Assembly: GCF_023169965.1 (NCBI RefSeq)
Contig: NZ_AP025592.1
Coordinates: 2,914,001 to 2,978,000 of the forward strand
DNA length: 64,000 bases
Direction of reading: 5' to 3'
Source of the DNA: Anaeromyxobacter paludicola
Lineage (GTDB): Bacteria > Myxococcota > Myxococcia > Myxococcales > Anaeromyxobacteraceae
Below, one piece after another: positions 1-64,000 of the stretch. A program made the position numbers and the translations under genes. The notes beneath the pieces were generated by a model. That model made no database searches and had not been told where the DNA came from. It worked only from the letters and a program-made list of their open reading frames with translations. How positions within the stretch are numbered: position 1 is the first letter of the stretch; every line of letters starts with the position of its first letter.

Positions 1-113
1 CGCGCGTCGGCCGCGAGCGCCGCCTCGCACTCGGCGGTGAGCGGGCGGTCCTGGCCGAGGAAGTGGATGCGCAGCTCGGCGACGCTCATGCGGGCGAGGC
101 GGTCGGGGGTCAT
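1..113 (-). CDS. Partial CDS, possibly the N-terminus of ribonuclease HII
   Basis: This reading frame enters from the left edge on the minus strand. It begins at ATG 113 or, more likely, ATG 90 (MSVAELR...), and only about 30-37 residues are visible. The residues (AELR, an acidic patch, a run ending in AALAADAR) resemble the helical extension preceding the catalytic domain in long-form RNase HII, but no catalytic residue is in view. It lies 43 nt downstream of mutM on the same strand, so they may be co-transcribed. No clear ribosome-binding site precedes either start. The family assignment is a guess from a short stretch; that a coding start exists here is more secure. Confidence 0.35.
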   Translation of the reverse strand, partial: MTPDRLARMSVAELRIHFLGQDRPLTAECEAALAADA

Positions 114-156
114 CGCGGGCAGCGCCTGTGAGGGGGGCTCTTCACGGGCGCCGAGT

Positions 157-993
157 CTACCGCTGGCACCGGGGGCAGTAGAAGGTGGAGCGCTGCGCCT
201 GGACGGCGCGGACGATCCGGGCCCGCCGGCAGCGCGGGCAGGGCTCGCCCGCCTTGCCGTAGACGAGGAACGGGTTCTCGGCGCCCGGCTCCTCGACGTA
301 GGTGATCTCCGGCCCCTCCTGCCGGCGGAGGCTCTCCTCCATGGCCGCCACCACCGCGCCCGCGAGCCGCCTCACCTCGGCCGGCGTGAGGTCGCGGGCC
401 GCGCGGCGCGGGTCGATGCGGGCGCGGAAGAGCGCCTCGCTCGCGTAGATGTTCCCCACCCCGGCGAGCAGCGACTGATCGAGGAGCGCCACCTTCACCG
501 GGCGCCGCGAGCGCGAGAGGGCCGCGCCGAGCGCCGCCGGGTCCACGCCGTCGCGGAGCGGGTCGGGGCCGAGCGCCGAGAGCTCCGGCACCGCGTCGAA
601 GCGGGCGCCCGGGACGAGCCGGAGCCGCCCGAAGAGGCGCGGGTCGCGGAAGTGGAGCACCGCGCCCGTGTCGAGCCGGAGCCGGGCGCGCGAGTGCGAC
701 GGGGGCTCCTCGCCGGGGCGGCGCCGCAGCCACTTGCCGGTCATGCCGAGGTGGGCGAGGACGCCGAGAGGGCCCGCCTTCGCGGCCGCGTCGAGGGTGA
801 GGAGGAGCTGCTTGCCGTGCCGGTCCACCCGGGTGATTCGCCGCCCGGCGAGCGCGGCCGCGAACGCCTCCGGGGCGCCGGGCCGGAAGACGCGCGCCGC
901 CCGGGGATCGGTCTCCACCGCCTCGATGCGCCGCCCCCGCGTCCAGCGGCGCAGGTTGCGGGCGGCGATCTCGACCTCGGGGAGCTCGGGCAT
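157..993 (-). CDS. mutM: Formamidopyrimidine-DNA glycosylase (Fpg/MutM)
   Basis: This bifunctional base-excision repair enzyme removes 8-oxoguanine and ring-opened purines and nicks the abasic site by beta/delta elimination. The 278-residue protein has the usual family length. It starts MPELPEVE, where Pro2 (the N-terminus after Met removal) is the Schiff-base nucleophile and Glu3 is catalytic. Lys in DRHGKQLL near residue 57, the H2TH signature QSLLAGVGNIYASEALF and a C-terminal zinc finger of two CxxC pairs ending CPRCQR are all present. It lies downstream of rsmB on the same strand, separated by a palindromic repeat cluster. All key residues are present, so it should be functional. Confidence 0.96.
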   Translation of the reverse strand: MPELPEVEIAARNLRRWTRGRRIEAVETDPRAARVFRPGAPEAFAAALAGRRITRVDRHGKQLLLTLDAAAKAGPLGVLAHLGMTGKWLRRRPGEEPPSHSRARLRLDTGAVLHFRDPRLFGRLRLVPGARFDAVPELSALGPDPLRDGVDPAALGAALSRSRRPVKVALLDQSLLAGVGNIYASEALFRARIDPRRAARDLTPAEVRRLAGAVVAAMEESLRRQEGPEITYVEEPGAENPFLVYGKAGEPCPRCRRARIVRAVQAQRSTFYCPRCQR

Positions 994-1035
994 GCCTCAG
1001 CTCCTCGAGTCCCGCCGGAATGCACCGGTCACCCG

Positions 1036-1163
1036 CTGGCCGCCCCTCCCCCGCCCTCCCCGCCCGAGCGGGGAGGGAGCGCAGCGCGGCGGCCTCTGGA
1101 TGCCGGCCGCGAGCGCCTCTTCCCCTCTCCCGCGAAGCGGGGGAGGAACAGGGAGGGGGCGGT
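1036..1163. repeat. Composite A-B palindromic repeat between rsmB and mutM
   Basis: Element A (1036-1082) is a CTGGCCGCCCCTCCCC lead followed by an inverted repeat CCCTCCCCGC / GCGGGGAGGG. Element B (about 1122-1163, reversed) is CCCCTCTCCCGC / GCGGGGGAGG followed by a second GGGAGGGGG run. The pair is the A-spacer-B orientation of a family seen elsewhere in the window. It fills the 189-nt gap between rsmB and mutM. Confidence 0.85.
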
Positions 1164-1182
1164 GGGGGACGTGCGGCACGGC

Positions 1183-2517
1183 TCACTTCTCCCGCTGGAA
1201 GAGCGCCATGAAGAAGCCGTCGGTGCCGTGCCGGTGGGGGTAGAGCTGCAGCCGGTTGCCGTCGGCGCCGAGCGCGGCGGCGCGCTCCGCCCCGAGCGTC
1301 TCCGAGAGCGGCACGGGGACGAGGCCGGGGGCGGCGGTGGCGAGGAAGTCGGCCACCTCGTCGTTCTCGGTCCGGCCGAGAGAGCAGGTGGCGTAGACCA
1401 GCCGGCCGCCCGGCTTGAGGAGCTTCGCGCAGCGGACCGCGATCGACCGCTGCAGCCCGGCGAAGCGGGCCGGGTCCTCGGGGCGGAGCCGCCAGCGGGC
1501 GTCGGGCTTGCGGCGGAGCGTGCCGAGGCCGCTGCAGGGCGCGTCCACGAGGACCCGCTCGGCCTTGCCGGCGAGATCCTTCAGCGCCTCGTCGGCGGTC
1601 TCGTCGGGCGGGATGGCCCGGTCGCGCAGGTTGTGGACGCCGGCGCGGCGGGCGCGGCGCTTCGCCTCCTCGAGCCGCTCGGCGTCGGGGTCGAGCGCGA
1701 GGAGCGAGCCCTTGTTGCGCATCTCCATCGCGAGCGCGAGCGACTTGCCGCCCGCGCCGGCGCAGGCGTCCACCACCAGCTTGTGGTTGGGTCGGGCGCC
1801 GAGGGCGAGCGCGATGAGCTGGCTCCCCTCGTCCTGGATCTCGAAGTGCCCCTCCTGGAAGGCCCGCAGGGCGAAGGCGTTGGCGTGGCCGTCGAGCGTG
1901 AGCCCCCAGGGCGAGTGGGGCGTGGGCGTGGACTCGACCCCCTCCTCGGCGAGCCGCGCCTGCAGGTCCTCGCGCGGGCCGCGCAGGAGGTTCGCGCGGA
2001 CGGTGAGCGGCGCGCGCTCGTTCATCGCCTTGCCGAGCCGGACCGCCTCGTCCAGGCCGAGCTCCGCCGCGAACCGCTCCGCGATCCAGCGCGGCAGCGA
2101 GGCCTCGACGGCGAAGCGCGAGAGCGGATCGGCGAGCGCGGCGATGGCCTTGCCGGCCGCCTCCACCGGCGCGAGCTCGCGGCGCGGGACGCCGAGCCGC
2201 TTCGCCGCCGCGTCGAGCGGGGCGGCGCCGCTGCGGGCGAGCCAGGCCGCGTAGGCGAGCGAGAGCGCCGGGCGGGCGCGGGCCGCCTCGCCGGGGAGCG
2301 CGCCGGTGAGGACGAAGTCGAGCTGCCCCTGGGCGCGGATGAGCCCGTACACCGACTCGGCGGCGGCGCGCCGCTCCACCGCGTAGAGCCGCTTCTCGCG
2401 CCGGAGCACCCGCTCCAGCGCCCGGTCGGCGAGCCAGCCCTGGTCGCGGACCAGGCCGTACACCTCGAGGACGACGGCGTCGACGAGGTCGGTGCGGAGC
2501 GCGCGGGAGGTGGCCAT
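1183..2517 (-). CDS. rsmB: 16S rRNA m5C967 methyltransferase RsmB
   Basis: This SAM-dependent rRNA cytosine-5 methyltransferase has 444 residues, the usual length. The N-terminal about 140 residues form a NusB-like helical RNA-binding domain. The C-terminal part is a Rossmann methyltransferase with the SAM motif VDACAGAGGKSLALA, motif IV VDAPCSGLGTLRR (first conserved Cys) and motif VI VYATCSLGRTENDEV (catalytic Cys). The ATG at 2517 is the natural start. The gene is upstream of mutM and downstream of bcp on the same strand. RsmB genes often neighbour fmt/def; that context is absent here. Confidence 0.93.
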   Translation of the reverse strand: MATSRALRTDLVDAVVLEVYGLVRDQGWLADRALERVLRREKRLYAVERRAAAESVYGLIRAQGQLDFVLTGALPGEAARARPALSLAYAAWLARSGAAPLDAAAKRLGVPRRELAPVEAAGKAIAALADPLSRFAVEASLPRWIAERFAAELGLDEAVRLGKAMNERAPLTVRANLLRGPREDLQARLAEEGVESTPTPHSPWGLTLDGHANAFALRAFQEGHFEIQDEGSQLIALALGARPNHKLVVDACAGAGGKSLALAMEMRNKGSLLALDPDAERLEEAKRRARRAGVHNLRDRAIPPDETADEALKDLAGKAERVLVDAPCSGLGTLRRKPDARWRLRPEDPARFAGLQRSIAVRCAKLLKPGGRLVYATCSLGRTENDEVADFLATAAPGLVPVPLSETLGAERAAALGADGNRLQLYPHRHGTDGFFMALFQREK

Positions 2518-2562
2518 GCGCGCTGTCTAACACGGATGCGAACGGGAGCAGCGGGGGCGGCG

Positions 2563-2608
2563 CTGGCCACCCCTCCCCCGCCCTCCCCGCCGCGGCGGGG
2601 AGGGAGAG
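2563..2608. repeat. Solitary A-type palindromic repeat
   Basis: CTGGCCACCCCTCCCC lead, then CCCTCCCCGCC / GGCGGGGAGGG inverted repeat with a minimal loop. It lies in the 104-nt gap between the bcp stop and the rsmB start, and could fold as a hairpin in the bcp 3' end. Confidence 0.8.
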
Positions 2609-2621
2609 CCCCGGGGCCCGG

Positions 2622-3077
2622 CTACAGCGCAGCGAGCACGTCCGCGACGTGCCCCTCCACCTTCACCTTCCGGAAGGCCTCCTCGACCTCGCCGTCCTTG
2701 CCGATGACGAAGGTGCTCCGCTCCACCCCCATCACCTTCTTGCCGTACATGTTCTTCTCCTTCCAGACGCCGTAGGCGCGCAGCACCTCGGCCTCGGGGT
2801 CGGAGAGGAGGTGGAACGGGAGCTGCTGCTTCTCCTTGAACCGGGCGAGCGCCGCGGGGGAGTCGCGGGAGACCCCGAGCACCACGGCCTTCTTCTTCTG
2901 GAACGCGCCGACCTCGTCACGGAAGTCGAGGGCCTCGCGGGTTCAGCCGGAGGTGCCGGCCTTCGAATAGAAGAACAGCACCACGCGCTTGCCGCGCAGT
3001 CCCGAGAGCGACACCTGCTCGCCCGCCTCGTCGGTGAGCGTGAAGTCCGGGGCCTTCGAGCCCTTCTCGACCGCCAT
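2622..3077 (-). CDS. bcp: Thioredoxin-dependent thiol peroxidase Bcp with an in-frame UGA (predicted selenocysteine)
   Basis: Atypical 2-Cys/1-Cys peroxiredoxin reducing hydroperoxides. Read through one TGA (2945-2943), the frame gives 151 residues, normal for Bcp, starting at ATG 3077 behind GAGGAGGGAACG. Codon 45 is TGA, in the context FFYSKAGTSG-U-TREALDFRDEVG; the family has the peroxidatic Cys at this spot (consensus TPGCT), also residue 45 in E. coli Bcp. Homology continues in frame to the end (VVLGVSRDS, FHLLSDPEAEVLRAYGVW, STFVIGKDGEV). The usual resolving-Cys position is Leu50, and there is no Cys anywhere in the protein. I read it as a selenoprotein; a nonsense-mutated pseudogene or sequencing error is less likely because of position, intact flanks and the hairpin just after UGA. 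Automated callers would split it into two frames. Confidence 0.85.
2905..2938 (-). promoter_or_regulatory. Candidate bacterial SECIS hairpin in bcp mRNA
   Basis: Starting 4 nt after the UGA, the mRNA can form GCG/CGC, a symmetric internal loop, then CCUCG/CGAGG closing a 10-nt apical loop (ACUUCCGUGA). The loop begins about 16 nt after UGA, within the distance bacterial SelB-dependent SECIS elements require. The loop contains a bulge-like U and a GU as in known elements, but its sequence is not diagnostic; folding was done by eye. Confidence 0.5.
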
Positions 3078-3130
3078 CGTTCCCTCCTCGGCGCCTGGCC
3101 GCTCGCCCGCTCCACGGGCGCCCGCCCGGG

Positions 3131-3159
3131 GAGATAGACTCCGCCCGTGCCTCGCGCAA
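3131..3159 (-). promoter_or_regulatory. Candidate housekeeping promoter of bcp
   Basis: On the minus strand TTGCGC (3159-3154), 17-nt spacer, TATCTC (3136-3131), giving a leader of about 45 nt. It resembles the TTGCGA-N17-TAGATC box before rpsB. It overlaps the proposed GTG start of the divergent CoiA-like gene. Confidence 0.4.
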
Positions 3160-4181
3160 CGCGACCTCGACACGGAAACGCCCGCCAACATCACCCGCTC
3201 CGTCGCGAGGTCCCGCTGGCCGCCCCTCCCCAGCCCTCCCCGCCCGAGCGGGGAGGGAGCGCCGCGAGAGCGGGCCCCGCCCCCGAGGTCCAGCTCGCCT
3301 GGGCGCGCGACCGGGACGGCCGCAAGGTCCACGTCGCCGCGCTCGACCCGAAGCGCCGGCGCGACCGCGCCCCCTTCGCCTGCCTCGGCTGCGGCGATCC
3401 GCTCATCCCGCACCTCGGCGAGCAGCGCGCGCGCCACTTCGCGCACGAGCCCGGGTCGCGCTGCCCCCTCACCGCGCCCGAGACCGCCCTCCACCTCAAC
3501 GTGAAGGAGCGGCTGCTCTGGCTCTGCGGCGAGGCCTTCGCCGGGCGGCTGCGGGTGGTGCTGGGCGCGCGCTGCCCGGGGTGCCGGCGCGAGGCGGCCG
3601 TCGAGCTCGCGGCGGCGGGGGACGGCGCGGTGGCGGAGGGGCTCGTGGGCTCGCACCGGGCCGACGTGCTCGTCACCCGCGCCGGGGCGCCGGCGCTGGC
3701 GCTCGAGGTGCTCGTCACCCACGCCGTGGACGCGGCCAAGGAGGCGGCCCTGGGGCGGCTCGCGGTGCCCGCCCTCGAGGTGGACGCCCACGAGGCCTGG
3801 GAGGAGGAGCGGGACGGCGCCACCTACGTCGTCGTGGCCCGCAGCCTCGGGGTGGCGCGCTGCGGGCGCTGCCAGCTCGGCGATCGGGCCGAGGCCGGCC
3901 GCGGCCAGGGGGGCGAGGAGGCGGAGCTGGCCGAGCTCGAGGCCTACCGCGCCCGCGGCCTCTTCGGCTCGCCGCCCGGCCCGACCGTGCCCGAGCCGCC
4001 TCCCCTCGCGGCACCGGACGGCGCCGCGTTCGCGCGCCGCTTCGAATGCCGGCGCTGCGGCGGGCGCGGGCTCGCGGTGTCGCCCCGGATCGCCCGGCAC
4101 GGCTGCCCGGGGGCCGCCCCGCGTCCGGTCGCCTGGCGCGGGTACGACGGCGCCCTGGTCGAGCTGAAATGGTGGAAGTGA
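3147..4181 (+). CDS. CoiA-like putative nuclease / zinc-finger protein
   Basis: About 344 residues from GTG 3147 (GGGGAG upstream at 3129-3134). The region CLGCGDPLIPHLGEQRARHFAH resembles the N-terminal zinc-binding module of competence protein CoiA. It is followed by HLNVKERLLWLC and a HRADVLV...ALEVLVTHAVD segment of the kind seen in restriction-like nuclease cores. Two further Cys pairs (CRRCGGRG; GARCPGC) suggest additional zinc sites. Residues about 24-42 are encoded by an A-type repeat, so the natural start is uncertain; no ATG lies between the repeat and the conserved domain. CoiA acts in natural transformation in Gram-positives; its role here is unknown. It diverges from bcp. Confidence 0.6.
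   Translation: MPRATRPRHGNARQHHPLRREVPLAAPPQPSPPERGGSAARAGPAPEVQLAWARDRDGRKVHVAALDPKRRRDRAPFACLGCGDPLIPHLGEQRARHFAHEPGSRCPLTAPETALHLNVKERLLWLCGEAFAGRLRVVLGARCPGCRREAAVELAAAGDGAVAEGLVGSHRADVLVTRAGAPALALEVLVTHAVDAAKEAALGRLAVPALEVDAHEAWEEERDGATYVVVARSLGVARCGRCQLGDRAEAGRGQGGEEAELAELEAYRARGLFGSPPGPTVPEPPPLAAPDGAAFARRFECRRCGGRGLAVSPRIARHGCPGAAPRPVAWRGYDGALVELKWWK
3218..3264. repeat. A-type palindromic repeat inside the CoiA-like frame
   Basis: CTGGCCGCCCCTCCCC lead with CCCTCCCCGCCCGAGCGGGGAGGG. It is nearly identical to the copy at 1036-1082, including the trailing GAGCGC. It is read in frame as a Pro/Gly/Ser-rich stretch just before the conserved domain. Confidence 0.85.
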
Positions 4182-4188
4182 CGGGGCG

Positions 4189-4217
4189 TTGCGAGACCGG
4201 GTGGCCTGTGTTAGATC
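4189..4217 (+). promoter_or_regulatory. Candidate promoter and leader of rpsB-tsf
   Basis: TTGCGA (4189-4194), 17-nt spacer, TAGATC (4212-4217), just after the CoiA-like stop codon. This leaves a leader of roughly 185 nt before rpsB, long enough for S2 autoregulation as known in other bacteria. No specific S2-binding fold was verified. Confidence 0.4.
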
Positions 4218-4410
4218 ACGGCGCCCCTCGGGGCAGGCCCGTGGTGTATCGCGAGCCTGGATGAGACCAGAACCGTCGTAAATTCACACACTTTCCCGCG
4301 GCGCACCCCGGTGCCCGCCGACCTCCGAGCGGACCTTCGGTCCCGAGGAGAGCGGCGGGTGGGACGAGCCGGCTTTCGGGAGAGTGGCGGACACCAACCG
4401 GAGAGACCAC

Positions 4411-5445
<1,035 letters not shown>

Positions 5446-5469
5446 CAGCCCGGAAGGTTCCCATTCCGG

Positions 5470-5504
5470 GGCGGGTCTCGGCGACGGGACCCGCCCCTTT
5501 TCCT
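5470..5504 (+). terminator. Terminator/attenuator between rpsB and tsf
   Basis: Perfect 8-bp stem GGCGGGTC/GACCCGCC with a 10-nt loop, followed by CCTTTTCCTT. It ends just before the tsf ribosome-binding site AGGAG (5509-5513), so it probably attenuates rather than ends the transcript. Confidence 0.7.
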
Positions 5505-5522
5505 TATCAGGAGACGAGACCA

Positions 5523-6182
5523 GTGGCCGAGATCAGCGCAACCATGGTGAAGGACCTCCGCGAGAAGACCGGCGCGGGGATGATGGACTGCAAGAAGGCG
5601 CTCTCCGAGAGCGGCGGCGACTTCGGCAAGGCCGAGGAGTACCTCCGCAAGAAGGGGCTCTCCGCCGCCGCCAAGAAGGCCGGCCGGGCCGCCACCGAGG
5701 GCGCCGTCGCCAGCTACATCCACATGGGCGGCAAGATCGGCGTGCTCGTCGAGGTGAACTGCGAGACCGACTTCGTGGCCCGCACCGACGGCTTCCAGGC
5801 CCTGGTGAAGGATCTCTCGATGCACATCGCCGCCGCCGCCCCGCAGTTCGTGCGGCGCGAGGAGGTCCCGGCCGAGGTGATCGAGAAGGAGATGGAGATC
5901 GCCCGCGCCCAGGCCCGCGAGCAGAAGAAGCCCGAGGCGATCATCGAGAAGATCGCGACCGGCAAGGTCGAGAAGTTCTACAAGGACGTCGTGCTCCTCG
6001 AGCAGCCGTTCGTGAAGGACGACAAGAAGACCGTCCAGGACCTCGTCACCGAGACCGTCGCCAAGATCGGCGAGAACGTGCAGGTCCGCCGCTTCGCCCG
6101 CTTCGTCCTCGGCGAGGGGCTCGAGAAGAAGACCGAGAACCTGGCCGAGGAGGTCGCCAAGACCGCCGGCCTCGTGAAGTAG
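5523..6182 (+). CDS. tsf: Translation elongation factor Ts
   Basis: Nucleotide-exchange factor for EF-Tu. The 219-residue protein is the short EF-Ts form. The GTG start at 5523 follows AGGAG by nine nt. The N-terminal UBA-like domain has [22 protein letters not shown]. The core has [18 protein letters not shown], the EF-Tu-contacting TDFV motif. The dimerisation region is shortened relative to the E. coli protein (283 residues), as is common in this branch. It is second in the rpsB-tsf operon and ends before a strong terminator. Confidence 0.96.
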
Positions 6183-6209
6183 CTCCCGCTCCGAGCTCCG
6201 GTTCATCCG

Positions 6210-6248
6210 AGCCCCGTCGCGCGCCTGCGCGGCGGGGCTTTCTCGTTT
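6210..6248 (+). terminator. Intrinsic terminator of rpsB-tsf
   Basis: Stem AGCCCCG, one mismatch, CGCGC, GCCT loop, GCGCG, CGGGGCT, then TTCTCGTTT. It lies 28 nt after the tsf stop. Confidence 0.85.
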
Positions 6249-6270
6249 CCGGGGCCGCGGCTGCGCCCCT

Positions 6271-6497
6271 CGTCTCACCCCTCCCTTTCCCTCCCCCGCT
6301 CCGCGGGAGAGGGGAAGAGGTGGGCCACCGGATCCGCCAGAGCAGCCCGGTGAGGCGCGTCCCGTCGCACCCCCTCCCGTCCCTCCCCCGCTCACGCGGG
6401 AGAGGGGAAGAGGGAACCTCGGAGCTCGCCCGCCCGCAGCGCCTCGTTGCACTCCCTCCCCGCTCGGGCGGGGAGGGATGGGGAGGGGCGGCCAGCA
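6271..6497. repeat. Composite B-B-A palindromic repeat cluster
   Basis: Two B elements (6271-6317 and 6366-6410; CCCCTCCC...CCCTCCCCCGCTC / GCGGGAGAGGGGAAG) are followed by a reversed A element (6445-6497; CTCCCTCCCCGCTCGGGCGGGGAGGG...GGGGCGGCCAG). It fills most of the 413-nt gap between tsf and the convergent lipoprotein gene. No gene was seen in this gap. Confidence 0.85.
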
Positions 6498-6531
6498 GGC
6501 GTCTAGCGGCTGGCGGCCCTCGGCCCAGGCG

Positions 6532-6571
6532 CAAATAAAGAACCCCGGGCCGGCTCGCGCCGACCCGGGGT
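6532..6571 (-). terminator. Intrinsic terminator of the TonB-receptor/lipoprotein operon
   Basis: Nearly perfect hairpin ACCCCGGG-mismatch-CGGC, TCGC loop, GCCG-mismatch-CCCGGGGT. Read on the minus strand it is followed by TTCTTTATT. It lies 25 nt past the lipoprotein stop. Confidence 0.85.
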
Positions 6572-6595
6572 CGAACTACTCGATGCGTGCGCTGA

Positions 6596-7318
6596 TTACG
6601 GCGTGGCGGGGCAGACGTCGGTGGTCATCGCCGGCGTCACGATCGTCACGTTGATAGGCAGCGACTGCGCCTGGTGATCCTTGACCGTGGCCGTGAACGC
6701 GTAGGAGGCGCTCGGGGTCATGTCGTTGATCGTGAACGAGTCGGGCTTGCCCGCGGTGTCGAACGTCACCGTCGCGCCTTCCGGATAGACCAGGAGGTAG
6801 GAGCCCCCGTCCGGAGTCTGCGGGATGTAGCAGACCGAGGCGTTCGCGGTGATGTCCGTCGCGACGCCGCCCACGGTGCGGGACACGGTGATCCCGGAGG
6901 CCGGCGTGCAGGTCGTGCCGAGGAACGAGCCGTCCGCCGCCGTGTAGGTGGTGGAGGTCCCGACGACGGTGGCGCCATCCAGGATCTTGCTCGCCTGGAC
7001 GTACCACTGGCTCAGCGTGGTGGCGGAGCCGGTGTGCTTCGACTTGTCCTTGCAGGTGATGGAGAAGTCCTGCAGCGTCAGGGCGCCAGTGCCGGCGGCG
7101 TTCACCGTGCCGACGATGGTGTTGCCGGCGGCGTCGGTCGCGTTGGCGGCGACCGAGGTGGCCATCTCCGGGTGGGACCCGTCGGTGGCGAGCACCAGCT
7201 GCAGGGTCGGCTTCGAGGTGTCGGCCGACTCGTACGGATCGCAGGCGGAGGTCAGCCCGAGCAGGCTGCAGGCACCGACGAGCGCCAGCCGACGGAAGGA
7301 ACTGGAGTTGCGGAACAT
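6596..7318 (-). CDS. Lipoprotein partner of the TonB-dependent receptor
   Basis: 240 residues starting at ATG 7318 behind AGGAG. The signal peptide ends in a lipobox (GLTSAC, Cys about residue 26), predicting a lipid-anchored envelope protein. The mature part is Thr/Ser/Ala-rich with short beta-like segments and several cysteines (TCKDK, TTCTPAS, CYIPQT, DVCPATP) that could form disulfides. I recognise no domain. It follows the TonB receptor by 25 nt on the same strand and ends at a good terminator, so a role as surface ligand-binding partner of that receptor is likely, but this is inference from position. Confidence 0.8.
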   Translation of the reverse strand: MFRNSSSFRRLALVGACSLLGLTSACDPYESADTSKPTLQLVLATDGSHPEMATSVAANATDAAGNTIVGTVNAAGTGALTLQDFSITCKDKSKHTGSATTLSQWYVQASKILDGATVVGTSTTYTAADGSFLGTTCTPASGITVSRTVGGVATDITANASVCYIPQTPDGGSYLLVYPEGATVTFDTAGKPDSFTINDMTPSASYAFTATVKDHQAQSLPINVTIVTPAMTTDVCPATP

Positions 7319-7343
7319 GTGAGTGGTCTCCTTTCCGTTTTGG

Positions 7344-10300
7344 CTAGAAGGTCAGGGCCACGCCGAGGCGGACCTGCAGCGGGACCTGGTACGCCGGCGG
7401 GGCGTAGCCGTACGTCGGCGCCGGGGCGTTGGCCGGGCGGCCGTAGTTCTTGTTCGGCGTGACCGGGCGGCCGTCGGTGGTGGTGAGGTACTTGATGTCG
7501 GGGCAGTCGGCCTGCACGCCGGCGATCGGATCCTTCGACGAGGCGCCGTTCCGGCTGGAGCACTGGCCGCCGACGATCGGCTGGACGGAGTCGAACGTGT
7601 AGTTCTGGTCGACGTTCAGCGTCTCCTGCTTGTTGAGGACGTTGAACACCGACACGGTGAACTTGAGCGTGTACGGCGCCGCGATCACGTAGTCGACGCT
7701 GCCGAGCAGGTCGAGCTGCGTGTTGAACGGGGTCCGGCCGCCGGAGCCGCGGGGCAGGATGAAGGCCTCGCCGTTGCCGTAGTCGGGGTGCGCGCCGAGG
7801 ACGTTGATCGGCGTGCCGCTCTGGGCGCGGAAGGCCGCGCCGGTGGTCACGTTCAGCTTCTTGGTGAGATCCCAGATGTACGCGCCGTACAGCTTGATCT
7901 GGTGCGGCTTGTCACCCGGCAGCGGACCGTTCTTGTTCGGGAGCAGCGACGGGAGGTCGTACTCCGACAGGATGTTCGGGTCGAGCTGGGCGTTCTCGGT
8001 GCGGAAGAGGCCCGGGTAGTTGCCGCGGAACGAGCTGTAGGTGTAGCTCGCCTGGCCGAGCCAGTGGTTCGAGAAGTTCTTCTTCACCTCGAACGTGATG
8101 CCGTCGTACTTGCGCTCGGGAGCGGGCTCCTTCGCGAAGTAGACGCGGCCGGTGACGGCGTCGGTCGAGTAGCCGCCGGACGGGTCGACCTTGGTGCAGT
8201 CGTTGGTCGGGCAGGAGGTGACCACCTTGTCGCCCGCCGCGTTCACGAGGAACGGCTTCGACTCGGCCGGGTTGGCGATGAAGAAGTTCACGCCGTCGTT
8301 GGTGGACATGTCCTCGATGACGCGGCCGAGGCGACGGCCCTCGTAGGTGACGCCGATCGAGAGGTCGGGGAGGATCTCGTACTCGACGGCGCCGCCGAAC
8401 ATGTCGACGTACTGGGCCTTGAGGTCCGGCGCCACCGGCACCACCGGGGTGGAGTACGGGGCGTAGGTCTGGCCGAACGGGGAGGCGGTGCCGACCATCA
8501 CCGGGCAGAGGCGCGGCGAGCCGCCCACGTGGCTCAGGTCGCCCTTGGGATCGATGACGCCGGTGCAGTTGCGGTAGTCGCGGACCTGGGTCTCACCGCC
8601 GAAGGAGCGGTCGCCCATGTCGAGCGGGAGGGCCTCGTAGAAGCGGCCCCAGTTCGCCGACACCTTGCCGCGGCCCTGGCCGGTGAAGTCCCAGATGGCC
8701 TGCACGCGCGGACCGATGCTGTCCGTGATGTTGAAGTTCTTGAAGTCCGAGCCGTTCTTGTACATGTCCTGGGTCTCCCATCGCACGCCGGCGTTGAGGG
8801 TCAGGGTGTCCAGGATCGACCAGCTGTCCTGGATGTAGTAGGCGCGGCTGTTGGTGATCGACTGCACGTGGAGGGCGTAGGTGCCGCCCAGCGTGTCGAT
8901 CGAGGAGCCGTCGTCCGACGCGATGCCGAACTGGCGGTAGTCCTGGAACCGGTAGGTGCCGCTCGCGGTGAGCGCGTTGGTGCGCTCGCGGACGATGGCG
9001 CCGCCGGAGTAGGTCTTGGCGTGGTCGTAGCGGGACTGCTCGATGTCCACGCCGGCCTTCCAGGCGTGGTGGCCGAGGAGCTCCATCAGGTAGGTGGCCG
9101 ACACCTTGCCCGAGTAGCGGTCGAGCTTGAGAGTCTCGATGAAGCCGTAGCCGCCCGTCCAGAAGTTGGTGACGTTGCAGGGCGTGAACCCGGCGGCGCC
9201 GGTCTCGCAGCCCGGGATCGCCCCGGTGAACTGCTGCAGGTCGTGCGTGCGCTGCCAGATCACCTGCGACGTGGTGGCCTGGTTGATGACGTCACCGTTG
9301 ACCGTGTAGCTCTTCGGGTCGCTCTCGGTGGTCTGGTGGTGCCAGCCGCCCTGCGCCTCGATGACGAGGTGCTTGTCGAGGAACTTGCCCGTGTACCGGC
9401 CGATGAGGTCGTTCGGGTTCTCCTTGTACGCCGTCATGCCGGCCGACTCGGTGGCGTTGGCGTTGGTGAGATAGTTGCGGTCGGAGGGCGCCCGGTAGAA
9501 CGAGACCGTGAAGCTGTGGTTCTCGTTGAACAGGTAGGTCAGCTTGCTGGTGAGCTGGTACCCGTTGTTGTCGTCGTTGAAGTACCGGCTGGTGCCCGGG
9601 AGCTCCTTCGTGACCGCGAACCCGCTGTTCGGGTCGATCTTGGCGACCGGCTTGTTGTTGCCGTCGAGGGTCGGCGTGCCGTCCGCGTTGAAGGCCTGCT
9701 GCGCGGCCTGGTAGTACCGGCGGCTCACCTCGCGGTGCAGCGTGGGGGCGAAGCCGACGTAGAACCAGAGCTTGTCCTTCATGATCGGACCGCCCAACTC
9801 GGCGCCGAAGTCGGCGATGTAGCCGCCGTGATTGAAGGTGGTCTCGCGGGCGATCGCCTCACCGTTGCGGCCGACCTGCGTGCCGGACGGCGAGAGGAAG
9901 CCGGGGGTGATGTTGCCGAACACCGAGCCGTGGAACTCGTTCGAGCCCGACTTGGTGACGACGTTGATGATGCCGGCGGTGGTGCGGCCGTACTCCGGCA
10001 TGAAGGAGCCGGACTTGACGTCCACCTCCTCGACGAAGTTCGTGAGGATGTTGGAGCCGAGGACGCCGTAGGCCGGGTCGGTCACGTTCTGACCGTCGAG
10101 GATGTAGCTGTTCTCGGGGGAGGTGGCGCCGTTGAAGCTGATGCCGTAGGTGTCGACCTGGGCGCCCGGGGTCACGATCGCGGTGGACTGGAAGTCGCGG
10201 CCCACCGGGACGTTGGCGACGAACTCCTTCGAGACGACGGTGCCGGTCTCGGCGCTGCCCACGTTGATGACGGGGGCGATGCCGGTCTTGACGACCTGCT

Positions 10301-10658
10301 CCTCCATCTGGACCGCCTCAGGGACCACGGCCATGTTGGCCCGGATGGTCTTGTCGAGGCGGATGGAGATGTCGGAGCGCTCCGCGGGCTTGAAGCCCTC
10401 GAGCTGGACGGCCAGCTTGTACTGACCCGGCGGGAGCTGGGTGATGCGGTAGCTGCCGCTGCCATCCGTGACGGCGGTCTGCTCACCCTGAAGGTTGGGG
10501 CTCGTCGCGATGACCAGGGCGCCCGCCACCGGCTTGCCGGTGGAAGCGTCCGTGATCACGCCGATCACAGAGCCGGTGGTTTGTGCGGAGGCGAGCCCGG
10601 CCGCGAACAGCAGCGCGAGCGGCGCACTCCACAGGAGGCGCAGCAACCTCTTCCTCAT
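7344..10658 (-). CDS. TonB-dependent outer-membrane receptor, Oar-like, with N-terminal CarboxypepD_reg domain
   Basis: 1104 residues. After a signal peptide (ending GLASA), residues about 28-105 form a carboxypeptidase-regulatory-like beta fold (GSVIGVITDASTGKPVAGALV; YRITQLPPGQYKLAVQLEGF). A plug domain follows (GRDFQSTAIVTPGAQVD, YILDGQNVTDPAYG, ITNVVTKSG-type motif IINVVTKSGSNEFHGS). The rest is a long barrel ending in aromatic Phe (VRLGVALTF), the usual outer-membrane signature. EEQVVKTG near residue 118 may be the TonB box. Oar-like proteins in myxobacteria export or take up polymers or proteins; the substrate is unknown. It is divergent from tonB-exbBDD, which probably energises it. 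Confidence 0.9.
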   Translation of the reverse strand: MRKRLLRLLWSAPLALLFAAGLASAQTTGSVIGVITDASTGKPVAGALVIATSPNLQGEQTAVTDGSGSYRITQLPPGQYKLAVQLEGFKPAERSDISIRLDKTIRANMAVVPEAVQMEEQVVKTGIAPVINVGSAETGTVVSKEFVANVPVGRDFQSTAIVTPGAQVDTYGISFNGATSPENSYILDGQNVTDPAYGVLGSNILTNFVEEVDVKSGSFMPEYGRTTAGIINVVTKSGSNEFHGSVFGNITPGFLSPSGTQVGRNGEAIARETTFNHGGYIADFGAELGGPIMKDKLWFYVGFAPTLHREVSRRYYQAAQQAFNADGTPTLDGNNKPVAKIDPNSGFAVTKELPGTSRYFNDDNNGYQLTSKLTYLFNENHSFTVSFYRAPSDRNYLTNANATESAGMTAYKENPNDLIGRYTGKFLDKHLVIEAQGGWHHQTTESDPKSYTVNGDVINQATTSQVIWQRTHDLQQFTGAIPGCETGAAGFTPCNVTNFWTGGYGFIETLKLDRYSGKVSATYLMELLGHHAWKAGVDIEQSRYDHAKTYSGGAIVRERTNALTASGTYRFQDYRQFGIASDDGSSIDTLGGTYALHVQSITNSRAYYIQDSWSILDTLTLNAGVRWETQDMYKNGSDFKNFNITDSIGPRVQAIWDFTGQGRGKVSANWGRFYEALPLDMGDRSFGGETQVRDYRNCTGVIDPKGDLSHVGGSPRLCPVMVGTASPFGQTYAPYSTPVVPVAPDLKAQYVDMFGGAVEYEILPDLSIGVTYEGRRLGRVIEDMSTNDGVNFFIANPAESKPFLVNAAGDKVVTSCPTNDCTKVDPSGGYSTDAVTGRVYFAKEPAPERKYDGITFEVKKNFSNHWLGQASYTYSSFRGNYPGLFRTENAQLDPNILSEYDLPSLLPNKNGPLPGDKPHQIKLYGAYIWDLTKKLNVTTGAAFRAQSGTPINVLGAHPDYGNGEAFILPRGSGGRTPFNTQLDLLGSVDYVIAAPYTLKFTVSVFNVLNKQETLNVDQNYTFDSVQPIVGGQCSSRNGASSKDPIAGVQADCPDIKYLTTTDGRPVTPNKNYGRPANAPAPTYGYAPPAYQVPLQVRLGVALTF

Positions 10659-10750
10659 GACTTCCTCCCTGATGGAGACTCGAAGCAGCAGCCGATTAAG
10701 GGGACTGACCCGGCCAACATCCCACGAAAAGATGATGGCAAAGTGTGCGA

Positions 10751-10779
10751 TTTCTACGCAGTTGTCACCAGAGTGTCAA
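10751..10779 (-). promoter_or_regulatory. Promoter of the TonB-dependent receptor operon
   Basis: Minus strand TTGACA (10779-10774), 17-nt spacer, TAGAAA (10756-10751): a full -35 and a 4/6 -10 match at optimal spacing. The leader is about 85 nt. Confidence 0.65.
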
Positions 10780-10855
10780 CGAAAACTCCCCTTACCGCAT
10801 GCCTCTCCCGCAAGGGAACCCGAGGGGGTCTGATACCCAGAGCAAACTCGGTGTC

Positions 10856-10878
10856 AGCCCCCCCCGCAAAAGGGGGCT
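10856..10878. other. Hairpin in the TonB intergenic region
   Basis: AGCCCCC/GGGGGCT stem with a 9-nt loop (CCCGCAAAA) in the 527-nt divergent region. It has no T tract on either side, so it could be an upstream terminator remnant or a structural element. Confidence 0.4.
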
Positions 10879-10971
10879 CAATTCCGGCCCGCTTTCCACT
10901 TTGAGCGGAACCGCGCGGTCACACACAGGCTGGGTCTCATATTACCCCTCGCTTTTCGCGCTGGGATGGCG

Positions 10972-11028
10972 CCGGCGATCGCTTGCGGACCCTGCCAGCA
11001 TTGACCTGCGGTCAACGACGATCGCCGG
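10972..11028. promoter_or_regulatory. Nested inverted repeats upstream of tonB
   Basis: Outer perfect arms CCGGCGATCG (10972-10981) and CGATCGCCGG (11019-11028) enclose a second dyad TTGAC-CTGCG-GTCAA (11001-11015). They lie 70-130 nt upstream of the tonB promoter. They are a candidate operator for the divergent pair, and no regulator is encoded next to them. Confidence 0.4.
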
Positions 11029-11099
11029 TCCGGGTCGCGTGGACCTCGACCCCGCGCCTCGGCCCCCGCGCCGCCGCGACCGGGCGAGTGGCAAGGCAG

Positions 11100-11128
11100 T
11101 TGACACGAAGGGGCCCGGATACTAGGAA
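11100..11128 (+). promoter_or_regulatory. Promoter of tonB-exbB-exbD-exbD
   Basis: TTGACA (11100-11105), 17-nt spacer, TAGGAA (11123-11128). The transcript would begin about 50 nt before the tonB start. Confidence 0.55.
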
Positions 11129-11185
11129 GCGAGCTTTAAAAAAAGCCTTCTTGCGCCACCCAAGGCTCATCTCAGAGAGAGTTCC

Positions 11186-11935
11186 GTGTTCGAAGAAGTC
11201 ACGAAGCGAGAGGGCGGTAAGAACGCTGCCCGCCGGGGCGCCTACGTCCTCGGCTCCACGGCCTTTCAGGCGTTCCTGATCTTCGCCATCATCACCATCT
11301 CGGCGCGCATCGCCGCCAAGGTGGCCGAGGGGCCGCTGGTCCCGGTGAAGATCATGAAGTCGGCGCCGCCCCCGCCGCCGCCCCCGCCTCCCCCGCCGGC
11401 GCGCAAGAAGAGCACCCCCAAGCCGAAGACCGATACTCCGAAGCCGCGCCCGAACCCGATGGCGATGGTGCAGCCGAAGGAGATCCAGGAGCTCAAGCCG
11501 CCGAACCCGAACGAGCCTCCCGAGGAGGACGACTCCGGCTCGGACGAGGGCGTCGAGGGCGGCGTGATCGGCGGCGTGGTCGGCGGCCAGACGGCCCAGA
11601 GCCAGGGCGGCGGCGGCGTCGAGGACGCGCCGCACTACGCGACCAACGGCTACCAGAAGCCGGCCCAGGTCCGGGCCAACTGCGTCCAGAGCTCCGTGCG
11701 CATCCCGCGCGACCTCGCCGGGTTCGTCTCCTCCGCGCCGGTGGTGGTGCAGTTCGCCATCCGCCCGGACGGCAGCCCCACCCGCCTCACCATGAAGACC
11801 CCGGTGCCGGATCCGCGCATCGAGCAGGCGATCTGGAACGCCATCCAGGGCTGCCAGTGGGTCCCGGGCAAGGACGCCCGCGGCACCCCGGTCAGCATCT
11901 GGGTCATCATGCCCTTCCGCTTCACCGGCGGGTAA
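11186..11935 (+). CDS. tonB: TonB family energy-transducing protein
   Basis: 249 residues from GTG 11186, preceded by AGAGAGAG. A single transmembrane helix lies near residues 24-44, then a run of eleven prolines, a Lys/Pro spacer and a Glu/Asp plus Gly-rich segment (about 112-150). The C-terminal TonB/TolA-like domain (VVVQFAIRPDGSPTRLTM; AIQGCQWVPGKDARGTPVSIWVIMPF) spans about 160-249. It is the first gene of an operon with exbB and two exbD genes. The protein carries proton-motive energy from the ExbBD motor to outer-membrane receptors, presumably including the divergent one. Two cysteines (NCVQSS, GCQW) in the C-terminal domain may be disulfide bonded. Confidence 0.88.
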   Translation: MFEEVTKREGGKNAARRGAYVLGSTAFQAFLIFAIITISARIAAKVAEGPLVPVKIMKSAPPPPPPPPPPPARKKSTPKPKTDTPKPRPNPMAMVQPKEIQELKPPNPNEPPEEDDSGSDEGVEGGVIGGVVGGQTAQSQGGGGVEDAPHYATNGYQKPAQVRANCVQSSVRIPRDLAGFVSSAPVVVQFAIRPDGSPTRLTMKTPVPDPRIEQAIWNAIQGCQWVPGKDARGTPVSIWVIMPFRFTGG

Positions 11936-11998
11936 TTCGCGCTCGCCGCTCCCGCGCTCGCCGCTTCCCGCAGCTCGCATCTCACAGGAGACGTTCGG

Positions 11999-12766
11999 AT
12001 GTCGCTTCCTCTGCTCTCTTCGATCAACCACCTCGTGCTCGCCGCCGAGGCCGCGCCGCAGATGTCGTTCGACCTCGTGCACATGTGGCACACGATGGGC
12101 CCCTTCGCGAAGGGCATCGCCGGCGTGCTCGGCGTCATGAGCATCTACTCGCTCGGCGTGATGGGCGAGCGGCTCGTCACCTACGCCCGGGCCGCCTCCG
12201 CCTCGCGCAACTTCGCGGTGCAGCTGCCCGGCATGCTGAAGGACGGCAAGTACGGTGACGCGGTCGCCCTCTCCAAGAAGCTCGGGCGCGGCCACATCTC
12301 CAAGGTGCTCGGCCTCGCCATCGAGGAGTACGAGCGCGGCGTGGAGATCAACGCCAAGGGCGGCCAGGCCGGCATGGGCGACTTCGACGTCGTCGCCGCC
12401 GTGAACCGCGCCGTGGACCGCTCCAGCCAGCGCACCATCGCCGACCTCCGCCGCGGCCTCGGCGCCCTCGCGACCGTCGGCTCCACCGCCCCGTTCGTCG
12501 GGCTGCTCGGCACCGTGGCCGGCATCATCACCGCCTTCCAGGCGATGGCCGCCACCGGCTCCGGCGGTCTCGGCTCGGTCTCGGCCGGCATCGCGGAGGC
12601 CCTCGTGACCACCGCGTTCGGCCTCCTCGTCGCCATCCCCGCCGTGATGATGTTCAACTACCTGACCAACCGGGTGGAGGACATGACGGTGGACATCAAC
12701 GACTCGGCCAACGAGCTCGTCGACTACTTCCTCAAGGAAGGCCACACCGACGCGGCGGCGAAGTAG
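11999..12766 (+). CDS. exbB: MotA/TolQ/ExbB proton channel protein
   Basis: 255 residues from ATG 11999 with AGGAG nine nt upstream. It has an N-terminal helix near 30-60 (GIAGVLGVMSIYSLGVMGERLV), a large cytoplasmic loop, and two helices in the conserved region (LGALATVGSTAPFVGLLGTV and FGLLVAIPAVMMFNYLTN). Conserved Thr/Pro residues of the ExbB/TolQ proton path are present. It forms the inner-membrane motor with ExbD and powers TonB. It is encoded between tonB and the first exbD, with spacings of about 60 nt. Confidence 0.92.
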   Translation: MSLPLLSSINHLVLAAEAAPQMSFDLVHMWHTMGPFAKGIAGVLGVMSIYSLGVMGERLVTYARAASASRNFAVQLPGMLKDGKYGDAVALSKKLGRGHISKVLGLAIEEYERGVEINAKGGQAGMGDFDVVAAVNRAVDRSSQRTIADLRRGLGALATVGSTAPFVGLLGTVAGIITAFQAMAATGSGGLGSVSAGIAEALVTTAFGLLVAIPAVMMFNYLTNRVEDMTVDINDSANELVDYFLKEGHTDAAAK

Positions 12767-12823
12767 CCCGCCGGGACGGGCCCGCGCGCCAGCGCTCGCG
12801 GGCCCGCCCACAAGGAGCAACAG

Positions 12824-13240
12824 ATGTCGATGGACGTAGGTGGCAAGGGCGTCAAGAGCGAGATCAACGTCACGCCGCTCGTCGACGTCGTGCTCGTGCT
12901 GCTCATCATCTTCATGGTGATCACCCCCATGCTCCAGCGGGGCAAGGCGGTGCAGCTCCCGAGCGCGAGGTACGTCTCCGAGCTCAAGAGCGGCGGCGAT
13001 CCGATCCTGCTCTCCGTCACGAAGGACGGCCGGCTCTGGATCGACAAGAAGGAGTTCACCAAGCAGAACCTGGCCGACGGGCTCACCGCCGAGATGGCCG
13101 CCATGCCGGGCGCCCCGATCATCGTCAAGGGTGACCAGGACGCGGACTACAAGACCATCCGCGAGGTGATCCTCGAGGTCTCGAAGACGCGGGTGATGGG
13201 CGTCTCGCTCGCCGCGTCCGAGATCAAGGAGAAGAAGTAG
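12824..13240 (+). CDS. exbD: ExbD/TolR biopolymer transport protein, copy 1
   Basis: 138 residues from ATG 12824 behind AAGGAG. The N-terminus is KSEINVTPLVDVVLVLLIIF, in which Asp in the helix (LVDVVLVLL) is the protonatable residue of the motor. A periplasmic domain of about 85 residues follows, ending in a Lys-rich tail. Two adjacent, dissimilar ExbD proteins are common in myxobacteria and suggest a heteromeric or mixed motor. Confidence 0.92.
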   Translation: MSMDVGGKGVKSEINVTPLVDVVLVLLIIFMVITPMLQRGKAVQLPSARYVSELKSGGDPILLSVTKDGRLWIDKKEFTKQNLADGLTAEMAAMPGAPIIVKGDQDADYKTIREVILEVSKTRVMGVSLAASEIKEKK

Positions 13241-13242
13241 CC

Positions 13243-13722
13243 ATGGGAATGGCAGTCGGCACGAAGCGGCCGGTCACCGACATCAACGTCACGCCGCTCA
13301 TCGACGTGGTGCTGGTGCTCCTCATCATCTTCATGGTGCTCACGCCGCTCGCGGAGAAGCAGATGTTCACGCGCGTGCCGGAGTTCGAGCCGCCGAACCA
13401 GGTGGTGCCGCCGGACTCGGTGCCGCCGGACCAGACCGTCCTCACGCTCAAGGCGGACGGCAGGGTGATGCTGAACCGGCAGGAGATGACGCTCGACCAG
13501 GCCGCCGTCCTGCTCGCGCCGCTCTACAAGGACCGCATGTCGAAGGTGCTGTTCTTCAACGCCGAGGACGGGGCCAAGTACGGCCTCGCCGTGAAGGCGC
13601 TCGACGCCGCCCACGCGGCCGGCGTGAACACCATCGGCATGATGACCGACGCCCCGTCGTTCGGGCTCCCGGCCGCCGCCGCGCCCGCCGAGGGCGCGCC
13701 CGCGCCGGCGCCGGCCCAGTAA
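13243..13722 (+). CDS. exbD: ExbD/TolR biopolymer transport protein, copy 2
   Basis: 159 residues; ATG 13243 starts two nt after the first exbD stop, implying translational coupling. It has the same N-terminal signature (TDINVTPLIDVVLVLLIIF) with the conserved Asp. The periplasmic part carries a Pro/Val linker (PPNQVVPPDSVPPDQ) and an Ala/Pro C-terminus, both absent from copy 1. It ends at an intrinsic terminator, closing the operon. Confidence 0.92.
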   Translation: MGMAVGTKRPVTDINVTPLIDVVLVLLIIFMVLTPLAEKQMFTRVPEFEPPNQVVPPDSVPPDQTVLTLKADGRVMLNRQEMTLDQAAVLLAPLYKDRMSKVLFFNAEDGAKYGLAVKALDAAHAAGVNTIGMMTDAPSFGLPAAAAPAEGAPAPAPAQ

Positions 13723-13748
13723 CGGCGAGCGGGATCGCGAAGCGCTCG

Positions 13749-13783
13749 AGAGGGCCGGGGAGACCCGGCCCTCTCTCTTTTTC
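13749..13783 (+). terminator. Intrinsic terminator of tonB-exbBDD
   Basis: Perfect 11-bp stem AGAGGGCCGGG/CCCGGCCCTCT with a GAGA tetraloop, followed by CTCTTTTTC. Confidence 0.92.
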
Positions 13784-13785
13784 CG

Positions 13786-13926
13786 CTGGCCGCCACTCCT
13801 CGACCCTCCCCGCCCGGCGGGGAGGGAGAGCAGCGGGTCTGCCTCTCCCCGTGTCGGCGGGGGAGGTCAGCGGAGATCCTGCGGTTCCCCTCTCCCGCCT
13901 CAGCGGGGGAGGGCTAGGGAGGGGGC
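13786..13926. repeat. Composite A-B palindromic repeat
   Basis: Element A (13786-13830), a degenerate B-like hairpin (13842-13873) and a reversed element B (13887-13926). It lies between convergent exbD and the pseudouridine synthase gene. The synthase stop codon (13914-13916) and last three proline codons fall inside element B. Confidence 0.85.
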
Positions 13927-14849
13927 AGCCGCTCCAGCATCGCCTCGAAGTCGCGCGGGAGCGGGCTCTCCACCACCTGCCGCACCCCGTCCTCCGGGCG
14001 CGCGAACCCGACGCGCGCGGCGTGGAGGTAGTGACGGCTGGTGAGCGGCATCTCCGCCGCGACCCCGCCGTAGAGCCCGTCGCCGAGCACCGGGTGGCCG
14101 AGGAAGGCGAGGTGGGCGCGGATCTGGTGCATCACGCCGGTGACGATGCGGACGGCGAGGAGCGTGTGGGCCGCGAAGGCCCGCTCCACCTCGTAGTGCG
14201 TCTCGGCCTCGCGCGGCCGCCCCTGGCCCGCGCGCTGCGCCGACGGCGCCAGCGGGTCGGGCACCGCCACCACCCGCCCCCCGCGCTGCGCCAGCGGCAC
14301 CGAGCAGACGCCGCCCGAGGGCACGCGCCCCACCACGAGCGCCCGGTAGACCTTCTCGATGGAGCGGGCGTGGAACTGCTCGCGCAGGGCCTCCCACGCC
14401 TCCGGGTCGCGGGCGAAGAGCACGCAGCCCGAGGTCTCGAGGTCGAGCCGCTGCACCGCCCCGCCCTCGCGCGGATCCGGCGAGGCGGCGGCGCACTCGG
14501 GGTAGCGCGCCACCACGGCGTTGGCGAGCGTGCCGCCCTCCTCGGCCGCGAGCGGGTGGGTCGGGACGCCGGGCGGCTTGTCCACCACGAGCCAGCGCGG
14601 CCCCTCGGCGAGCACGGCGAGCGGCAGCTCCGGCTCGGGCGCGGGCGGCCCCGCCGGCTCCTCCACCTCGAGCTCGACGAGGGCGCCCGGCGAGGCGGGA
14701 TCGCTGGCGCGGGCGCGCCGGCCCCGGACCCGGACCTCGCCCGCGGCGAAGGCGGCCTTCACGGCGGCGCGCCCCAGGCCGAGCGCGTCGGCGAGGGCGC
14801 GGTCGAGCCGGCCCTGGGCGGTGAGGGGAAGCCTGAGCTCCTTGCGCAT
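13914..14849 (-). CDS. RluA-family pseudouridine synthase
   Basis: 311 residues from ATG 14849. An S4-like RNA-binding domain occupies about residues 1-65 (GRLDRALADALGLGRAAVKAAF). The catalytic domain follows, with RLDLETSGCVLFARD, whose Asp is the uridine-attacking residue, and the family motif HQIRAHLAFLGHPVLGDGLYG. It isomerises uridines in rRNA or tRNA; the exact target (RluC/RluD type) cannot be set from sequence alone. It lies five nt downstream of the phosphofructokinase gene on the same strand, so the two are probably co-transcribed. The extreme C-terminus (PPP and stop) derives from a B-type repeat. Confidence 0.88.
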   Translation of the reverse strand: MRKELRLPLTAQGRLDRALADALGLGRAAVKAAFAAGEVRVRGRRARASDPASPGALVELEVEEPAGPPAPEPELPLAVLAEGPRWLVVDKPPGVPTHPLAAEEGGTLANAVVARYPECAAASPDPREGGAVQRLDLETSGCVLFARDPEAWEALREQFHARSIEKVYRALVVGRVPSGGVCSVPLAQRGGRVVAVPDPLAPSAQRAGQGRPREAETHYEVERAFAAHTLLAVRIVTGVMHQIRAHLAFLGHPVLGDGLYGGVAAEMPLTSRHYLHAARVGFARPEDGVRQVVESPLPRDFEAMLERLPPP

Positions 14850-14854
14850 GCCGG

Positions 14855-15880
14855 CTACCCGAAGAAGACCGCGGCGACGTCGTAGAGCGCCGGGTCCACG
14901 AGGTGGAGGTCGCGGGTCGCCTCCTCGAGCGACACGCCGACGATGGCGTCGCCCCGGAGGGCCGCCATCTGACCGAAGCGCCGGTCGCGGACGAGGTCGG
15001 CGGCGAACACGCCGTAGCGCGTCCCGAGCACGCGGTCGCGCGCCGTCGGCGAGCCGCCCCGCTGGATGTGGCCGAGCACGGTGGTGCGGGTCTCGATGCC
15101 GGTGCGCTTCTCGATCTCGGCGGCGAGGACGTTGGCGATCCCGCCCAGCCGGACGTGGCCGAACTGGTCGAGCTCCCGGTCCTGCACCTCGTCCTTGCCC
15201 CGCTGGATCTGCGCCCCCTCGGCGACCACCACGATCGAGAAGCGCCGGCCCCGCGCCTGGCGGGCGAGCACGTGCGCGGCCACCTCGTCGAGGTCGATGG
15301 GCCGCTCGGGGATGAGGATCACGTCGGCGCCGCCGGCCATCCCGCTGTGCAGCGCGATGTGGCCGGCGTGGCGGCCCATCACCTCGCAGACGATGACGCG
15401 GCTGTGGGCCTCGGCGGTGGTGTGCAGCCGGTCGATGGCCTCGGTGGCGATGGTCACCGCGGTGTCGAAGCCGAAGGTGTAGTCGGTGCCGGAGAGGTCG
15501 TTGTCGATGGTCTTGGGGCAGCCGACCACCTTCACGCCCATGTCGAAGAACTTCTTGGCCACCCCGAGCGTGTCCTCGCCGCCGATGGCCACCACCGCCT
15601 GGAGGTGGTTCCGCTCCAGCGTCTCGAGGACGCGCTCCGGGCCGCCCTCCGACTTGAACGGGTTGGTGCGCGAGGTGCCGAGGATGGTGCCTCCGAGGTG
15701 GAGGATGCCGGAGACGGCGTCGCGGGTGAGCCGGAAGTGATCGTTGGCGAGGAGGCCCCGCCAGCCGTCGCGCACCCCCGTGAACTCGAGGCCGTGCTGC
15801 TCGCCGCGGCGGACCACCGCCCGGATCACCGCGTTGAGGCCGGGGCAGTCTCCGCCGCCGGTCAGGATCGCCACCTTCAT
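14855..15880 (-). CDS. pfp: 6-phosphofructokinase, predicted PPi-dependent type
   Basis: Phosphorylates fructose 6-phosphate. 341 residues, with GGGDCPGLNAVIR at the N-terminus, TIDNDLSGTDYTFGFDTAV and the PERPIDLDEV region. Two residues decide phosphoryl-donor use. Asp103 in VAIGGEDTLG replaces the Gly of ATP enzymes (Gly104 in E. coli), and Lys123 in GCPKTIDND replaces the second Gly (Gly124). This Asp/Lys pair is the established PPi-PFK signature, so the enzyme is expected to be reversible and PPi-linked. ATG 15880 is the start; it is the first gene of a probable two-gene unit with the pseudouridine synthase. Confidence 0.88.
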   Translation of the reverse strand: MKVAILTGGGDCPGLNAVIRAVVRRGEQHGLEFTGVRDGWRGLLANDHFRLTRDAVSGILHLGGTILGTSRTNPFKSEGGPERVLETLERNHLQAVVAIGGEDTLGVAKKFFDMGVKVVGCPKTIDNDLSGTDYTFGFDTAVTIATEAIDRLHTTAEAHSRVIVCEVMGRHAGHIALHSGMAGGADVILIPERPIDLDEVAAHVLARQARGRRFSIVVVAEGAQIQRGKDEVQDRELDQFGHVRLGGIANVLAAEIEKRTGIETRTTVLGHIQRGGSPTARDRVLGTRYGVFAADLVRDRRFGQMAALRGDAIVGVSLEEATRDLHLVDPALYDVAAVFFG

Positions 15881-15952
15881 CGCACCGCCTCCAGGGCCCG
15901 GAGCCCGGGCTGGTGATAGCGCCCGCGCGAGCCGGCGGGCAACCCGATTCGC

Positions 15953-16576
15953 CTACTCGGCGCGCCGCCGCCGCGGCCGGCCGGGCGACGCGCGCATGGG
16001 CATGAGCCCGAGGAAGAGCTGCTTCTCGGTGTAGACGCGGCGCCCCTGGTACTCGCCCTCGCGGTAGGCGCCGGCGGGGCGCTCGAGCCACATGCGCGCG
16101 CGCACCGTGCCGGAGTGGGCGAACGGCGCGAGGAGCTCGGCGTCGGCGCGCGAGAGGTAGCGATCGCGCAGGGCGCGCACGCGGCGGTTGTAGGTGGCGC
16201 GCGGCATCTGCGAGTGGCGCCGCGCCCGGTGGAGCGTGCCGTCGAAGCGCGTGCTCACGTGGTAGAGCTCGTGGAGGATGGTGGCGATCCGCTCCTCCGG
16301 CGTGGAGGAGAGGAACCAGAGCGGCCGGAGCGTGATCACGTAGAGGATCTTGCGGCCGCGCACCTGCACGAGCGGCTTGCGGTGGCCGGCGCCGCTGCGG
16401 CGGCCGCGGGTCTCCTTGAAGTGCGCCGGGCGGATGGTGGCGCGCGACGCGCGGCGCGCCTCGCCGGCCACCACCAGGATCCGGGTCGACCGGATGTGGG
16501 CCAGCTCCGGCAGCTTCGCGGCGGCGTCGCGGATGAGCCGCTTCACCGCCAGCGTCATGTTGACCGTCACCGGCAC
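15953..16576 (-). CDS. Putative zinc metallopeptidase (HELYH), phage-metallopeptidase-like family
   Basis: About 207 residues from GTG 16576, or 201 from ATG 16558. The motif ILHELYHVS near residues 100-108 is an HExxH zinc site. The flanking architecture, with a basic N-terminal half (KETRGRRSGAGHRKP) and a conserved basic segment after the motif (HRARRHSQMPRATYNRRVRALRDRY), matches a small family annotated as putative phage metallopeptidases. No phage genes accompany it. No signal peptide is visible, so it is probably cytoplasmic. The substrate is unknown. It lies 72 nt upstream of the phosphofructokinase gene on the same strand. Confidence 0.72.
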   Translation of the reverse strand: MPVTVNMTLAVKRLIRDAAAKLPELAHIRSTRILVVAGEARRASRATIRPAHFKETRGRRSGAGHRKPLVQVRGRKILYVITLRPLWFLSSTPEERIATILHELYHVSTRFDGTLHRARRHSQMPRATYNRRVRALRDRYLSRADAELLAPFAHSGTVRARMWLERPAGAYREGEYQGRRVYTEKQLFLGLMPMRASPGRPRRRRAE

Positions 16577-16628
16577 GTGCCGTCAGCGATAGCGGACGGC
16601 CGGGCGAGGGGCAAGCGGCCCGTTCGGC

Positions 16629-16657
16629 TCGACACCTCCGGATGGGGCCGGTAGGAT
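16629..16657 (+). promoter_or_regulatory. Promoter directly abutting a start codon (possible leaderless transcript)
   Basis: TCGACA (16629-16634), 17-nt spacer, TAGGAT (16652-16657), then GAAACG and ATG. The expected transcription start coincides with or lies 1-2 nt from the ATG. TAGGA could instead act as a ribosome-binding site on a longer transcript. Confidence 0.5.
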
Positions 16658-16663
16658 GAAACG

Positions 16664-16972
16664 ATGTTCGCCCTCGTCGTCGGCCTGTTCAGCTCCGCGG
16701 CCTGCCTCACCCTCGCGGTGCAGTCCGGACGGGCCCGGCGGAGCAGCGAGGCGCGGGGCCGGGAGCTCGAGGCGCGGCTCGCCGACCTGGCCGGGCGCAT
16801 CGAGATGGCCGAGCAGAACACGGCCGACGCGGTGGTGCAGTCCGAGGTGACCGCCAGCGTGCTGCTCGAGAAGGGGCTCGCCGACGAGGAGGACCTCGAG
16901 GCGGCCCGCCGGCGCTTTCAGCCGAACGAGGCAGTCCAGCCGGTCCACGGGACGGGCAACAGCCTGCACTGA
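16664..16972 (+). CDS. Small membrane-anchored coiled-coil protein, unknown function
   Basis: 102 residues. The first about 20 residues (FALVVGLFSSAACLTLAVQ) form one hydrophobic helix. They are followed by a charged helical region with heptad-like spacing (RELEARLADLAGRIEMAEQ) and an acidic DEEDLEAA segment. I recognise no family. It stands alone, convergent with the yhbY operon across a repeat cluster, and has a well-formed promoter of its own. Its composition suits a small inner-membrane protein with a cytoplasmic coiled coil. Confidence 0.65.
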   Translation: MFALVVGLFSSAACLTLAVQSGRARRSSEARGRELEARLADLAGRIEMAEQNTADAVVQSEVTASVLLEKGLADEEDLEAARRRFQPNEAVQPVHGTGNSLH

Positions 16973-16977
16973 GCCGC

Positions 16978-17151
16978 GGGCCGCCCCTCCCCCGCCCTCC
17001 CCACCGCGGTGGGGAGGGGGTGCCCCAAGGCTCGTCTACCCTGCCGCTGCCCTCCTCCCCCGCCAAGCGGGGGCCGCACCACGCCTCCCACTCCGCGCGC
17101 TCCGGCGCTCCCCTCTCCCGCGAAGCGGGGGAGGGTCAGGGAGGGGGTGAG
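16978..17151. repeat. Composite A-B palindromic repeat
   Basis: Element A (16978-17024; CCCTCCCCACCGCGGTGGGGAGGG), a partial B-like hairpin (17049-17070) and a reversed element B (17109-17151; CCCCTCTCCCGCGAAGCGGGGGAGGG then AGGGAGGGGG). It lies between two convergent genes and could serve as a bidirectional 3' end. Confidence 0.85.
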
Positions 17152-17167
17152 CGGGATCCGCCGCGAC

Positions 17168-17605
17168 TTACCGCCGCGGCTTGCGGGCGGCCTTCGGCTT
17201 CGCGCGCGGCGCCGGCTTGCGCGCCGGGCGGGCCTTGGAGGTCGCGGCAGGGCGGGCCTTCGCCGCCGCGGGCCGCGCCGGGCCGGCCTCGAACTTCGGC
17301 TTCTCGGGGTGCTTCTTGTAGACGAGCAGCGTGCGCCCGAGGATCTGCGCCAGCTGCGCCTCCGCCTCGCGGGCCAGCGCCTCGGCGGCCTCGAAGCGGT
17401 CCTCCGGGCTCTCGGTCCCGACCTTCACCTTCACGAGCTCGTGGTCGTAGAGCGCCTGGTTGAGCTGGCGCACCACCGCGTCGGTCACGCCCTCCTTGCC
17501 CACCTGCACGATCGGGTGGAGGTGGTGGCCGGCGGCGCGGAGCTGGCGGCGCAGCGGACCGGTGGGCATGAGCGACTTCTTCTTCGGGCTGGTCGGAGCG
17601 GGCAC
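17168..17605 (-). CDS. yhbY: YhbY/CRM-domain RNA-binding protein with a basic Ala/Lys/Pro tail
   Basis: 145 residues. Residues about 13-100 are the CRM (CRS1-YhbY) fold (LRAAGHHLHPIVQVGKEGVTDAVVRQLNQAL, HELVKVKVG, LGRTLLVYKKHP), found in proteins associated with pre-50S ribosomes. The last about 40 residues are Lys/Arg/Ala/Pro repeats resembling histone H1 tails, absent from E. coli YhbY (97 residues). It is the last gene of the carboxylase-mutase-DnaJ operon, three nt after the DnaJ gene. The RNA-binding role is by family; the tail function is unknown. Confidence 0.85.
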   Translation of the reverse strand: MPAPTSPKKKSLMPTGPLRRQLRAAGHHLHPIVQVGKEGVTDAVVRQLNQALYDHELVKVKVGTESPEDRFEAAEALAREAEAQLAQILGRTLLVYKKHPEKPKFEAGPARPAAAKARPAATSKARPARKPAPRAKPKAARKPRR

Positions 17606-17608
17606 GCG

Positions 17609-19462
17609 TCACTTCCTCAGGTACTTGAGCTCGCGCTGCAGGTCGGTCTGGTCGGGATCCTGGGCGAGGCCGCGCTTGTAGCACCGTTCGGCGGCCACCG
17701 CATCCCCGGTGAGCTTCGCCATCTGGCCCATGAACAGGTACCCCGGCATGCACATCGGGGCCTTCTTGAGGGCCGCCTCCATCACCGCCGTGGAGACCTC
17801 CCGCTGCCGCCGCTTGTCGGGGGCGAGCAGGAACTCCACCCAGGCCTTCCAGACCTGGAACTCGGGCTCCTTGGCGTTGAGCGCGATCGCCTCGTCGAGC
17901 TTGGCGGAGGCCTCCTCGTACTTGCGGTTGCGCACGAGGACGGTCGCGGTCTGGAAGAGGTTCTCGGCCTGGAGGATGGCCATCACGTCCACCTCCGCGG
18001 CCCCGGCCTTCTGACGCTCCACGTAGGCGGCGCGCTTCGCCTCGTCCCCGAGCACGCCCCAGGCCTCGCCCACCCGCGCGAAGACGTCGGCGCGGAGCTG
18101 CCGCGCCTCCGCCGGCTCGCCGGGGGCCGCGGCGTCGGGGTGGTAGCGCTTCGCGAGCTTGAAGTAGGCGACCTTGATCTGCGCCGTCGGCGCGTCGGGC
18201 TTCACCCCGAGCGCCTCGAAGTGGTCCGCCTTGGCGAGCCGGGCCAGCACCGCCTGGAGCTCGGGGACCGACTCGGCCCGGCGCGGTGGGGAGGCGGGGG
18301 CGGAGGCGCGAGGAGGGGGCGGGGTGGCGGCGGGCTTCGCGGGCCCCGGCGCCGGGGAAGAGGCCGGGGTGACCGGCCCGGGCGTGGAGCCGGGCCGCAG
18401 GGCTGGGCTGGCCGCCCCTCCCTTGCCCTCCCCGCCCGGCGGGGAGGGGGACCTCTCGGGCGCGGCGGGCGGAGGCCGCGCCGCGTCGGCGGACGGCGCG
18501 GGCGCGGCGGGCGGAGGTCGCGCGGCGACGGCGGAAGACGCGGGCGAGGCGGGCGGCGGGCGCGAGGCCGCGGAGGCGGGCGCCGGCGCCGTGGCGCTCG
18601 CGACGGGGGGGCGCGCCGCGCCGAACGTGAGCAGCTCGGTCTCGGCGAGCAGCAGCGCCACCCGGATGACCAGCTCGGCGTCCGCCGGGTGGGCCGCGGC
18701 CAGCTCGGCGGGGCTCAGGCGGCCGTCGAAGAGCCCGGCGATCCGGGCCTCCTGGGCCGTGAGCGCCAGCGACTGCAGCTCCACCCGCCCGCCGCTCCGG
18801 CCGGCGGCGCGGTCGATCCGGGGGCCGAGGAGCCGGCGCGCCGCGGCGGGGTCGATGCGGCGCGCGGCCGAGCAGAGCACGGCCCAGCGCGGGCCGAGCT
18901 GGAAGGACGACGGCGGCGGGGCGACGCCCGGCTCGAAGCGGGCCGCGCCCTGCTCGAGGCCGACGGCGCGGGCCACCACCGAGATCCCGTGCTCCTGCAG
19001 GAGCGGGAAGCTCGCGGCCGGGTCGAGCCAGCGGGCCGCCGCGAGCGCGCCCACGAGGTCGGCGTGGACGCCGGCCGGGCCGGAGCGGGCCGCCTCGACC
19101 GCCTCGCGGCGCACCACGCCGCGGCGGACCAGGAAGGCGCCGAGGTCGTCGGCCGGGTCGGTGGAGACGGCGTGCTCCACGTTGCCGCGCCGGAAGACGA
19201 GCGCGACCTGCGCCCGCCCCACGGCGAGCCGCAGCCGCCCGCTCGCCTGGGCGGCGGCCGCGAGGTAGCAGAGGTGGAGGGCGCTCGCCTCGGCGAGCGA
19301 CCCCTCCCACGGGAGCGCGGCGGCGAGGGCCGCCGCCGGGCTCACCGCGGCCCCGAAGGAGGGCGCCGCGCCGGCCGCGCTCCCCGCCGGGTCCGGCGCC
19401 TCCGTCGAGCGCTCGAGGACGGGAGGCGGGCCGGGCGGCGGGGGCGGTGGCTTCGACGACAC
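17609..19462 (-). CDS. DUF4388/PATAN-like, DnaJ-domain and TPR protein
   Basis: 617 residues from GTG 19462, five nt after the mutase stop. A Pro-rich N-terminus is followed by a region of about 250 residues resembling DUF4388 (PATAN) regulatory domains (SLAEASALHLCYLAAAAQASGRLRLAV). A long Pro/Ala linker (about 290-440) leads to a J-domain (DHFEALGVKPDAPTAQIKVAYFKLAKRYHPD, with the HPD tripeptide that stimulates DnaK). A TPR-like C-terminus follows (AIALNAKEPEFQVWKAWVEF; CYKRGLAQDPDQ). J-domain proteins with TPRs often localise DnaK to a client. Part of the linker is encoded by an A-type repeat. It is unrelated in function to the carboxylase genes it follows. Confidence 0.82.
   Translation of the reverse strand: MSSKPPPPPPGPPPVLERSTEAPDPAGSAAGAAPSFGAAVSPAAALAAALPWEGSLAEASALHLCYLAAAAQASGRLRLAVGRAQVALVFRRGNVEHAVSTDPADDLGAFLVRRGVVRREAVEAARSGPAGVHADLVGALAAARWLDPAASFPLLQEHGISVVARAVGLEQGAARFEPGVAPPPSSFQLGPRWAVLCSAARRIDPAAARRLLGPRIDRAAGRSGGRVELQSLALTAQEARIAGLFDGRLSPAELAAAHPADAELVIRVALLLAETELLTFGAARPPVASATAPAPASAASRPPPASPASSAVAARPPPAAPAPSADAARPPPAAPERSPSPPGGEGKGGAASPALRPGSTPGPVTPASSPAPGPAKPAATPPPPRASAPASPPRRAESVPELQAVLARLAKADHFEALGVKPDAPTAQIKVAYFKLAKRYHPDAAAPGEPAEARQLRADVFARVGEAWGVLGDEAKRAAYVERQKAGAAEVDVMAILQAENLFQTATVLVRNRKYEEASAKLDEAIALNAKEPEFQVWKAWVEFLLAPDKRRQREVSTAVMEAALKKAPMCMPGYLFMGQMAKLTGDAVAAERCYKRGLAQDPDQTDLQRELKYLRK
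18408..18453. repeat. A-type palindromic repeat inside the DnaJ-domain gene
   Basis: CTGGCCGCCCCTCCCTTGCCCTCCCCGCCCGGCGGGGAGGGGG. It matches the intergenic family in lead and stem but is read through as Pro/Gly/Ala/Ser in the low-complexity linker. Confidence 0.85.
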
Positions 19463-19467
19463 GCCCG

Positions 19468-21135
<1,668 letters not shown>

Positions 21136-21167
21136 TCGCTCCCTCTCGGTGGTGTTCGTTCGTCGCT

Positions 21168-21467
21168 TCATCGCCCCGGCTTCGCCGCGGCCCGCCGCAT
21201 CCGGAGCCGGCGCGCCTCCACGAGCTCCATCCGGTAGACGGAGTCGCGCAGGTGCACCTCCAGCCCCGACTTCTTCTCGTCGATCGTCACGGCGTAGCTC
21301 TCGGTCCCGAGCAGGAGCGAGAGCGTGCCGTGGTCGTGCCGGAACGCGTCCACGCGGTGCACCTCGCCCGCGATCCGCACCTCGTACCGGCCGGGCGCCT
21401 CCATCGACACCTCGACGGTCTCCTCCCGCCCGCCCTCGAGCAGGGCCACGTAGGTGGCGCGCTTCAC
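21168..21467 (-). CDS. Acyl-CoA carboxylase linker (BT-like) protein lacking the biotinyl domain
   Basis: 99 residues from GTG 21467, whose GTGA overlaps the biotin carboxylase stop codon. Content: [36 protein letters not shown], then [34 protein letters not shown], ending KPGR. This is the beta-barrel segment that precedes the biotinyl-lipoyl domain in propionyl-CoA/pyruvate carboxylase carrier subunits. In relatives it continues into the biotin attachment site (MKM); here the stop comes first, and no MKM lies in the 32 nt before the mutase gene. It may be a BC-CT bridging subunit with biotin carried by another protein, or a truncated relic. Confidence 0.68.
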
Positions 21468-22996
21468 CGCGGGCCGCCCTTCAGCGCGCGCGCCCGGCCG
21501 GCGCGGACCCAGCCCGAGCCGCCGGCGGGGAGGGCGCGCGCGGCGAACGCCCCCTCGCGGTCGAGGTCGCGCTTGAAGGCGGCGACCGCCGCGGCGGCCA
21601 GGGCGGCCCGCTCGTGGCGCGGGTCGGGCCGCGGCGCGAGGTCGGCCGCGAACGCCTGGCAGAAGCCGGTGTCGTAGTCGCCGGCGCGGAAGGCGGGGTG
21701 GCGCAGCACCTGCCGGAGCCAGGTGAGGTTGGTGGCGATGCCGTGCACCACGTACTCGCCGAGCGCGCGGTCGAGCCGCGCGATGGCCTCCTCGCGCGTG
21801 GGCGCCCAGGCCGAGAGCTTGGAGAGGAGCGGGTCGTAGTACGGCGAGACCACCCAGCCGGTGTAGACGCCGGCGTCGTCGCGGACGCCCGGCCCGCCGG
21901 GCGCGCGCAGGTACGAGATGCGGCCCGGGCTCGGGAAGAAGCCCTTGGCCGGGTCCTCGGCGTAGACGCGCGCCTCGATGGCGTGGCCGCGCCGCGCCAC
22001 CTCGGCCTGGGTGAAGGGCAGCCGCGCGCCCCTCGCCACCTCGATCTGCAGCCGCACGAGGTCGAGGCCGGTGCAGAGCTCGGTCACCGGGTGCTCGACC
22101 TGGAGCCGCGTGTTCATCTCGAGGAAGTAGAAGCTGCGGCGCGCGTCCACCAGGAACTCGACCGTGCCGGCGCCGACGTAGCCCACCGCCCGCGCGGCCC
22201 GGACCGCCACCTCGCCCATGGCCTCGCGGAGCGCGCCGTCGAGCGCGCAGCTCGGGGTCTCCTCGATCACCTTCTGGTGGCGGCGCTGCACCGAGCACTC
22301 GCGCTCGCCGAGCCAGACGCCGTTCCCGTGGCCGTCGAAGAAGACCTGGATCTCGACGTGGCGCGGCCGGTCCAGGTACTTCTCGAGGTAGAGCCGGTCG
22401 TCGCCGAAGGCGCCCGCCGCCTCGCGCCGGGCGCTCGCCCAGAGCGCCGGGAGGTCCTCGGCGCGCTCGCAGCGCTTCATCCCCTTGCCGCCGCCCCCGG
22501 CCGCCGCCTTGATCATCACCGGGAAGCCGATCGACTCGGCGAAGGCGCGCGCCTCGTCGGGCCCGGCGAGGGGGGCCGGCGACCCGGGCACGGTCGGCAC
22601 CCCGGCGGCCGCCATGCGGGCGCGGGCGGTGGTCTTCACGCCCATGGCCTCCATCGACTCGGGCGGGGGCCCGATGAAGGCGAGGCCGGCCTGGGCGGCC
22701 GCGCGGGCGAACGCCGGGTTCTCCGAGAGGAACCCGTAGCCGGGGTGCACCGCGTCGGCGCCGGTCTGGCGCGCGGCGGCGATCACCTTGTCGATGGCGA
22801 GGTAGCTCTCGCGGGCGGGCGAGGGCCCGAGGTGGACCGCCTCGTCGGCGTAGCGCACGTGCAGGCACCCGCGATCCGCGTCCGAGTAGACCGCCACGGT
22901 GGGGATCCCCATCTCGCGGCAGGTGCGCATCACGCGGACGGCGATCTCGCCGCGGTTGGCCACCAGGATCTTCGTGATCTCTCGCCGGCTGCTCAT
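21464..22996 (-). CDS. Acyl-CoA (propionyl/acetyl-CoA) carboxylase, biotin carboxylase subunit
   Basis: ATP-grasp enzyme carboxylating biotin. 510 residues from ATG 22996, with GGAG just upstream. The N-terminal domain begins [24 protein letters not shown]. The ATP-grasp core has the Gly-rich loop [14 protein letters not shown] and the [16 protein letters not shown] catalytic motif. The C-terminal domain contains [10 protein letters not shown]. It overlaps the linker gene and heads a five-gene operon with methylmalonyl-CoA mutase, favouring propionyl-CoA as the pathway substrate. The carboxyltransferase is encoded at 29373-30932. Confidence 0.9.
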
Positions 22997-23044
22997 CTCT
23001 CCGGGGGCCTCGCGCGCAGCGGTAGGTGCGTGTGGGAGCCCTCC

Positions 23045-23074
23045 ACCATACCCGCGCGCAGAGTGACGCGTAAA
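23045..23074 (-). promoter_or_regulatory. Candidate promoter of the carboxylase-mutase operon
   Basis: Minus strand TTTACG (23074-23069), 18-nt spacer, TATGGT (23050-23045), leaving a leader of about 45 nt before the biotin carboxylase ATG. TTTACG recurs as the -35 box before the small gene at 31030. Confidence 0.45.
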
Positions 23075-23092
23075 GATCCTGACCCGGTCTCT

Positions 23093-23122
23093 TTGCGGGC
23101 TGCGGGGGACCGTCCCTACGTT
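23093..23122 (+). promoter_or_regulatory. Candidate leaderless promoter of the histidine kinase
   Basis: TTGCGG (23093-23098), 18-nt spacer, TACGTT (23117-23122), then AGCCCC and GTG 23129. The predicted transcription start is at the initiation codon, and no ribosome-binding site is visible. Confidence 0.42.
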
Positions 23123-23128
23123 AGCCCC

Positions 23129-24337
23129 GTGCCCCGCGACCCCCACCCGCAAGAGGCCCGGGAGGAGCTCCAGGCCGAGACGCGCCCCGAAGAGGACGCG
23201 TCGCGCCAGCGGATGCTCGCGGCCGCGCAGCGGATCCTCTCCCGCGAGCCGGGCAGCGCCGACGAGTGGCTCGAGGCCATCGTCCAGGCGAGCCCGTCCA
23301 TCGACAGCGCGGTGCTGGCCGAGCCCGCTCCCGCCGGCCGCACGGAGCCGTGGCTCTTCCGCACGGGCGGCCAGCCCTTCCCTCCCCTGCCGGAGGGCAC
23401 GCTGACCGTGTACGCGGTGCCCATCGTCGAGGACGGGGTGGCCGCCGCCGCCGCGCTCGCCGGCTCTCGCAGCGCCCTCGACCTCTCCGCCCAGGAGCGG
23501 CTCCTGGTCCAGCTCGCGGCGCTCCGCATCGAGGTGGCGCGCGGGAAGGCCCGGCTCGAGGCGGCGCTGCGCGAGAGCGAGCGGCAGCGCGAGGTGGCCG
23601 AGCGGCACGCGGCCGAGGTGGAGGAGGCCTCCAGCCGAACCGCCGCCTTCCGCGACCAGATCCTCGGGATCGTCGGCCACGACCTGCGCAACCCGCTCGG
23701 CGCCATCGTGATGAGCACGGCGCTCCTGCAGAAGCGGGGCGGGCTCGCCGGGTGGCAGGCCAAGACGGTGGAGCGGATGCGCTCGAGCGCCGGCCGGATG
23801 GGCCGGATCATCAGCGACCTCCTCTCCTACACGCGGACCCGGCTCGGGGGCGGCATCCCCATGGAGCGGCGCGCCGCCGACCTGGGCGAGATCACGCGCC
23901 GGGTCTGCGACGAGCTCTCCGCCGCCAACCCCGACCGCGCGCTCGATCGCGTGGCGGAGGGGGATCTCTCGGGCGAGTGGGATCCGGACCGGCTCGAGCA
24001 GGTGTTCTCGAACCTGGTCTCGAACGCCCTCGACCACGGCGAGCCGGAGGTGCCGGTGACGGTGACCGCCCGCGGGCAGGGCGAGCGCGTCGAGGTGGAG
24101 GTCCGCAACCGCGGCGCCATCCCGGACGAGGTGCTGGCGCGCGCCTTCGAGCCCTTCCGCAAGGGGCCCGAGGGCGGCTCGCGCAAGGGGAGCGGCCTCG
24201 GGCTCGGGCTCTACATCGCCAAGGTGATCGTCCAGGCGCACGGCGGGGACGTGGCCGTCCGGTGCGAGGGCGACGGGGACGCGCGGGAGACGGTGCTCGC
24301 GGTGACGCTGCCCCGCACCGCCGGCGCCGCGACGTGA
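23129..24337 (+). CDS. Cytoplasmic sensor histidine kinase
   Basis: 402 residues from GTG 23129. No transmembrane segment is seen. Residues about 25-135 look like a divergent GAF-type sensor (ADEWLEAIVQASPSIDSAVLAE; TVYAVPIVEDGVAAAAALAG). A coiled coil (about 140-170) leads to the HisKA domain with phospho-acceptor His184 in GIVGHDLRNPLGAI. The HATPase domain has the N box (VFSNLVSNALDHG), F-box region (FEPFRKG) and G2 box (GSGLGLGLYIAK). No response regulator lies next to it, so it is an orphan kinase. It is convergent with the MCP-like gene. Confidence 0.88.
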   Translation: MPRDPHPQEAREELQAETRPEEDASRQRMLAAAQRILSREPGSADEWLEAIVQASPSIDSAVLAEPAPAGRTEPWLFRTGGQPFPPLPEGTLTVYAVPIVEDGVAAAAALAGSRSALDLSAQERLLVQLAALRIEVARGKARLEAALRESERQREVAERHAAEVEEASSRTAAFRDQILGIVGHDLRNPLGAIVMSTALLQKRGGLAGWQAKTVERMRSSAGRMGRIISDLLSYTRTRLGGGIPMERRAADLGEITRRVCDELSAANPDRALDRVAEGDLSGEWDPDRLEQVFSNLVSNALDHGEPEVPVTVTARGQGERVEVEVRNRGAIPDEVLARAFEPFRKGPEGGSRKGSGLGLGLYIAKVIVQAHGGDVAVRCEGDGDARETVLAVTLPRTAGAAT

Positions 24338-24391
24338 CGCGCCCGGGCGCCCGGCTCACGGGAGCGCCCGGAGCGCCCGGGATCGACGCGC

Positions 24392-25993
24392 TCAGAGCTT
24401 GAAGGAGCGCACCACCTCGCCGACGCGCCCGGCGACGAGCCGGACGGCGTCGGCCGCCTTGGCGGTCCGGCGCGCGCCCGCCGCGCTCCGCGCCGCCACC
24501 TCGTCGAGCTTCACCAGCGCCCCGCCGATCCCGGCGAGCGCCTGGGCCTCCTCCTCCACCGCCTTCACGATCTGCCGCGTGGCCTGGCTCGACTGCTGGA
24601 GGAGCGCCGAGATCTCGCGCAGGTGCTCGCCGGCCGCGCGGATCCGCTCCATCCCGGCGTCGATCCGGCGCCGCCCCTCGTCGCCGCGGCCGGTGGTCTG
24701 CCGCGCGGCGCGGCCCAACTCGCGCAGCGCCGCGCCGAGCTGCGCCGCGCCCTGCGAGACCTGCTGGGAGAGCCGGTGCACCTCGACCGCGAGGGCCGCG
24801 CCGGCGCCGCCGCGGGCCGGGTCGAGCTCGAGCTCGAGCCGCCAGGCGGCGTCGGTCGCGTGGACCGCCGACTTGCCGAGGGCGAGGGCCGAGCTCTCCA
24901 GCGCCCCGAGCCGCTCGCCCAGGCCCTGCGAGGCCGCGAGCAGCGTCTCGACCTGCCCGCCGATCTCGGCGAGCCCCTCGAGCGTCCCCCCGGTGGCGCG
25001 CTGGCCGGCCTCGGCGGCCCGCTCGGCCTGCGCGGCCACGCGGAGCGCCACGCGGGCGGCCTCGCTCGCAGAGCCCCCCGAGGCGGTCATCGACTCGGCC
25101 ACGCCGCGCGCCTCCGCGAGCGCGCGCTCCTCGGCCTCGAGCGCGGCCGCCTGGGCGTGGCTCGCGGTCTCGAGCTCGGCGGAGGCCCGCGCCAGCTCCT
25201 CGGCCGAGCGGTGCAGGCCGATCGGGATCTGGCGCAGCTTCTCCATCATCTCGGCGAAGGCGCGGGCGAGGTCGGCGACCTCGCCGTTCCCCCGCACCTC
25301 GATCGCCTGCCCGAGGTCGCCGTCGCTCGCGACCCGCGCCGCCGCCCGCGAGAGCGCGCCGAGCGGCTGCGCCACGCTCCGCGCGATCCAGCCGCCGAGC
25401 AGGGACAGCAGGAAGGCGCAGGCGCCGATCACCCCGGCGGTGCCCCAGGTGGCGAGGTCCTGCTGGTGGCGGGCGTCGGCGAAGTCGCGCGCCATCTGGT
25501 CCCGGTTGAAGCGGGTGGTCTCGGCGAGCGCGCTCTGCAGGGCGCGGTAGCGCGCCTGCATGGACTCGAGCGGCTCGGTGATCCCGGTGACGTCGCGCGC
25601 GATGAGCCGCGCCGAGACGTCGCGGGCCAGGCGGTAGTAGTCCGCGAACCCCTGCTCGATCTGGTCCACCTCCGTGCCCGGGCCGCGCTGCAGGCGCCGC
25701 AGCTCGCCCACCCGGCGCAGGAAGGCGTCCCGCTGGTCGGCGCTGGCGGCGAGCTGCTCCGGATCCTGCGCCTCCACCGCGTGCTCGAGCACCTCCTGCA
25801 GCTGCTCGAGCTCGAGCTCGAGGTCCCGGCTCGCCCGCAAGGACGGCGACCCGAGCTGCTCGATGCGGCGCAGGGCCAGCTCCGAGCGGCTCTGGAAGAC
25901 CGTGTTCACGCAGAGCACCGCCAGGAAGGCGAGGCCGAGCGAGATCGGCAGGATGGCCATCTTCTGCCTGAACGAGAGGTGTCCCAGGAACAC
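24392..25993 (-). CDS. Membrane HAMP/MCP-like signal transducer without a canonical signalling tip
   Basis: 533 residues from GTG 25993, eight nt after the preceding stop. A transmembrane helix near 13-33 and another near 190-210 bracket a four-helix periplasmic sensor domain. HAMP follows (WIARSVAQPLGALSRAAARV), then a long Ala/Glu-rich coiled coil. The conserved receptor hairpin (E-I-A[10 protein letters not shown]), which binds CheA/CheW and is intact in the other receptor in this window, is not recognisable here. It may signal to something other than CheA. It is the third gene of a plsC / PstS-like / MCP-like run. Confidence 0.75.
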   Translation of the reverse strand: MFLGHLSFRQKMAILPISLGLAFLAVLCVNTVFQSRSELALRRIEQLGSPSLRASRDLELELEQLQEVLEHAVEAQDPEQLAASADQRDAFLRRVGELRRLQRGPGTEVDQIEQGFADYYRLARDVSARLIARDVTGITEPLESMQARYRALQSALAETTRFNRDQMARDFADARHQQDLATWGTAGVIGACAFLLSLLGGWIARSVAQPLGALSRAAARVASDGDLGQAIEVRGNGEVADLARAFAEMMEKLRQIPIGLHRSAEELARASAELETASHAQAAALEAEERALAEARGVAESMTASGGSASEAARVALRVAAQAERAAEAGQRATGGTLEGLAEIGGQVETLLAASQGLGERLGALESSALALGKSAVHATDAAWRLELELDPARGGAGAALAVEVHRLSQQVSQGAAQLGAALRELGRAARQTTGRGDEGRRRIDAGMERIRAAGEHLREISALLQQSSQATRQIVKAVEEEAQALAGIGGALVKLDEVAARSAAGARRTAKAADAVRLVAGRVGEVVRSFKL

Positions 25994-26001
25994 GGTCGCC
26001 C

Positions 26002-26532
26002 TCAGTCGCGCACGGCGACGGCCTTGACCCCGGCGAGCCGGGCGCCCGCCGAGACGTAGCCGATGGCCCAGGGAGAGCGGGCGACGAAGGCCACCACGGC
26101 CTCGTCGTCCTCCAGCTCCGGCGGGGGGACCGCCCGCCCGGAGAAGATCGACTGGGTCCAGTAGGCCCGCACGGAGGCGACGCTGCGGCGCAGCACCGCC
26201 TCCGAGAAGGCGTCGCGGACCGGCGCGCCCTCGCGGAGATCGACCGGCTCGACCTTCTGCCCGCCGGGCCACTCGGTGGCCTTCTTGAGGAACAGGCTGG
26301 CGGCGGTCCCGCGCGACAGCGACGTCACCGGGTTGTCCCGGTGCACCACCACCTGGAACGCGCCCTGGGCGCGGCCGGCGGCGGGGCGCGGGGGCGCGGC
26401 GAGCACGAGCGCCGCCGCGATCGCCACCGCGATCCCGCGCCAGGTCCAGTTGTCGTTGCGTGAAGCCAGGGCCCCCTCCCCTCGGCTCCGAAGTGTACCA
26501 CGCCGCACCGCCCGGAAGGGGGAGCAACACAC
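26002..26532 (-). CDS. Small periplasmic PstS-like substrate-binding protein
   Basis: Up to 176 residues from GTG 26532. A hydrophobic signal segment (GIAVAIAAALVLAAPPRPAAG) begins near residue 33, so the true start is probably 10-25 residues further in. The mature part (FQVVVHRDNPVTSLSRGTAASLFLKKATEWPGG; EAVLRRSVASVRAYWTQSIFSG; SPWAIGYVS) is one lobe of a phosphate-binding-protein-like fold. Small proteins of this kind occur beside membrane sensors in Deltaproteobacteria-type genomes. It precedes the MCP-like gene by eight nt, suggesting that it presents a ligand to that sensor. The ligand is unproven. Confidence 0.75.
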   Translation of the reverse strand: MCCSPFRAVRRGTLRSRGEGALASRNDNWTWRGIAVAIAAALVLAAPPRPAAGRAQGAFQVVVHRDNPVTSLSRGTAASLFLKKATEWPGGQKVEPVDLREGAPVRDAFSEAVLRRSVASVRAYWTQSIFSGRAVPPPELEDDEAVVAFVARSPWAIGYVSAGARLAGVKAVAVRD

Positions 26533-26548
26533 CCGCGCTCACATCGCC

Positions 26549-27277
26549 CTACTCGCGCGGCGCCCGGGCCAGCGCCGCCGCGATGGCGCCCCGGGCGGCG
26601 TCGCGCAACGCGCCGGGGCCCTCGAAGGCGGTCGGGTCGAGCGCGGGCAGCACCTCCACCTGGGCGCGCATGCGCCGGCGCAGCACGAGCCCGTGCTTGG
26701 GCAGCGCGTCGGCGGTGCCGCTCACGGCGATGGGGATGATCGGGCACCCCGCCTCGGCGGCGAGGCGGAACGCGCCGTCCTTGAACGGCTGGAGCGCGCC
26801 ATCGCGCGAGCGGGTCCCCTCCGGGAAGATCATCACCGGGCTCCCCGCCGCGAGGTGGCGGCGGCAGTGGGCCATCATCCGGATCACCGACTCGCGCTCG
26901 CCGCGCCGGAGCGGGACGTAGTCGTTGAGCCGCATGTTCCAGCCGAGGATCGGGACCCGGAACATCTCCTCCTTCGAGACCCACTTGAACGGCCGGAAGA
27001 CGCCGTACAGCACGAGGATGTCGAGCAGGCTGGAGTGGTTGGCGACGATCACCGCCGCCCCGCGCCAGGGCAGCCGCTCGCGGCCCAGGGTCCGCACGCG
27101 CCAGAGCGGACAGAGCCAGACGTAGGTGGAGGCCCACAGACAGGAGAACAGGTGCACGGCCACCCGGCGGCGGTCGAACGCGATGGTGGCGAGGAAGATC
27201 GCGAGCTGCACCGCGAAGAAGAGCGGGAAGGTGATCGCGAGAAACGCCCAGTAGACCCAGGAGAAAGCGCGCAACAC
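26549..27277 (-). CDS. plsC: 1-acyl-sn-glycerol-3-phosphate acyltransferase
   Basis: Second acylation step in phosphatidic acid synthesis, at the inner membrane. 242 residues from GTG 27277. Hydrophobic N-terminal segments (FSWVYWAFLAITFPLFFAVQL) are followed by the catalytic NHSSLLD (HX4D) motif, the glycerol-phosphate-binding FPEGTRSRDG motif and IPIAVSGTADALP. A TATGTT box lies six nt upstream of the GTG, with GGCGGG between, so either a very short leader or a leaderless transcript is possible. The downstream PstS-like gene begins 16 nt after its stop. Confidence 0.9.
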   Translation of the reverse strand: MLRAFSWVYWAFLAITFPLFFAVQLAIFLATIAFDRRRVAVHLFSCLWASTYVWLCPLWRVRTLGRERLPWRGAAVIVANHSSLLDILVLYGVFRPFKWVSKEEMFRVPILGWNMRLNDYVPLRRGERESVIRMMAHCRRHLAAGSPVMIFPEGTRSRDGALQPFKDGAFRLAAEAGCPIIPIAVSGTADALPKHGLVLRRRMRAQVEVLPALDPTAFEGPGALRDAARGAIAAALARAPRE

Positions 27278-27394
27278 CCCGCCAACATACCAGTTTTGGA
27301 CGCAGCGCGTCGGGCGGCCGTGACGAGCGCATGACACGGGGGGCGTAGCCTCCTCGCTCGCCTGGGCAGACACCCCCCGGGCAGGAGAGACGCC

Positions 27395-28564
27395 ATGGAA
27401 GCGATCCAGCCGACCCCCCCGACCGAGGAGCTCCCGCGCGGCACGTCGCCGAAGCTCACCCGCGCCGCGATCGAGCAGATCGTCGCCTCCGGCAAGCGGC
27501 TCCTGGTCCAGGGCGGCATGGGCATCCACGCCTCGGACGGCCTCTCCGGCAAGGTGGCCGCCGCGAAGAGCGTCCACTTCGTGGGCGTGGGCACCGTCTC
27601 GGCGGTGGTGAAGACCGAGGCGATGCTGCGGCGGGAGATCCGGCGCGCGCGGGCCGAGGCGGCCGGCGGCTACGTGGGCGTGAACCTCATGGCCGCCATC
27701 AACCGCGACGACTTCGCGCGCGCGGCGCGCGTCTCGATCGAGGAGGGCGTCTCCTTCATCGTCCAGGGCGCCGGCATCTCGCGCGAGATCCTCCGCTGGT
27801 GCAAGGAGGGCGGCGTGCCGTTCGCGGGCATCGTCTCCTCGGGCCGGCTCGCGGCCATGTACGAGAAGTGGGGCGCCGACTTCCTCGTGGCCGAGGGCGC
27901 CGACGCCGGCGGCCACATCGGCGACATCGACCACCCGCTCCCCTCGCTCGTCGAGGAGGTCCGCGCCCACTCCCGGCTGCCGGTGGTCGCCGCGGGCGGC
28001 GTCACCGCCGAGGACGTCGGCGGCTTCCTGGCCCAGGGCGCGGCGGGCGTGCAGCTCGCGACCCGCTTCATCGCCAGCAAGGACGGCGACACGCACGCCG
28101 GCTTCAAGGAGATGCACCTCGGCAAGACCGCCGAGGACGTGGCCATCATCATCAGCTGCGTGAAGGGCATGAAGGCCCGCGCCGTCCGCAACGCCTTCAC
28201 CGACGCGCTCGCGGCGGGCCAGCGCTTCCCGCCCCGCTCCAAGGCCTGGTTCTTCGGCAAGGAGGGCTACATGGGCCGCAAGAAGGCCTGCGTGGAGTGC
28301 CTCGCCGCCGAGCTCTGCAAGTGCCGCGCGAGCAACTTCCAGGAGAGCTTCTGCATCACCGACGCGCTCCTCAAGGCGGCCATCCTGGGCGACAAGGAGA
28401 ACGGCCTCTTCTACACCGGGCAGAGCATCACCCGGATCCCGGAGAAGGACGTCGCCGAGCTCAAGACCGTGCAGGAGCTGGTGGACGAGCTCGACCTCGA
28501 GCTCAGCCGCTTCGTGGCGATCGAGCGCGAGCGCGCCGAGTCGGTGATCGCGGCGGCGATCTAG
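27395..28564 (+). CDS. FMN-dependent nitronate monooxygenase / YrpB-PfaD-like oxidoreductase
   Basis: 389 residues from ATG 27395 behind AGGAGAG. TIM-barrel flavoenzyme of the 2-nitropropane dioxygenase family. Signatures are LLVQGGMGIHAS, GYVGVNLMAA, VSFIVQGAGISREIL, EGADAGGHIGDID and LPVVAAGGVTAEDVGGFLAQGAAGVQLATRF. A segment at residues about 299-319 carries five cysteines in CxxC/CxC-like spacing, unusual for simple nitronate monooxygenases and closer to the PfaD-type enoyl reductases. The substrate is open. It is divergent from plsC. Confidence 0.82.
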   Translation: MEAIQPTPPTEELPRGTSPKLTRAAIEQIVASGKRLLVQGGMGIHASDGLSGKVAAAKSVHFVGVGTVSAVVKTEAMLRREIRRARAEAAGGYVGVNLMAAINRDDFARAARVSIEEGVSFIVQGAGISREILRWCKEGGVPFAGIVSSGRLAAMYEKWGADFLVAEGADAGGHIGDIDHPLPSLVEEVRAHSRLPVVAAGGVTAEDVGGFLAQGAAGVQLATRFIASKDGDTHAGFKEMHLGKTAEDVAIIISCVKGMKARAVRNAFTDALAAGQRFPPRSKAWFFGKEGYMGRKKACVECLAAELCKCRASNFQESFCITDALLKAAILGDKENGLFYTGQSITRIPEKDVAELKTVQELVDELDLELSRFVAIERERAESVIAAAI

Positions 28565-28572
28565 CGCCGCGC

Positions 28573-28744
28573 GTCTCACCCCCTCCCTGTCCCTCCCCCG
28601 CTCCGCGGGAGAGGGGATCGGCAGCGCTGGCTCACCCACCCTGCGGGAGAGCGGAGCCGCAGCGCTCCTCGCAACTCACGGGGAGAGGGAACCCGCGGCG
28701 CTCCCTCCCCACGGCGTGGGGAGGGCCGGGGAGGGGCGGCCGGG
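28573..28744. repeat. Composite B-A palindromic repeat
   Basis: Element B (28573-28618; TCACCCCCTCCCTGTCCCTC then CGCTCCGCGGGAGAGGGGA) and a reversed element A (28698-28744) flank about 80 nt with further partial GGGAGAGGGAACC motifs. It occupies the 212-nt gap between two genes on the plus strand. Confidence 0.85.
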
Positions 28745-28776
28745 AGCGGCTCGCGCTCCGTGCCCACCTTCACCCC

Positions 28777-29361
28777 ATGGCACGACCCTCTGCAGGGCAC
28801 TGCGCGCCAGCCGAGCTGGCGGGCGTGGTGGAGCGGAACATCGAGGCGCTGCTCTCGCGGCGCGCCCGGGAGGAGCGGCGGCGGCCGCGCGAGGTGCGGG
28901 CGGCCGACCTCATCACGGCGTTCGCGGGGAGCATGCGCTTCGTCTACCTGCACCTCGTCGTCTACGGGGCGTGGGTGCTCGTGAACCTGCCGTGGTCCCC
29001 GTGGCGCTTCGACCGGCAGTTCATCGTGCTCGGCACGGCGGCGTCGATCGAGGCGATCTTCCTCTCCACCTTCATCCTCATCTCGCAGAACCGGATGACG
29101 GCGCTCGCCGACAAGCGGGCGGACCTCGACCTGCAGGTCAGCCTGCTCGCGGAGCACGAGGTGACGCGGCTCATCCGGCTCGTCTCGGCGGTGGCGGAGC
29201 GGCTCGGGGTGGAGGAGTCGCGGAGCCCGGAGCTGGGCGAGCTGAAGCGGGACGTCCGGCCCGAGGCGGTGCTCGACACCCTGGAGGCCGCGGCGGCGCG
29301 GGCGCGGCCGGGGTCGGAGCCCGGCGAGGGCGCCGGACGAGGCGGCGCCGGGCCGCGCTGA
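28777..29361 (+). CDS. DUF1003 family membrane protein
   Basis: 194 residues from ATG 28777. DUF1003 core: RAADLITAFAGSMRFVYLHLVVYGAWVLVNL, then FILISQNRMTALADKRADLDLQVSLLAEHEVTRLI, with two transmembrane helices (about 50-75 and 90-110). The C-terminus is Gly/Ala/Arg-rich. The molecular role of the family is not established. It stands alone after a repeat cluster and is convergent with the carboxyltransferase gene. Confidence 0.88.
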   Translation: MARPSAGHCAPAELAGVVERNIEALLSRRAREERRRPREVRAADLITAFAGSMRFVYLHLVVYGAWVLVNLPWSPWRFDRQFIVLGTAASIEAIFLSTFILISQNRMTALADKRADLDLQVSLLAEHEVTRLIRLVSAVAERLGVEESRSPELGELKRDVRPEAVLDTLEAAAARARPGSEPGEGAGRGGAGPR

Positions 29362-29372
29362 GCGCCGGCGCG

Positions 29373-30932
<1,560 letters not shown>

Positions 30933-30991
30933 GGCGAACCCGTCATGCTCCGGACGTACCCACATCGCAAGGGGTTTGACTACTTGTACTC

Positions 30992-31020
30992 TTTACGACC
31001 ACCGTCGGAGGGACTAGGTT
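30992..31020 (+). promoter_or_regulatory. Candidate promoter of the small gene at 31030
   Basis: TTTACG (30992-30997), 17-nt spacer, TAGGTT (31015-31020), with the ATG nine nt later. The leader would be only a few nucleotides. Confidence 0.4.
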
Positions 31021-31029
31021 CCCGCGTCC

Positions 31030-31272
31030 ATGGGGGAGTTTCGGGCGCCTGCCCAGATCATCTTCGACCAGCTCTCGGTGCACCTCGGGCCCCACACGGC
31101 CCGGACGGCGCTCCGGACGTTCTGCGAGCGGGCCCTGGGGGTGGCGCCGGAGTCGGTCACGCGCGAGCAGGCGCCGCGCGTGCTCGAGGCGCTGCGCCCC
31201 ATGCTGAAGACGCTCCTCGGCGCGGCCCAGTCGGAGGCCCTCCTCGACCAGCTGCGGCGCGAGCTCGGCTAG
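31030..31272 (+). CDS. Small helical protein of unknown function
   Basis: 80 residues. Predominantly helical, with a pattern FRAPAQIIFDQLSVHLGPHTARTAL, RALGVAPESVTREQAPRVLEAL, then a Leu-rich C-terminus (QSEALLDQLRREL). One Cys, no signal peptide, no recognised domain. It looks like a small cytoplasmic adaptor. It has a promoter of its own and is flanked by divergent pccB and convergent rsmE. Confidence 0.7.
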   Translation: MGEFRAPAQIIFDQLSVHLGPHTARTALRTFCERALGVAPESVTREQAPRVLEALRPMLKTLLGAAQSEALLDQLRRELG

Positions 31273-31291
31273 CTCGCGGCGCCGCGGGCGC

Positions 31292-32011
31292 TCAGGCGAG
31301 GTCGCCGCGCCGGTGCTGCAGCAGCGCCGCCACCGTCACCGCCGCGGTCTCCGCGCGCAGCACGCGCGGCCCCAGGGTGGCGGCGCGCGCGCCGGCGGCG
31401 AGGCAGGCCTCCAGCTCCGGCTCGGTGAGCCCGCCCTCCGGGCCGGTCACTGCCAGGAACCCCGCGGCGGGCCCATCGCACGCGTCGGCGAACGGCTCCC
31501 CCGCCGCGGGATGGAGCACCAGCGCGCGGAAGCCGGCGGGGGCGCGGGCGAGCACCTCGGCGAGCGCCGCCGGCGCGTCCACCGCGGGCACCTCGGACCG
31601 GCCGCACTGCCGCGCGGCCTCCTCGGCGATCCGCTGCCAGCGCTGGGCCCGCTCGCGGCCGCGCGCCGCGTCGAGCTTCACCACCGAGCGCTCCGCCTGG
31701 AACGGCAGGAGGCGCGCCACGCCGAGCTCGGTCGCCTTCTGGACCACGAGGTCGTTCTTCTCGCCGCGGGCGAGCGCGAAGGCGAGCCAGACCACCGCCG
31801 CCGGCGCGGGCGCGTCCCGGCGCGGCCCGAGCCGCACCTCCCCCTCGCCGAGCGTGCCGGCCCAGGCGCTCCCCTCGCCGTCGAACACCTCCACCGCGGC
31901 GCCCGGGGCGAGCCGGAGCACGCCCTCGAGGTAGTGGCGGTCGCGCGGGTCGAGCCGCGCGCGGTCCCCCGCGATGGCGCCGCGGGGGACGTGCAGCCTC
32001 CGGACGGTCAC
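31292..32011 (-). CDS. rsmE: 16S rRNA m3U1498 methyltransferase RsmE
   Basis: 239 residues from GTG 32011; its GTGA overlaps the prmA stop, so translation is coupled. PUA-like N-terminal domain (RDRHYLEGVLRLAPGAAVEVFDGEG), then a SPOUT knotted methyltransferase domain: ARGEKNDLVVQKATELGV, RWQRIAEEAARQCGRS and the SAM-binding GPEGGLTEPELEACLAAG, LGPRVLRAETAA. It methylates U1498 in helix 44 of 16S rRNA. The prmA-rsmE pairing is a conserved bacterial arrangement. Confidence 0.94.
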   Translation of the reverse strand: MTVRRLHVPRGAIAGDRARLDPRDRHYLEGVLRLAPGAAVEVFDGEGSAWAGTLGEGEVRLGPRRDAPAPAAVVWLAFALARGEKNDLVVQKATELGVARLLPFQAERSVVKLDAARGRERAQRWQRIAEEAARQCGRSEVPAVDAPAALAEVLARAPAGFRALVLHPAAGEPFADACDGPAAGFLAVTGPEGGLTEPELEACLAAGARAATLGPRVLRAETAAVTVAALLQHRRGDLA

Positions 32012-32868
32012 GGCCGTTCCAGCGCGAGCAGGGACCACTCGCCCTCGCGCCGCTCCTCCGCCCCGGCGCGCGCGAGCCCGGCCGCGAGGTAGGCGGCGCG
32101 CACCTCGTCCTCCTGCGGCAAGAGGATGCCCGAGAGGTACAGCCGGCCGCCGGGCGCCACCTGCGCCGCGATCGCCGGCGCGAGCTCGACGAGCGTGTTC
32201 GCGAGGATGTTCGCGACCACGAGGTCGAACGGGCCCGCGACGGCCGGGACGTCGGCGCCGGTCCACTCGATCCCGGGGGCGCCGTTGCGCGCCCCGTTCT
32301 CCGCGGCCACGGCGACCGCCACCGGGTCGTTGTCGGAGCCGACCACCCGGCTCGCGCCGAGCTTGCGCGCCGCGATGGCGAGGAGGCCGGCGCCGGTGCC
32401 GACGTCGAAGACGCTCGCGCCGGGGCGCGCCTCGAGGAAGCGGCCGATGGCCCCGAGGCAGAGCGAGGTGGTGGGGTGGGTCCCGGTGCCGAAGGCCATG
32501 CCGGGGTCGAGCACCACCTCGACGCTCCCCTCGGGCACCGACGCCTCCACCCAGGACGGCCGGACGAAGACCCGGCCGACCGAGAAGGCGGAGAGCCCCT
32601 CCTTCCAGGCCTCGCCCCAGTCGCGGTCCGGGAGCTCCTCCACCGCGCCCTCGAGCGCGAGCGCGCCGGCGGCGGCCCGGGCCTCGTCGGCCGAGGCGAA
32701 GAAGGCGACCAGGATCGCCTCGCCGGGGGCGGGGCGCGCCTGGCCGGGCATGGGGGTGACCTCGCCGTCGCGGACCTCCACGCCGGTGGCCCCCTCGTCG
32801 AAGAGCGCGGCGGACAGGTCCTCGGCGCGCGCGGCGGGGACGGTGGCGGTGAGGGCGTAGGTCGGCAT
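32008..32868 (-). CDS. prmA: Ribosomal protein L11 methyltransferase PrmA
   Basis: 286 residues from ATG 32868. The short N-terminal substrate-binding domain recognises L11. The SAM-binding Rossmann domain has LDPGMAFGTGTHPTTSLCL, VFDVGTGAGLLAIAARKLG and the motif DLVVANILANTLVELAP (NPPY-type NIL motif). Trimethylates L11 amino groups; usually non-essential. It is the first gene of prmA-rsmE, divergent from hemW with 66 nt between the start codons. Confidence 0.95.
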   Translation of the reverse strand: MPTYALTATVPAARAEDLSAALFDEGATGVEVRDGEVTPMPGQARPAPGEAILVAFFASADEARAAAGALALEGAVEELPDRDWGEAWKEGLSAFSVGRVFVRPSWVEASVPEGSVEVVLDPGMAFGTGTHPTTSLCLGAIGRFLEARPGASVFDVGTGAGLLAIAARKLGASRVVGSDNDPVAVAVAAENGARNGAPGIEWTGADVPAVAGPFDLVVANILANTLVELAPAIAAQVAPGGRLYLSGILLPQEDEVRAAYLAAGLARAGAEERREGEWSLLALERP

Positions 32869-32934
32869 GCGGCGCGAAGATAGCCGCGGCGGCGCCGGTT
32901 GGCGAGCGCGGGCGCGCGCGGTAAGGATCGGGCC

Positions 32935-34071
32935 TTGGCCTTCGGCGTCTACGTCCACTTCCCCTGGTGCGCGGTCCACTGCCCGTACTGCGACTTCGCG
33001 GTCTCGACGGCGCGCCCCATCCCGCAGGCGCGCTACGCCGACGCGGTGCTGGCGGAGCTCGCGCTGCGGGCGCCGGCGTTCGAGGGGCGCGAGCTCGCGA
33101 GCGTCTACCTGGGCGGCGGCACGCCGTCGCTCTGGGAGCCGGACCAGGTGGCGCGCGTGGTGGCGGGGGCGGCGGCGCGCTTCGGGGCGCGGCCGCGCGA
33201 GGTGACGCTGGAGGCGAACCCCGAGTCGGCGGCCGACGCCGGCCGGCTGCGCGCCTACCGCGACGCGGGCGTGAACCGGCTCTCGGTCGGCGTGCAGTCG
33301 TTCGACGCGGGCGTGCTCGTGAAGCTGGGCCGGCGCCACGGGCCGGAGCAGGCGGAGCGGGCGCTGCGGCTCGCGGGCGAGGTGTTCGAGGACGTCGCCG
33401 CCGACCTCATCTACGGGGCGCGCCGGTCCACCGTGGCCACCGCCGCGGCCGACGCGGCCCGGCTCGCGGCCCTGCCGGTGACGCACGTCTCGGCCTACGC
33501 GCTCACGCTCGACCCGGAGATCATGGCGGAGGAGGTCCCGTTCGCGCGCATGCGGCGCGAGGGGCGGCTGCCGCTGCCGGGCGACGAGGAGGTGCTGGCG
33601 CAGGCGCGGGCCATCCGGGCGGGGCTGCGGCGCGGCGGCCTGCGGCGCTACGAGATCTCCAACTTCGCGCGGCCGGGGCGCGAGGCGGTCCACAACCGGC
33701 TCTACTGGGTGGGCGAGAGCTACCTCGGGCTCGGCGCGGGCGCGGTGGGCGCGCTGCTCCGGCCGGGCCAGGGCGGCGTGCGCTGGTCGAACCACCGCGG
33801 GCCGGAGACCTACCTCGCGGCGGTGGAGGCGGGGCGGGCACCGTCGGCGGAGGAGGAGCCGCTCGACCCCGCGGCGGTGGAGCGCGAGCGGCTCATGCTC
33901 GGGCTCCGGCTCCGGGAGGGGGTGCCGCTCTCGCTCGTCCCCGAGGCGCGGCGGCGCGAGCTCGAGCCATTGCGGCGGGGGAGGCTGGCGGTGCTCGGCG
34001 GGGGCCGCGTGCGGCTCACCTCGCGCGGGCTCGACCTGCACAGCGCGATCGCGGAGCGGCTGCTGCCGTAG
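32935..34071 (+). CDS. hemW: Radical SAM heme chaperone HemW
   Basis: 378 residues from TTG 32935, seven nt after AAGGA (32923-32927); another TTG at 32899 has no such site. The [4Fe-4S] motif CAVHCPYCDF is CxxxCxxC, followed by YLGGGTPSLW and the SAM-contacting LEANPES. It carries the HemW-specific HNRLYW (HNxxYW heme-binding) motif near residue 255, which separates it from the coproporphyrinogen dehydrogenase HemN. Inserts heme into respiratory enzymes. Frequently misannotated as HemN. Confidence 0.92.
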   Translation: MAFGVYVHFPWCAVHCPYCDFAVSTARPIPQARYADAVLAELALRAPAFEGRELASVYLGGGTPSLWEPDQVARVVAGAAARFGARPREVTLEANPESAADAGRLRAYRDAGVNRLSVGVQSFDAGVLVKLGRRHGPEQAERALRLAGEVFEDVAADLIYGARRSTVATAAADAARLAALPVTHVSAYALTLDPEIMAEEVPFARMRREGRLPLPGDEEVLAQARAIRAGLRRGGLRRYEISNFARPGREAVHNRLYWVGESYLGLGAGAVGALLRPGQGGVRWSNHRGPETYLAAVEAGRAPSAEEEPLDPAAVERERLMLGLRLREGVPLSLVPEARRRELEPLRRGRLAVLGGGRVRLTSRGLDLHSAIAERLLP

Positions 34072-34167
34072 GCCGCGGGCTGCGAGAGAAAGAGAGCGGC
34101 GGCCGGGCGCTCGGCCGGACCGGGGGGAGGTGGCCCGGGCCGGAGCGCCGCGGCCGCCGCTCGACCG

Positions 34168-35391
34168 CTACTTCATGTTGGGAAACGGGAACGGCACCTG
34201 GTCGTCGAACTTGAGGCTCGGATCCCAGGCGAAGTCGCTCGTCGCGTCGGTGAGCGTGGGCACGGCGCCGAAGGCGGCGTCGCAGACGCTGGCGGGGTCG
34301 GCGCCGAGGTGCGCGCTCGACTCGCCGCTCACGGTGGTCCCGTCCGCCTGCTCGGCCTTCATGAGCCAGAAGCTCTCCGCCTCCAGGCTGGTCTCGGCGG
34401 AGCCGTCGTGACAGGTGACGCCGACCACCTTCGCCACCGGGGCCGCGAGCTGGCCGCCGGTCATGACGGTGTCGGAGCGGCCGTGCACGTCGCCCGCCGT
34501 GGTGCGGTACCAGCGGGAGGCGAGCTTCACGTCGGCGAGGGCCAGGGTCGGGTTCGCCGGGCAGGCGAAGACCATCTGGTCCTGGATCTTGAGGCTGCCG
34601 CCCACGCCCGGCTCGCGGAAGTAGACGTAGCTGCCGCTGCGCGGGGCCTCGAGCGCGGCGAGCGTCGCCGCGTCCATCCCGAGCCCGTCGTCGCGGACGT
34701 CCCACGCCACGCCGACCGCCTTCACCGAGAGCAGGCGCGACGCGGCCTGGGTGTCGAAGTCCACGTGGAGCGTGCCCTGGTCGGCGCGCTCCGCCGGGTA
34801 GGCCTGGTGCAGCTTCGCGAAGTCGATGTCGAGCGAGCCCTTGCCCTGGTGCGGGCCGGTGGCGCCGGTCCGGTCGATGTCGCCCGAGAGGACGGTGTCC
34901 CAGGTGGTGGCGGCCGGAGCCTTGAGCTCGAGCATCCAGCCGTACTTCGCCACGTCGAGCACCGTGACCGTGAAGCGGACCTCGACGCCGTCGGCGTTCA
35001 CGTGGTCCCAGACCTCGCTCGAGCCGGTGGTGGCGGTCGGGTTCCGGGCGATGATCGCCTCCACGTGGCGGAGCACCTTGTAGACGTGCCGGTTGACGCG
35101 ATCGACCACCTCGCGCGTGCGCAGGAAGAGGTGCGGGTGGCAGCCGCTGCCCGACAGCAGCAGGCCGGACGGGGCGGTCGCCGCCGGCGAGGCGGTGAGC
35201 GCGGCCGGCGCGATCTCGAGGGCGGCGGGGCTGCTGGTGTCGGTGGCCCCGGCCTGGTCCATCGAGAGGGCCGCGTAGCTCGGCGCCGCGTCGTGGAAGG
35301 CCTGCGGGGTGTTGGAGCCCACGCTGGAGCCGCCGCACGCGGCGAGCAGCGCCATCGGGGCCGACAGCAGGACGTTGCGGATCGGGTTCAT
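34168..35391 (-). CDS. Lipoprotein of unknown function
   Basis: 407 residues from ATG 35391 behind GAGGAGAG. Lipobox LLAACGGSS near residue 19. Conserved-looking segments include CHPHLFLRTREVVDRVNRHVYKVLRHV (residues about 84-110), a beta-rich middle (VEVRFTVTVLDVAKYGWMLELK) and a C-terminal third with two more cysteines (VTCHDGS, SVCDAAFG) and FAWDPSLKFDDQVPFPFPNM at the end. It resembles hypothetical myxobacterial surface lipoproteins, and no catalytic motif is seen. It lies downstream of a giant DUF3857 gene and separated from it by a terminator. Confidence 0.78.
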   Translation of the reverse strand: MNPIRNVLLSAPMALLAACGGSSVGSNTPQAFHDAAPSYAALSMDQAGATDTSSPAALEIAPAALTASPAATAPSGLLLSGSGCHPHLFLRTREVVDRVNRHVYKVLRHVEAIIARNPTATTGSSEVWDHVNADGVEVRFTVTVLDVAKYGWMLELKAPAATTWDTVLSGDIDRTGATGPHQGKGSLDIDFAKLHQAYPAERADQGTLHVDFDTQAASRLLSVKAVGVAWDVRDDGLGMDAATLAALEAPRSGSYVYFREPGVGGSLKIQDQMVFACPANPTLALADVKLASRWYRTTAGDVHGRSDTVMTGGQLAAPVAKVVGVTCHDGSAETSLEAESFWLMKAEQADGTTVSGESSAHLGADPASVCDAAFGAVPTLTDATSDFAWDPSLKFDDQVPFPFPNMK

Positions 35392-35463
35392 TCTCGCTCT
35401 CCTCGGCCCGGGGGCGTGGGCCACGCAGCCATGAACCCCGGCGTGGGCGAGCGGTTGCGGTGG

Positions 35464-35497
35464 TGGGAAAAGTGCCCGCTCCGTCTCCGGAGCGGGC
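35464..35497 (-). terminator. Terminator between the DUF3857 gene and the lipoprotein gene
   Basis: Perfect 9-bp stem GCCCGCTCC/GGAGCGGGC with a 6-nt loop. On the minus strand it is followed by ACTTTTCCC. It lies 187 nt past the upstream stop and 83 nt before the lipoprotein start, so it could also attenuate the lipoprotein leader. The rest of the 292-nt gap shows no gene. Confidence 0.65.
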
Positions 35498-35683
35498 GGG
35501 TCGCTCCCCCCTGGCTGCTAGTCCTGCTCGACCATCGCGACCGGTTGCGGGCGGCTGGCGACAGCGGACGGAACGCACGGCATGGGGCGCAACGGAGCGA
35601 ACTCTTACACAGAGTCGACGCTGGGTTCTAGGGGCGGGACGGTAAAAACACCGCGCCAGCGCGCGAGAGCTCCCACCTCTGCC

Positions 35684-38600
35684 CTACTCGTCGCCGCTTC
35701 GCGTACCTGCACCCACCAGCGCCAGCGGCCGGTCCTGCGCCGCGTCCACGCCCCGGGCGAAGGCGGCGAAGTCGGTCCAGGCCGGGGGATCCACGCGCAG
35801 GAGCGGGAGCTCCAGCCGGTCCTCGCGCACCAGGAGCGGCCCCTCGGATCGCTCGGTCCGGAGGTAGCTGCCGAAGCGCGACGTGACCGCCCGCGGGACG
35901 CCCGGCGCGGGCTCGTAGCCGGGCGGGGCGTGGACCGTCACCCGCAGGGTGGCGCGCTCGGAGCTCCCCACGAGCAGCGGCGCCTCGCGCTCGGCCCGGG
36001 AGAGGTAGCGGGTCGCGAGCCGCGCGGGGAAGATCGAGGACTCGGCCACGAGCCGCCCGTCCTCCCGCCGCGCCCAGCCGGGCGCCCGCAGCCGGTAGCG
36101 GATGGTGAAGGGCTGGTCGAGCCGCCCCTCCCCGCTCACCTCGAACGAGGTGAGCGCGAGCCCGCGGAAGCTCCGCGAGAGCGCCTGCTCCAGGGCCTGC
36201 CGGCGCTGGGGCGCGTCGAGCCGCTCGAAGGAGGCCTTCACCGCCGCGCCCTCGAAGCCCTCGTACACCTCCTCCCCCGCGACCTCCGCGTCGCCCTTCG
36301 CGTCCACGGTCACGTCGAGCGAGACGCTGCGGGCCGGCGCGCGGGGGCCCTCGGGGATCCGGGCGCGGACGAGCGGCGCGCCGGGCTCGGGGAGCACCAC
36401 CACCTCGGCGCCGCGCAGGGCGTCGGGCAGCTCGCCGAAGGGGGTGTAACGGACCGTCGGGTCGAGCCAGAGCTCGCGCCCGCCGGCCGAGAGGCGCAAG
36501 AGCGTGTGCGACCAGAGCTCGAGCCGCGGGAAGCGCCAGGGCGAGGGATCGCGGGTGAAGTCGCGCGCCACGGCGAAGCGGGCGTCGAGCCCGAGCTCGC
36601 GCAGGAGCGCCCGCAGGAGCACGGCGCGGCTGCCGCGGCCGCGCGAGAGCACCTCGCCGGCCGAGTCCACCGGGCTCCCGGGCGCGACCACCACCTCGTG
36701 CACCCGGGCCCAGGCGGCGCGGGCGAGCGCCAGGGGATCGCGCCGCGCGCCCGCCGGGACCGAGGCGGCGACCTCGCGCGCGAGGAGGCGCACCTCCAGG
36801 CTCGGGACGTCGCGGGCGAGCAGGAGGTCGGCGAAGCCGCGGAGGGCGTCGTCGAGCCCCCCGCCCGCGCCGCCCTGCGCCACCGGCAGGAACTCGGTCT
36901 CGGCGGGCGTGCCCGGCTCGGGCTGGAGCGCCGGCACGTCGCGCGCCTCGAGCCGCAGCACCTCGCGATCGCCCTCGCGGGCCACGGCCGGCGCGGCGAT
37001 CCGGCGCACGTCGGCCGCGAGCCCGCTCCCCGCGGGCGCGGCGACGACGAAGCGGCTGCGCCAGATGGGCACCTCGCCGCGGAACAGGAACGCCGGCGTC
37101 GAGAAGCCCGGCACGCCCGGCCCGCGCGACGGCACGGCCCGCACGTACTCCCACTCGGCGAAGTCGCCCGGCTCGAGCCCGGGGAGCGAGACCGAGCGCC
37201 GGTCGCCGCCCTCCTCCGGCTCGAGCACCCGCCCGTCGGCCTTGAGGGTCCGCAGCGCGATCACCTGCGCGCCGGAGGGGATCGAGACCTCGCCCATGGC
37301 GTCCACGGCCCGCTGGTCGAGCAGCTGGAGCACCTGGTGCACCCGCTCCACGCTCGCCCCGCGCGCGTCGGCGAGCACGGCGGTGGCGTCGAGCACCATC
37401 ACCGCCGATGTGTCGTGGCGGGCGCCCGAGGCGCGGTAGGCCCGGATCGCCTCGCGCCCGTCCTCGGCGTACTCGGCGAGGAGGTCGCGCCCCTCGTCGA
37501 GGGCGGCGGCGCGGCGCAGGGCGAGGTCGCCGCCGTCGAGGGCCGCGGCGCGGGCCCGCGCGGCGCGCGCGGCCGCGGCGTCGCCGGCGAGGTCGAGCGC
37601 CTCGGCGCGCCGCTTCTCGAGCCGCGCCTCGCGGGGCCAGGTCCGGCCGAGGCCGGCGAGCAGCTCGGCCGCGCGCCGCGGCGCCCCCTCGCGGGAGAGG
37701 GCCCGCGCGAGCGCCAGGGCCGGCTCGATCCGGGACGGCTCCTCGCGCTGGAGCCGCTCGCGCAGGGCGAGCTCCTCCGCCCCGCGCCCTCGCAGCCGCA
37801 GGTGCTCGGCGAGCCGCTCGCGGCCGCCGGGGCAGCCGGGCAGCGCCCGGGCCAGCTCGTCGGCGCGGGCCACGGCGTCGCGCCGGTTGGCGAGCTCGAG
37901 CAGCAGCGGGGTGGCCTCGCAGGAGCCCCCGCCCTCGCGGGCCTCCTCGGCGAGCCGCTCGGCGGCCTCGGTCACGCCGCGGGCCTGCTCGAGCCGCGCC
38001 CGCGCGAGGAGCGCGGCCGGCGCGCGCGCCGCCTCCGCCGGCAGCGCCTGGAGCACCTCGGCGACGGCGTCGAGCCGCTCGCCGGCCCGCGCCAGCTCGG
38101 CGCGCGCCAGCCGGCTCTCGGCGTCGCCCGGGTCGGCGGCGAGGGCGCGGTCGAGCTCGGCCTCGGCCCGGCTGCGGGCCACCCGATCGGCGAGGGTGGA
38201 GTCGTCGCGCAGCGCCTCGGCGCGGGCGGCGTGGAGCGGGGCGGCGCCGGGCGCGGCGGCGAGGGCCTCGAGGAGCAGCGCCTTCGCCTCCTCTCGATGA
38301 AACGGGAGGGCGTCGCGCGCGGCGACCAGCCGCGCGGCCGCGGGCCCCACGTCGGGCTCGAGGGCGCGCGCGAGGGAGAGGCCGCGGGGTGGGGGCGGGG
38401 ACGCGGGGCCGGGGCGGGCGGGCGCGGCGGCGGGGCCGGGGCCGGTCGCGGCGGGCGCGACGGCGAGGTCGGAGGGCGCGCCGTCCTCGCGCGCGAAGGA
38501 CGCCGCCAGCACGGCGCGCGCCGGGCCGCGCCCGAGCTTCACGAGGAGCCGGTGGACGCCCGGCGAGAGCGCGCGCCGGACGGTGAGCAGGGTGGGCGCG

Positions 38601-39487
38601 TCGGCGCCGGGGCGCCGCTCGGCGACGAGCTCGCCGTCGAGCCAGGCGCGCAGGAGCGCGGTGCTGCCCAGGTTCACGAGGTAGGCCCCGCCCCGCGCCG
38701 CGGTCACGTCGGCGGCGAGGTAGAACTGGTCGCCCTGGTACGGCTCGCCCTCGAGGGTGGCGAGCCCGGACGGCGCGAGGAGCGTGCGGGCCGCGAGCGC
38801 CCCGACCCCGGGCGGCCCCTCGGCGCTGGCCGGCAGCGGCCCCGCCTCGGGGAGGAAGGGGCGGTCGAGGTCGAGCGCGTGCCAGGCGCCCCACGGCCCG
38901 GAGAGGGTCCAGGCCCGCACCACCCCGGCCTCGGCCCGCAGGGCGGCGGCGCGGTCGGGATCGCCGCGCTCCTGGGCGAGGCCGGCGAGCGCGAGCCGGG
39001 CGCGGGAAGCGGCGTTGCCGGCGAGCGCGCCCCTCGCGAGGAGCGGCGCCAGCCCCGCCTCCACCTCGGCGGCGCGCGCCGGCCCGCGGTCGGCGAGATC
39101 GGAGAGGCGCCGCACCGCCGGCTCGGCGAGGGCGTGGCGCGGCGCGCCCGCGACGAGCGCGAGGAGGTGGCGCGCCTCGGCGGCGTCGTCGAGCCCGCGC
39201 CGGTCGAGGAGCGAGAGCCCCTCGAGCGCCCACGGCTCCGCCGGCTCGCGCGCCACCGCGGCGCGGAAGCGCGCGGCGGCGAGCCCGGGATCGCTCGCGA
39301 GGAGCGCGTGCCAGCCGGCCTGGGCGAGCGTGCGCGCCGGGGCGTCCGGCGCGGCCGCCCGGGCCGCCGCCTCGTCGAGCGGGGAGCGGGGCCGGGCGCC
39401 GGCGCAGGCGGCGGCGACGGAGAGGAGGACGGCGAAGGCGAGGGGGCGGAGTCGCACGGGCGGGGCCTCGGGGGGTCTCACGGTCAT
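35684..39487 (-). CDS. Giant DUF3857/transglutaminase-fold TPR lipoprotein with a lost catalytic Cys
   Basis: 1267 residues from ATG 39487, whose ATGA overlaps the preceding gene's stop. Lipobox-like AAACAG near residue 28. The first two thirds are TPR-like Ala/Arg/Leu helical repeats. From about residue 700 a DUF3857 beta domain begins (RVHQVLQLLDQRAVDAMGEV; LPGLEPGDFAEWEYVRAV), followed by a transglutaminase-like segment near 930-1010. Where the paralogue has GDCKDKA this protein has SRGRGSRAVLL, so the nucleophile Cys is gone. The His (LWSHTLL) and Asp (LWLDPTV) positions remain. Probably a non-catalytic binding partner of the upstream paralogue. Confidence 0.82.
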   Translation of the reverse strand: MTVRPPEAPPVRLRPLAFAVLLSVAAACAGARPRSPLDEAAARAAAPDAPARTLAQAGWHALLASDPGLAAARFRAAVAREPAEPWALEGLSLLDRRGLDDAAEARHLLALVAGAPRHALAEPAVRRLSDLADRGPARAAEVEAGLAPLLARGALAGNAASRARLALAGLAQERGDPDRAAALRAEAGVVRAWTLSGPWGAWHALDLDRPFLPEAGPLPASAEGPPGVGALAARTLLAPSGLATLEGEPYQGDQFYLAADVTAARGGAYLVNLGSTALLRAWLDGELVAERRPGADAPTLLTVRRALSPGVHRLLVKLGRGPARAVLAASFAREDGAPSDLAVAPAATGPGPAAAPARPGPASPPPPRGLSLARALEPDVGPAAARLVAARDALPFHREEAKALLLEALAAAPGAAPLHAARAEALRDDSTLADRVARSRAEAELDRALAADPGDAESRLARAELARAGERLDAVAEVLQALPAEAARAPAALLARARLEQARGVTEAAERLAEEAREGGGSCEATPLLLELANRRDAVARADELARALPGCPGGRERLAEHLRLRGRGAEELALRERLQREEPSRIEPALALARALSREGAPRRAAELLAGLGRTWPREARLEKRRAEALDLAGDAAAARAARARAAALDGGDLALRRAAALDEGRDLLAEYAEDGREAIRAYRASGARHDTSAVMVLDATAVLADARGASVERVHQVLQLLDQRAVDAMGEVSIPSGAQVIALRTLKADGRVLEPEEGGDRRSVSLPGLEPGDFAEWEYVRAVPSRGPGVPGFSTPAFLFRGEVPIWRSRFVVAAPAGSGLAADVRRIAAPAVAREGDREVLRLEARDVPALQPEPGTPAETEFLPVAQGGAGGGLDDALRGFADLLLARDVPSLEVRLLAREVAASVPAGARRDPLALARAAWARVHEVVVAPGSPVDSAGEVLSRGRGSRAVLLRALLRELGLDARFAVARDFTRDPSPWRFPRLELWSHTLLRLSAGGRELWLDPTVRYTPFGELPDALRGAEVVVLPEPGAPLVRARIPEGPRAPARSVSLDVTVDAKGDAEVAGEEVYEGFEGAAVKASFERLDAPQRRQALEQALSRSFRGLALTSFEVSGEGRLDQPFTIRYRLRAPGWARREDGRLVAESSIFPARLATRYLSRAEREAPLLVGSSERATLRVTVHAPPGYEPAPGVPRAVTSRFGSYLRTERSEGPLLVREDRLELPLLRVDPPAWTDFAAFARGVDAAQDRPLALVGAGTRSGDE

Positions 39488-42400
39488 CGCGCCGCCTGGC
39501 GCGGGGCGACGCGCACGCGGCGCGCCATGGCCCGATCCACGGCGGCGGTGAAGCCGCGGAAGGCGGGGTAGTCGGCGACGGCGACGCGGCTCACGCGGAA
39601 CGCCACCCGGCCCTCGACGACCAGCGCGCCCTGCTCCTCGCGCCAGGTCACCTCGAAGGCCCCGAAGGGCGCCTCGAGCTTCACCGGCTCCGGCAGCGCC
39701 GCGGCGCTCCAGCCGGCGGGGAGCCGGTACCGGTAGCGGAAGCGGTTCTCCCAGGGGTCGCCGAGCACGAGCGGGAAGGCGCGGGCGGAGAGCGGGGCGT
39801 AGGCCTCGGTGTACGGGGACGGCTCGCCGAAGGGGGCGAAGGCGAGCCCGTCGCCGTCGCGCTGCGCGAGGTGCGGCACCTCGAGCGTGAAGCGCATCGA
39901 GACGTCCTGCTCGAGGCGGGAGAGGTCGGAGAGCGACACGGTCTTCACCGACAGCCCGGGGAAGGTGCGGCTCCAGGCCTGCTCGAAGGAGACCTTGCGG
40001 TCGGCCTCGGCGCCGTAGGCGCGCCGGTACTCGGGGGCGCGGCCGCCGCCGACGGTCGAGTCGCCGGAGAGCGCGGCGCTCCCGTCCGGGCGCAGCTCGG
40101 CGTCGAGCGCGAGGACGGTCAGGTTCTCCTCCGCCCGCCCCTCCGGGATCCGGCCGAAGCGCGGCGGGCCGTCCGGGCCCACCACCAGCACCGTCGCGCC
40201 GCGGTCCTCGGACGGCAGCTCGCGCGAGCCCGACCAGCTCGCGGTCCCGTCGAGCCAGAGGTCGTACCTGGGCACGTAGCTGATGGCGTGGTTGAAGACC
40301 GCGAGCGACGCCGGGGCGGCCGGCACGTTCCCGAGCCGGCTCATGCGCAGGAGGACGAGGCGGGCGTCGATCCCGAGCGCCTCGAGGAGCGCGTGCGTGA
40401 GGCTCGCCTTGTCCTTGCAGTCGCCGAAGCGGCGAGAGAGCACCTGGTCCACCCGGTACGGCTTGTAGCCGTGGATGCCGAACTCGAGGCCGACGTAGCG
40501 GGTGCCGGTGACGACGAAGTCGTGGACCGCCTCGATGACCGCCCGCTCGTCGCCCGCCTCGGGCAGGCCGCGGGCGCGCCGCTCGCGCTTCACCTCGGCC
40601 TCGAGCCGGCGGGCGGTGGCGCGCACCTCGTCGGTGGGGCGGAGCTGGTCGCGCACCAGCCCCCAGTAGAAGCGGGCCACGTCGTCCCAGCTCGCGTAGG
40701 TGGAGACGTGCAGGAACGGGCCGACCTCGGTGTAGCCGGGCATGGCCGGCTCGGGGTCGAGCCGGGGCAGGTCGCGCGCGGCGAAGCGGTGCTCGGTCAC
40801 GCCGCCCGGGAGCGCCCGCTCGGTGCGCTCGAGGCCGGGCACGCCGGGGTCGTTCGCGTAGATGCGGCGCGCCGAGGGGACGAGCAGCACGTACTCGCTC
40901 CGCAGCTTCGGGTAGCCGTCCTGCAGGTAGACGAGGTCGCCGAAGTAGTCGGAGAGGAGGTTCTCGCCGGCCACGTCGTCGAGCCGCCAGCCGAGCTCGA
41001 CGAGGTCGCCCGGCTCGAGCGCCGGGAGGGTCACGGTGCGGGTGCGGGTGTCGTAGTAGAGCCGGTACCAGGGCTCGCTCGCGCTCCGCTCCGACTCCTG
41101 CCAGGTCTCGACGGCGCTGCCGTCGGGCTTCACCACCCGGACCCGGTCCACCTTCACCTCCTGCCGCTCCGGGGCGAAGCCGATGGCGTGCCGGCGCAGC
41201 GCCTCGGCGCCGCGGCGGGTGAGCACCTTCACCACCACCTGGTGGTAGGTGGAGGAGAGGCCGGAGGGGTAGACCCGGGTCGCCTGCAGCTCGCCCAGCA
41301 CCACCGCGTCCTCGCCCTTCCACCGCGCCGGGTCGAAGGCCCGCGCCAGCGCGGCGGCGTCCTGCAGGTAGGGTCGCTCGAAGCGCTCGCGCTCCGGCGA
41401 GACGGCGCGGACGAGCTCCTTCAGCTCCGGGTTCTGCGGCTTGAGCTCGAGGGCCCGCTGCAGGTCCGCGAGCGCCTCCCTGGCCTCCCCGGCCTGGAGC
41501 CGCGCGCGGCCGCGCCGCTCGGGCGGCTCGGGGTCCTCGGGGGCGATCCGCTCGGCGGCGCCGTAGGCCGCCTCCGCCTCGGCGAGCCGGCCGCTCCCGG
41601 CGAGGAGGTCGCCGCGCCGGAGCCGGACGGCGAGGTCGGAGGGGTCGAACCGCTCCGCCTCCTCGAGCGCGGCGAGCGCGCCCGCCACGTCGCCCCGGTC
41701 CACGAGGAGCTGCACCAGCGCGGCGCGGGCGAGCCCGTCGTCCCGGCGCAGCGCGAGCACGGCGCGCTCGAGCCGGATCGCCTCGGCCGTGCGATCGAGC
41801 CTCCGCGCGGCGCGGGCGGCGGCGGCCTGGGCCGCGGGCAGGCGCGGGAAGCGGGCGGCGAGCTCGAGCCGGAGCAGGTCGGCCTGGGCGGCGAGCCCGC
41901 AGGCCTCGCGGGCGTCGGCGAGGAGCGAGAGGGCGCGGACGTCGCCGGGCGCGGCCGCCACCGCGCGCTCGAGGAGCTTCACCGCGTCGGGGGCGCGGTG
42001 GCGGGCCAGCTCGAGCTCTCCCAGCTCGCGCGGGGGGCGCGGATCACCGGGGTCGGCGGCGAGCGCCGCCTCGAGCCGCTCGCGGCGGCGGTTCGGGTCC
42101 TCCTCCAGGCGCGCGGCGAGGAGCTGGGCCTCGACCGAGCCGGGCAGGAGCGCGGCGGCGCGGCGCGCCTCGGCCTGGGCCCGCCGCTCGCGGGCGTCGG
42201 CGCTGCGCGAGTCGGCGAGGACGAGCGCGAGGTCGAGCCGGGCGCGCCCCTCGTCGGCGCCGCGGGCCCGCTCGGCGCGGGCGGCGAGCAGGTCGGCGGC
42301 GGAGGCGACCGGCTCGGGCCGGGGCGGCGCGCCGGCCGAAAGCGGCGGGAGCGGGTCGGGGGCGCGCTCGGAGAAGTGGAGCGGGTCGCCGCGCGGCGTG

Positions 42401-43188
42401 GTGAGGCCGAGGTAGAAGCCCATCCGGCCCTCGTCGTGGGCGAGCTTCACCAGGATCCGGTTCGGGCCGGCCCGCAGGGTGAGGAGCGCGGCGCGCTGGC
42501 CGGGGCGGGCAGCGTGGTAGGCGGGGTCGGCGAGGGCGAGCGCGCCGTTCACGAAGACCCGGGCCGCGCCGCTGGCGCCGAGGGAGAGCCGGACGCGCGC
42601 TTCGCGCGGGAGCTCCACCACCGCGAGCGCGTAGGCCACCGCCTCGCGGGCCGGCCGGAGCGCCGCGCCCAGGTGGACGAAGCCGCCCGCGGCCGCCTCG
42701 GGCGGGAGCGCGCGCCAGCCCACCTCGCGGACCTTCCCCGGGTAGCGGGCGGCGAGGTCGATGGCCGCCTCCGGCGGGAAGGCCTGGGCGTCGCCGCGCT
42801 TCCCCTCGCCGTCGAAGGGGCCGATCACGGCGAAGCGGGTGAGGAGCCCGAGCCGGCGCTCCTGGGCCCGCGCCGCGTCGAGCCTCCCGCCGGCGCGGGC
42901 GAGGCGCGCCCGACCGGCCCGCGCGAGGAGCCGCACCTCGGGCAGGGCGCGGGGGTCGGCCGCGAGCTCGGCGTAGGCCCGGTCGAGCCGGGAGAGCTCG
43001 GGGGCGTCGTCCTCGAGGAGCGACAGGCGGGCCAGGTCGGCGGCGGCGCGCGGCTGGTGGCGGTCGCGGCCGAGCGACGCCAGGGCGGCCGCGAGCTCCT
43101 CCTGCGCCGGATCGCGGGGCGCTGCGGCCGGCGCCGCCACGGGCGGGGCGGCGAGGGCGAGGAGCACGGGCAGGGCGAGGGCGAGCAT
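39484..43188 (-). CDS. Giant DUF3857/transglutaminase-like TPR protein, catalytic triad intact
   Basis: 1234 residues from ATG 43188; signal peptide (MLALALPVLLALAAPPVAA). TPR-like repeats occupy about residues 300-620. DUF3857 runs about 640-850 (YHQVVVKVLTRRGAEALRRHAIGF; LEPGDLVELGWRLDD). A transglutaminase-like core follows: Cys about 924 in RRFGDCKDKASLTHALL, His in FNHAISYV, Asp in YDLWLDGTASW. A beta-rich C-terminal domain follows. Exported, probably periplasmic. The family's substrate is unknown. It overlaps the second paralogue by four nt, so the two are made together. Confidence 0.84.
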   Translation of the reverse strand: MLALALPVLLALAAPPVAAPAAAPRDPAQEELAAALASLGRDRHQPRAAADLARLSLLEDDAPELSRLDRAYAELAADPRALPEVRLLARAGRARLARAGGRLDAARAQERRLGLLTRFAVIGPFDGEGKRGDAQAFPPEAAIDLAARYPGKVREVGWRALPPEAAAGGFVHLGAALRPAREAVAYALAVVELPREARVRLSLGASGAARVFVNGALALADPAYHAARPGQRAALLTLRAGPNRILVKLAHDEGRMGFYLGLTTPRGDPLHFSERAPDPLPPLSAGAPPRPEPVASAADLLAARAERARGADEGRARLDLALVLADSRSADARERRAQAEARRAAALLPGSVEAQLLAARLEEDPNRRRERLEAALAADPGDPRPPRELGELELARHRAPDAVKLLERAVAAAPGDVRALSLLADAREACGLAAQADLLRLELAARFPRLPAAQAAAARAARRLDRTAEAIRLERAVLALRRDDGLARAALVQLLVDRGDVAGALAALEEAERFDPSDLAVRLRRGDLLAGSGRLAEAEAAYGAAERIAPEDPEPPERRGRARLQAGEAREALADLQRALELKPQNPELKELVRAVSPERERFERPYLQDAAALARAFDPARWKGEDAVVLGELQATRVYPSGLSSTYHQVVVKVLTRRGAEALRRHAIGFAPERQEVKVDRVRVVKPDGSAVETWQESERSASEPWYRLYYDTRTRTVTLPALEPGDLVELGWRLDDVAGENLLSDYFGDLVYLQDGYPKLRSEYVLLVPSARRIYANDPGVPGLERTERALPGGVTEHRFAARDLPRLDPEPAMPGYTEVGPFLHVSTYASWDDVARFYWGLVRDQLRPTDEVRATARRLEAEVKRERRARGLPEAGDERAVIEAVHDFVVTGTRYVGLEFGIHGYKPYRVDQVLSRRFGDCKDKASLTHALLEALGIDARLVLLRMSRLGNVPAAPASLAVFNHAISYVPRYDLWLDGTASWSGSRELPSEDRGATVLVVGPDGPPRFGRIPEGRAEENLTVLALDAELRPDGSAALSGDSTVGGGRAPEYRRAYGAEADRKVSFEQAWSRTFPGLSVKTVSLSDLSRLEQDVSMRFTLEVPHLAQRDGDGLAFAPFGEPSPYTEAYAPLSARAFPLVLGDPWENRFRYRYRLPAGWSAAALPEPVKLEAPFGAFEVTWREEQGALVVEGRVAFRVSRVAVADYPAFRGFTAAVDRAMARRVRVAPRQAAR

Positions 43189-43273
43189 TCGCCCCACTCT
43201 AACCCCGGACAGGTCGAAGAAATTAGAGGGCGTGCGCCCGGCGGGCCTCCTGCCCCGCATCCCCCTGGACCTC

Positions 43274-43452
43274 TCGTCTCACCCCCTCCCTATCCCTCCC
43301 CGCTCCGCGGGAGAGGGGAACCTCGGGGGCACGACCATGGCGCCGCAACTCAGGGCGATCCCGAAGGCCCGCTCGGCGGGAAAGGGAACCTCGAGGCATT
43401 CGCGGCGGCAGCCCGGGGCACTCCCTCCCCACCGGGTGGGGAGGGGCGGCCA
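43274..43452. repeat. Composite B-A palindromic repeat
   Basis: Element B (43274-43320) and a reversed element A (43418-43452; CTCCCTCCCCACCGGGTGGGGAGGGG) separated by about 100 nt that include a GGGAACCTCG motif twice. It lies between comF and the DUF3857 gene. Confidence 0.85.
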
Positions 43453-43466
43453 GGCGGGCCCGCTCC

Positions 43467-44195
43467 TCACTCGGCGCGCGCGAGCGCCACCACCCGGACC
43501 GAGCGGGCGCCGGCCGCGAGGAGCGCGCGGGCGCAGGCGTCGGCGGTGGCGCCGGTGGTGACCACGTCGTCCACGAGGAAGAGGTCCTGGCCGCGGACGG
43601 CGGGGGCGGCCTCGAACGCCCCGGCCACGTTCCGGCTCCGCTCCGGGCGCCCGCGCCCGACCTGGGGAGGCGTCTCGCGGGTGCGGCGCAGCGCGCCCGG
43701 GAGGCGGCGCGCGCCGTCGCCGGCCGCGCGCGCCAGGGCCGCCGCGAGGAGCGCCGCCTGGTCGTAGCCGCGCGCGAGCCGCCGCTCGCGGCCGAGGGGC
43801 ACCGAGACCAGGACCGCGCCCGGCGGGAGCGCGAGCCGCCCGGCGAGCCAGCGGCCGAGCGGGCGGGCGAGCGCCGGCCGGTCGCGGTACTTGAGCCGGT
43901 GGACGGCGTCGGCGAGCGGTCCGCCGAAGAGCGCGCCGGCGCGGACCTCGAGGAACGCCGGCGGGTGGAGCAGGCAGGCGCCGCAGGGCTCGGCCGGCCC
44001 GGGCTGGCCGCAGCGGGGGCAGCCGGGCGGCGCGGGGTCGATCGCCCCGGCGCAGACGGCGCAGAACGGCGCGGCCGAGGTGGGCACGCCGTCGCCGCAG
44101 GCGGCGCAGCGCGGGGGGTAAAGGAGGTCGAGCAGCGCCGTCCCGAAGGCGGCGAGGGGGCCGCGCGGGCGCGGCGAAGCGAGCGCTGGATTCAA
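43467..44195 (-). CDS. comF: ComF family phosphoribosyltransferase-like protein
   Basis: 242 residues from TTG 44195, preceded by GGAGG (supplied by the adjacent A-type repeat). The N-terminal zinc ribbon has paired cysteines (CAACG, CAVC, CPRCGQ, CGAC). The C-terminal PRT domain has HRLKYRDRPALARPLG, VPLGRERRLARGYDQA and the PRPP-binding loop LFLVDDVVTTGATADACA. ComF takes part in natural transformation (DNA import or handling) in several bacteria. A CoiA-like gene is also in this window, about 40 kb away. Confidence 0.9.
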   Translation of the reverse strand: MNPALASPRPRGPLAAFGTALLDLLYPPRCAACGDGVPTSAAPFCAVCAGAIDPAPPGCPRCGQPGPAEPCGACLLHPPAFLEVRAGALFGGPLADAVHRLKYRDRPALARPLGRWLAGRLALPPGAVLVSVPLGRERRLARGYDQAALLAAALARAAGDGARRLPGALRRTRETPPQVGRGRPERSRNVAGAFEAAPAVRGQDLFLVDDVVTTGATADACARALLAAGARSVRVVALARAE

Positions 44196-44240
44196 CTGGC
44201 GGCCCTCCCCCGGCCCCTCCCGCCCGGCGGGAGGGGAGAT
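44196..44240. repeat. A-type palindromic repeat at the comF start
   Basis: CTGGCGGCCCTCCCCC then CCCCTCCCGCCCGGCGGGAGGGG. It directly precedes the comF TTG on the minus strand and provides a GGGGGAGGG purine run at ribosome-binding distance. Confidence 0.75.
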
Positions 44241-44274
44241 TCAAGCATCCCGCCTGGCGTGAAGCTCGCCCGCC

Positions 44275-45825
44275 CTACCGCATCACCAGCCCGAGCCCCT
44301 TCATCTCCTTGGGCTGCGGCAGCCCGAGCACCTGGAGGGCGGTGGGCGCGACGTCGGCGAGCACGCCCTCCTGGCGCAGCTTCGCGCCCTTGAAGTCCGG
44401 GTCGGCGAGGATGAACGGCACGGGTCCCAGGGTGTGGGCGGTGTGCGGCTGGCCCGTCACCGGATCGACCATCAGCTCGCAGTTGCCGTGGTCGGCGGTG
44501 ATGAGGAGCGCCATGCCGGCCTGCCGCGCCGCCGCCCAGAGCCGGCCGATGCACTCGTCCACCACCTTCACCGCCTTCACGGCGGCGTCGAGGATCCCGG
44601 TGTGGCCCACCATGTCGGGGTTGGCGAAGTTGGCGAGGATGAAGCCGTACTGGCGCGACTGGATCGCCTGCACGAGCTTGTCGGTCACCTCGCGCGCGCT
44701 CATCTCGGGCTTCTCGTCGTAGGTCTTCACGTCGCGCGGGCTCGGGACCAGGATCCGGTCCTCCCCCTGGAACTGCACCTCGCGCCCGCCGTTGAAGAAG
44801 AAGGTGACGTGCGCGTACTTCTCGGTCTCGGCGCAGCGGAGCTGCTTCAGCCCGGCGCGGCTCACGATCTCCGGGAAGATCTCGGTCGGCTGGTCCGGGC
44901 CGAACGCGACCGGGAGCGTGAAGGTCTCGTCGTACTGCGTCATGCAGACGTAGGTCGAGAGGCGCGGCCGCGGGGCGGCGTCGAAGTCCTTGAAGCCCTC
45001 CTGCGTGAAGGCGCGGGTGAGCTCGCGGGCCCGGTCGGAGCGGAAGTTGAAGAACACGATCGCGTCGCCGTCGCGCACCCGGGCCCGCGGCTCGCCGCCG
45101 CCGTTCACCACCACCGTCGGCTTCACGAACTCGTCGTTCTCGCCGCGCCCGTAAGCGTCGGTGACCGCCTGCACGCCGGAGGCCGCCTTGTAGCCCTCCC
45201 CCTTCACCAGGGCGCCGTAGGCGAGCGCGACGCGGTCCCAGCGCTTGTCGCGGTCCATGGCGTAGTAGCGCCCCGTGACCGTCGCGACCTTGCCGTAGCC
45301 GAGCTCGGCGAGCCGCTTCTCCACCTGCGCCACGTACCCCTCGGCGCTCCGCGGGGGCGTGTCGCGCCCGTCGAGGAAGCAGTGCACGAAGGTGCGGGGC
45401 ACCCCCTCCCGCCGCGCCAGCTCCACGCAGGCGAAGAGGTGCTCCAGGTGGCTGTGCACGCCGCCGTCGGAGACGAGCCCGAGCAGGTGGAGCGTCCCCG
45501 AGCCCGACTTCGCCTTCTGGCAGGCGGAGAGGAGCGCCGGGTTCTGGAAGAAGGAGCCGTCCTCGACGGAGCGGTTGATGCGCACCAGGTCCTGGTAGAC
45601 GATCCGGCCGGCGCCGAGGTTGGTGTGGCCCACCTCCGAGTTGCCCATCTGGCCGTCGGGCAGGCCGACCGAGAGACCGCTGGTCCGCACCGCGGTCCAG
45701 GGGTAGTCCCGCTTCAGCGCGTCGATGTTCGGCGTGCCGGCGATGGCGATGGCGTTCGCCTCGCGCGCGTCGCGCAGGCCGAAACCGTCGAGGATCACGA
45801 GCAGAACCGGCTTCGGCTTGGGCAA
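44275..45825 (-). CDS. gpmI: 2,3-bisphosphoglycerate-independent phosphoglycerate mutase
   Basis: Interconverts 3- and 2-phosphoglycerate using two Mn ions. 516 residues from TTG 45825 behind GAGGTG; the frame continues upstream but the family starts at PKPVLLVILDGFGLR. The phosphoserine loop DGQMGNSEVGHTNLGAG carries the catalytic Ser near residue 62. Other metal and substrate motifs are SDGGVHSHLEHL, FLDGRDTPPRSAEGY, NFANPDMVGHTGIL and ITADHGNCELM. It is upstream of comF and has a well-formed promoter. Confidence 0.95.
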   Translation of the reverse strand: MPKPKPVLLVILDGFGLRDAREANAIAIAGTPNIDALKRDYPWTAVRTSGLSVGLPDGQMGNSEVGHTNLGAGRIVYQDLVRINRSVEDGSFFQNPALLSACQKAKSGSGTLHLLGLVSDGGVHSHLEHLFACVELARREGVPRTFVHCFLDGRDTPPRSAEGYVAQVEKRLAELGYGKVATVTGRYYAMDRDKRWDRVALAYGALVKGEGYKAASGVQAVTDAYGRGENDEFVKPTVVVNGGGEPRARVRDGDAIVFFNFRSDRARELTRAFTQEGFKDFDAAPRPRLSTYVCMTQYDETFTLPVAFGPDQPTEIFPEIVSRAGLKQLRCAETEKYAHVTFFFNGGREVQFQGEDRILVPSPRDVKTYDEKPEMSAREVTDKLVQAIQSRQYGFILANFANPDMVGHTGILDAAVKAVKVVDECIGRLWAAARQAGMALLITADHGNCELMVDPVTGQPHTAHTLGPVPFILADPDFKGAKLRQEGVLADVAPTALQVLGLPQPKEMKGLGLVMR

Positions 45826-45865
45826 GGGACACCTCGCGAGCGTGGGGGTTCGACGGCGCGCCAGG

Positions 45866-45894
45866 ATAGTAGAGGCGCCCACCGCTCCCCTCAA
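45866..45894 (-). promoter_or_regulatory. Promoter of gpmI
   Basis: Minus strand TTGAGG (45894-45889), 17-nt spacer, TACTAT (45871-45866), 40 nt before the TTG start. Confidence 0.55.
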
Positions 45895-45999
45895 GGAGAA
45901 GCTCGGGACGCTGCGGTAGCAAGCCCGGTGCCGCGCCGCGCTGGCGCGCGTGACGTTCCGTGAATGTCACCAACAGTGCGCCGTTTCCCTACACGCTGC

Positions 46000-46032
46000 C
46001 CCTTGAACAAGGGATGCCTGACTGGGTAGCCT
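46000..46032 (+). promoter_or_regulatory. Candidate promoter with overlapping dyad for the dockerin lipoprotein
   Basis: TTGAAC (46003-46008), 18-nt spacer, TAGCCT (46027-46032). The -35 box lies inside a palindrome CCCTTG-AA-CAAGGG (46000-46013), a plausible operator. It falls in the 326-nt divergent gap between gpmI and the lipoprotein gene, which otherwise shows no gene. Confidence 0.38.
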
Positions 46033-46151
46033 GCGCTCGAACTTCACCTCTCCCACCTACCGGTCGCGAGCTTCCTTCCTCGCCGCCGATGGCCTCGGCC
46101 GTCGCGCGGACCCTCGACTCGTGCGCGCCGCGCGACCCGGAGACCTCGACG

Positions 46152-47396
46152 ATGACGATCCCTGGCCGCGCCTGCCTGCCTCCCCTCTGCCTCCTCGCCC
46201 TCCTCGCCGCCGCCTGCGGCGGCCCCGACCCCGAGCCCGTCGCGGCCGCGTCGACCGCCGCCACCCGCGGCGCCTCGCTCGCCGCCTCGCCGAACCCGGT
46301 GCTCGAGGGCGCGACCTTCCACCTCGCCGGCTGCGGGTTCGCGGCGAGCCTCCCGGTCACCCTCACCGACACCGCCCCCGGCGGCTCGACCACGAGCTTC
46401 GGCGGCGTCGCCGACGCGAGCGGCTGCCTCGCCGTCGATCACGCCGCGGGCTACGCCCCCGGCGCGCACACCGTCGCGGCGACCCAGCTCCTGAAGCGCA
46501 ACCAGAGCACGCTCGTGGCCCAGGCGAGCCTGTCGGTGAGCCCGGCGCCCCTCGCCGCGACCTCCGAGCAGTACACGTTCCGCTGGGACGCCACCAAGGG
46601 CTGCGTGAGCGAGGACGACGCGCTGAGCTGGAGCGCGGCCGGCTACCTCGCGCCCGGGCAGAGCTACACCTTCACCCCGCGCTACCCCGACTGCAACGAC
46701 CCGCGCGCGGTCATGGTCCACGTCGCCGCCGAGACCGGCGCGTCGCTGCGGATCTCGACCGTGGTCCCGGCGGCCGACGGCAACTCCAACGACCCGGGCC
46801 AGGCCGGGATGGCCATCCACGCCGACACGCGGAGCGGCGTGGCCCAGCTCTGCATGTTCCCGAACACGAGCGGGATCGGCTCGGCCGGCTACGCCATCAC
46901 CATCACCAACGTCGGGACCACCACCGCGAACGCCATCACCGTGTCCGGCAAGGACACCAACGACTGGCCCTACTACTACTGGGCGGACTGCCTCGCCGCC
47001 GACGCCGACCACGACGGCTGGTCGGACAGCCTCGAGCACGCCATGGCGCAGCTCGTCTACCCCACCGGCAACTACCTGTACGGCGCCACCCCGGCCGGCT
47101 CGAACTACCTGCGCTCCTGCGGGACCCCGCAGGCGAACGACGAGTTCGACTTCTGGCCGCCGGACCTCGACGACGACGGCGTGGTGACGCAGGCGGACGT
47201 GGCGCTGGTGAGCGCTCACGTCGGCGAGGGGAACGGCATCCCCTGGTCGGCCATCACCCCCGACCCGAACCTGCCGCAGTCCTTCTGGAGCCACGTCGGC
47301 GCCTGGAACCGCTTCGACCTCAACGCCGACGGCGTGGTGGACGCGAAGGACGTGGCCATCGTGCAGGGGCTCCTCGGCGCCCGCTGCGCCCCCTGA
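46152..47396 (+). CDS. Lipoprotein with C-terminal dockerin-like EF-hand module
   Basis: 414 residues from ATG 46152, with GGAG nine nt upstream. Lipobox LLAAACGG near residue 23. An Ig-like beta domain may lie at about 40-140 (NPVLEGATFHLAGCGF). A beta-rich middle domain includes a Trp/Tyr patch (DWPYYYWADC). A calcium-type loop DADHDGWSD precedes two C-terminal repeats, DLDDDGVVTQADVALVSAHVG and DLNADGVVDAKDVAIVQGLLG, with the spacing of dockerin type I Ca-binding duplications. Dockerins dock cohesin domains; no cohesin or glycosidase is seen nearby, so a different calcium-dependent surface role is likely. Confidence 0.78.
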   Translation: MTIPGRACLPPLCLLALLAAACGGPDPEPVAAASTAATRGASLAASPNPVLEGATFHLAGCGFAASLPVTLTDTAPGGSTTSFGGVADASGCLAVDHAAGYAPGAHTVAATQLLKRNQSTLVAQASLSVSPAPLAATSEQYTFRWDATKGCVSEDDALSWSAAGYLAPGQSYTFTPRYPDCNDPRAVMVHVAAETGASLRISTVVPAADGNSNDPGQAGMAIHADTRSGVAQLCMFPNTSGIGSAGYAITITNVGTTTANAITVSGKDTNDWPYYYWADCLAADADHDGWSDSLEHAMAQLVYPTGNYLYGATPAGSNYLRSCGTPQANDEFDFWPPDLDDDGVVTQADVALVSAHVGEGNGIPWSAITPDPNLPQSFWSHVGAWNRFDLNADGVVDAKDVAIVQGLLGARCAP

Positions 47397-47411
47397 CCCG
47401 CCGCCGGCGCG

Positions 47412-47441
47412 GCGCGGCCTCCAAGGCCCCGGAGGCCGCGC
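47412..47441. terminator. Bidirectional terminator-like hairpin between convergent genes
   Basis: Perfect 11-bp stem GCGCGGCCTCC/GGAGGCCGCGC with an 8-nt loop in the 63-nt gap between the dockerin lipoprotein and the prealbumin-like lipoprotein. No T tract. Confidence 0.5.
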
Positions 47442-47459
47442 CCGCCCGCGGCTACCCGC

Positions 47460-49337
47460 TCACGGGTCGATCACCACGGTGCAGCTGTAGGTGCCCGGCA
47501 CGAGGTGCGTGAGCGCATACGGCGTCCCCTCGACCAGGTTCGACGCGGCCGTGTCGCCGGTGCACTGCACCGTCGCGGTGGTCACCCCGAGCGCGACCTC
47601 GGAGGCGAAGGAGACCGATAGCGACGAGAGCGGCGTGTCCACGAAGGCGTTCGCCGGCGACCCCGCGTTGGCCACGCCGGTGGTGGAGCAGTCGGCCTTC
47701 TTGTTGAGCGTCACCGACTGGGCGGTGGCGTCCTTGGCGAAGCCGGTGGGCGCGGCGGTCTCGCTCACGTTGAGGGTGACCGGGCCGAGCAGGAGGCCCG
47801 TCGCCGAGCTGGCGCTGCTCTTGTCGAGGCAGCCCGTGCCGTCGGTGCCGGTGGTGATGGTGCCGACCACGTTGCCGCTCGTGTCCTTCACGTCGAACTT
47901 GGCGCCGGAGAGGTAGCGGACCCCGGCCGCCTTGCAGGTCGCGTCGGGCGCGCCGGCGCCGGTGCAGCGCTTGTCCTTGCCGACCTTGGTGACGAGCACC
48001 GCCCCGAACTGGCGCGGGTCGACGAAGGTGACCTGCACGGTCGCGGTCCCGGCGACCGTCACCGACTGCGCCGGCGCGAGGTCGTGGTACGCCACCCCGG
48101 TGGTCTCGGCCACGCAGTAGGTGCCCGGCGGCAGGTTCGACATCTGGCAGTGGCCGGTGTTGCCGGTGGTGCAGGTCACCGCCACGGGCGGCGTCCCGAG
48201 CGTCACCGCGGTGCCGCTGCAGGTGAGCGAGCCGGCGCTGCTGGGCGCGCCGGTGTAGAGCCCGAACACGGCGCCCGCGAGCGGGGCCGCGAGGGTGGGA
48301 TCGGTGTTCGAGTCATCGACCTTGAGGATGTCGAGGTTCCCGCAGTTGTTGATGTTGGCCGGCGCGGGCGCGATGAAGTCCTTCACCTCGGAGGTGAACG
48401 AGGCGGAGGAGCGGCTCTTCAGGAACAGGCTCGCGAAGTTGATGCACTGGCCGGCGGGGAACACCTTGGCGGCGGTGAGGTCGATGCCCGCCTCGCCGAA
48501 GGTGAGGGCCGGCAGCGACAGGTTGCTCTGGATGGGATCGGTCACGGCGGACGTGTTCACGGCGCCGTTGGCGAAGCCGGCGGCGGAGAGATCGACCCGC
48601 TTGCCCCAGCACGGCAGGGTGTTGCTGGCGAAGCAGTCGTTGGCGGTGAAGGTCCCGAAGCCGGTCGGGCAGGTGGTGCCGGTGTCGAGCCAGCGGAGCA
48701 GCCCGAGCACGGGGTTCCCGCCGCCGTTGGTGAAGTCGAAGGTGACGAGCATGTCGCCGCACTTGCGCGCGATGGTGGTGTGGCCGGTGGTGCCCGGCGG
48801 ATCGTCGAGCAGCGCCTTGTCGGTCTGCTCGAGCTGGTTGAACTCGAAGTCCATGTTGGCCGAGCCGAGCACGTTCGACCGCTCCCAGGCGAGGTAGACG
48901 AACGTGTGGTCCGTGGTGCCGGTCGTGGTCGTCACTGGCAGGATCTCGTGGAACATGTAGAACTCGGTGAGGTCGCTCTTGTTGGGCGGGATGGAGCCGT
49001 CCACGATGGTGACGTCGGCGCCGTCCTCCTTCGTGCCCTGGCCGAAGGCGTTGTCCACCGACTTCGGCGTCTTGTCGGCCTTCTGCACGAAGGCGCCGAG
49101 CGAGGAGACCGAGCCCCAGTCCTTGGCGCCCGTGGAGGCGACGAGATCCCCGTCGCCGCTCTCGAAGAGGCTGCCGGTGAGGTTTCCGCTGATGGCCTGC
49201 TGGGCGGCGGCGGCGCCGCCCGGATCCTGCTGCGCCTGGCCGCAGCCGAGCCCCGCGAGCCCCGCGGCGAGGATCACGACGAGAACGACGGCCCAGCCCG
49301 CGCGAGCCTGGCGCGGTTGGTAACGCTCGACAGTCAT
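47460..49337 (-). CDS. Surface lipoprotein with SpaA/prealbumin-like repeats
   Basis: 625 residues from ATG 49337 behind GGAGG. Lipobox LAGLGCGQ near residue 31. The first half is a beta-rich domain of unknown type (TFVYLAWERSNVLGSANMDFEFNQLEQ, containing four paired-looking cysteines). The second half has two or three transthyretin/SpaA-like beta-sandwiches (AGAVFGLYTGAP; CQMSNLPPGTYCVAETTGV; GAKFDVKDTSGNVVGTITTGTDGTGCL; VSETAAPTGF). This module type is common in Gram-positive pilins and large adhesins and unusual on a Gram-negative lipoprotein. Likely a surface or adhesion protein; no sortase signal. Confidence 0.75.
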   Translation of the reverse strand: MTVERYQPRQARAGWAVVLVVILAAGLAGLGCGQAQQDPGGAAAAQQAISGNLTGSLFESGDGDLVASTGAKDWGSVSSLGAFVQKADKTPKSVDNAFGQGTKEDGADVTIVDGSIPPNKSDLTEFYMFHEILPVTTTTGTTDHTFVYLAWERSNVLGSANMDFEFNQLEQTDKALLDDPPGTTGHTTIARKCGDMLVTFDFTNGGGNPVLGLLRWLDTGTTCPTGFGTFTANDCFASNTLPCWGKRVDLSAAGFANGAVNTSAVTDPIQSNLSLPALTFGEAGIDLTAAKVFPAGQCINFASLFLKSRSSASFTSEVKDFIAPAPANINNCGNLDILKVDDSNTDPTLAAPLAGAVFGLYTGAPSSAGSLTCSGTAVTLGTPPVAVTCTTGNTGHCQMSNLPPGTYCVAETTGVAYHDLAPAQSVTVAGTATVQVTFVDPRQFGAVLVTKVGKDKRCTGAGAPDATCKAAGVRYLSGAKFDVKDTSGNVVGTITTGTDGTGCLDKSSASSATGLLLGPVTLNVSETAAPTGFAKDATAQSVTLNKKADCSTTGVANAGSPANAFVDTPLSSLSVSFASEVALGVTTATVQCTGDTAASNLVEGTPYALTHLVPGTYSCTVVIDP

Positions 49338-49719
49338 GGCGACCTCCGTGTGCTGCTCCACCCCCCTGCCCGGCCCTGCGCTCGGAGGAACGTCGCGGTG
49401 CGGTCGGGCCACCCCCTGAGTCCAGCAAGCGGGAGCGTGAGCCGTCCCACGCGCGCGGGACATCGGTCTTTGCGGTTCCCGCCGCGGCGGGCACCCGCGC
49501 ACGCCCGGCGTGCCGACGCGCGTGCCCGCCCGCGACGCCGGACGCTCCGGTTCACGCAGGGTTCCAGGGTGGCAGCTCGCTCGCCTGCCCACCGAGCCCC
49601 GTGGTCCGGGGTCGCCCGCTCGCGGCCGCCTCGCGGGGTCGCTCCCGGCCGGGGCACCGCGCGGCCGCGCCGGTCGCGCCGGGCTGGCCGCCGCGCCGGC
49701 CGGCGGTCTATAAGGCCGC
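49338..49719. other. Divergent intergenic region, 382 nt
   Basis: No gene seen. It holds an imperfect dyad with arms GGGCAC (49489-49494) and GTGCCC (49522-49527) whose interior also pairs partly. A TATAAG box (49709-49714) lies five nt before the DUF885 ATG, without a recognisable -35. Promoters for the prealbumin-like lipoprotein were not identified. Confidence 0.5.
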
Positions 49720-51498
49720 ATGCGCACTGTCCGTCACGCGTTCGCCCTCCTCTGCCTGCTCCTCGCCTCGTCCGCCGCGGCGCAGGCCGGCGCCCCGGGC
49801 CCCTCCGAGCGGCTCGCCGCCCTCACCCGCCGCTACCTCGACGGCCTCTTCCGCGCCAAGCCGCACCTCGCCACGTACATGGGCGTCCACGATCAGGACG
49901 GCGCGCTGCCCGACCTGTCGGCCTCGGGCGTGAAGCGCCGCGTCGCCGAGCTCACGGCGCAGCAGCGCGAGCTCGCCGCCCTCGACCGCCAGGCGCTGAG
50001 CCCGGACGGGCGGATCGACGCCGCCATCCTCTCGGACGGGATCGGGCTCGAGCTCCTCGAGCTCACCGCCATCCGCGAGTGGACCTGGAACCCGCGCCTG
50101 GTGGACGACTTCACCTTCTACGACCCGCGCGAGGTGGTGGCGGGGCGGCTCTCCGACGTGATCCACGGCGACTTCGCGCCCGAGCCGGTGCGCCGCCGGG
50201 CGGTGGCCGCGCAGCTGCGCGCCCTCCCCCGCTACCTCTCCCAGCGGAAGGTCGCGTTCGGCGCCGTCTCGAAGGTGCACCTCGAGCAGGCGGTGAAGGA
50301 CAACAAGGGGCGCATCGAGTTCTTCGAGACCGAGGTGCGCGGCTTCACCCGCGCCGACCCGGCCGCCGAGCAGGCCCGCGTGAAGGCGGTGGCGGCGCTG
50401 CGCGACTACCAGCGCTTCCTCGAGACCGCGCTCCCGAAGCGCGCCACCCGCGACTGGCGGCTCGGCCCGGCGCTCTACCGCAAGAAGTTCCCGCTGGCGC
50501 TCCAGACCGACCTCCGCCCGGACGAGGACGTGGTGCCGCGGGCGCGCCAGGCGTTCCAGGAGACCCGGCGCGCGCTCTACGAGACCGCGGTGGCGCTCGC
50601 CGCGCAGCTCTGGCCCTCGGAGCCGCCGCCGCCCAAGGACCTCGACGCCGCCGGCCAGGCGAGGCTCATCGCCCGCGTGAAGGACGAGCTCTCGAAGGAG
50701 CACCCCGCCGCGGCCGACCTGGTCGCCTCCCACGCGCGCCAGATCGACGGCCTGCGCGCCTTCATCGAGGCGAAGGGGCTCCTCGCCCTCCCGCCCGCCG
50801 ACACGCTCACCGTGGCGCCCGAGCCCGAGTTCAAGCGCGGCGGCGCCGGGGCCGAGTACCTCTCGCCCGGCATGCTCGACAAGGAGGTCGCCTGGAAGGG
50901 CACCTACTACGTCGAGCCGGTCGATCCGTCCTGGTCGAAGGAGAAGCAGGAGAGCTACCTGCGCGCCGAGAACCGGTACGAGGTGGCGCTCACCGCCGCG
51001 CACGAGGCCTACCCCGGCCACCACACCCAGGCCTGGTACGCGCGCAAGGACCTGAGCCCGCTGCGCGCCACGCTCTGGGACGGGGCCTTCGCCGAGGGCT
51101 GGGCGGTGTACGGCACCACCCTGCTCGTCCGCGAGGGGTTCGGCGCCGCCGAGAACGCGCGCTACCGCTTCCTCGACCTGCAGGGGTCGATGATCGTGGC
51201 CGCCAACGCGCTGCTCGACATCCAGCTCCAGGGCGGCGCCATGACCGACGCGGAGGCGCTGCGCTTCATGGTCGAGGACGGCTTCCAGGAGCGGGCGCAG
51301 GCGGAGAAGAAGCTGCTCCGGGCCAAGCTCGACTCGACGCAGCTCTGCCAGTACTTCCTCGGGTCGAGCGAGCTCGCGGCGCTCGAGCGGGACGTGCGGG
51401 CGAAGGGCCCCTTCTCGCAGCGCGCCTTCGACGAGGCGCTCGTCGGCCACGGCACCATCGCGGTGAAGCACCTGCGCCGGTACCTGCTCGGGCCGTAG
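49720..51498 (+). CDS. Exported DUF885 metallopeptidase-like protein
   Basis: 592 residues from ATG 49720; signal peptide ending ASSAAAQA. DUF885 family, a gluzincin-type fold. The motif AAHEAYPGHHTQAWY (HExxxxHH arrangement) supplies the zinc-ligand region near residues 427-433, and a downstream conserved Glu lies in FAEGWAVYGTTLL. Members are presumed zinc carboxy- or dipeptidases, with few characterised. Length is typical. It diverges from the prealbumin-like lipoprotein. A TATAAG sequence five nt before the ATG suggests a very short or absent leader. Confidence 0.85.
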   Translation: MRTVRHAFALLCLLLASSAAAQAGAPGPSERLAALTRRYLDGLFRAKPHLATYMGVHDQDGALPDLSASGVKRRVAELTAQQRELAALDRQALSPDGRIDAAILSDGIGLELLELTAIREWTWNPRLVDDFTFYDPREVVAGRLSDVIHGDFAPEPVRRRAVAAQLRALPRYLSQRKVAFGAVSKVHLEQAVKDNKGRIEFFETEVRGFTRADPAAEQARVKAVAALRDYQRFLETALPKRATRDWRLGPALYRKKFPLALQTDLRPDEDVVPRARQAFQETRRALYETAVALAAQLWPSEPPPPKDLDAAGQARLIARVKDELSKEHPAAADLVASHARQIDGLRAFIEAKGLLALPPADTLTVAPEPEFKRGGAGAEYLSPGMLDKEVAWKGTYYVEPVDPSWSKEKQESYLRAENRYEVALTAAHEAYPGHHTQAWYARKDLSPLRATLWDGAFAEGWAVYGTTLLVREGFGAAENARYRFLDLQGSMIVAANALLDIQLQGGAMTDAEALRFMVEDGFQERAQAEKKLLRAKLDSTQLCQYFLGSSELAALERDVRAKGPFSQRAFDEALVGHGTIAVKHLRRYLLGP

Positions 51499-51653
51499 AA
51501 CGCGCGTTCCTCGGGTGGGCGCGCCGCTTCCCCCGGCGCGCCGCCCGCCCTTCCACCTCCCGCCCGTTTCGCCGCAGCTTCGGCGCTGGCGCGCCGCTCG
51601 CATCTCCCGCCCCGCGGCCTCGTGCGTGCGCAGGCCCGATCGGGAGGGGTGTC

Positions 51654-53237
51654 ATGGGGAACGGGATGGTCCTGGGCGCGCGCGTGCGCCTGCTCGCCGG
51701 CGCGCTCCTGCTCGCGATCCTGGCCTTCGCGGCCGCGGGCTGCGGCGGCTCGAAGGGCGGGACTACCCAGCAAAGCAACGAGGCGCCGGACGCCGGGCCG
51801 ACGCCCACGCCGACGCCGACCCCCAGCCCCTCGCCGAGCCCGGGCCCGACCCCGTCGCCCTCGCCGAGCCCGAGCCCGAGCCCCTCGCCCTCGCCGAGCC
51901 CGACGCCCACCTTCGGCGGCGCGGGCCCATGGCCGGCCGACAACGTGACCTACGGCGCCTCCGACGGGCTGCGCGAGACGCCGGTGGTCGGCGCCAGCAC
52001 CGACGAGTCCCAGGACCTCTGGGCCGCCACGCCGCAGGCGCTCTACGTGATGCGCCCGGGCGACAAGGCCTTCCGCCGCTACGACGCCGCCGACGGCCTC
52101 CACCTCGCCTCGAACCCGGAGCGCTACTGCCGCAACGGCTGGATCGCCCCCGGCGCCTACTGCCCCGACTCCGACACGAGCTACGGCGCGGCGGTCGATC
52201 GGGGCATCTCCGAGATCGTGGGCGGCGGGCCGAACGAGGTCTTCGTCGGCTACTGGGGCGACGAGTCGGGCGTGGGAGACGTGACCGACGGCGCCCGCCA
52301 CACCGGCAAGGTGGATCGGGTGCGGCTCCAGGCCGACGGCACGCTGCAGGTGGACCGGTTCGACTTCGAGTCGATCGACCACGGCGGGCAGTACTGGCAC
52401 AACCGCACCGTCTACCGGCTCGTCTACGACCACTTCGCCCACCCGCACACGCTCTACGTGGGCACGAACCACGGCGTGAACCTGATGCTGCCCGACAAGT
52501 TCCGGCACGCGGTCGCGGGCGAGTGGTTCGACCTCGCCAACCAGGAGTACATGGGCGACCACCTGCACGCGCGCGTCTGCTGGCACGCGCCCTGCGACAA
52601 CACCGAGTCGAACCAGCGCATGGGGGACTGGCACGGCCTCGCCGTGGACGCGAAGGGCGACCTCTGGCACGGCGGCAAGTGGACCGCCGGCTGGATCCAG
52701 TGGAACGCGTCGCCGCTCCAGTGGATCTACGAGGGCGGCACGGCGGCGATGGTGGGCTGGGGCGATCCCTACTACGGCCCGGGCTCGGGCAGCCGGCCGG
52801 TCTTCGAGCCGCCGCAGGAGGGCGATCCCGTGAACGTCAGCGCGGTGTCGGTGGCGCCGGACGGGAAGGTCTGGTTCGCGAGCGGCATCTTCCCGGGCTG
52901 CTCGCCCGGCGCGGCCAACGTGGAGGCGCGCTGCTACGGGATCGCCAGCTGGGACAAGGCGGGCGGCTTCACCTACTGGGACCCCGGGCAGCTCGGCTCG
53001 CCCGAGTACCACGTGCAGGACCTCGTGGCCCTGCCCGACGGCCGCCTCGTGGTCGCGACCGCCTCCTCCGGCCTCGCGGTCTTCGACCCGGCCACCGGGA
53101 AGAAGACCAGCGTGCGGGCCGGCAGCGGCCTCCCCGACGATCGGGTGCAGCGGCTGGAGCTCGACACCATGGTCTCGCCGCCGGCGCTGCACGTCTCGAC
53201 CGCGACCGGGTTCGCCACCCTGCGCAAGCTCCCGTGA
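51654..53237 (+). CDS. Lipoprotein with Pro-Thr/Pro-Ser spacer and beta-propeller domain
   Basis: 527 residues from ATG 51654, with GGGAGG six nt upstream. Lipobox FAAAGCGGS near residue 30. Residues about 49-87 are PT/PS dipeptide repeats forming an extended stalk. The rest shows propeller-like repeats (TDESQDLWAATPQALYVM; VAPDGKVWFASGI; ALPDGRLVVATASSGLAVFD) with W-F-AS and LWHGG-type blades. This resembles two-component-regulator-type propellers, which bind surface ligands. No kinase domain follows. Probably a displayed ligand-binding protein. Confidence 0.75.
   Translation: MGNGMVLGARVRLLAGALLLAILAFAAAGCGGSKGGTTQQSNEAPDAGPTPTPTPTPSPSPSPGPTPSPSPSPSPSPSPSPSPTPTFGGAGPWPADNVTYGASDGLRETPVVGASTDESQDLWAATPQALYVMRPGDKAFRRYDAADGLHLASNPERYCRNGWIAPGAYCPDSDTSYGAAVDRGISEIVGGGPNEVFVGYWGDESGVGDVTDGARHTGKVDRVRLQADGTLQVDRFDFESIDHGGQYWHNRTVYRLVYDHFAHPHTLYVGTNHGVNLMLPDKFRHAVAGEWFDLANQEYMGDHLHARVCWHAPCDNTESNQRMGDWHGLAVDAKGDLWHGGKWTAGWIQWNASPLQWIYEGGTAAMVGWGDPYYGPGSGSRPVFEPPQEGDPVNVSAVSVAPDGKVWFASGIFPGCSPGAANVEARCYGIASWDKAGGFTYWDPGQLGSPEYHVQDLVALPDGRLVVATASSGLAVFDPATGKKTSVRAGSGLPDDRVQRLELDTMVSPPALHVSTATGFATLRKLP
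51799..51911 (+). repeat. Low-complexity Pro-Thr/Pro-Ser coding repeat
   Basis: About 110 nt of CCGACG / CCGAGC / CCCTCG hexamer-like units encoding the stalk of the propeller lipoprotein. It is prone to slipped-strand length change, in multiples that keep the frame. Confidence 0.8.
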
Positions 53238-53310
53238 CGCCGGCCAGGTGGGTCCTTCGAATCGTCACCGACAGCGGTTAGGATCCCGGCCTTCCCGCAG
53301 AGGAGGTCGA

Positions 53311-53763
53311 ATGCCGAAGCCCAAGGTGCTGACGATGCCCCCGCGCAAGGCGCTCGCGCTGGTGGCGCACGACAACCGCAAGAAGGACCTGCTCGACTGG
53401 GCCCGCTACAACCGAGGCTCGCTCTCGGGCCACGCCCTCTACGGCACCGGGACGACCGGCCGCATGATCGCCGAGGAGCTCGACCTCGAGGTGAACTGCC
53501 TGCTCTCCGGCCCGCTCGGCGGCGACCAGCAGATCGGCGCGATGATCGCGAAGGGCGAGCTCGACGCGCTGGTCTTCTTCTGGGACCCGCTCGAGCCGCT
53601 CCCGCACGACCCGGACATCAAGGCGCTGCTCCGGATCGCCGTGCTCTACAACATCCCGACCGCCTGCAACCGCTCCACCGCCGACTTCCTCATCTCCTCG
53701 CCGCTGATGACCGAGGAGTACGACCGGATCCAGTACGACTACGCGGCGCAGCTGCGCCGCTGA
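53311..53763 (+). CDS. mgsA: Methylglyoxal synthase
   Basis: Converts dihydroxyacetone phosphate to methylglyoxal and phosphate, a bypass of lower glycolysis under phosphate limitation or sugar stress. 150 residues from ATG 53311 behind [25 protein letters not shown], the phosphate-binding [27 protein letters not shown] with the catalytic Asp in GGDQQ, and [23 protein letters not shown] are all present. It overlaps the convergent chemoreceptor gene by 25 nt at the 3' end. Confidence 0.95.
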
Positions 53764-56606
53764 TCCTCCTCGGGCAGGGTGAAGGAGCCGACCATCCCGG
53801 CCAGCTCCTCCGCCTGGCTCGAGAGCTCGGCGGCGGCGGAGGACGACTCCTCGGAGCTGGCGGCGTTCTGCTGCGTCACCTTCTCCATCTCCGCCACCGC
53901 CCGGTTCACCTGGGCGATGCCGGCCGAGGTCTCGCCGGCGCTGGCGCCGATCTCGTCGATGATGGCCGCCACCTTGGCGATCCCGCCGACGATCTCGGCG
54001 AGCCGCGCCTCCACCTGGCGGGAGGTCTCCGCGCCGCTCGACGCCTGGACCACCGACTGCTGGATGAGCGCCTCGGTCCGCTGCGCCGCCTCCTTGCTGC
54101 GCAGCGCGAGCGAGCGCACCTCCTCGGCCACCACCGCGAAGCCCCGGCCGGCCTCGCCCGCCCGCGCCGCCTCGACGGCGGCGTTGAGGGCGAGGAGGTT
54201 GGTCTGGAAGGCGATCTCGTTGATGTCGCGGATGATGGCGCTCGTGCCCTCGGCCGAGGCGCGGATCTCGCCCATGGCGGCGGTGAGCTGCTCCATGGCC
54301 CGCGCGCCCTGGCCGGCGAGGTCGCTCGCCCCGCGCGCCAGCGACCGGGCCTGACCGGCGCTGCCGGCGCTCCGAGCGGCCTGCGCGGCCACCGTCTCCA
54401 GGCTGGCCGCGGTCTCCTCGAGGCTGCTCGCCTGCTCCGAGGCGCCGCTCGCCACCGCCTGCGAGCTCGAGGCGATCTGCTCCGCCGCCTGGCTCACCTG
54501 CGAGACCGCGCCGGCCACCTGCGACAGGGCGTCGCCGAGCGCGCCGGCGGCGGCGTCGATGGCCTCCTGCATCCGGGCGTGCCCGCCGCGGTAGCTGCCG
54601 GACATGCGGGCCGAGAGGTCGCGCTCGCCGAGCCGCTGCAGCACCTCCTGCGCCTCGGCCACCGGCCGGAGCAGCGCGTCGAGGGCGCGGTTGACGCCCT
54701 CCACCACCTTGCGGAAGTCGCCGCGGTGCGCCTCCAGGTCGGCGCGGGTCTCGAGCCGCCCCTCCACGGCCGCCTCGGCGAGCCCGGCCGCGTCGGCCAC
54801 GAGCGCGTTCACCGCCTCGATGCAGCCGTTCAGGTTGCGCTTCAGCGCGTCGAAGTCGCCCGGCCAGCGCTCGGCGATGGGCGCGGGGACGTCGCCCCGG
54901 GCCAGCCGGTCCACGCAGGCGGCCGCCGCGCCGAGCGGGCCGGTGACGGCGTCGAGGGTGTCGTTCACCCCCTGCACGATGGCGCGGAACTCTCCCTGGT
55001 GGCGCGCGGCGTCGGCGCGGGTGGCGAGCTGCCCCTCCACCGCCGCCCGCGCCAGCCGCCGCGCGTCGGCGACCAGCGCCTGCACCGCGGCGGCGCAGCC
55101 GTTGAGGTTCCGCTCCAGCGCGCCGAAGTCGCCCGCCCAGCCCTCCTCGAGCGGCGGCGGGATGTCGCCCCGCGCGATCCGGTCCACGTGGGCCGCGGCG
55201 GCGGTGAGCGGCCGGATGACGGCGTCGAGGGTGTCGTTCACGCCCTGCACGATGGCGCGGAAGTCGCCCTGGTGGCGCGAGGCGTCGGCGCGGGTGGCGA
55301 GCTTGCCCTCCACCGCCGCCGCCGCGAGCCCCCGCGCGTCCTCGACCAGCGCGGTCACCGCCGCGGCGCAGCCGTTCAGGTTCTGCTTCAGGGCGTCGAA
55401 CTCGCCCGGCCAGCGGGCCTCGATCGCCGCGGGGATGTCGCCCCGCGCGATCCGGTCCACGTGCGCGGCCGCCGCGCCGAGCGGGCCCGTGACCGCGTCG
55501 AGCGTGGCGTTCACCCCCTCGACGATGCGCCGGAAGTCGCCGCCGTGGCGGGCGGCGTCGGCGCGGGTGGAGAGGCGGCCCTCGACGCCGGCCTGCGCGA
55601 GCGCGCCGACGTCGGAGACGAGCGCCTTCACGGCGGCGCAGGAGCGATCCAGGCTCTCCTTGATGCGGGCGAAGTCGCCCTCGAAGGCGACGTCGGCCGG
55701 CTCGGGGATGTCGCCCCGGGCCATCCGCTCGAGCTCCCCGGCGGCGAGCCGCACCGGCGCGCTCACGGCGGCCAGGGTGGCGTTCATGCCCTCGACGATC
55801 TCGCGGAACTCGACGTGGACGCTCTCGGGATCGCCGCGCACCTCGAGGTCGCCGGCCGCCGCGGCCCGGGAGAGCTTGCGGGCCTCGCGCAGCAGGCTCT
55901 CGCGGATCCGGTCGATGGAGCGGACGAGGAGCGCCCCGCTCGCGACCGCGGCGACCAGCGCCAGGATCGCCACCAGCACGGAGATCCAGCGCGCCCGCGC
56001 CTGGGCGGCGTCGGCCTCGGTCACGAGCTTCGAGGCGTCCTCGTTGGTGACCGCGACCAGCTCCTTCAGCTTCTCGGCGGCCGGGAGGAAGGACTGGCGG
56101 GCGTCGAGGTAGACGGCGAGCGCCTTGCGGTCGAGCTCCTTCACCTCGGGGCCGTCCACGGGCTTGCCGGAGGAGACGAGGTAGTCGCGGTTCCGCTCCA
56201 TGGCGACGAGGCGGACGGCCTGGTCGCGCCAGGCGTCGAGCGGGTCCTTGAGCTGCGCGTAGAGGAGCTCGACGCGCGTGCCGTGCGGCAGCGCCTCGTA
56301 GGCCCTGCGCGCCTCCACCATCCCCGCCATCGCGGCGTCCGCCTCCTTGAAGAAGGTGGGGCGCATGCCGCTCGCCGAGAGCCGCTGGTGGATGAGCCCG
56401 GTCGCCGCGGCGGTGAGCTCCGACTCGGCCGACTCGATCCGGTCGAGGGCCTGCACGCCCTGGAGCTTCCGGTGGGACATGTCGTCGAACGCCGCCGAGA
56501 CCTGGCCGAGCTCGTGGAGCAGGACGCCGCCGAGCACCGCGGTGGCCGCGAGGGCGGCGGTGAAGCCGAGGACGATCCGGGTCCTCATCCGGGTCTCTGA
56601 GCGCAT
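53739..56606 (-). CDS. Poly-HAMP methyl-accepting chemotaxis protein
   Basis: 955 residues from ATG 56606 behind GGGAGGG. Transmembrane helices near residues 11-35 and about 190-215 flank a helical periplasmic sensor. Then come four tandem units of about 91 residues (each [10 protein letters not shown]...[20 protein letters not shown]...AVEG.L.TRAD...H.GDFR.IV.GVN.TLDAV) plus a final partial unit, a chain of HAMP-like modules. The signalling domain is canonical: [36 protein letters not shown]. No CheB/R pentapeptide at the C-terminus (ends RRSCAA). No che genes adjoin it. Confidence 0.9.
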
Positions 56607-56723
56607 GCCCTCCCGGGTGAGCACGGCACGTGCCACGTCCGGGGCTGGCCTGGATCAAGGAGATCGCACCCGGCCGCGAGGGGCGCAGGGGACCCATGGG
56701 TGCCGGGGCGGGTGAGCGGGCCG

Positions 56724-57185
56724 TTACTTGTGGTACGGCTCCCCGCGGACGATCGTGAGGGCCCGGTAGAGCTGCTCGACGAGCACCAGCCGCGCCAGGC
56801 GGTGGGCCATGGTGAAACGGGAGAGCGCCAGCTTCTCCTGCGCGCGCGCCACCACCTCCGGGGCGAGCCCGTCGGAGCCGCCGATGACGAGCGCGACGTC
56901 GCGCCCGCCCGCCATCCAGCCCTCCACCGCCCGCGCGAGCTCCACGCTCGTGAGCTCCTTGCCGCGCTCGTCGAGCGCCACCACCCGCTCGCCCGGCTTG
57001 AGCTTCGCCAGGATCGACGCCCCCTCCTCCACCCTGGCCTGCGGGGTCCCGGCGTGACGCCGCGCCTCGGGCAGCTCCACCAGCTCGAACTTGAGGTAGC
57101 GGCCGAGCCGCTTCGCGTACTCCTCCACCGCGGGCTGGTAGAGGCCGGAGCGGTCCTTGCCGACCGAGATGAGCCTGAGCTTCAT
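56724..57185 (-). CDS. rlmH: 23S rRNA pseudouridine-1915 N3-methyltransferase RlmH
   Basis: 153 residues, typical length. SPOUT fold with LRLISVGKDRSGLYQPAVEEYAKRL at the N-terminus, ERVVALDERGKELTSVELA, the SAM loop LVIGGSDGLAPEVVARA, and the conserved C-terminus LVEQLYRALTIVRGEPYHK. Methylates pseudouridine 1915 in helix 69 of the assembled 70S ribosome. ATG 57185 has no strong ribosome-binding site. Divergent from the GT83-like gene. Confidence 0.95.
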   Translation of the reverse strand: MKLRLISVGKDRSGLYQPAVEEYAKRLGRYLKFELVELPEARRHAGTPQARVEEGASILAKLKPGERVVALDERGKELTSVELARAVEGWMAGGRDVALVIGGSDGLAPEVVARAQEKLALSRFTMAHRLARLVLVEQLYRALTIVRGEPYHK

Positions 57186-57296
57186 GGCGCGCATCCTAGA
57201 CGGCCGGCGCCGGCGCGGGAACCGCGGCGGGGCGCGGGCGCACCCGAGGGGTGGCGCGTCGCGCCGCGCACCGCCGCGTGCTTTACTCGGGGTCCC

Positions 57297-58700
57297 GTGT
57301 CCCCCTCCGCCCGCCGCGTGCTGCTCATCGCCCTCGCCGGCCTCGCCGTGCGCGCGGCGCTCGCGGCGGCGCTGCCGCTCGGCGTGGACGAGGCCTACTA
57401 CGTGGACTGGGCCCGCCACCTGCGCGCGGGCTACCTCGACCACCCGCCGGCCGTCGCCTGGCTCGTGGCCGGCCCGCTCCGGCTCCTCGGCTCCCACCCG
57501 CTCGCGGTGCGGCTCCTGCCGCTGCTGCTCCAGGCCGCGACCACGCTGCTCGCCGCCGACCTCGCCCGGGTCCGCGGCGGCGACCGGGCCGCACTGGCGG
57601 CCGCGCTCCTGCTCCAGGCGGCGCCGGTCTTCTCGCTCGGCGCCATGCTCGCCACCCCCGACGCGCCGCTCGCGTTCTGCTGGGTCGGCGCGCTCTGGGC
57701 GCTCGACCGGGCGGCGCGCCGCGATCCCCGCTTCTTCCTCGCCGCCGGCGCCTTCCTCGGGCTCGCCGCCCTCTCCAAGCTCACGGCCGGGCTGCTCGGC
57801 CTCGCGGCAATGGCGGCGCTCGTCGCCACCGGCCGGGGGCGCCGCCTCCTCGCCACCCCCTGGCCCTGGCTCGGCGGGCTGCTCGCGCTCGCGCTCGCCG
57901 CACCGATGCTCGCCTGGAACGCGGCGCGCGGCTGGCCCTCCTTCGCCTTCCAGGCGAGCCACGGCGCGCGCGGGCGGAGCTTCTCGACCGCCCGCCTGCT
58001 CGTCTCGCTGGCGGCGCAGGCCGCCTACGTCTCTCCCTTCCTCTTCCTGCTCGCCGGCCGCGCCGCGGTGCGCCGCCCGCCCGACGACGATCCGGGCTTC
58101 CTCGCCCTCTCGCTCTCCGGGATCCCGGTGGTGGCCTTCTTCACCCTCGCCGCGGCCTTCACGCCCGGCGCGCTGCCGCACTGGCCGGCGCCGGGGTGGC
58201 TCTCGGCGCTGCTGCTCCTCTCGGTGGGCGCGGGGAGCGTGGCCGGCGCGCGCGCCTTCCGGATCGCCGCCGGCACCGGGCTCGCCTTCTCGCTCGCGGC
58301 CCTCGCCGCGTTCGCGCTGCCGCTCCCGCTCCACCCGAGCCCGCGCGACGAGCTCGCCGGGTGGGCCGAGGCGGCGCGCGCGGCGCGAGCCGCCGCGGGG
58401 GGCGCGCGGCTCGCGGCGACCCACTGGATGGCGCTCGGCCAGCTCGGCTGGTACGCCGGCGCGCCGGTCGCCTACGTGGGCGACCGGCCCTGCGCGGCGA
58501 GCTACTACGAGCCCGACCCGCGGAGGAGCGGCGAGCCCTTGCTGGTGGTGGCGGTGGACGGGCTCGGCCCGGCCCGGGAACGGCTCGAGGCGGCGCTCGG
58601 GCCCCTCGAGGACGCGGGCGGGACGGAGGCGCGCGACGGCGCCCACCTCCTGCGCCGGTTCCGGTTCTACCGGACCGCCCGGGCGGGCCCCTCGCGCTGA
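57297..58700 (+). CDS. GT83/ArnT-like integral membrane glycosyltransferase
   Basis: 467 residues from GTG 57297. About 10-12 hydrophobic segments. The first periplasmic loop contains LGVDEAYYVDWARHLRAGYLDHPP, where the DE dyad is the catalytic acid motif of polyprenyl-phosphate-dependent transferases (PMT/ArnT family). ATPDAPLAFCWVGALWALDRA is also typical. The C-terminal about 100 residues form a small periplasmic domain. It probably transfers a sugar from undecaprenyl-phosphate to lipid A, glycan or protein; the acceptor is unknown. No polysaccharide cluster adjoins it. Confidence 0.8.
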   Translation: MSPSARRVLLIALAGLAVRAALAAALPLGVDEAYYVDWARHLRAGYLDHPPAVAWLVAGPLRLLGSHPLAVRLLPLLLQAATTLLAADLARVRGGDRAALAAALLLQAAPVFSLGAMLATPDAPLAFCWVGALWALDRAARRDPRFFLAAGAFLGLAALSKLTAGLLGLAAMAALVATGRGRRLLATPWPWLGGLLALALAAPMLAWNAARGWPSFAFQASHGARGRSFSTARLLVSLAAQAAYVSPFLFLLAGRAAVRRPPDDDPGFLALSLSGIPVVAFFTLAAAFTPGALPHWPAPGWLSALLLLSVGAGSVAGARAFRIAAGTGLAFSLAALAAFALPLPLHPSPRDELAGWAEAARAARAAAGGARLAATHWMALGQLGWYAGAPVAYVGDRPCAASYYEPDPRRSGEPLLVVAVDGLGPARERLEAALGPLEDAGGTEARDGAHLLRRFRFYRTARAGPSR

Positions 58701-58707
58701 GCGGGCG

Positions 58708-59052
58708 CTACCGGGCCGCCCGCGCCACGAGCGGCGGGGCCGGCACCGGCGAGGGCGCCCAGGTCGCGTCGTCGTGCCCGGCCGGGAGCGCCGGCCCGAC
58801 GGCGAACGCGTCGTCGCGCCCCGCACCGAGCGCCTCGACCGGCCAGGCGGTGTCGTCGTGGCCGGCGGGCAGCCCGGGGCCGAGCGCCGTCGGTTCGGCG
58901 GAGGCGGGCTGGGGCGCCGCGGCCGCGCCGGTCGGGTCGTCCGGCCAGGCGGCGTCGTCGAAGCCGGCCGGCTTGCCCGCTCCGGCGGCGCGAGCGGTGG
59001 CGGCGCTCCCGAGCAGGAGGACGAGGGCGGTGCGGCGGAACGTGCGCTTCAT
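58708..59052 (-). CDS. Small exported protein with PAG[FH]DDxxW repeats, predicted ECF regulon member
   Basis: 114 residues from ATG 59052 behind GGGAGAG. Signal peptide with cleavage expected after ATARA (residue about 22). The mature 90 residues carry repeated motifs: PAGFDDAAWP (29-38), PAGHDDTAWP, a degenerate GAGRDDAFAV, and PAGHDDATWA, joined by Pro/Ala/Gly linkers. No cysteine. I know of no family with this pattern. His-Asp-Asp-Trp clusters could bind metal ions or interact with a partner. It has its own ECF-type promoter identical in core to the two on the other side of the locus. Confidence 0.78.
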   Translation of the reverse strand: MKRTFRRTALVLLLGSAATARAAGAGKPAGFDDAAWPDDPTGAAAAPQPASAEPTALGPGLPAGHDDTAWPVEALGAGRDDAFAVGPALPAGHDDATWAPSPVPAPPLVARAAR

Positions 59053-59102
59053 GGTGCTCTCCCTGGGGCGGGCCGGAGGTGCTGATCCCGCCGCGCGGTG
59101 GA

Positions 59103-59127
59103 AACGCCGCCGGCCCCGAGCGGTTCC
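59103..59127 (-). promoter_or_regulatory. ECF-type promoter of the GHDD-repeat gene
   Basis: Minus strand GGAAC (59127-59123), 16-nt spacer, CGTT (59106-59103). The same core and spacing as at 59225 and 60644. Transcription would start about 45 nt before the ATG. Confidence 0.75.
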
Positions 59128-59224
59128 GGCGGCCCTCGGGCCATTCGGAGTCGTCCCTTGGAGGCCCGCCTTCCCGGCGCGGCGACGAGACGGGTGCCTT
59201 TGGGCGACCTTCTCAGGGCGTGCG

Positions 59225-59249
59225 GGAACCGGATCGGGCGTCCCGCGTT
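59225..59249 (+). promoter_or_regulatory. ECF-type autoregulatory promoter of the sigma/anti-sigma operon
   Basis: GGAAC (59225-59229), 16-nt spacer, CGTT (59246-59249), 42 nt before the preferred sigma start. This matches the classical ECF consensus; such sigma factors normally drive their own promoter. Confidence 0.78.
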
Positions 59250-59291
59250 CTTTCCGCCGACATGGCCGCTGCCGACGCTAGGAAGCTCGTC

Positions 59292-59843
59292 ATGGCGCGC
59301 TGGCGCTCGGAGGACGAGGTGGCCGCGCTGGGGCGCGAGGCGCTGGCGCACGCCGACGCGCTCCACGACCTCGCCTGGCACCTCACGCGCGACGACGAGG
59401 AGGCGGCGGATCTGGTGCAGGAGACCTTCGCCCACGCGCTCCAGGCCGCGCGGCGCTTCGAGCCCGGGAACCTCCGCGCCTGGCTCTTCCGGATCCTGCG
59501 GAACGCCTTCCTCTCGCGCCGGCGGCGCGATCGGCGCAGCCCCATCGACGCCTCGCTCGACGGCGACGACGCCGCGGACCGGGCCGCGCCGGTCGCGGGC
59601 CGCGAGGGGCTCGAGGCCGAGCAGCTGCGGCGGGTGGTGGGGGACGAGATCGAGGCCGCGCTGGCGTCGCTCTCGACGGAGGCGCGGTGGGTGGTGCTGC
59701 TCGACCAGGAGGGGCTCACGGAGGCGGAGATGGCGGCGACGCTGGAGTGTCCCGCCGGGACGGTGAAGTCGCGGCTGGCGCGCGCGCGGGCGGCGCTCCG
59801 GGAGCGGCTCGCCGACTACGGCGCCGAGGGAGGGCTGCCATGA
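59292..59843 (+). CDS. ECF-family RNA polymerase sigma factor
   Basis: 183 residues from ATG 59292, with AGGAA eight nt upstream; an ATG at 59262 would add ten. Region 2 shows LHDLAWHLTRDDEEAADLVQETFAHALQAARRF and LRAWLFRILRNAFLSRRRR (the -10 recognition helix). Region 4 shows ALASLSTEARWVVLLDQEGLTEAEMAATLECPAGTVKSRLARARAALRERL (the -35 recognition helix-turn-helix). Its stop overlaps the anti-sigma start (ATGA). No extra C-terminal domain. Confidence 0.93.
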   Translation: MARWRSEDEVAALGREALAHADALHDLAWHLTRDDEEAADLVQETFAHALQAARRFEPGNLRAWLFRILRNAFLSRRRRDRRSPIDASLDGDDAADRAAPVAGREGLEAEQLRRVVGDEIEAALASLSTEARWVVLLDQEGLTEAEMAATLECPAGTVKSRLARARAALRERLADYGAEGGLP

Positions 59844-60622
59844 ACGGGCACGCCGGGCGCGACAGCTTGCGCGACCTCTCCCGGGGCCGGCTCCCGCCGG
59901 CGCTCGAGGCCGAGGTCCGGACCCACCTCGCTGGCTGCGAGGGGTGCGCCGCCGCCGTCGAGAACGAGCGCGCCCTCGACGACGCGCTGGCGCGCCGCCC
60001 GCGCCGGCCCGCGCCGGCCGAGCTGCGCGCGCGGCTCGCCGCGATGGCCGCCGGCGCCGGGCCGCCCCGCCCCCGCGCCCCGGCCGCCCGCCGCTGGGCG
60101 ACGCGGCTCGCCGCGCCCGTCGCGGCCGCCCTCGCCGCCGGCCTGCTGGTGTTCGCCGGCCTGCGGACGCACCAGGACCGGCGCGGGCTCGACGAGGCCC
60201 GCGCCCGGCTCCGGGTGGAGGCGGTCAACGACCACCTGCGGGTCCTCAAGAGCGAGCGCCCGCTCGAGGTGCAGGCCGGCGGCGCGCACCAGGTGAAGCC
60301 CTGGTTCGAGGGGCGGGTGGACTTCGCGCCCGACGTGCCGGACGCGCCCGGGCTCGTGCTGCGCGGCGGCGCGGTGGGCTGGTTCCACGACCGCGACGCG
60401 GCGGTGATCGCCTACACGCTCCGGCTGCACAAGGTGACGCTGCTCGAGTTCCGGTGCGCCGGCCTGCCGTGGCCGGCGGCCGACGCGCCGAAGCAGCAGC
60501 CGCCGCACCGCGGCTACAACGTGTTCGCCTGGAAGAAGGGTGAGCTCGGGTACGCGCTCGTGTCCGACGCCAGCGCCGCCGACCTCGGCGCGGTGGCGAA
60601 GGCGATCGCGGGGACGCTGTAG
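59840..60622 (+). CDS. zf-HC2 anti-sigma factor with a periplasmic sensor domain
   Basis: 260 residues from ATG 59840 (ATGA overlap with the sigma gene). The N-terminal zinc anti-sigma module has His29-xxx-Cys33-xx-Cys36 (THLAGCEGC), a ZAS motif. A transmembrane helix near residues 92-112 (AAPVAAALAAGLLVFAGL) is followed by a periplasmic domain of about 145 residues. That domain carries PWFEGRVDFAPDVPD, GWFHDRDAAVIAYTLRLHKVTLLEFRC and PPHRGYNVFAWKKGELGYALVSD, with one Cys and several His. Similar anti-sigma proteins sense metal or envelope redox stress. It should hold the sigma factor inactive until a periplasmic cue acts. Confidence 0.9.
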   Translation: MNGHAGRDSLRDLSRGRLPPALEAEVRTHLAGCEGCAAAVENERALDDALARRPRRPAPAELRARLAAMAAGAGPPRPRAPAARRWATRLAAPVAAALAAGLLVFAGLRTHQDRRGLDEARARLRVEAVNDHLRVLKSERPLEVQAGGAHQVKPWFEGRVDFAPDVPDAPGLVLRGGAVGWFHDRDAAVIAYTLRLHKVTLLEFRCAGLPWPAADAPKQQPPHRGYNVFAWKKGELGYALVSDASAADLGAVAKAIAGTL

Positions 60623-60643
60623 CGGCGCGCCCCACCCGCGCCT

Positions 60644-60668
60644 GGAACCGCGGCGCGGCGGCGGCGTT
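60644..60668 (+). promoter_or_regulatory. ECF-type promoter of the phosphoesterase-cupredoxin pair
   Basis: GGAAC (60644-60648), 16-nt spacer, CGTT (60665-60668), 32 nt before the phosphoesterase ATG. It is the third copy of the identical core in 1.6 kb. Confidence 0.72.
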
Positions 60669-60700
60669 CTCTCCGGTGACTGGAACCCCCCGGAGCCACC

Positions 60701-61690
60701 ATGCGCGACCGCATCGACCGCAGGACCTTCCTTCGCATCGCCGGCCTGTCCCTCGGGGCCGGCGCCCTCTACCGCGTGGGCGCCTTCGCCGGCGCGGAGG
60801 GCCAGGACGCGGCGCGCGCGCTCGGGCGCGCCACCGGGGAGGCGCCGGCGCCCTTCACCTTCGTGCAGCTCAGCGATCCGCACGTCGGCTTCTCGGGGCC
60901 TCCCAACCCGACCGGCACCCAGGCCTTCGAGCGGGCGGTGGCCGAGATCAACGCGCTCCCGCAGCGGCCCGACCTCGTCCTCTTCACCGGCGACCTGTCG
61001 CACGAGTCGGAGAAGCCGGGCGAGCACGCCGCGCGCATGGCCCGCTTCCGCGAGATCGCGGGCCGGCTGCGGGTCCCGGCGATGCACGCGGTCCCGGGCG
61101 AGCACGACGCCGGGCTCGACGGCGGCGCGCTCTTCCGGAGCTTCTTCGGCGAGACCTCGTACTCCTTCGACCACAAGGGCGTGCACTTCGTGGCCCTCGA
61201 CAACGTCTCGCGCGCGAAGCCCGAGGTGGGGCCGGAGCGGCGCGACTGGCTGCGGCGCGACCTCGCCCGGTTCCCCAGGACCGCGCCCATCGTGGTCTTC
61301 ACCCACCGGCCGCTCTTCGACCTCCGGCCCGACTGGGAGTGGTTCACCCGCGACGGCGACCAGGTGATGGCGCTGCTCGAGCCGTTCGAGAACGTGACCG
61401 TGCTCTACGGCCACATCCACCGCGAGGACGTGCACCGCGCCGGGCACGCCACCCATTACGCGGCGCGCTCGCTCATCTTCGCCTTCCCCGACCCGGCCAC
61501 CACCCCGGAGAAGAAGCCCATCCCCTTCGACCCGGCCCGGCCCTTCCGCAACCTCGGGCTCCGGCGGCTCGACGCGCGCCGGGAAGGCGGGGGCGGCCTC
61601 GCCATCGCGCCGACCGAGGTGGAGCTCACGCTGCGCAAGCTCTCCGGCACCGAGGGCTTCGCCCAGCTCCTCCGCCCCTCGTCCCTCTGA
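60701..61690 (+). CDS. Tat-exported calcineurin-like metallophosphoesterase
   Basis: 329 residues from ATG 60701 behind GGAG. A twin-arginine signal (DRRTFLRIAGLSLGAGA) predicts folded export. The metal-binding set is FVQLSDPHVGF, FTGDLSHE, VPGEHDAGLD, VFTHRPLF and LYGHIHREDV. The usual GNHD is GEHD, so the metal-bridging Asn is Glu, a variant known in parts of this superfamily. The substrate is not predictable. It is followed by the cupredoxin 28 nt later and preceded by an ECF promoter, placing it in the sigma regulon. Confidence 0.88.
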   Translation: MRDRIDRRTFLRIAGLSLGAGALYRVGAFAGAEGQDAARALGRATGEAPAPFTFVQLSDPHVGFSGPPNPTGTQAFERAVAEINALPQRPDLVLFTGDLSHESEKPGEHAARMARFREIAGRLRVPAMHAVPGEHDAGLDGGALFRSFFGETSYSFDHKGVHFVALDNVSRAKPEVGPERRDWLRRDLARFPRTAPIVVFTHRPLFDLRPDWEWFTRDGDQVMALLEPFENVTVLYGHIHREDVHRAGHATHYAARSLIFAFPDPATTPEKKPIPFDPARPFRNLGLRRLDARREGGGGLAIAPTEVELTLRKLSGTEGFAQLLRPSSL

Positions 61691-61718
61691 TCCCCACTTA
61701 CCCCCCAGGAGGAACCCG

Positions 61719-62063
61719 ATGCGCCCTGCCCTCTTCGCCGCCGCCGTCGCCCTGCCGCTCCTCGCCGCCGCGCCCGCCCGGGCCGCCGATCCCGTCACCG
61801 TGACCATCGTCGCGAAGCGCTTCGAGTTCACGCCGAAGGAGGTCCGGCTCAAGGCCGGCCAGCCGGTCCGGATCGTCCTCCGCAGCGAGGACGTGACCCA
61901 CGGGTTCTTCCAGCGCGAGCTCGGCATCGACGCCGAGGCCACGAAGGAGACGCCCGCCGAGATCACCCTCACGCCGGCGAAGCCGGGGCGCTACGTGACC
62001 ATCTGCGACCACTTCTGCGGGTCGGGCCACGGCAACATGAAGATGACCTTCGTGGTCGAGTGA
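61719..62063 (+). CDS. Free-standing CuA-type cupredoxin (COX2-like domain)
   Basis: 114 residues from ATG 61719 behind AGGAGG. Signal peptide ending PARAA. The mature domain of about 92 residues is a single Greek-key beta-barrel: VTIVAKRFEFTPKEVRLKAGQPVRIVLRSEDVTHGFF and YVTICDHFCGSGHGNMKMTFVVE. The ligands His (VTHGF), Cys and Cys (C-xxx-C), His and Met (CGSGHGNM) form a complete binuclear CuA site as in cytochrome oxidase subunit II. It lacks transmembrane helices and heme motifs. Likely periplasmic electron carrier or copper handler. Confidence 0.9.
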   Translation: MRPALFAAAVALPLLAAAPARAADPVTVTIVAKRFEFTPKEVRLKAGQPVRIVLRSEDVTHGFFQRELGIDAEATKETPAEITLTPAKPGRYVTICDHFCGSGHGNMKMTFVVE

Positions 62064-62070
62064 CCGGCCG

Positions 62071-63999
62071 CTACGGCGCCGCCCGCGCCGGCCGCCGCGC
62101 CAGGATCCGCTCGATCTCGTCCATGGTGGCGTTCATCTCGGCGATGGCGGCGTCGAACGGCTTCGAGGTGCGCATGTCCACGCCGGCCGAGGCGAGCAGG
62201 TCGATGGGGTAGCGCGAGCCGCCGGCCCGCAAGAGGTCGAGGTAGGCGTCGCGCCGGCTCGTCCCGCCCTGCCTCGCCTCCTCGCGGAGGCCGGTCGCGA
62301 GCGCGGTCGAGGCCACCATGCTCGTGGCGTACTGCCAGACGTAGAAGTCGTAATAGAAGTGCGGGATGTAGGCCCACTCGATGCGGGCGAGGTCGTCCAC
62401 CCGGCAGACGCCCTGGTCGTGGCCGTAGTACTCGCGCACCAGCTTCAGATACAGCGCCGACAGCCCCTCGCCGGTGAGCGTCTCGCCCTGCTCCACCTGC
62501 TCGTGGATGCGCAGCTCGAACTCGGCGAAGAGCGCCTGGCGGAAGAGCGTGGTGCGCAGGCCGTCGAGGTTCGAGCCGAGCAGGAAGAGCCGCGTGTCGT
62601 CGTCCTTCGCCTTCGCGAGCAGGTGGTGGACGAGCAGGTTCTCGTTGAGCGTGGAGGCCACCTCGGCCACGAAGATGGGGTAGTCGGCCGTCGGGTAGGG
62701 CTGCGCGTTCATCGAGAGCCAGGTGTGCATCGAGTGGCCCGATTCGTGCGCCAGCGTGGAGAGGTCCTCGTAGGTGCCGTTGAAGTTGAGGAGCTGGTAC
62801 GGGTGCACGCCGTAGACGCCGGTGGAGTAGGCCCCGGTGCGCTTGCCGGGGGTCGGCAGGTAGTCGGTCCAGCGGCTCTCGAAGCCCCGCTGGAGCGCGT
62901 CGCGGTAGGGCCTCCCGAGCGGCGCCAGCGCCTCGAGCGTCACCGCCCGCGCCTGGTCGGGCGTGTACGAGAGGGCCACCTCCTTCACCAGCGGGACGTA
63001 GAGGTCCTGGTACTCGAGCTGCGAGACGCCCAGCATCCGCTGCCGGAGCTTCAGGTAGCGGTGGAGGGTCGGCAGGCTGCGCCGCACGTCGCGCAGGAGC
63101 TGGCGGTAGACCTCGGGCGGGATGTTGCCCGGGAAGAGCGCCGCCTCGAGCGCGGAGCCGAAGCGGTGCACCTTCTCGTCGAAGAGGTGGGCCTGCACGT
63201 TGGCGTAGAGCGTGGCGCCCATGGTCCGCTCGTAGCCCTGGAGCGCGCCGAAGAACTCGCGGAACACCAGCTCCCGGTCGGCGCGGGAGCGCGCCTCGCG
63301 GTGGAGCGTGAACGCGGCGTTGTCGAGCCGCACCTCCTCGCCGGTGGAGAGCTTCACCGTCGGGTACGGCAGGTCGGCGTCCTTGAGGACGTTGTAGGCG
63401 GCGCCCCCGGCCCCCTCGAGGATCCCGGCCTGGGCGACGATCCGCTCCTCCGGCGCCGAGAGCGTGTGCGGCTTCCAGCGCAGGGCGTCCTCGACGAAGA
63501 AGCGGTACGGCGCGAGCTTCGGCTCCTGCGCCAGGAACGCGCGCACCCGGGCCGGGTCGAGCGACTGGAGCTCCGGCTTCACCCAGGCGGTGGCGGCGGC
63601 GAAGTCGGTCTGGAGGAGCTCGGCCGACTGCTTCATCTCCCGCGGCTTCGCGGCGCGGGTGTCCTCGTCGGAGAGCGTCGAGGCGTAGACCGAGACCCGC
63701 TGCAGCTCGCGGTCGAAGCCGTAGACGTCGTCGAGGCCGGCGAGGAGCGCCGCGGCCGAGTCGCCGAGGTGGCCCTTGTGGCGGGCGAGCGCCGGCAGCC
63801 GCCGCCCGAGCTCGGCCTTGGCGTGCGCCCAGGCCTGGGCCGAGGGGAAGATGTCGGCCAGGTTCCACTTGTACTGCTCCGGGATCTGGCTGCGGTCCTT
63901 CACCGCGGCGGCGCCGGCCGGCAGGGCGGCGAGGCAGAGCGCCAGGGCGGCGAGGAGGCGGAGCGCGGCGCGAGGCGCGGCGGGCGGCGAAGGGGTCAC
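62071..63999 (-). CDS. pepF: Exported oligoendopeptidase F-like metallopeptidase (M3 family)
   Basis: 642 residues from GTG 63999, one base from the window edge, so an upstream start is possible. A signal peptide (LLAALALCLAALPAGAAA) is followed by the PepF N-terminal helical domain (IPEQYKWNLADIFPS) and the catalytic domain with LAHESGHSMHTWL (HExxH zinc site) and a downstream Glu in FVAEVASTLNENLL. The C-terminal region (YYDFYVWQYATSMVASTALA) completes the M3 fold. Most PepF enzymes are cytoplasmic; this one appears periplasmic or secreted. It is convergent with the cupredoxin gene, seven nt apart. Confidence 0.92.
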   Translation of the reverse strand: MTPSPPAAPRAALRLLAALALCLAALPAGAAAVKDRSQIPEQYKWNLADIFPSAQAWAHAKAELGRRLPALARHKGHLGDSAAALLAGLDDVYGFDRELQRVSVYASTLSDEDTRAAKPREMKQSAELLQTDFAAATAWVKPELQSLDPARVRAFLAQEPKLAPYRFFVEDALRWKPHTLSAPEERIVAQAGILEGAGGAAYNVLKDADLPYPTVKLSTGEEVRLDNAAFTLHREARSRADRELVFREFFGALQGYERTMGATLYANVQAHLFDEKVHRFGSALEAALFPGNIPPEVYRQLLRDVRRSLPTLHRYLKLRQRMLGVSQLEYQDLYVPLVKEVALSYTPDQARAVTLEALAPLGRPYRDALQRGFESRWTDYLPTPGKRTGAYSTGVYGVHPYQLLNFNGTYEDLSTLAHESGHSMHTWLSMNAQPYPTADYPIFVAEVASTLNENLLVHHLLAKAKDDDTRLFLLGSNLDGLRTTLFRQALFAEFELRIHEQVEQGETLTGEGLSALYLKLVREYYGHDQGVCRVDDLARIEWAYIPHFYYDFYVWQYATSMVASTALATGLREEARQGGTSRRDAYLDLLRAGGSRYPIDLLASAGVDMRTSKPFDAAIAEMNATMDEIERILARRPARAAP

Positions 64000-64000
64000 G

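Follow-up and report, generated by a model that had tools for sequence, protein, structure and literature searches.

In the window, by which we mean the whole stretch of 64,000 nucleotides of Anaeromyxobacter paludicola DNA analyzed here, genes for an ECF sigma factor and a membrane anti-sigma factor lie among genes for secreted proteins, with predicted promoters of a single type in front of them:

58708..59052, minus strand: gene of the GHDD protein, a secreted protein of 114 aa recognized from its sequence by a signal peptide and [FH]DD[TA][AT]W repeats
59103..59127, minus strand: predicted ECF promoter GGAAC-N16-CGTT, 50 nt from motif end to GHDD start
59225..59249, plus strand: predicted ECF promoter GGAAC-N16-CGTT, 42 nt from motif end to the sigma ATG at 59292
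59292..59843, plus strand: gene of an ECF sigma factor of 183 aa (Pfam Sigma70_r2, 58 bits; Sigma70_r4_2, 51 bits)
59840..60622, plus strand: gene of a membrane anti-sigma factor with a zinc domain (Hx3Cx2C), one transmembrane (TM) helix and a periplasmic domain with HxVKPWF (zf-HC2, 20.9 bits; cut-off 22.2)
60644..60668, plus strand: predicted ECF promoter GGAAC-N16-CGTT, 32 nt from motif end to PPE start
60701..61690, plus strand: gene of a Tat-secreted calcineurin-like metallophosphoesterase, PPE (Metallophos, 54.9 bits; RRTFLRIAG signal)
61719..62063, plus strand: gene of a secreted CuA-type cupredoxin (CDHFCGSGHGNM, upstream His in THGF; Cupredoxin_1 and COX2 matches)

The sigma factor consists of regions 2 and 4 only; both Pfam domains score above the gathering score, and TIGR02937 matches at 79.7 bits (cut-off 42.9). 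Its closest solved relatives are SigE and SigH of M. tuberculosis, and its recognition helix reads GTVKSRL. We place the start at ATG 59292 because AGGAAG precedes this codon as a ribosome-binding site and there is space for a leader; the start at ATG 59262 is unlikely, as nearly no leader would be left after the promoter.

The sigma and anti-sigma genes share 4 nt (ATGA). As in other zinc anti-sigma (ZAS) factors, the sigma gene is adjacent and the ligand series H29-x3-C33-x2-C36 is present, with a zf-HC2 score slightly under the cut-off; ZAS-type fold matches include zinc-form RsiW and ChrR chains, at E-values that are not significant. The periplasmic motif reads HQVKPWF in the window's protein, HxVKPW is present in 75/80 relatives, and three histidines of this sensor domain (H132, H150 and H197) are conserved. 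The AlphaFold model has a pLDDT of 86.6 for the full-length protein and 91.7 for the sensor domain alone, and the best Foldseek matches of the latter are all RseB/MucB (E ~3e-3, probability 1.00, TM ~0.46). Since E. coli RseB compared with a 53-sequence sensor profile (hhalign) reaches a probability of 0.9%, which amounts to no match at the sequence level, we speak of a resemblance to RseB/MucB in modeled fold and not of membership. A structure search of a viral library returned no match. This VKPWF-type sensor domain is without a Pfam name. We note in passing another ECF sigma/anti-sigma pair in the same genome (L037, C1:397700-399200) with a related sensor and an adjoining response-regulator gene, an arrangement that recurs across the order (several of L016-L030), and, in G004, a second, shortened anti-sigma copy (L033:8981-9547, C1) that has a TM helix and a VKPWF-type domain, lacks the zinc domain and is divergent from PPE.

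The initial annotation had read the two downstream genes as a Tat phosphoesterase and a CuA cupredoxin, and signal, domains and ligands support both identities. The PPE carries the ligand series of the calcineurin type (D-x-H, GD, GNH[D/E], H, GHxH), with D59, H61, D98, H202, H238 and H240 conserved. In calcineurin-like enzymes motif III is GNH[D/E], whose Asn normally ligates metal; the motif III found here, GEHD, is an unusual variant and is present in 85/87 relatives. The cupredoxin aligns with T. thermophilus CuA (2cua/2lln) and has the CuA ligands C96, C100, H104 and M107 together with the upstream H61. The pattern Cx3Cx3Hx2M is found in 85/86 cupredoxin relatives, in 29/86 of which Met replaces the upstream His. 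The protein probably binds copper, and this is all that the CuA ligands indicate.

With regard to the promoters, the three copies of GGAAC-N16-CGTT that had been reported shortly before start codons are indeed at these positions and with equal N16 spacing, and their leaders measure 50, 42 and 32 nt, the second value assuming sigma ATG 59292. Sigma-70 promoters were sought in the region and none were found. When spacers of 15-17 nt are allowed, the window holds 4 matches against 0.61 expected from shuffles, a count attained by 1/100 shuffles; the fourth match, at 44769, is intragenic (within ORF 44275-45825, minus strand). The initial annotation had proposed a genome-wide scan for this string. 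Pattern searches of the complete 4.59-Mb genome gave 47 GGAAC-N15-17-CGTT matches versus 12 for a reversed pattern control, with N16 spacing in 33/47, but most sites are intragenic (40 other stretches examined). With an N16 spacer the offset between the boxes is 21 nt, which is divisible by 3; reading-frame bias by itself can thereby favor N16 in genes, and part of the N16 excess can presumably be explained in this way. The CGTC variant, which is used in part of the comparison below, is at background in this genome (65 matches versus 63 for the control in a GGAACG-N-CGTC scan). Since copies of it are common in the genome, mostly intragenic and possibly favored by reading frame, the bare string is weak evidence alone and not diagnostic, an outcome foreseen by the refuting condition that the initial annotation had set, and it is the comparative evidence that carries the regulon claim. 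As a separate observation from the same genome, C1:3219745-3219771 (L075) holds a perfect or near-perfect inverted repeat, GGAACGGGCCTATTATTAGCCCGTTCC, ~150 nt before a gyrA-like gene.

It might be argued that a common string has clustered here by chance in a G+C-rich genome, and that the genes are co-located and not co-regulated by this sigma factor; 33 N16 copies genome-wide and the chiefly intragenic location of the matches would fit such a view. Three N16 sites inside 1.57 kb anywhere in the genome nevertheless have P ~0.002 under random placement, even before their correct placement relative to genes is counted, and placement before both sigma and PPE genes is repeated in several phyla, the promoter code varying in step with the recognition helix, all of which leaves chance a very improbable explanation.

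The comparison was based on 87 loci, namely 80 from a PPE search of GTDB genomes, one plasmid locus and six Myxococcota loci. The initial annotation had also proposed a comparison of gene order. Sigma, zinc-finger/TM anti-sigma, PPE and CuA-type cupredoxin are all present in 79/87 loci, a fraction that applies to this subfamily and not to phosphoesterases at large because the loci were picked by PPE similarity. Within the window's own order PPE is patchy, being present in 14/145 genomes. The loci are mostly from Pseudomonadota, Acidobacteriota and Myxococcota; the module is widespread, occurs in many soil and water bacteria and is not peculiar to the A. paludicola genome. The commonest layout, in 56 loci, is divergent, with anti-sigma and sigma running one way and PPE and cupredoxin the opposite way. 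Other neighbors are far rarer than the four genes, c-type cytochromes coming next (15 and 6 loci). Among five more distant plasmid relatives inspected, four are without a recognizable adjoining sigma, whereas in the remaining one a sigma and a Rieske protein are present. On a Mycobacteroides abscessus plasmid (L092, NC_021278.1) a Rieske protein gene overlaps the sigma gene in the usual anti-sigma position and is followed by cupredoxin and PPE, with a molybdopterin oxidoreductase nearby; this is possibly an actinobacterial version of the module with an iron-sulfur sensor.

A search for GGAAC-CGTT upstream of module genes across all phyla found it mostly absent outside the window's clade, and this absence led to a second promoter type. 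In the wider family, GGAATA-N15-17-GT stands before 69/83 sigma genes and 55/87 PPE genes, as compared to 0/86 cupredoxin and 2/80 anti-sigma genes (together 2/166), which, standing second in their operons, provide internal negative controls; the background is ~3.4%. In the window's clade, GGAAC-N15-17-CGT[T/C] occurs within 120 nt of 8/8 sigma genes and 4/4 PPE operons examined. For instance, the cupredoxin-PPE operon of one relative, G022 (L223), which lies far from both sigma copies of that genome, has GGAACCG-N16-CGTC 36 nt upstream. The occurrence of the predicted promoter before all eight sigma genes of the clade supports, at the level of promoter sequence, the autoregulation earlier suggested for the ECF sigma/zinc anti-sigma operon, and its recurrence before PPE genes of relatives, the unlinked G022 operon included, argues for the proposed co-regulation of the PPE-cupredoxin operon.

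The recognition helix follows the same division. It reads GTVKSR in 8 sigma factors and GTVMSR in 77, and 69 of the latter have the GGAATA type of promoter and 0 have GGAAC alone. The GTVKSR clade is monophyletic in the sigma tree (support 100/96; G047, one of the eight, is not in the tree), and a single K clade implies one evolutionary event, so that the Fisher value of 1.7e-9 overstates independence. We speculate, at somewhat less than even odds, that in one Myxococcota lineage the helix (GTVMSR versus GTVKSR) and every target promoter (GGAATA-GT versus GGAAC-CGT[T/C]) changed together, the unlinked operon included, while the PPE-cupredoxin operon and the VKPWF sensor were kept across phyla. 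In another genome, G043, a DoxX-like gene (L044:1409-1987) is divergent from a GTVKSR-type sigma gene, with GGAACC-N15-CGTT (1423, plus strand) upstream. DoxX-type proteins are also known from copper-induced operons.

The GHDD protein matches nothing in Pfam and NCBIfam, and candidate homologues in 60 relatives were merely low-complexity matches, none of them convincing. In G022, each of two sigma genes lies near a gene for a secreted protein, whose motif is HDDTTYPDD in one case and YDDTTYPDD in the other; both of these secreted-protein genes have a promoter of the same type 54-58 nt upstream. These genes match the GHDD gene in motif and position, and it is on this analogy, with homology absent from the argument, and on its own promoter 50 nt upstream that the GHDD gene is a probable member of the regulon, as had been claimed. 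A further small secreted protein in the A. paludicola genome (L079:950-1207), with an FDDAQYG motif and a C-terminal His/Cys tail (CTCHG), recalls the GHDD repeats.

The description of the regulon as self-contained found no support, as a c-type cytochrome gene elsewhere in the genome (C1:4149003) bears the same promoter sequence, GGAAC-N16-CGTT, with the ATG following after 42 nt. Cytochromes related to it in G004 (L181) and G022 (L184) carry related sites, the former just 9 nt from the assumed start, and most of the relatives tested are without a clear site. Judged by promoter sequence, the unlinked cytochrome is a likely further target of the sigma factor. The YceI/b561-like operon at C1:3542176 also has a site, but no clear equivalent was seen in three relatives and it is the weaker candidate.

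Promoter placement, gene identities and conservation, all read from sequence, point to one autoregulated ECF-sigma regulon, a reading to which we assign a probability of about 0.85. At rest, the membrane anti-sigma would hold the sigma factor with its zinc-binding cytoplasmic domain, as in well-studied ECF systems, from which we infer this step. A periplasmic signal acting on the RseB/MucB-like HxVKPWF domain would then free the sigma factor, which in turn would transcribe, from GGAAC-N16-CGTT, its own operon, the Tat-phosphoesterase/CuA-cupredoxin operon, the divergent GHDD gene, whose product is secreted, and probably also the unlinked c-type cytochrome gene. Promoter binding by sigma, its release from the anti-sigma and the co-expression of these genes are predicted steps. 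Since the recurrent targets carry electrons (the CuA protein and c-type cytochromes), our preferred guess for the signal is a disturbance of the periplasmic redox state or of the respiratory chain.

Copper or oxidative damage, which the initial annotation had considered as the trigger, is unproven. In a copper-stress response the anti-sigma would sense periplasmic copper and the regulon would handle it, as might be suggested by the CuA ligands of the cupredoxin, by the conserved H132, H150 and H197 of the sensor and by an ECF/anti-sigma pair of C. metallidurans transcribed divergently from gig, an operon induced by copper (PMC10304878). The conserved histidines, however, form no known copper site, the gene content of gig differs, and no copper exporter, multicopper oxidase or other copper-resistance gene is recurrent near the module in the 87 loci, which makes this reading quite unlikely.

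Alternatively, the module might respond to sulfite or reactive sulfur in the manner of S. meliloti RpoE1/RpoE4 (ECF26), with the cupredoxin and cytochrome as electron acceptors. In that sulfite response, sorT is under RpoE4 control together with a cytochrome c and a pseudoazurin (PMC3511301), and the GGAATA/GT promoters of ECF26 (PMC6180224) are the type found in the wider module family, although not in the window's clade with its GGAAC-N16-CGTT. A sulfite-oxidase-like molybdoenzyme adjoins a related anti-sigma in G045, and the Mycobacteroides plasmid unites molybdopterin oxidoreductase, sigma, Rieske protein, cupredoxin and PPE. Against this, sulfite dehydrogenase is not recurrent in the 87 loci; RpoE6 (ECF26), to which the window's sigma is 38% identical, forms a long, weakly placed branch of the sigma tree; and its anti-sigma EcfR6, unlike that of the window, is without Hx3Cx2C and the VKPWF domain and matches the N-terminal half of the profile only. 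We regard a sulfite response as unlikely, and retain a redox or respiratory-chain signal as our preferred guess.

ECF regulons as such are already known, and this one stands out as a variant through its gene set, through an RseB-like sensor fused to the anti-sigma and through a promoter code specific to its clade. A literature search for an ECF sigma factor with a metallophosphoesterase and a cupredoxin found no description of the combination, just as the initial annotation had known of none; it did not take in the 2021 ECF reclassification, which may list this gene context as a group. We judge the regulon to be real, conserved and of a known kind, and not previously characterized in the literature found. 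By placing a secreted phosphoesterase whose metal motif is unusual and a CuA electron carrier under what would be a single envelope signal, the module suggests an unrecognized periplasmic process. It is met repeatedly in environmental Pseudomonadota, Acidobacteriota and Myxococcota, and the literature found gives no function for it. The locus may also be a natural example of joint change in a sigma factor and its promoters, and contact residues are predicted for it.

Several known systems resemble the one described here in part. Like rpoQ-rsqA/gigPABT of Cupriavidus metallidurans, it has an ECF sigma and a membrane anti-sigma gene divergent from an operon for periplasmic proteins (PMC10304878), but the gig genes are dissimilar to those for PPE and cupredoxin, and RpoQ control of gig is itself unproven. 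CorE of Myxococcus xanthus is likewise an ECF sigma factor of the Myxococcota with, possibly, a copper link in common; its C-terminal domain is Cys-rich, it lacks an anti-sigma, and its targets are copper ATPases and an oxidase (PMC3107203), none of which are seen at the window's locus, where the sigma factor ends after region 4 and an anti-sigma is present. With RpoE1/RpoE4 the system shares a sigma factor with a co-transcribed membrane anti-sigma, autoregulation (here predicted), a cytochrome c and a blue copper protein among the targets (here predicted), and, in the wider module family, the GGAATA/GT promoter type (PMC3511301, PMC6180224), and it differs in the GGAAC-CGTT promoters and GTVKSR helix of the window's clade, in the presence of the phosphoesterase and in the absence of sulfite dehydrogenase. 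Finally, the periplasmic part of the anti-sigma resembles, by predicted fold, the RseB and MucB of RpoE-RseA-RseB and AlgU-MucA-MucB, with the difference that here the sensor is fused to the anti-sigma itself, the cytoplasmic domain is of the zinc type and the regulon is another one.
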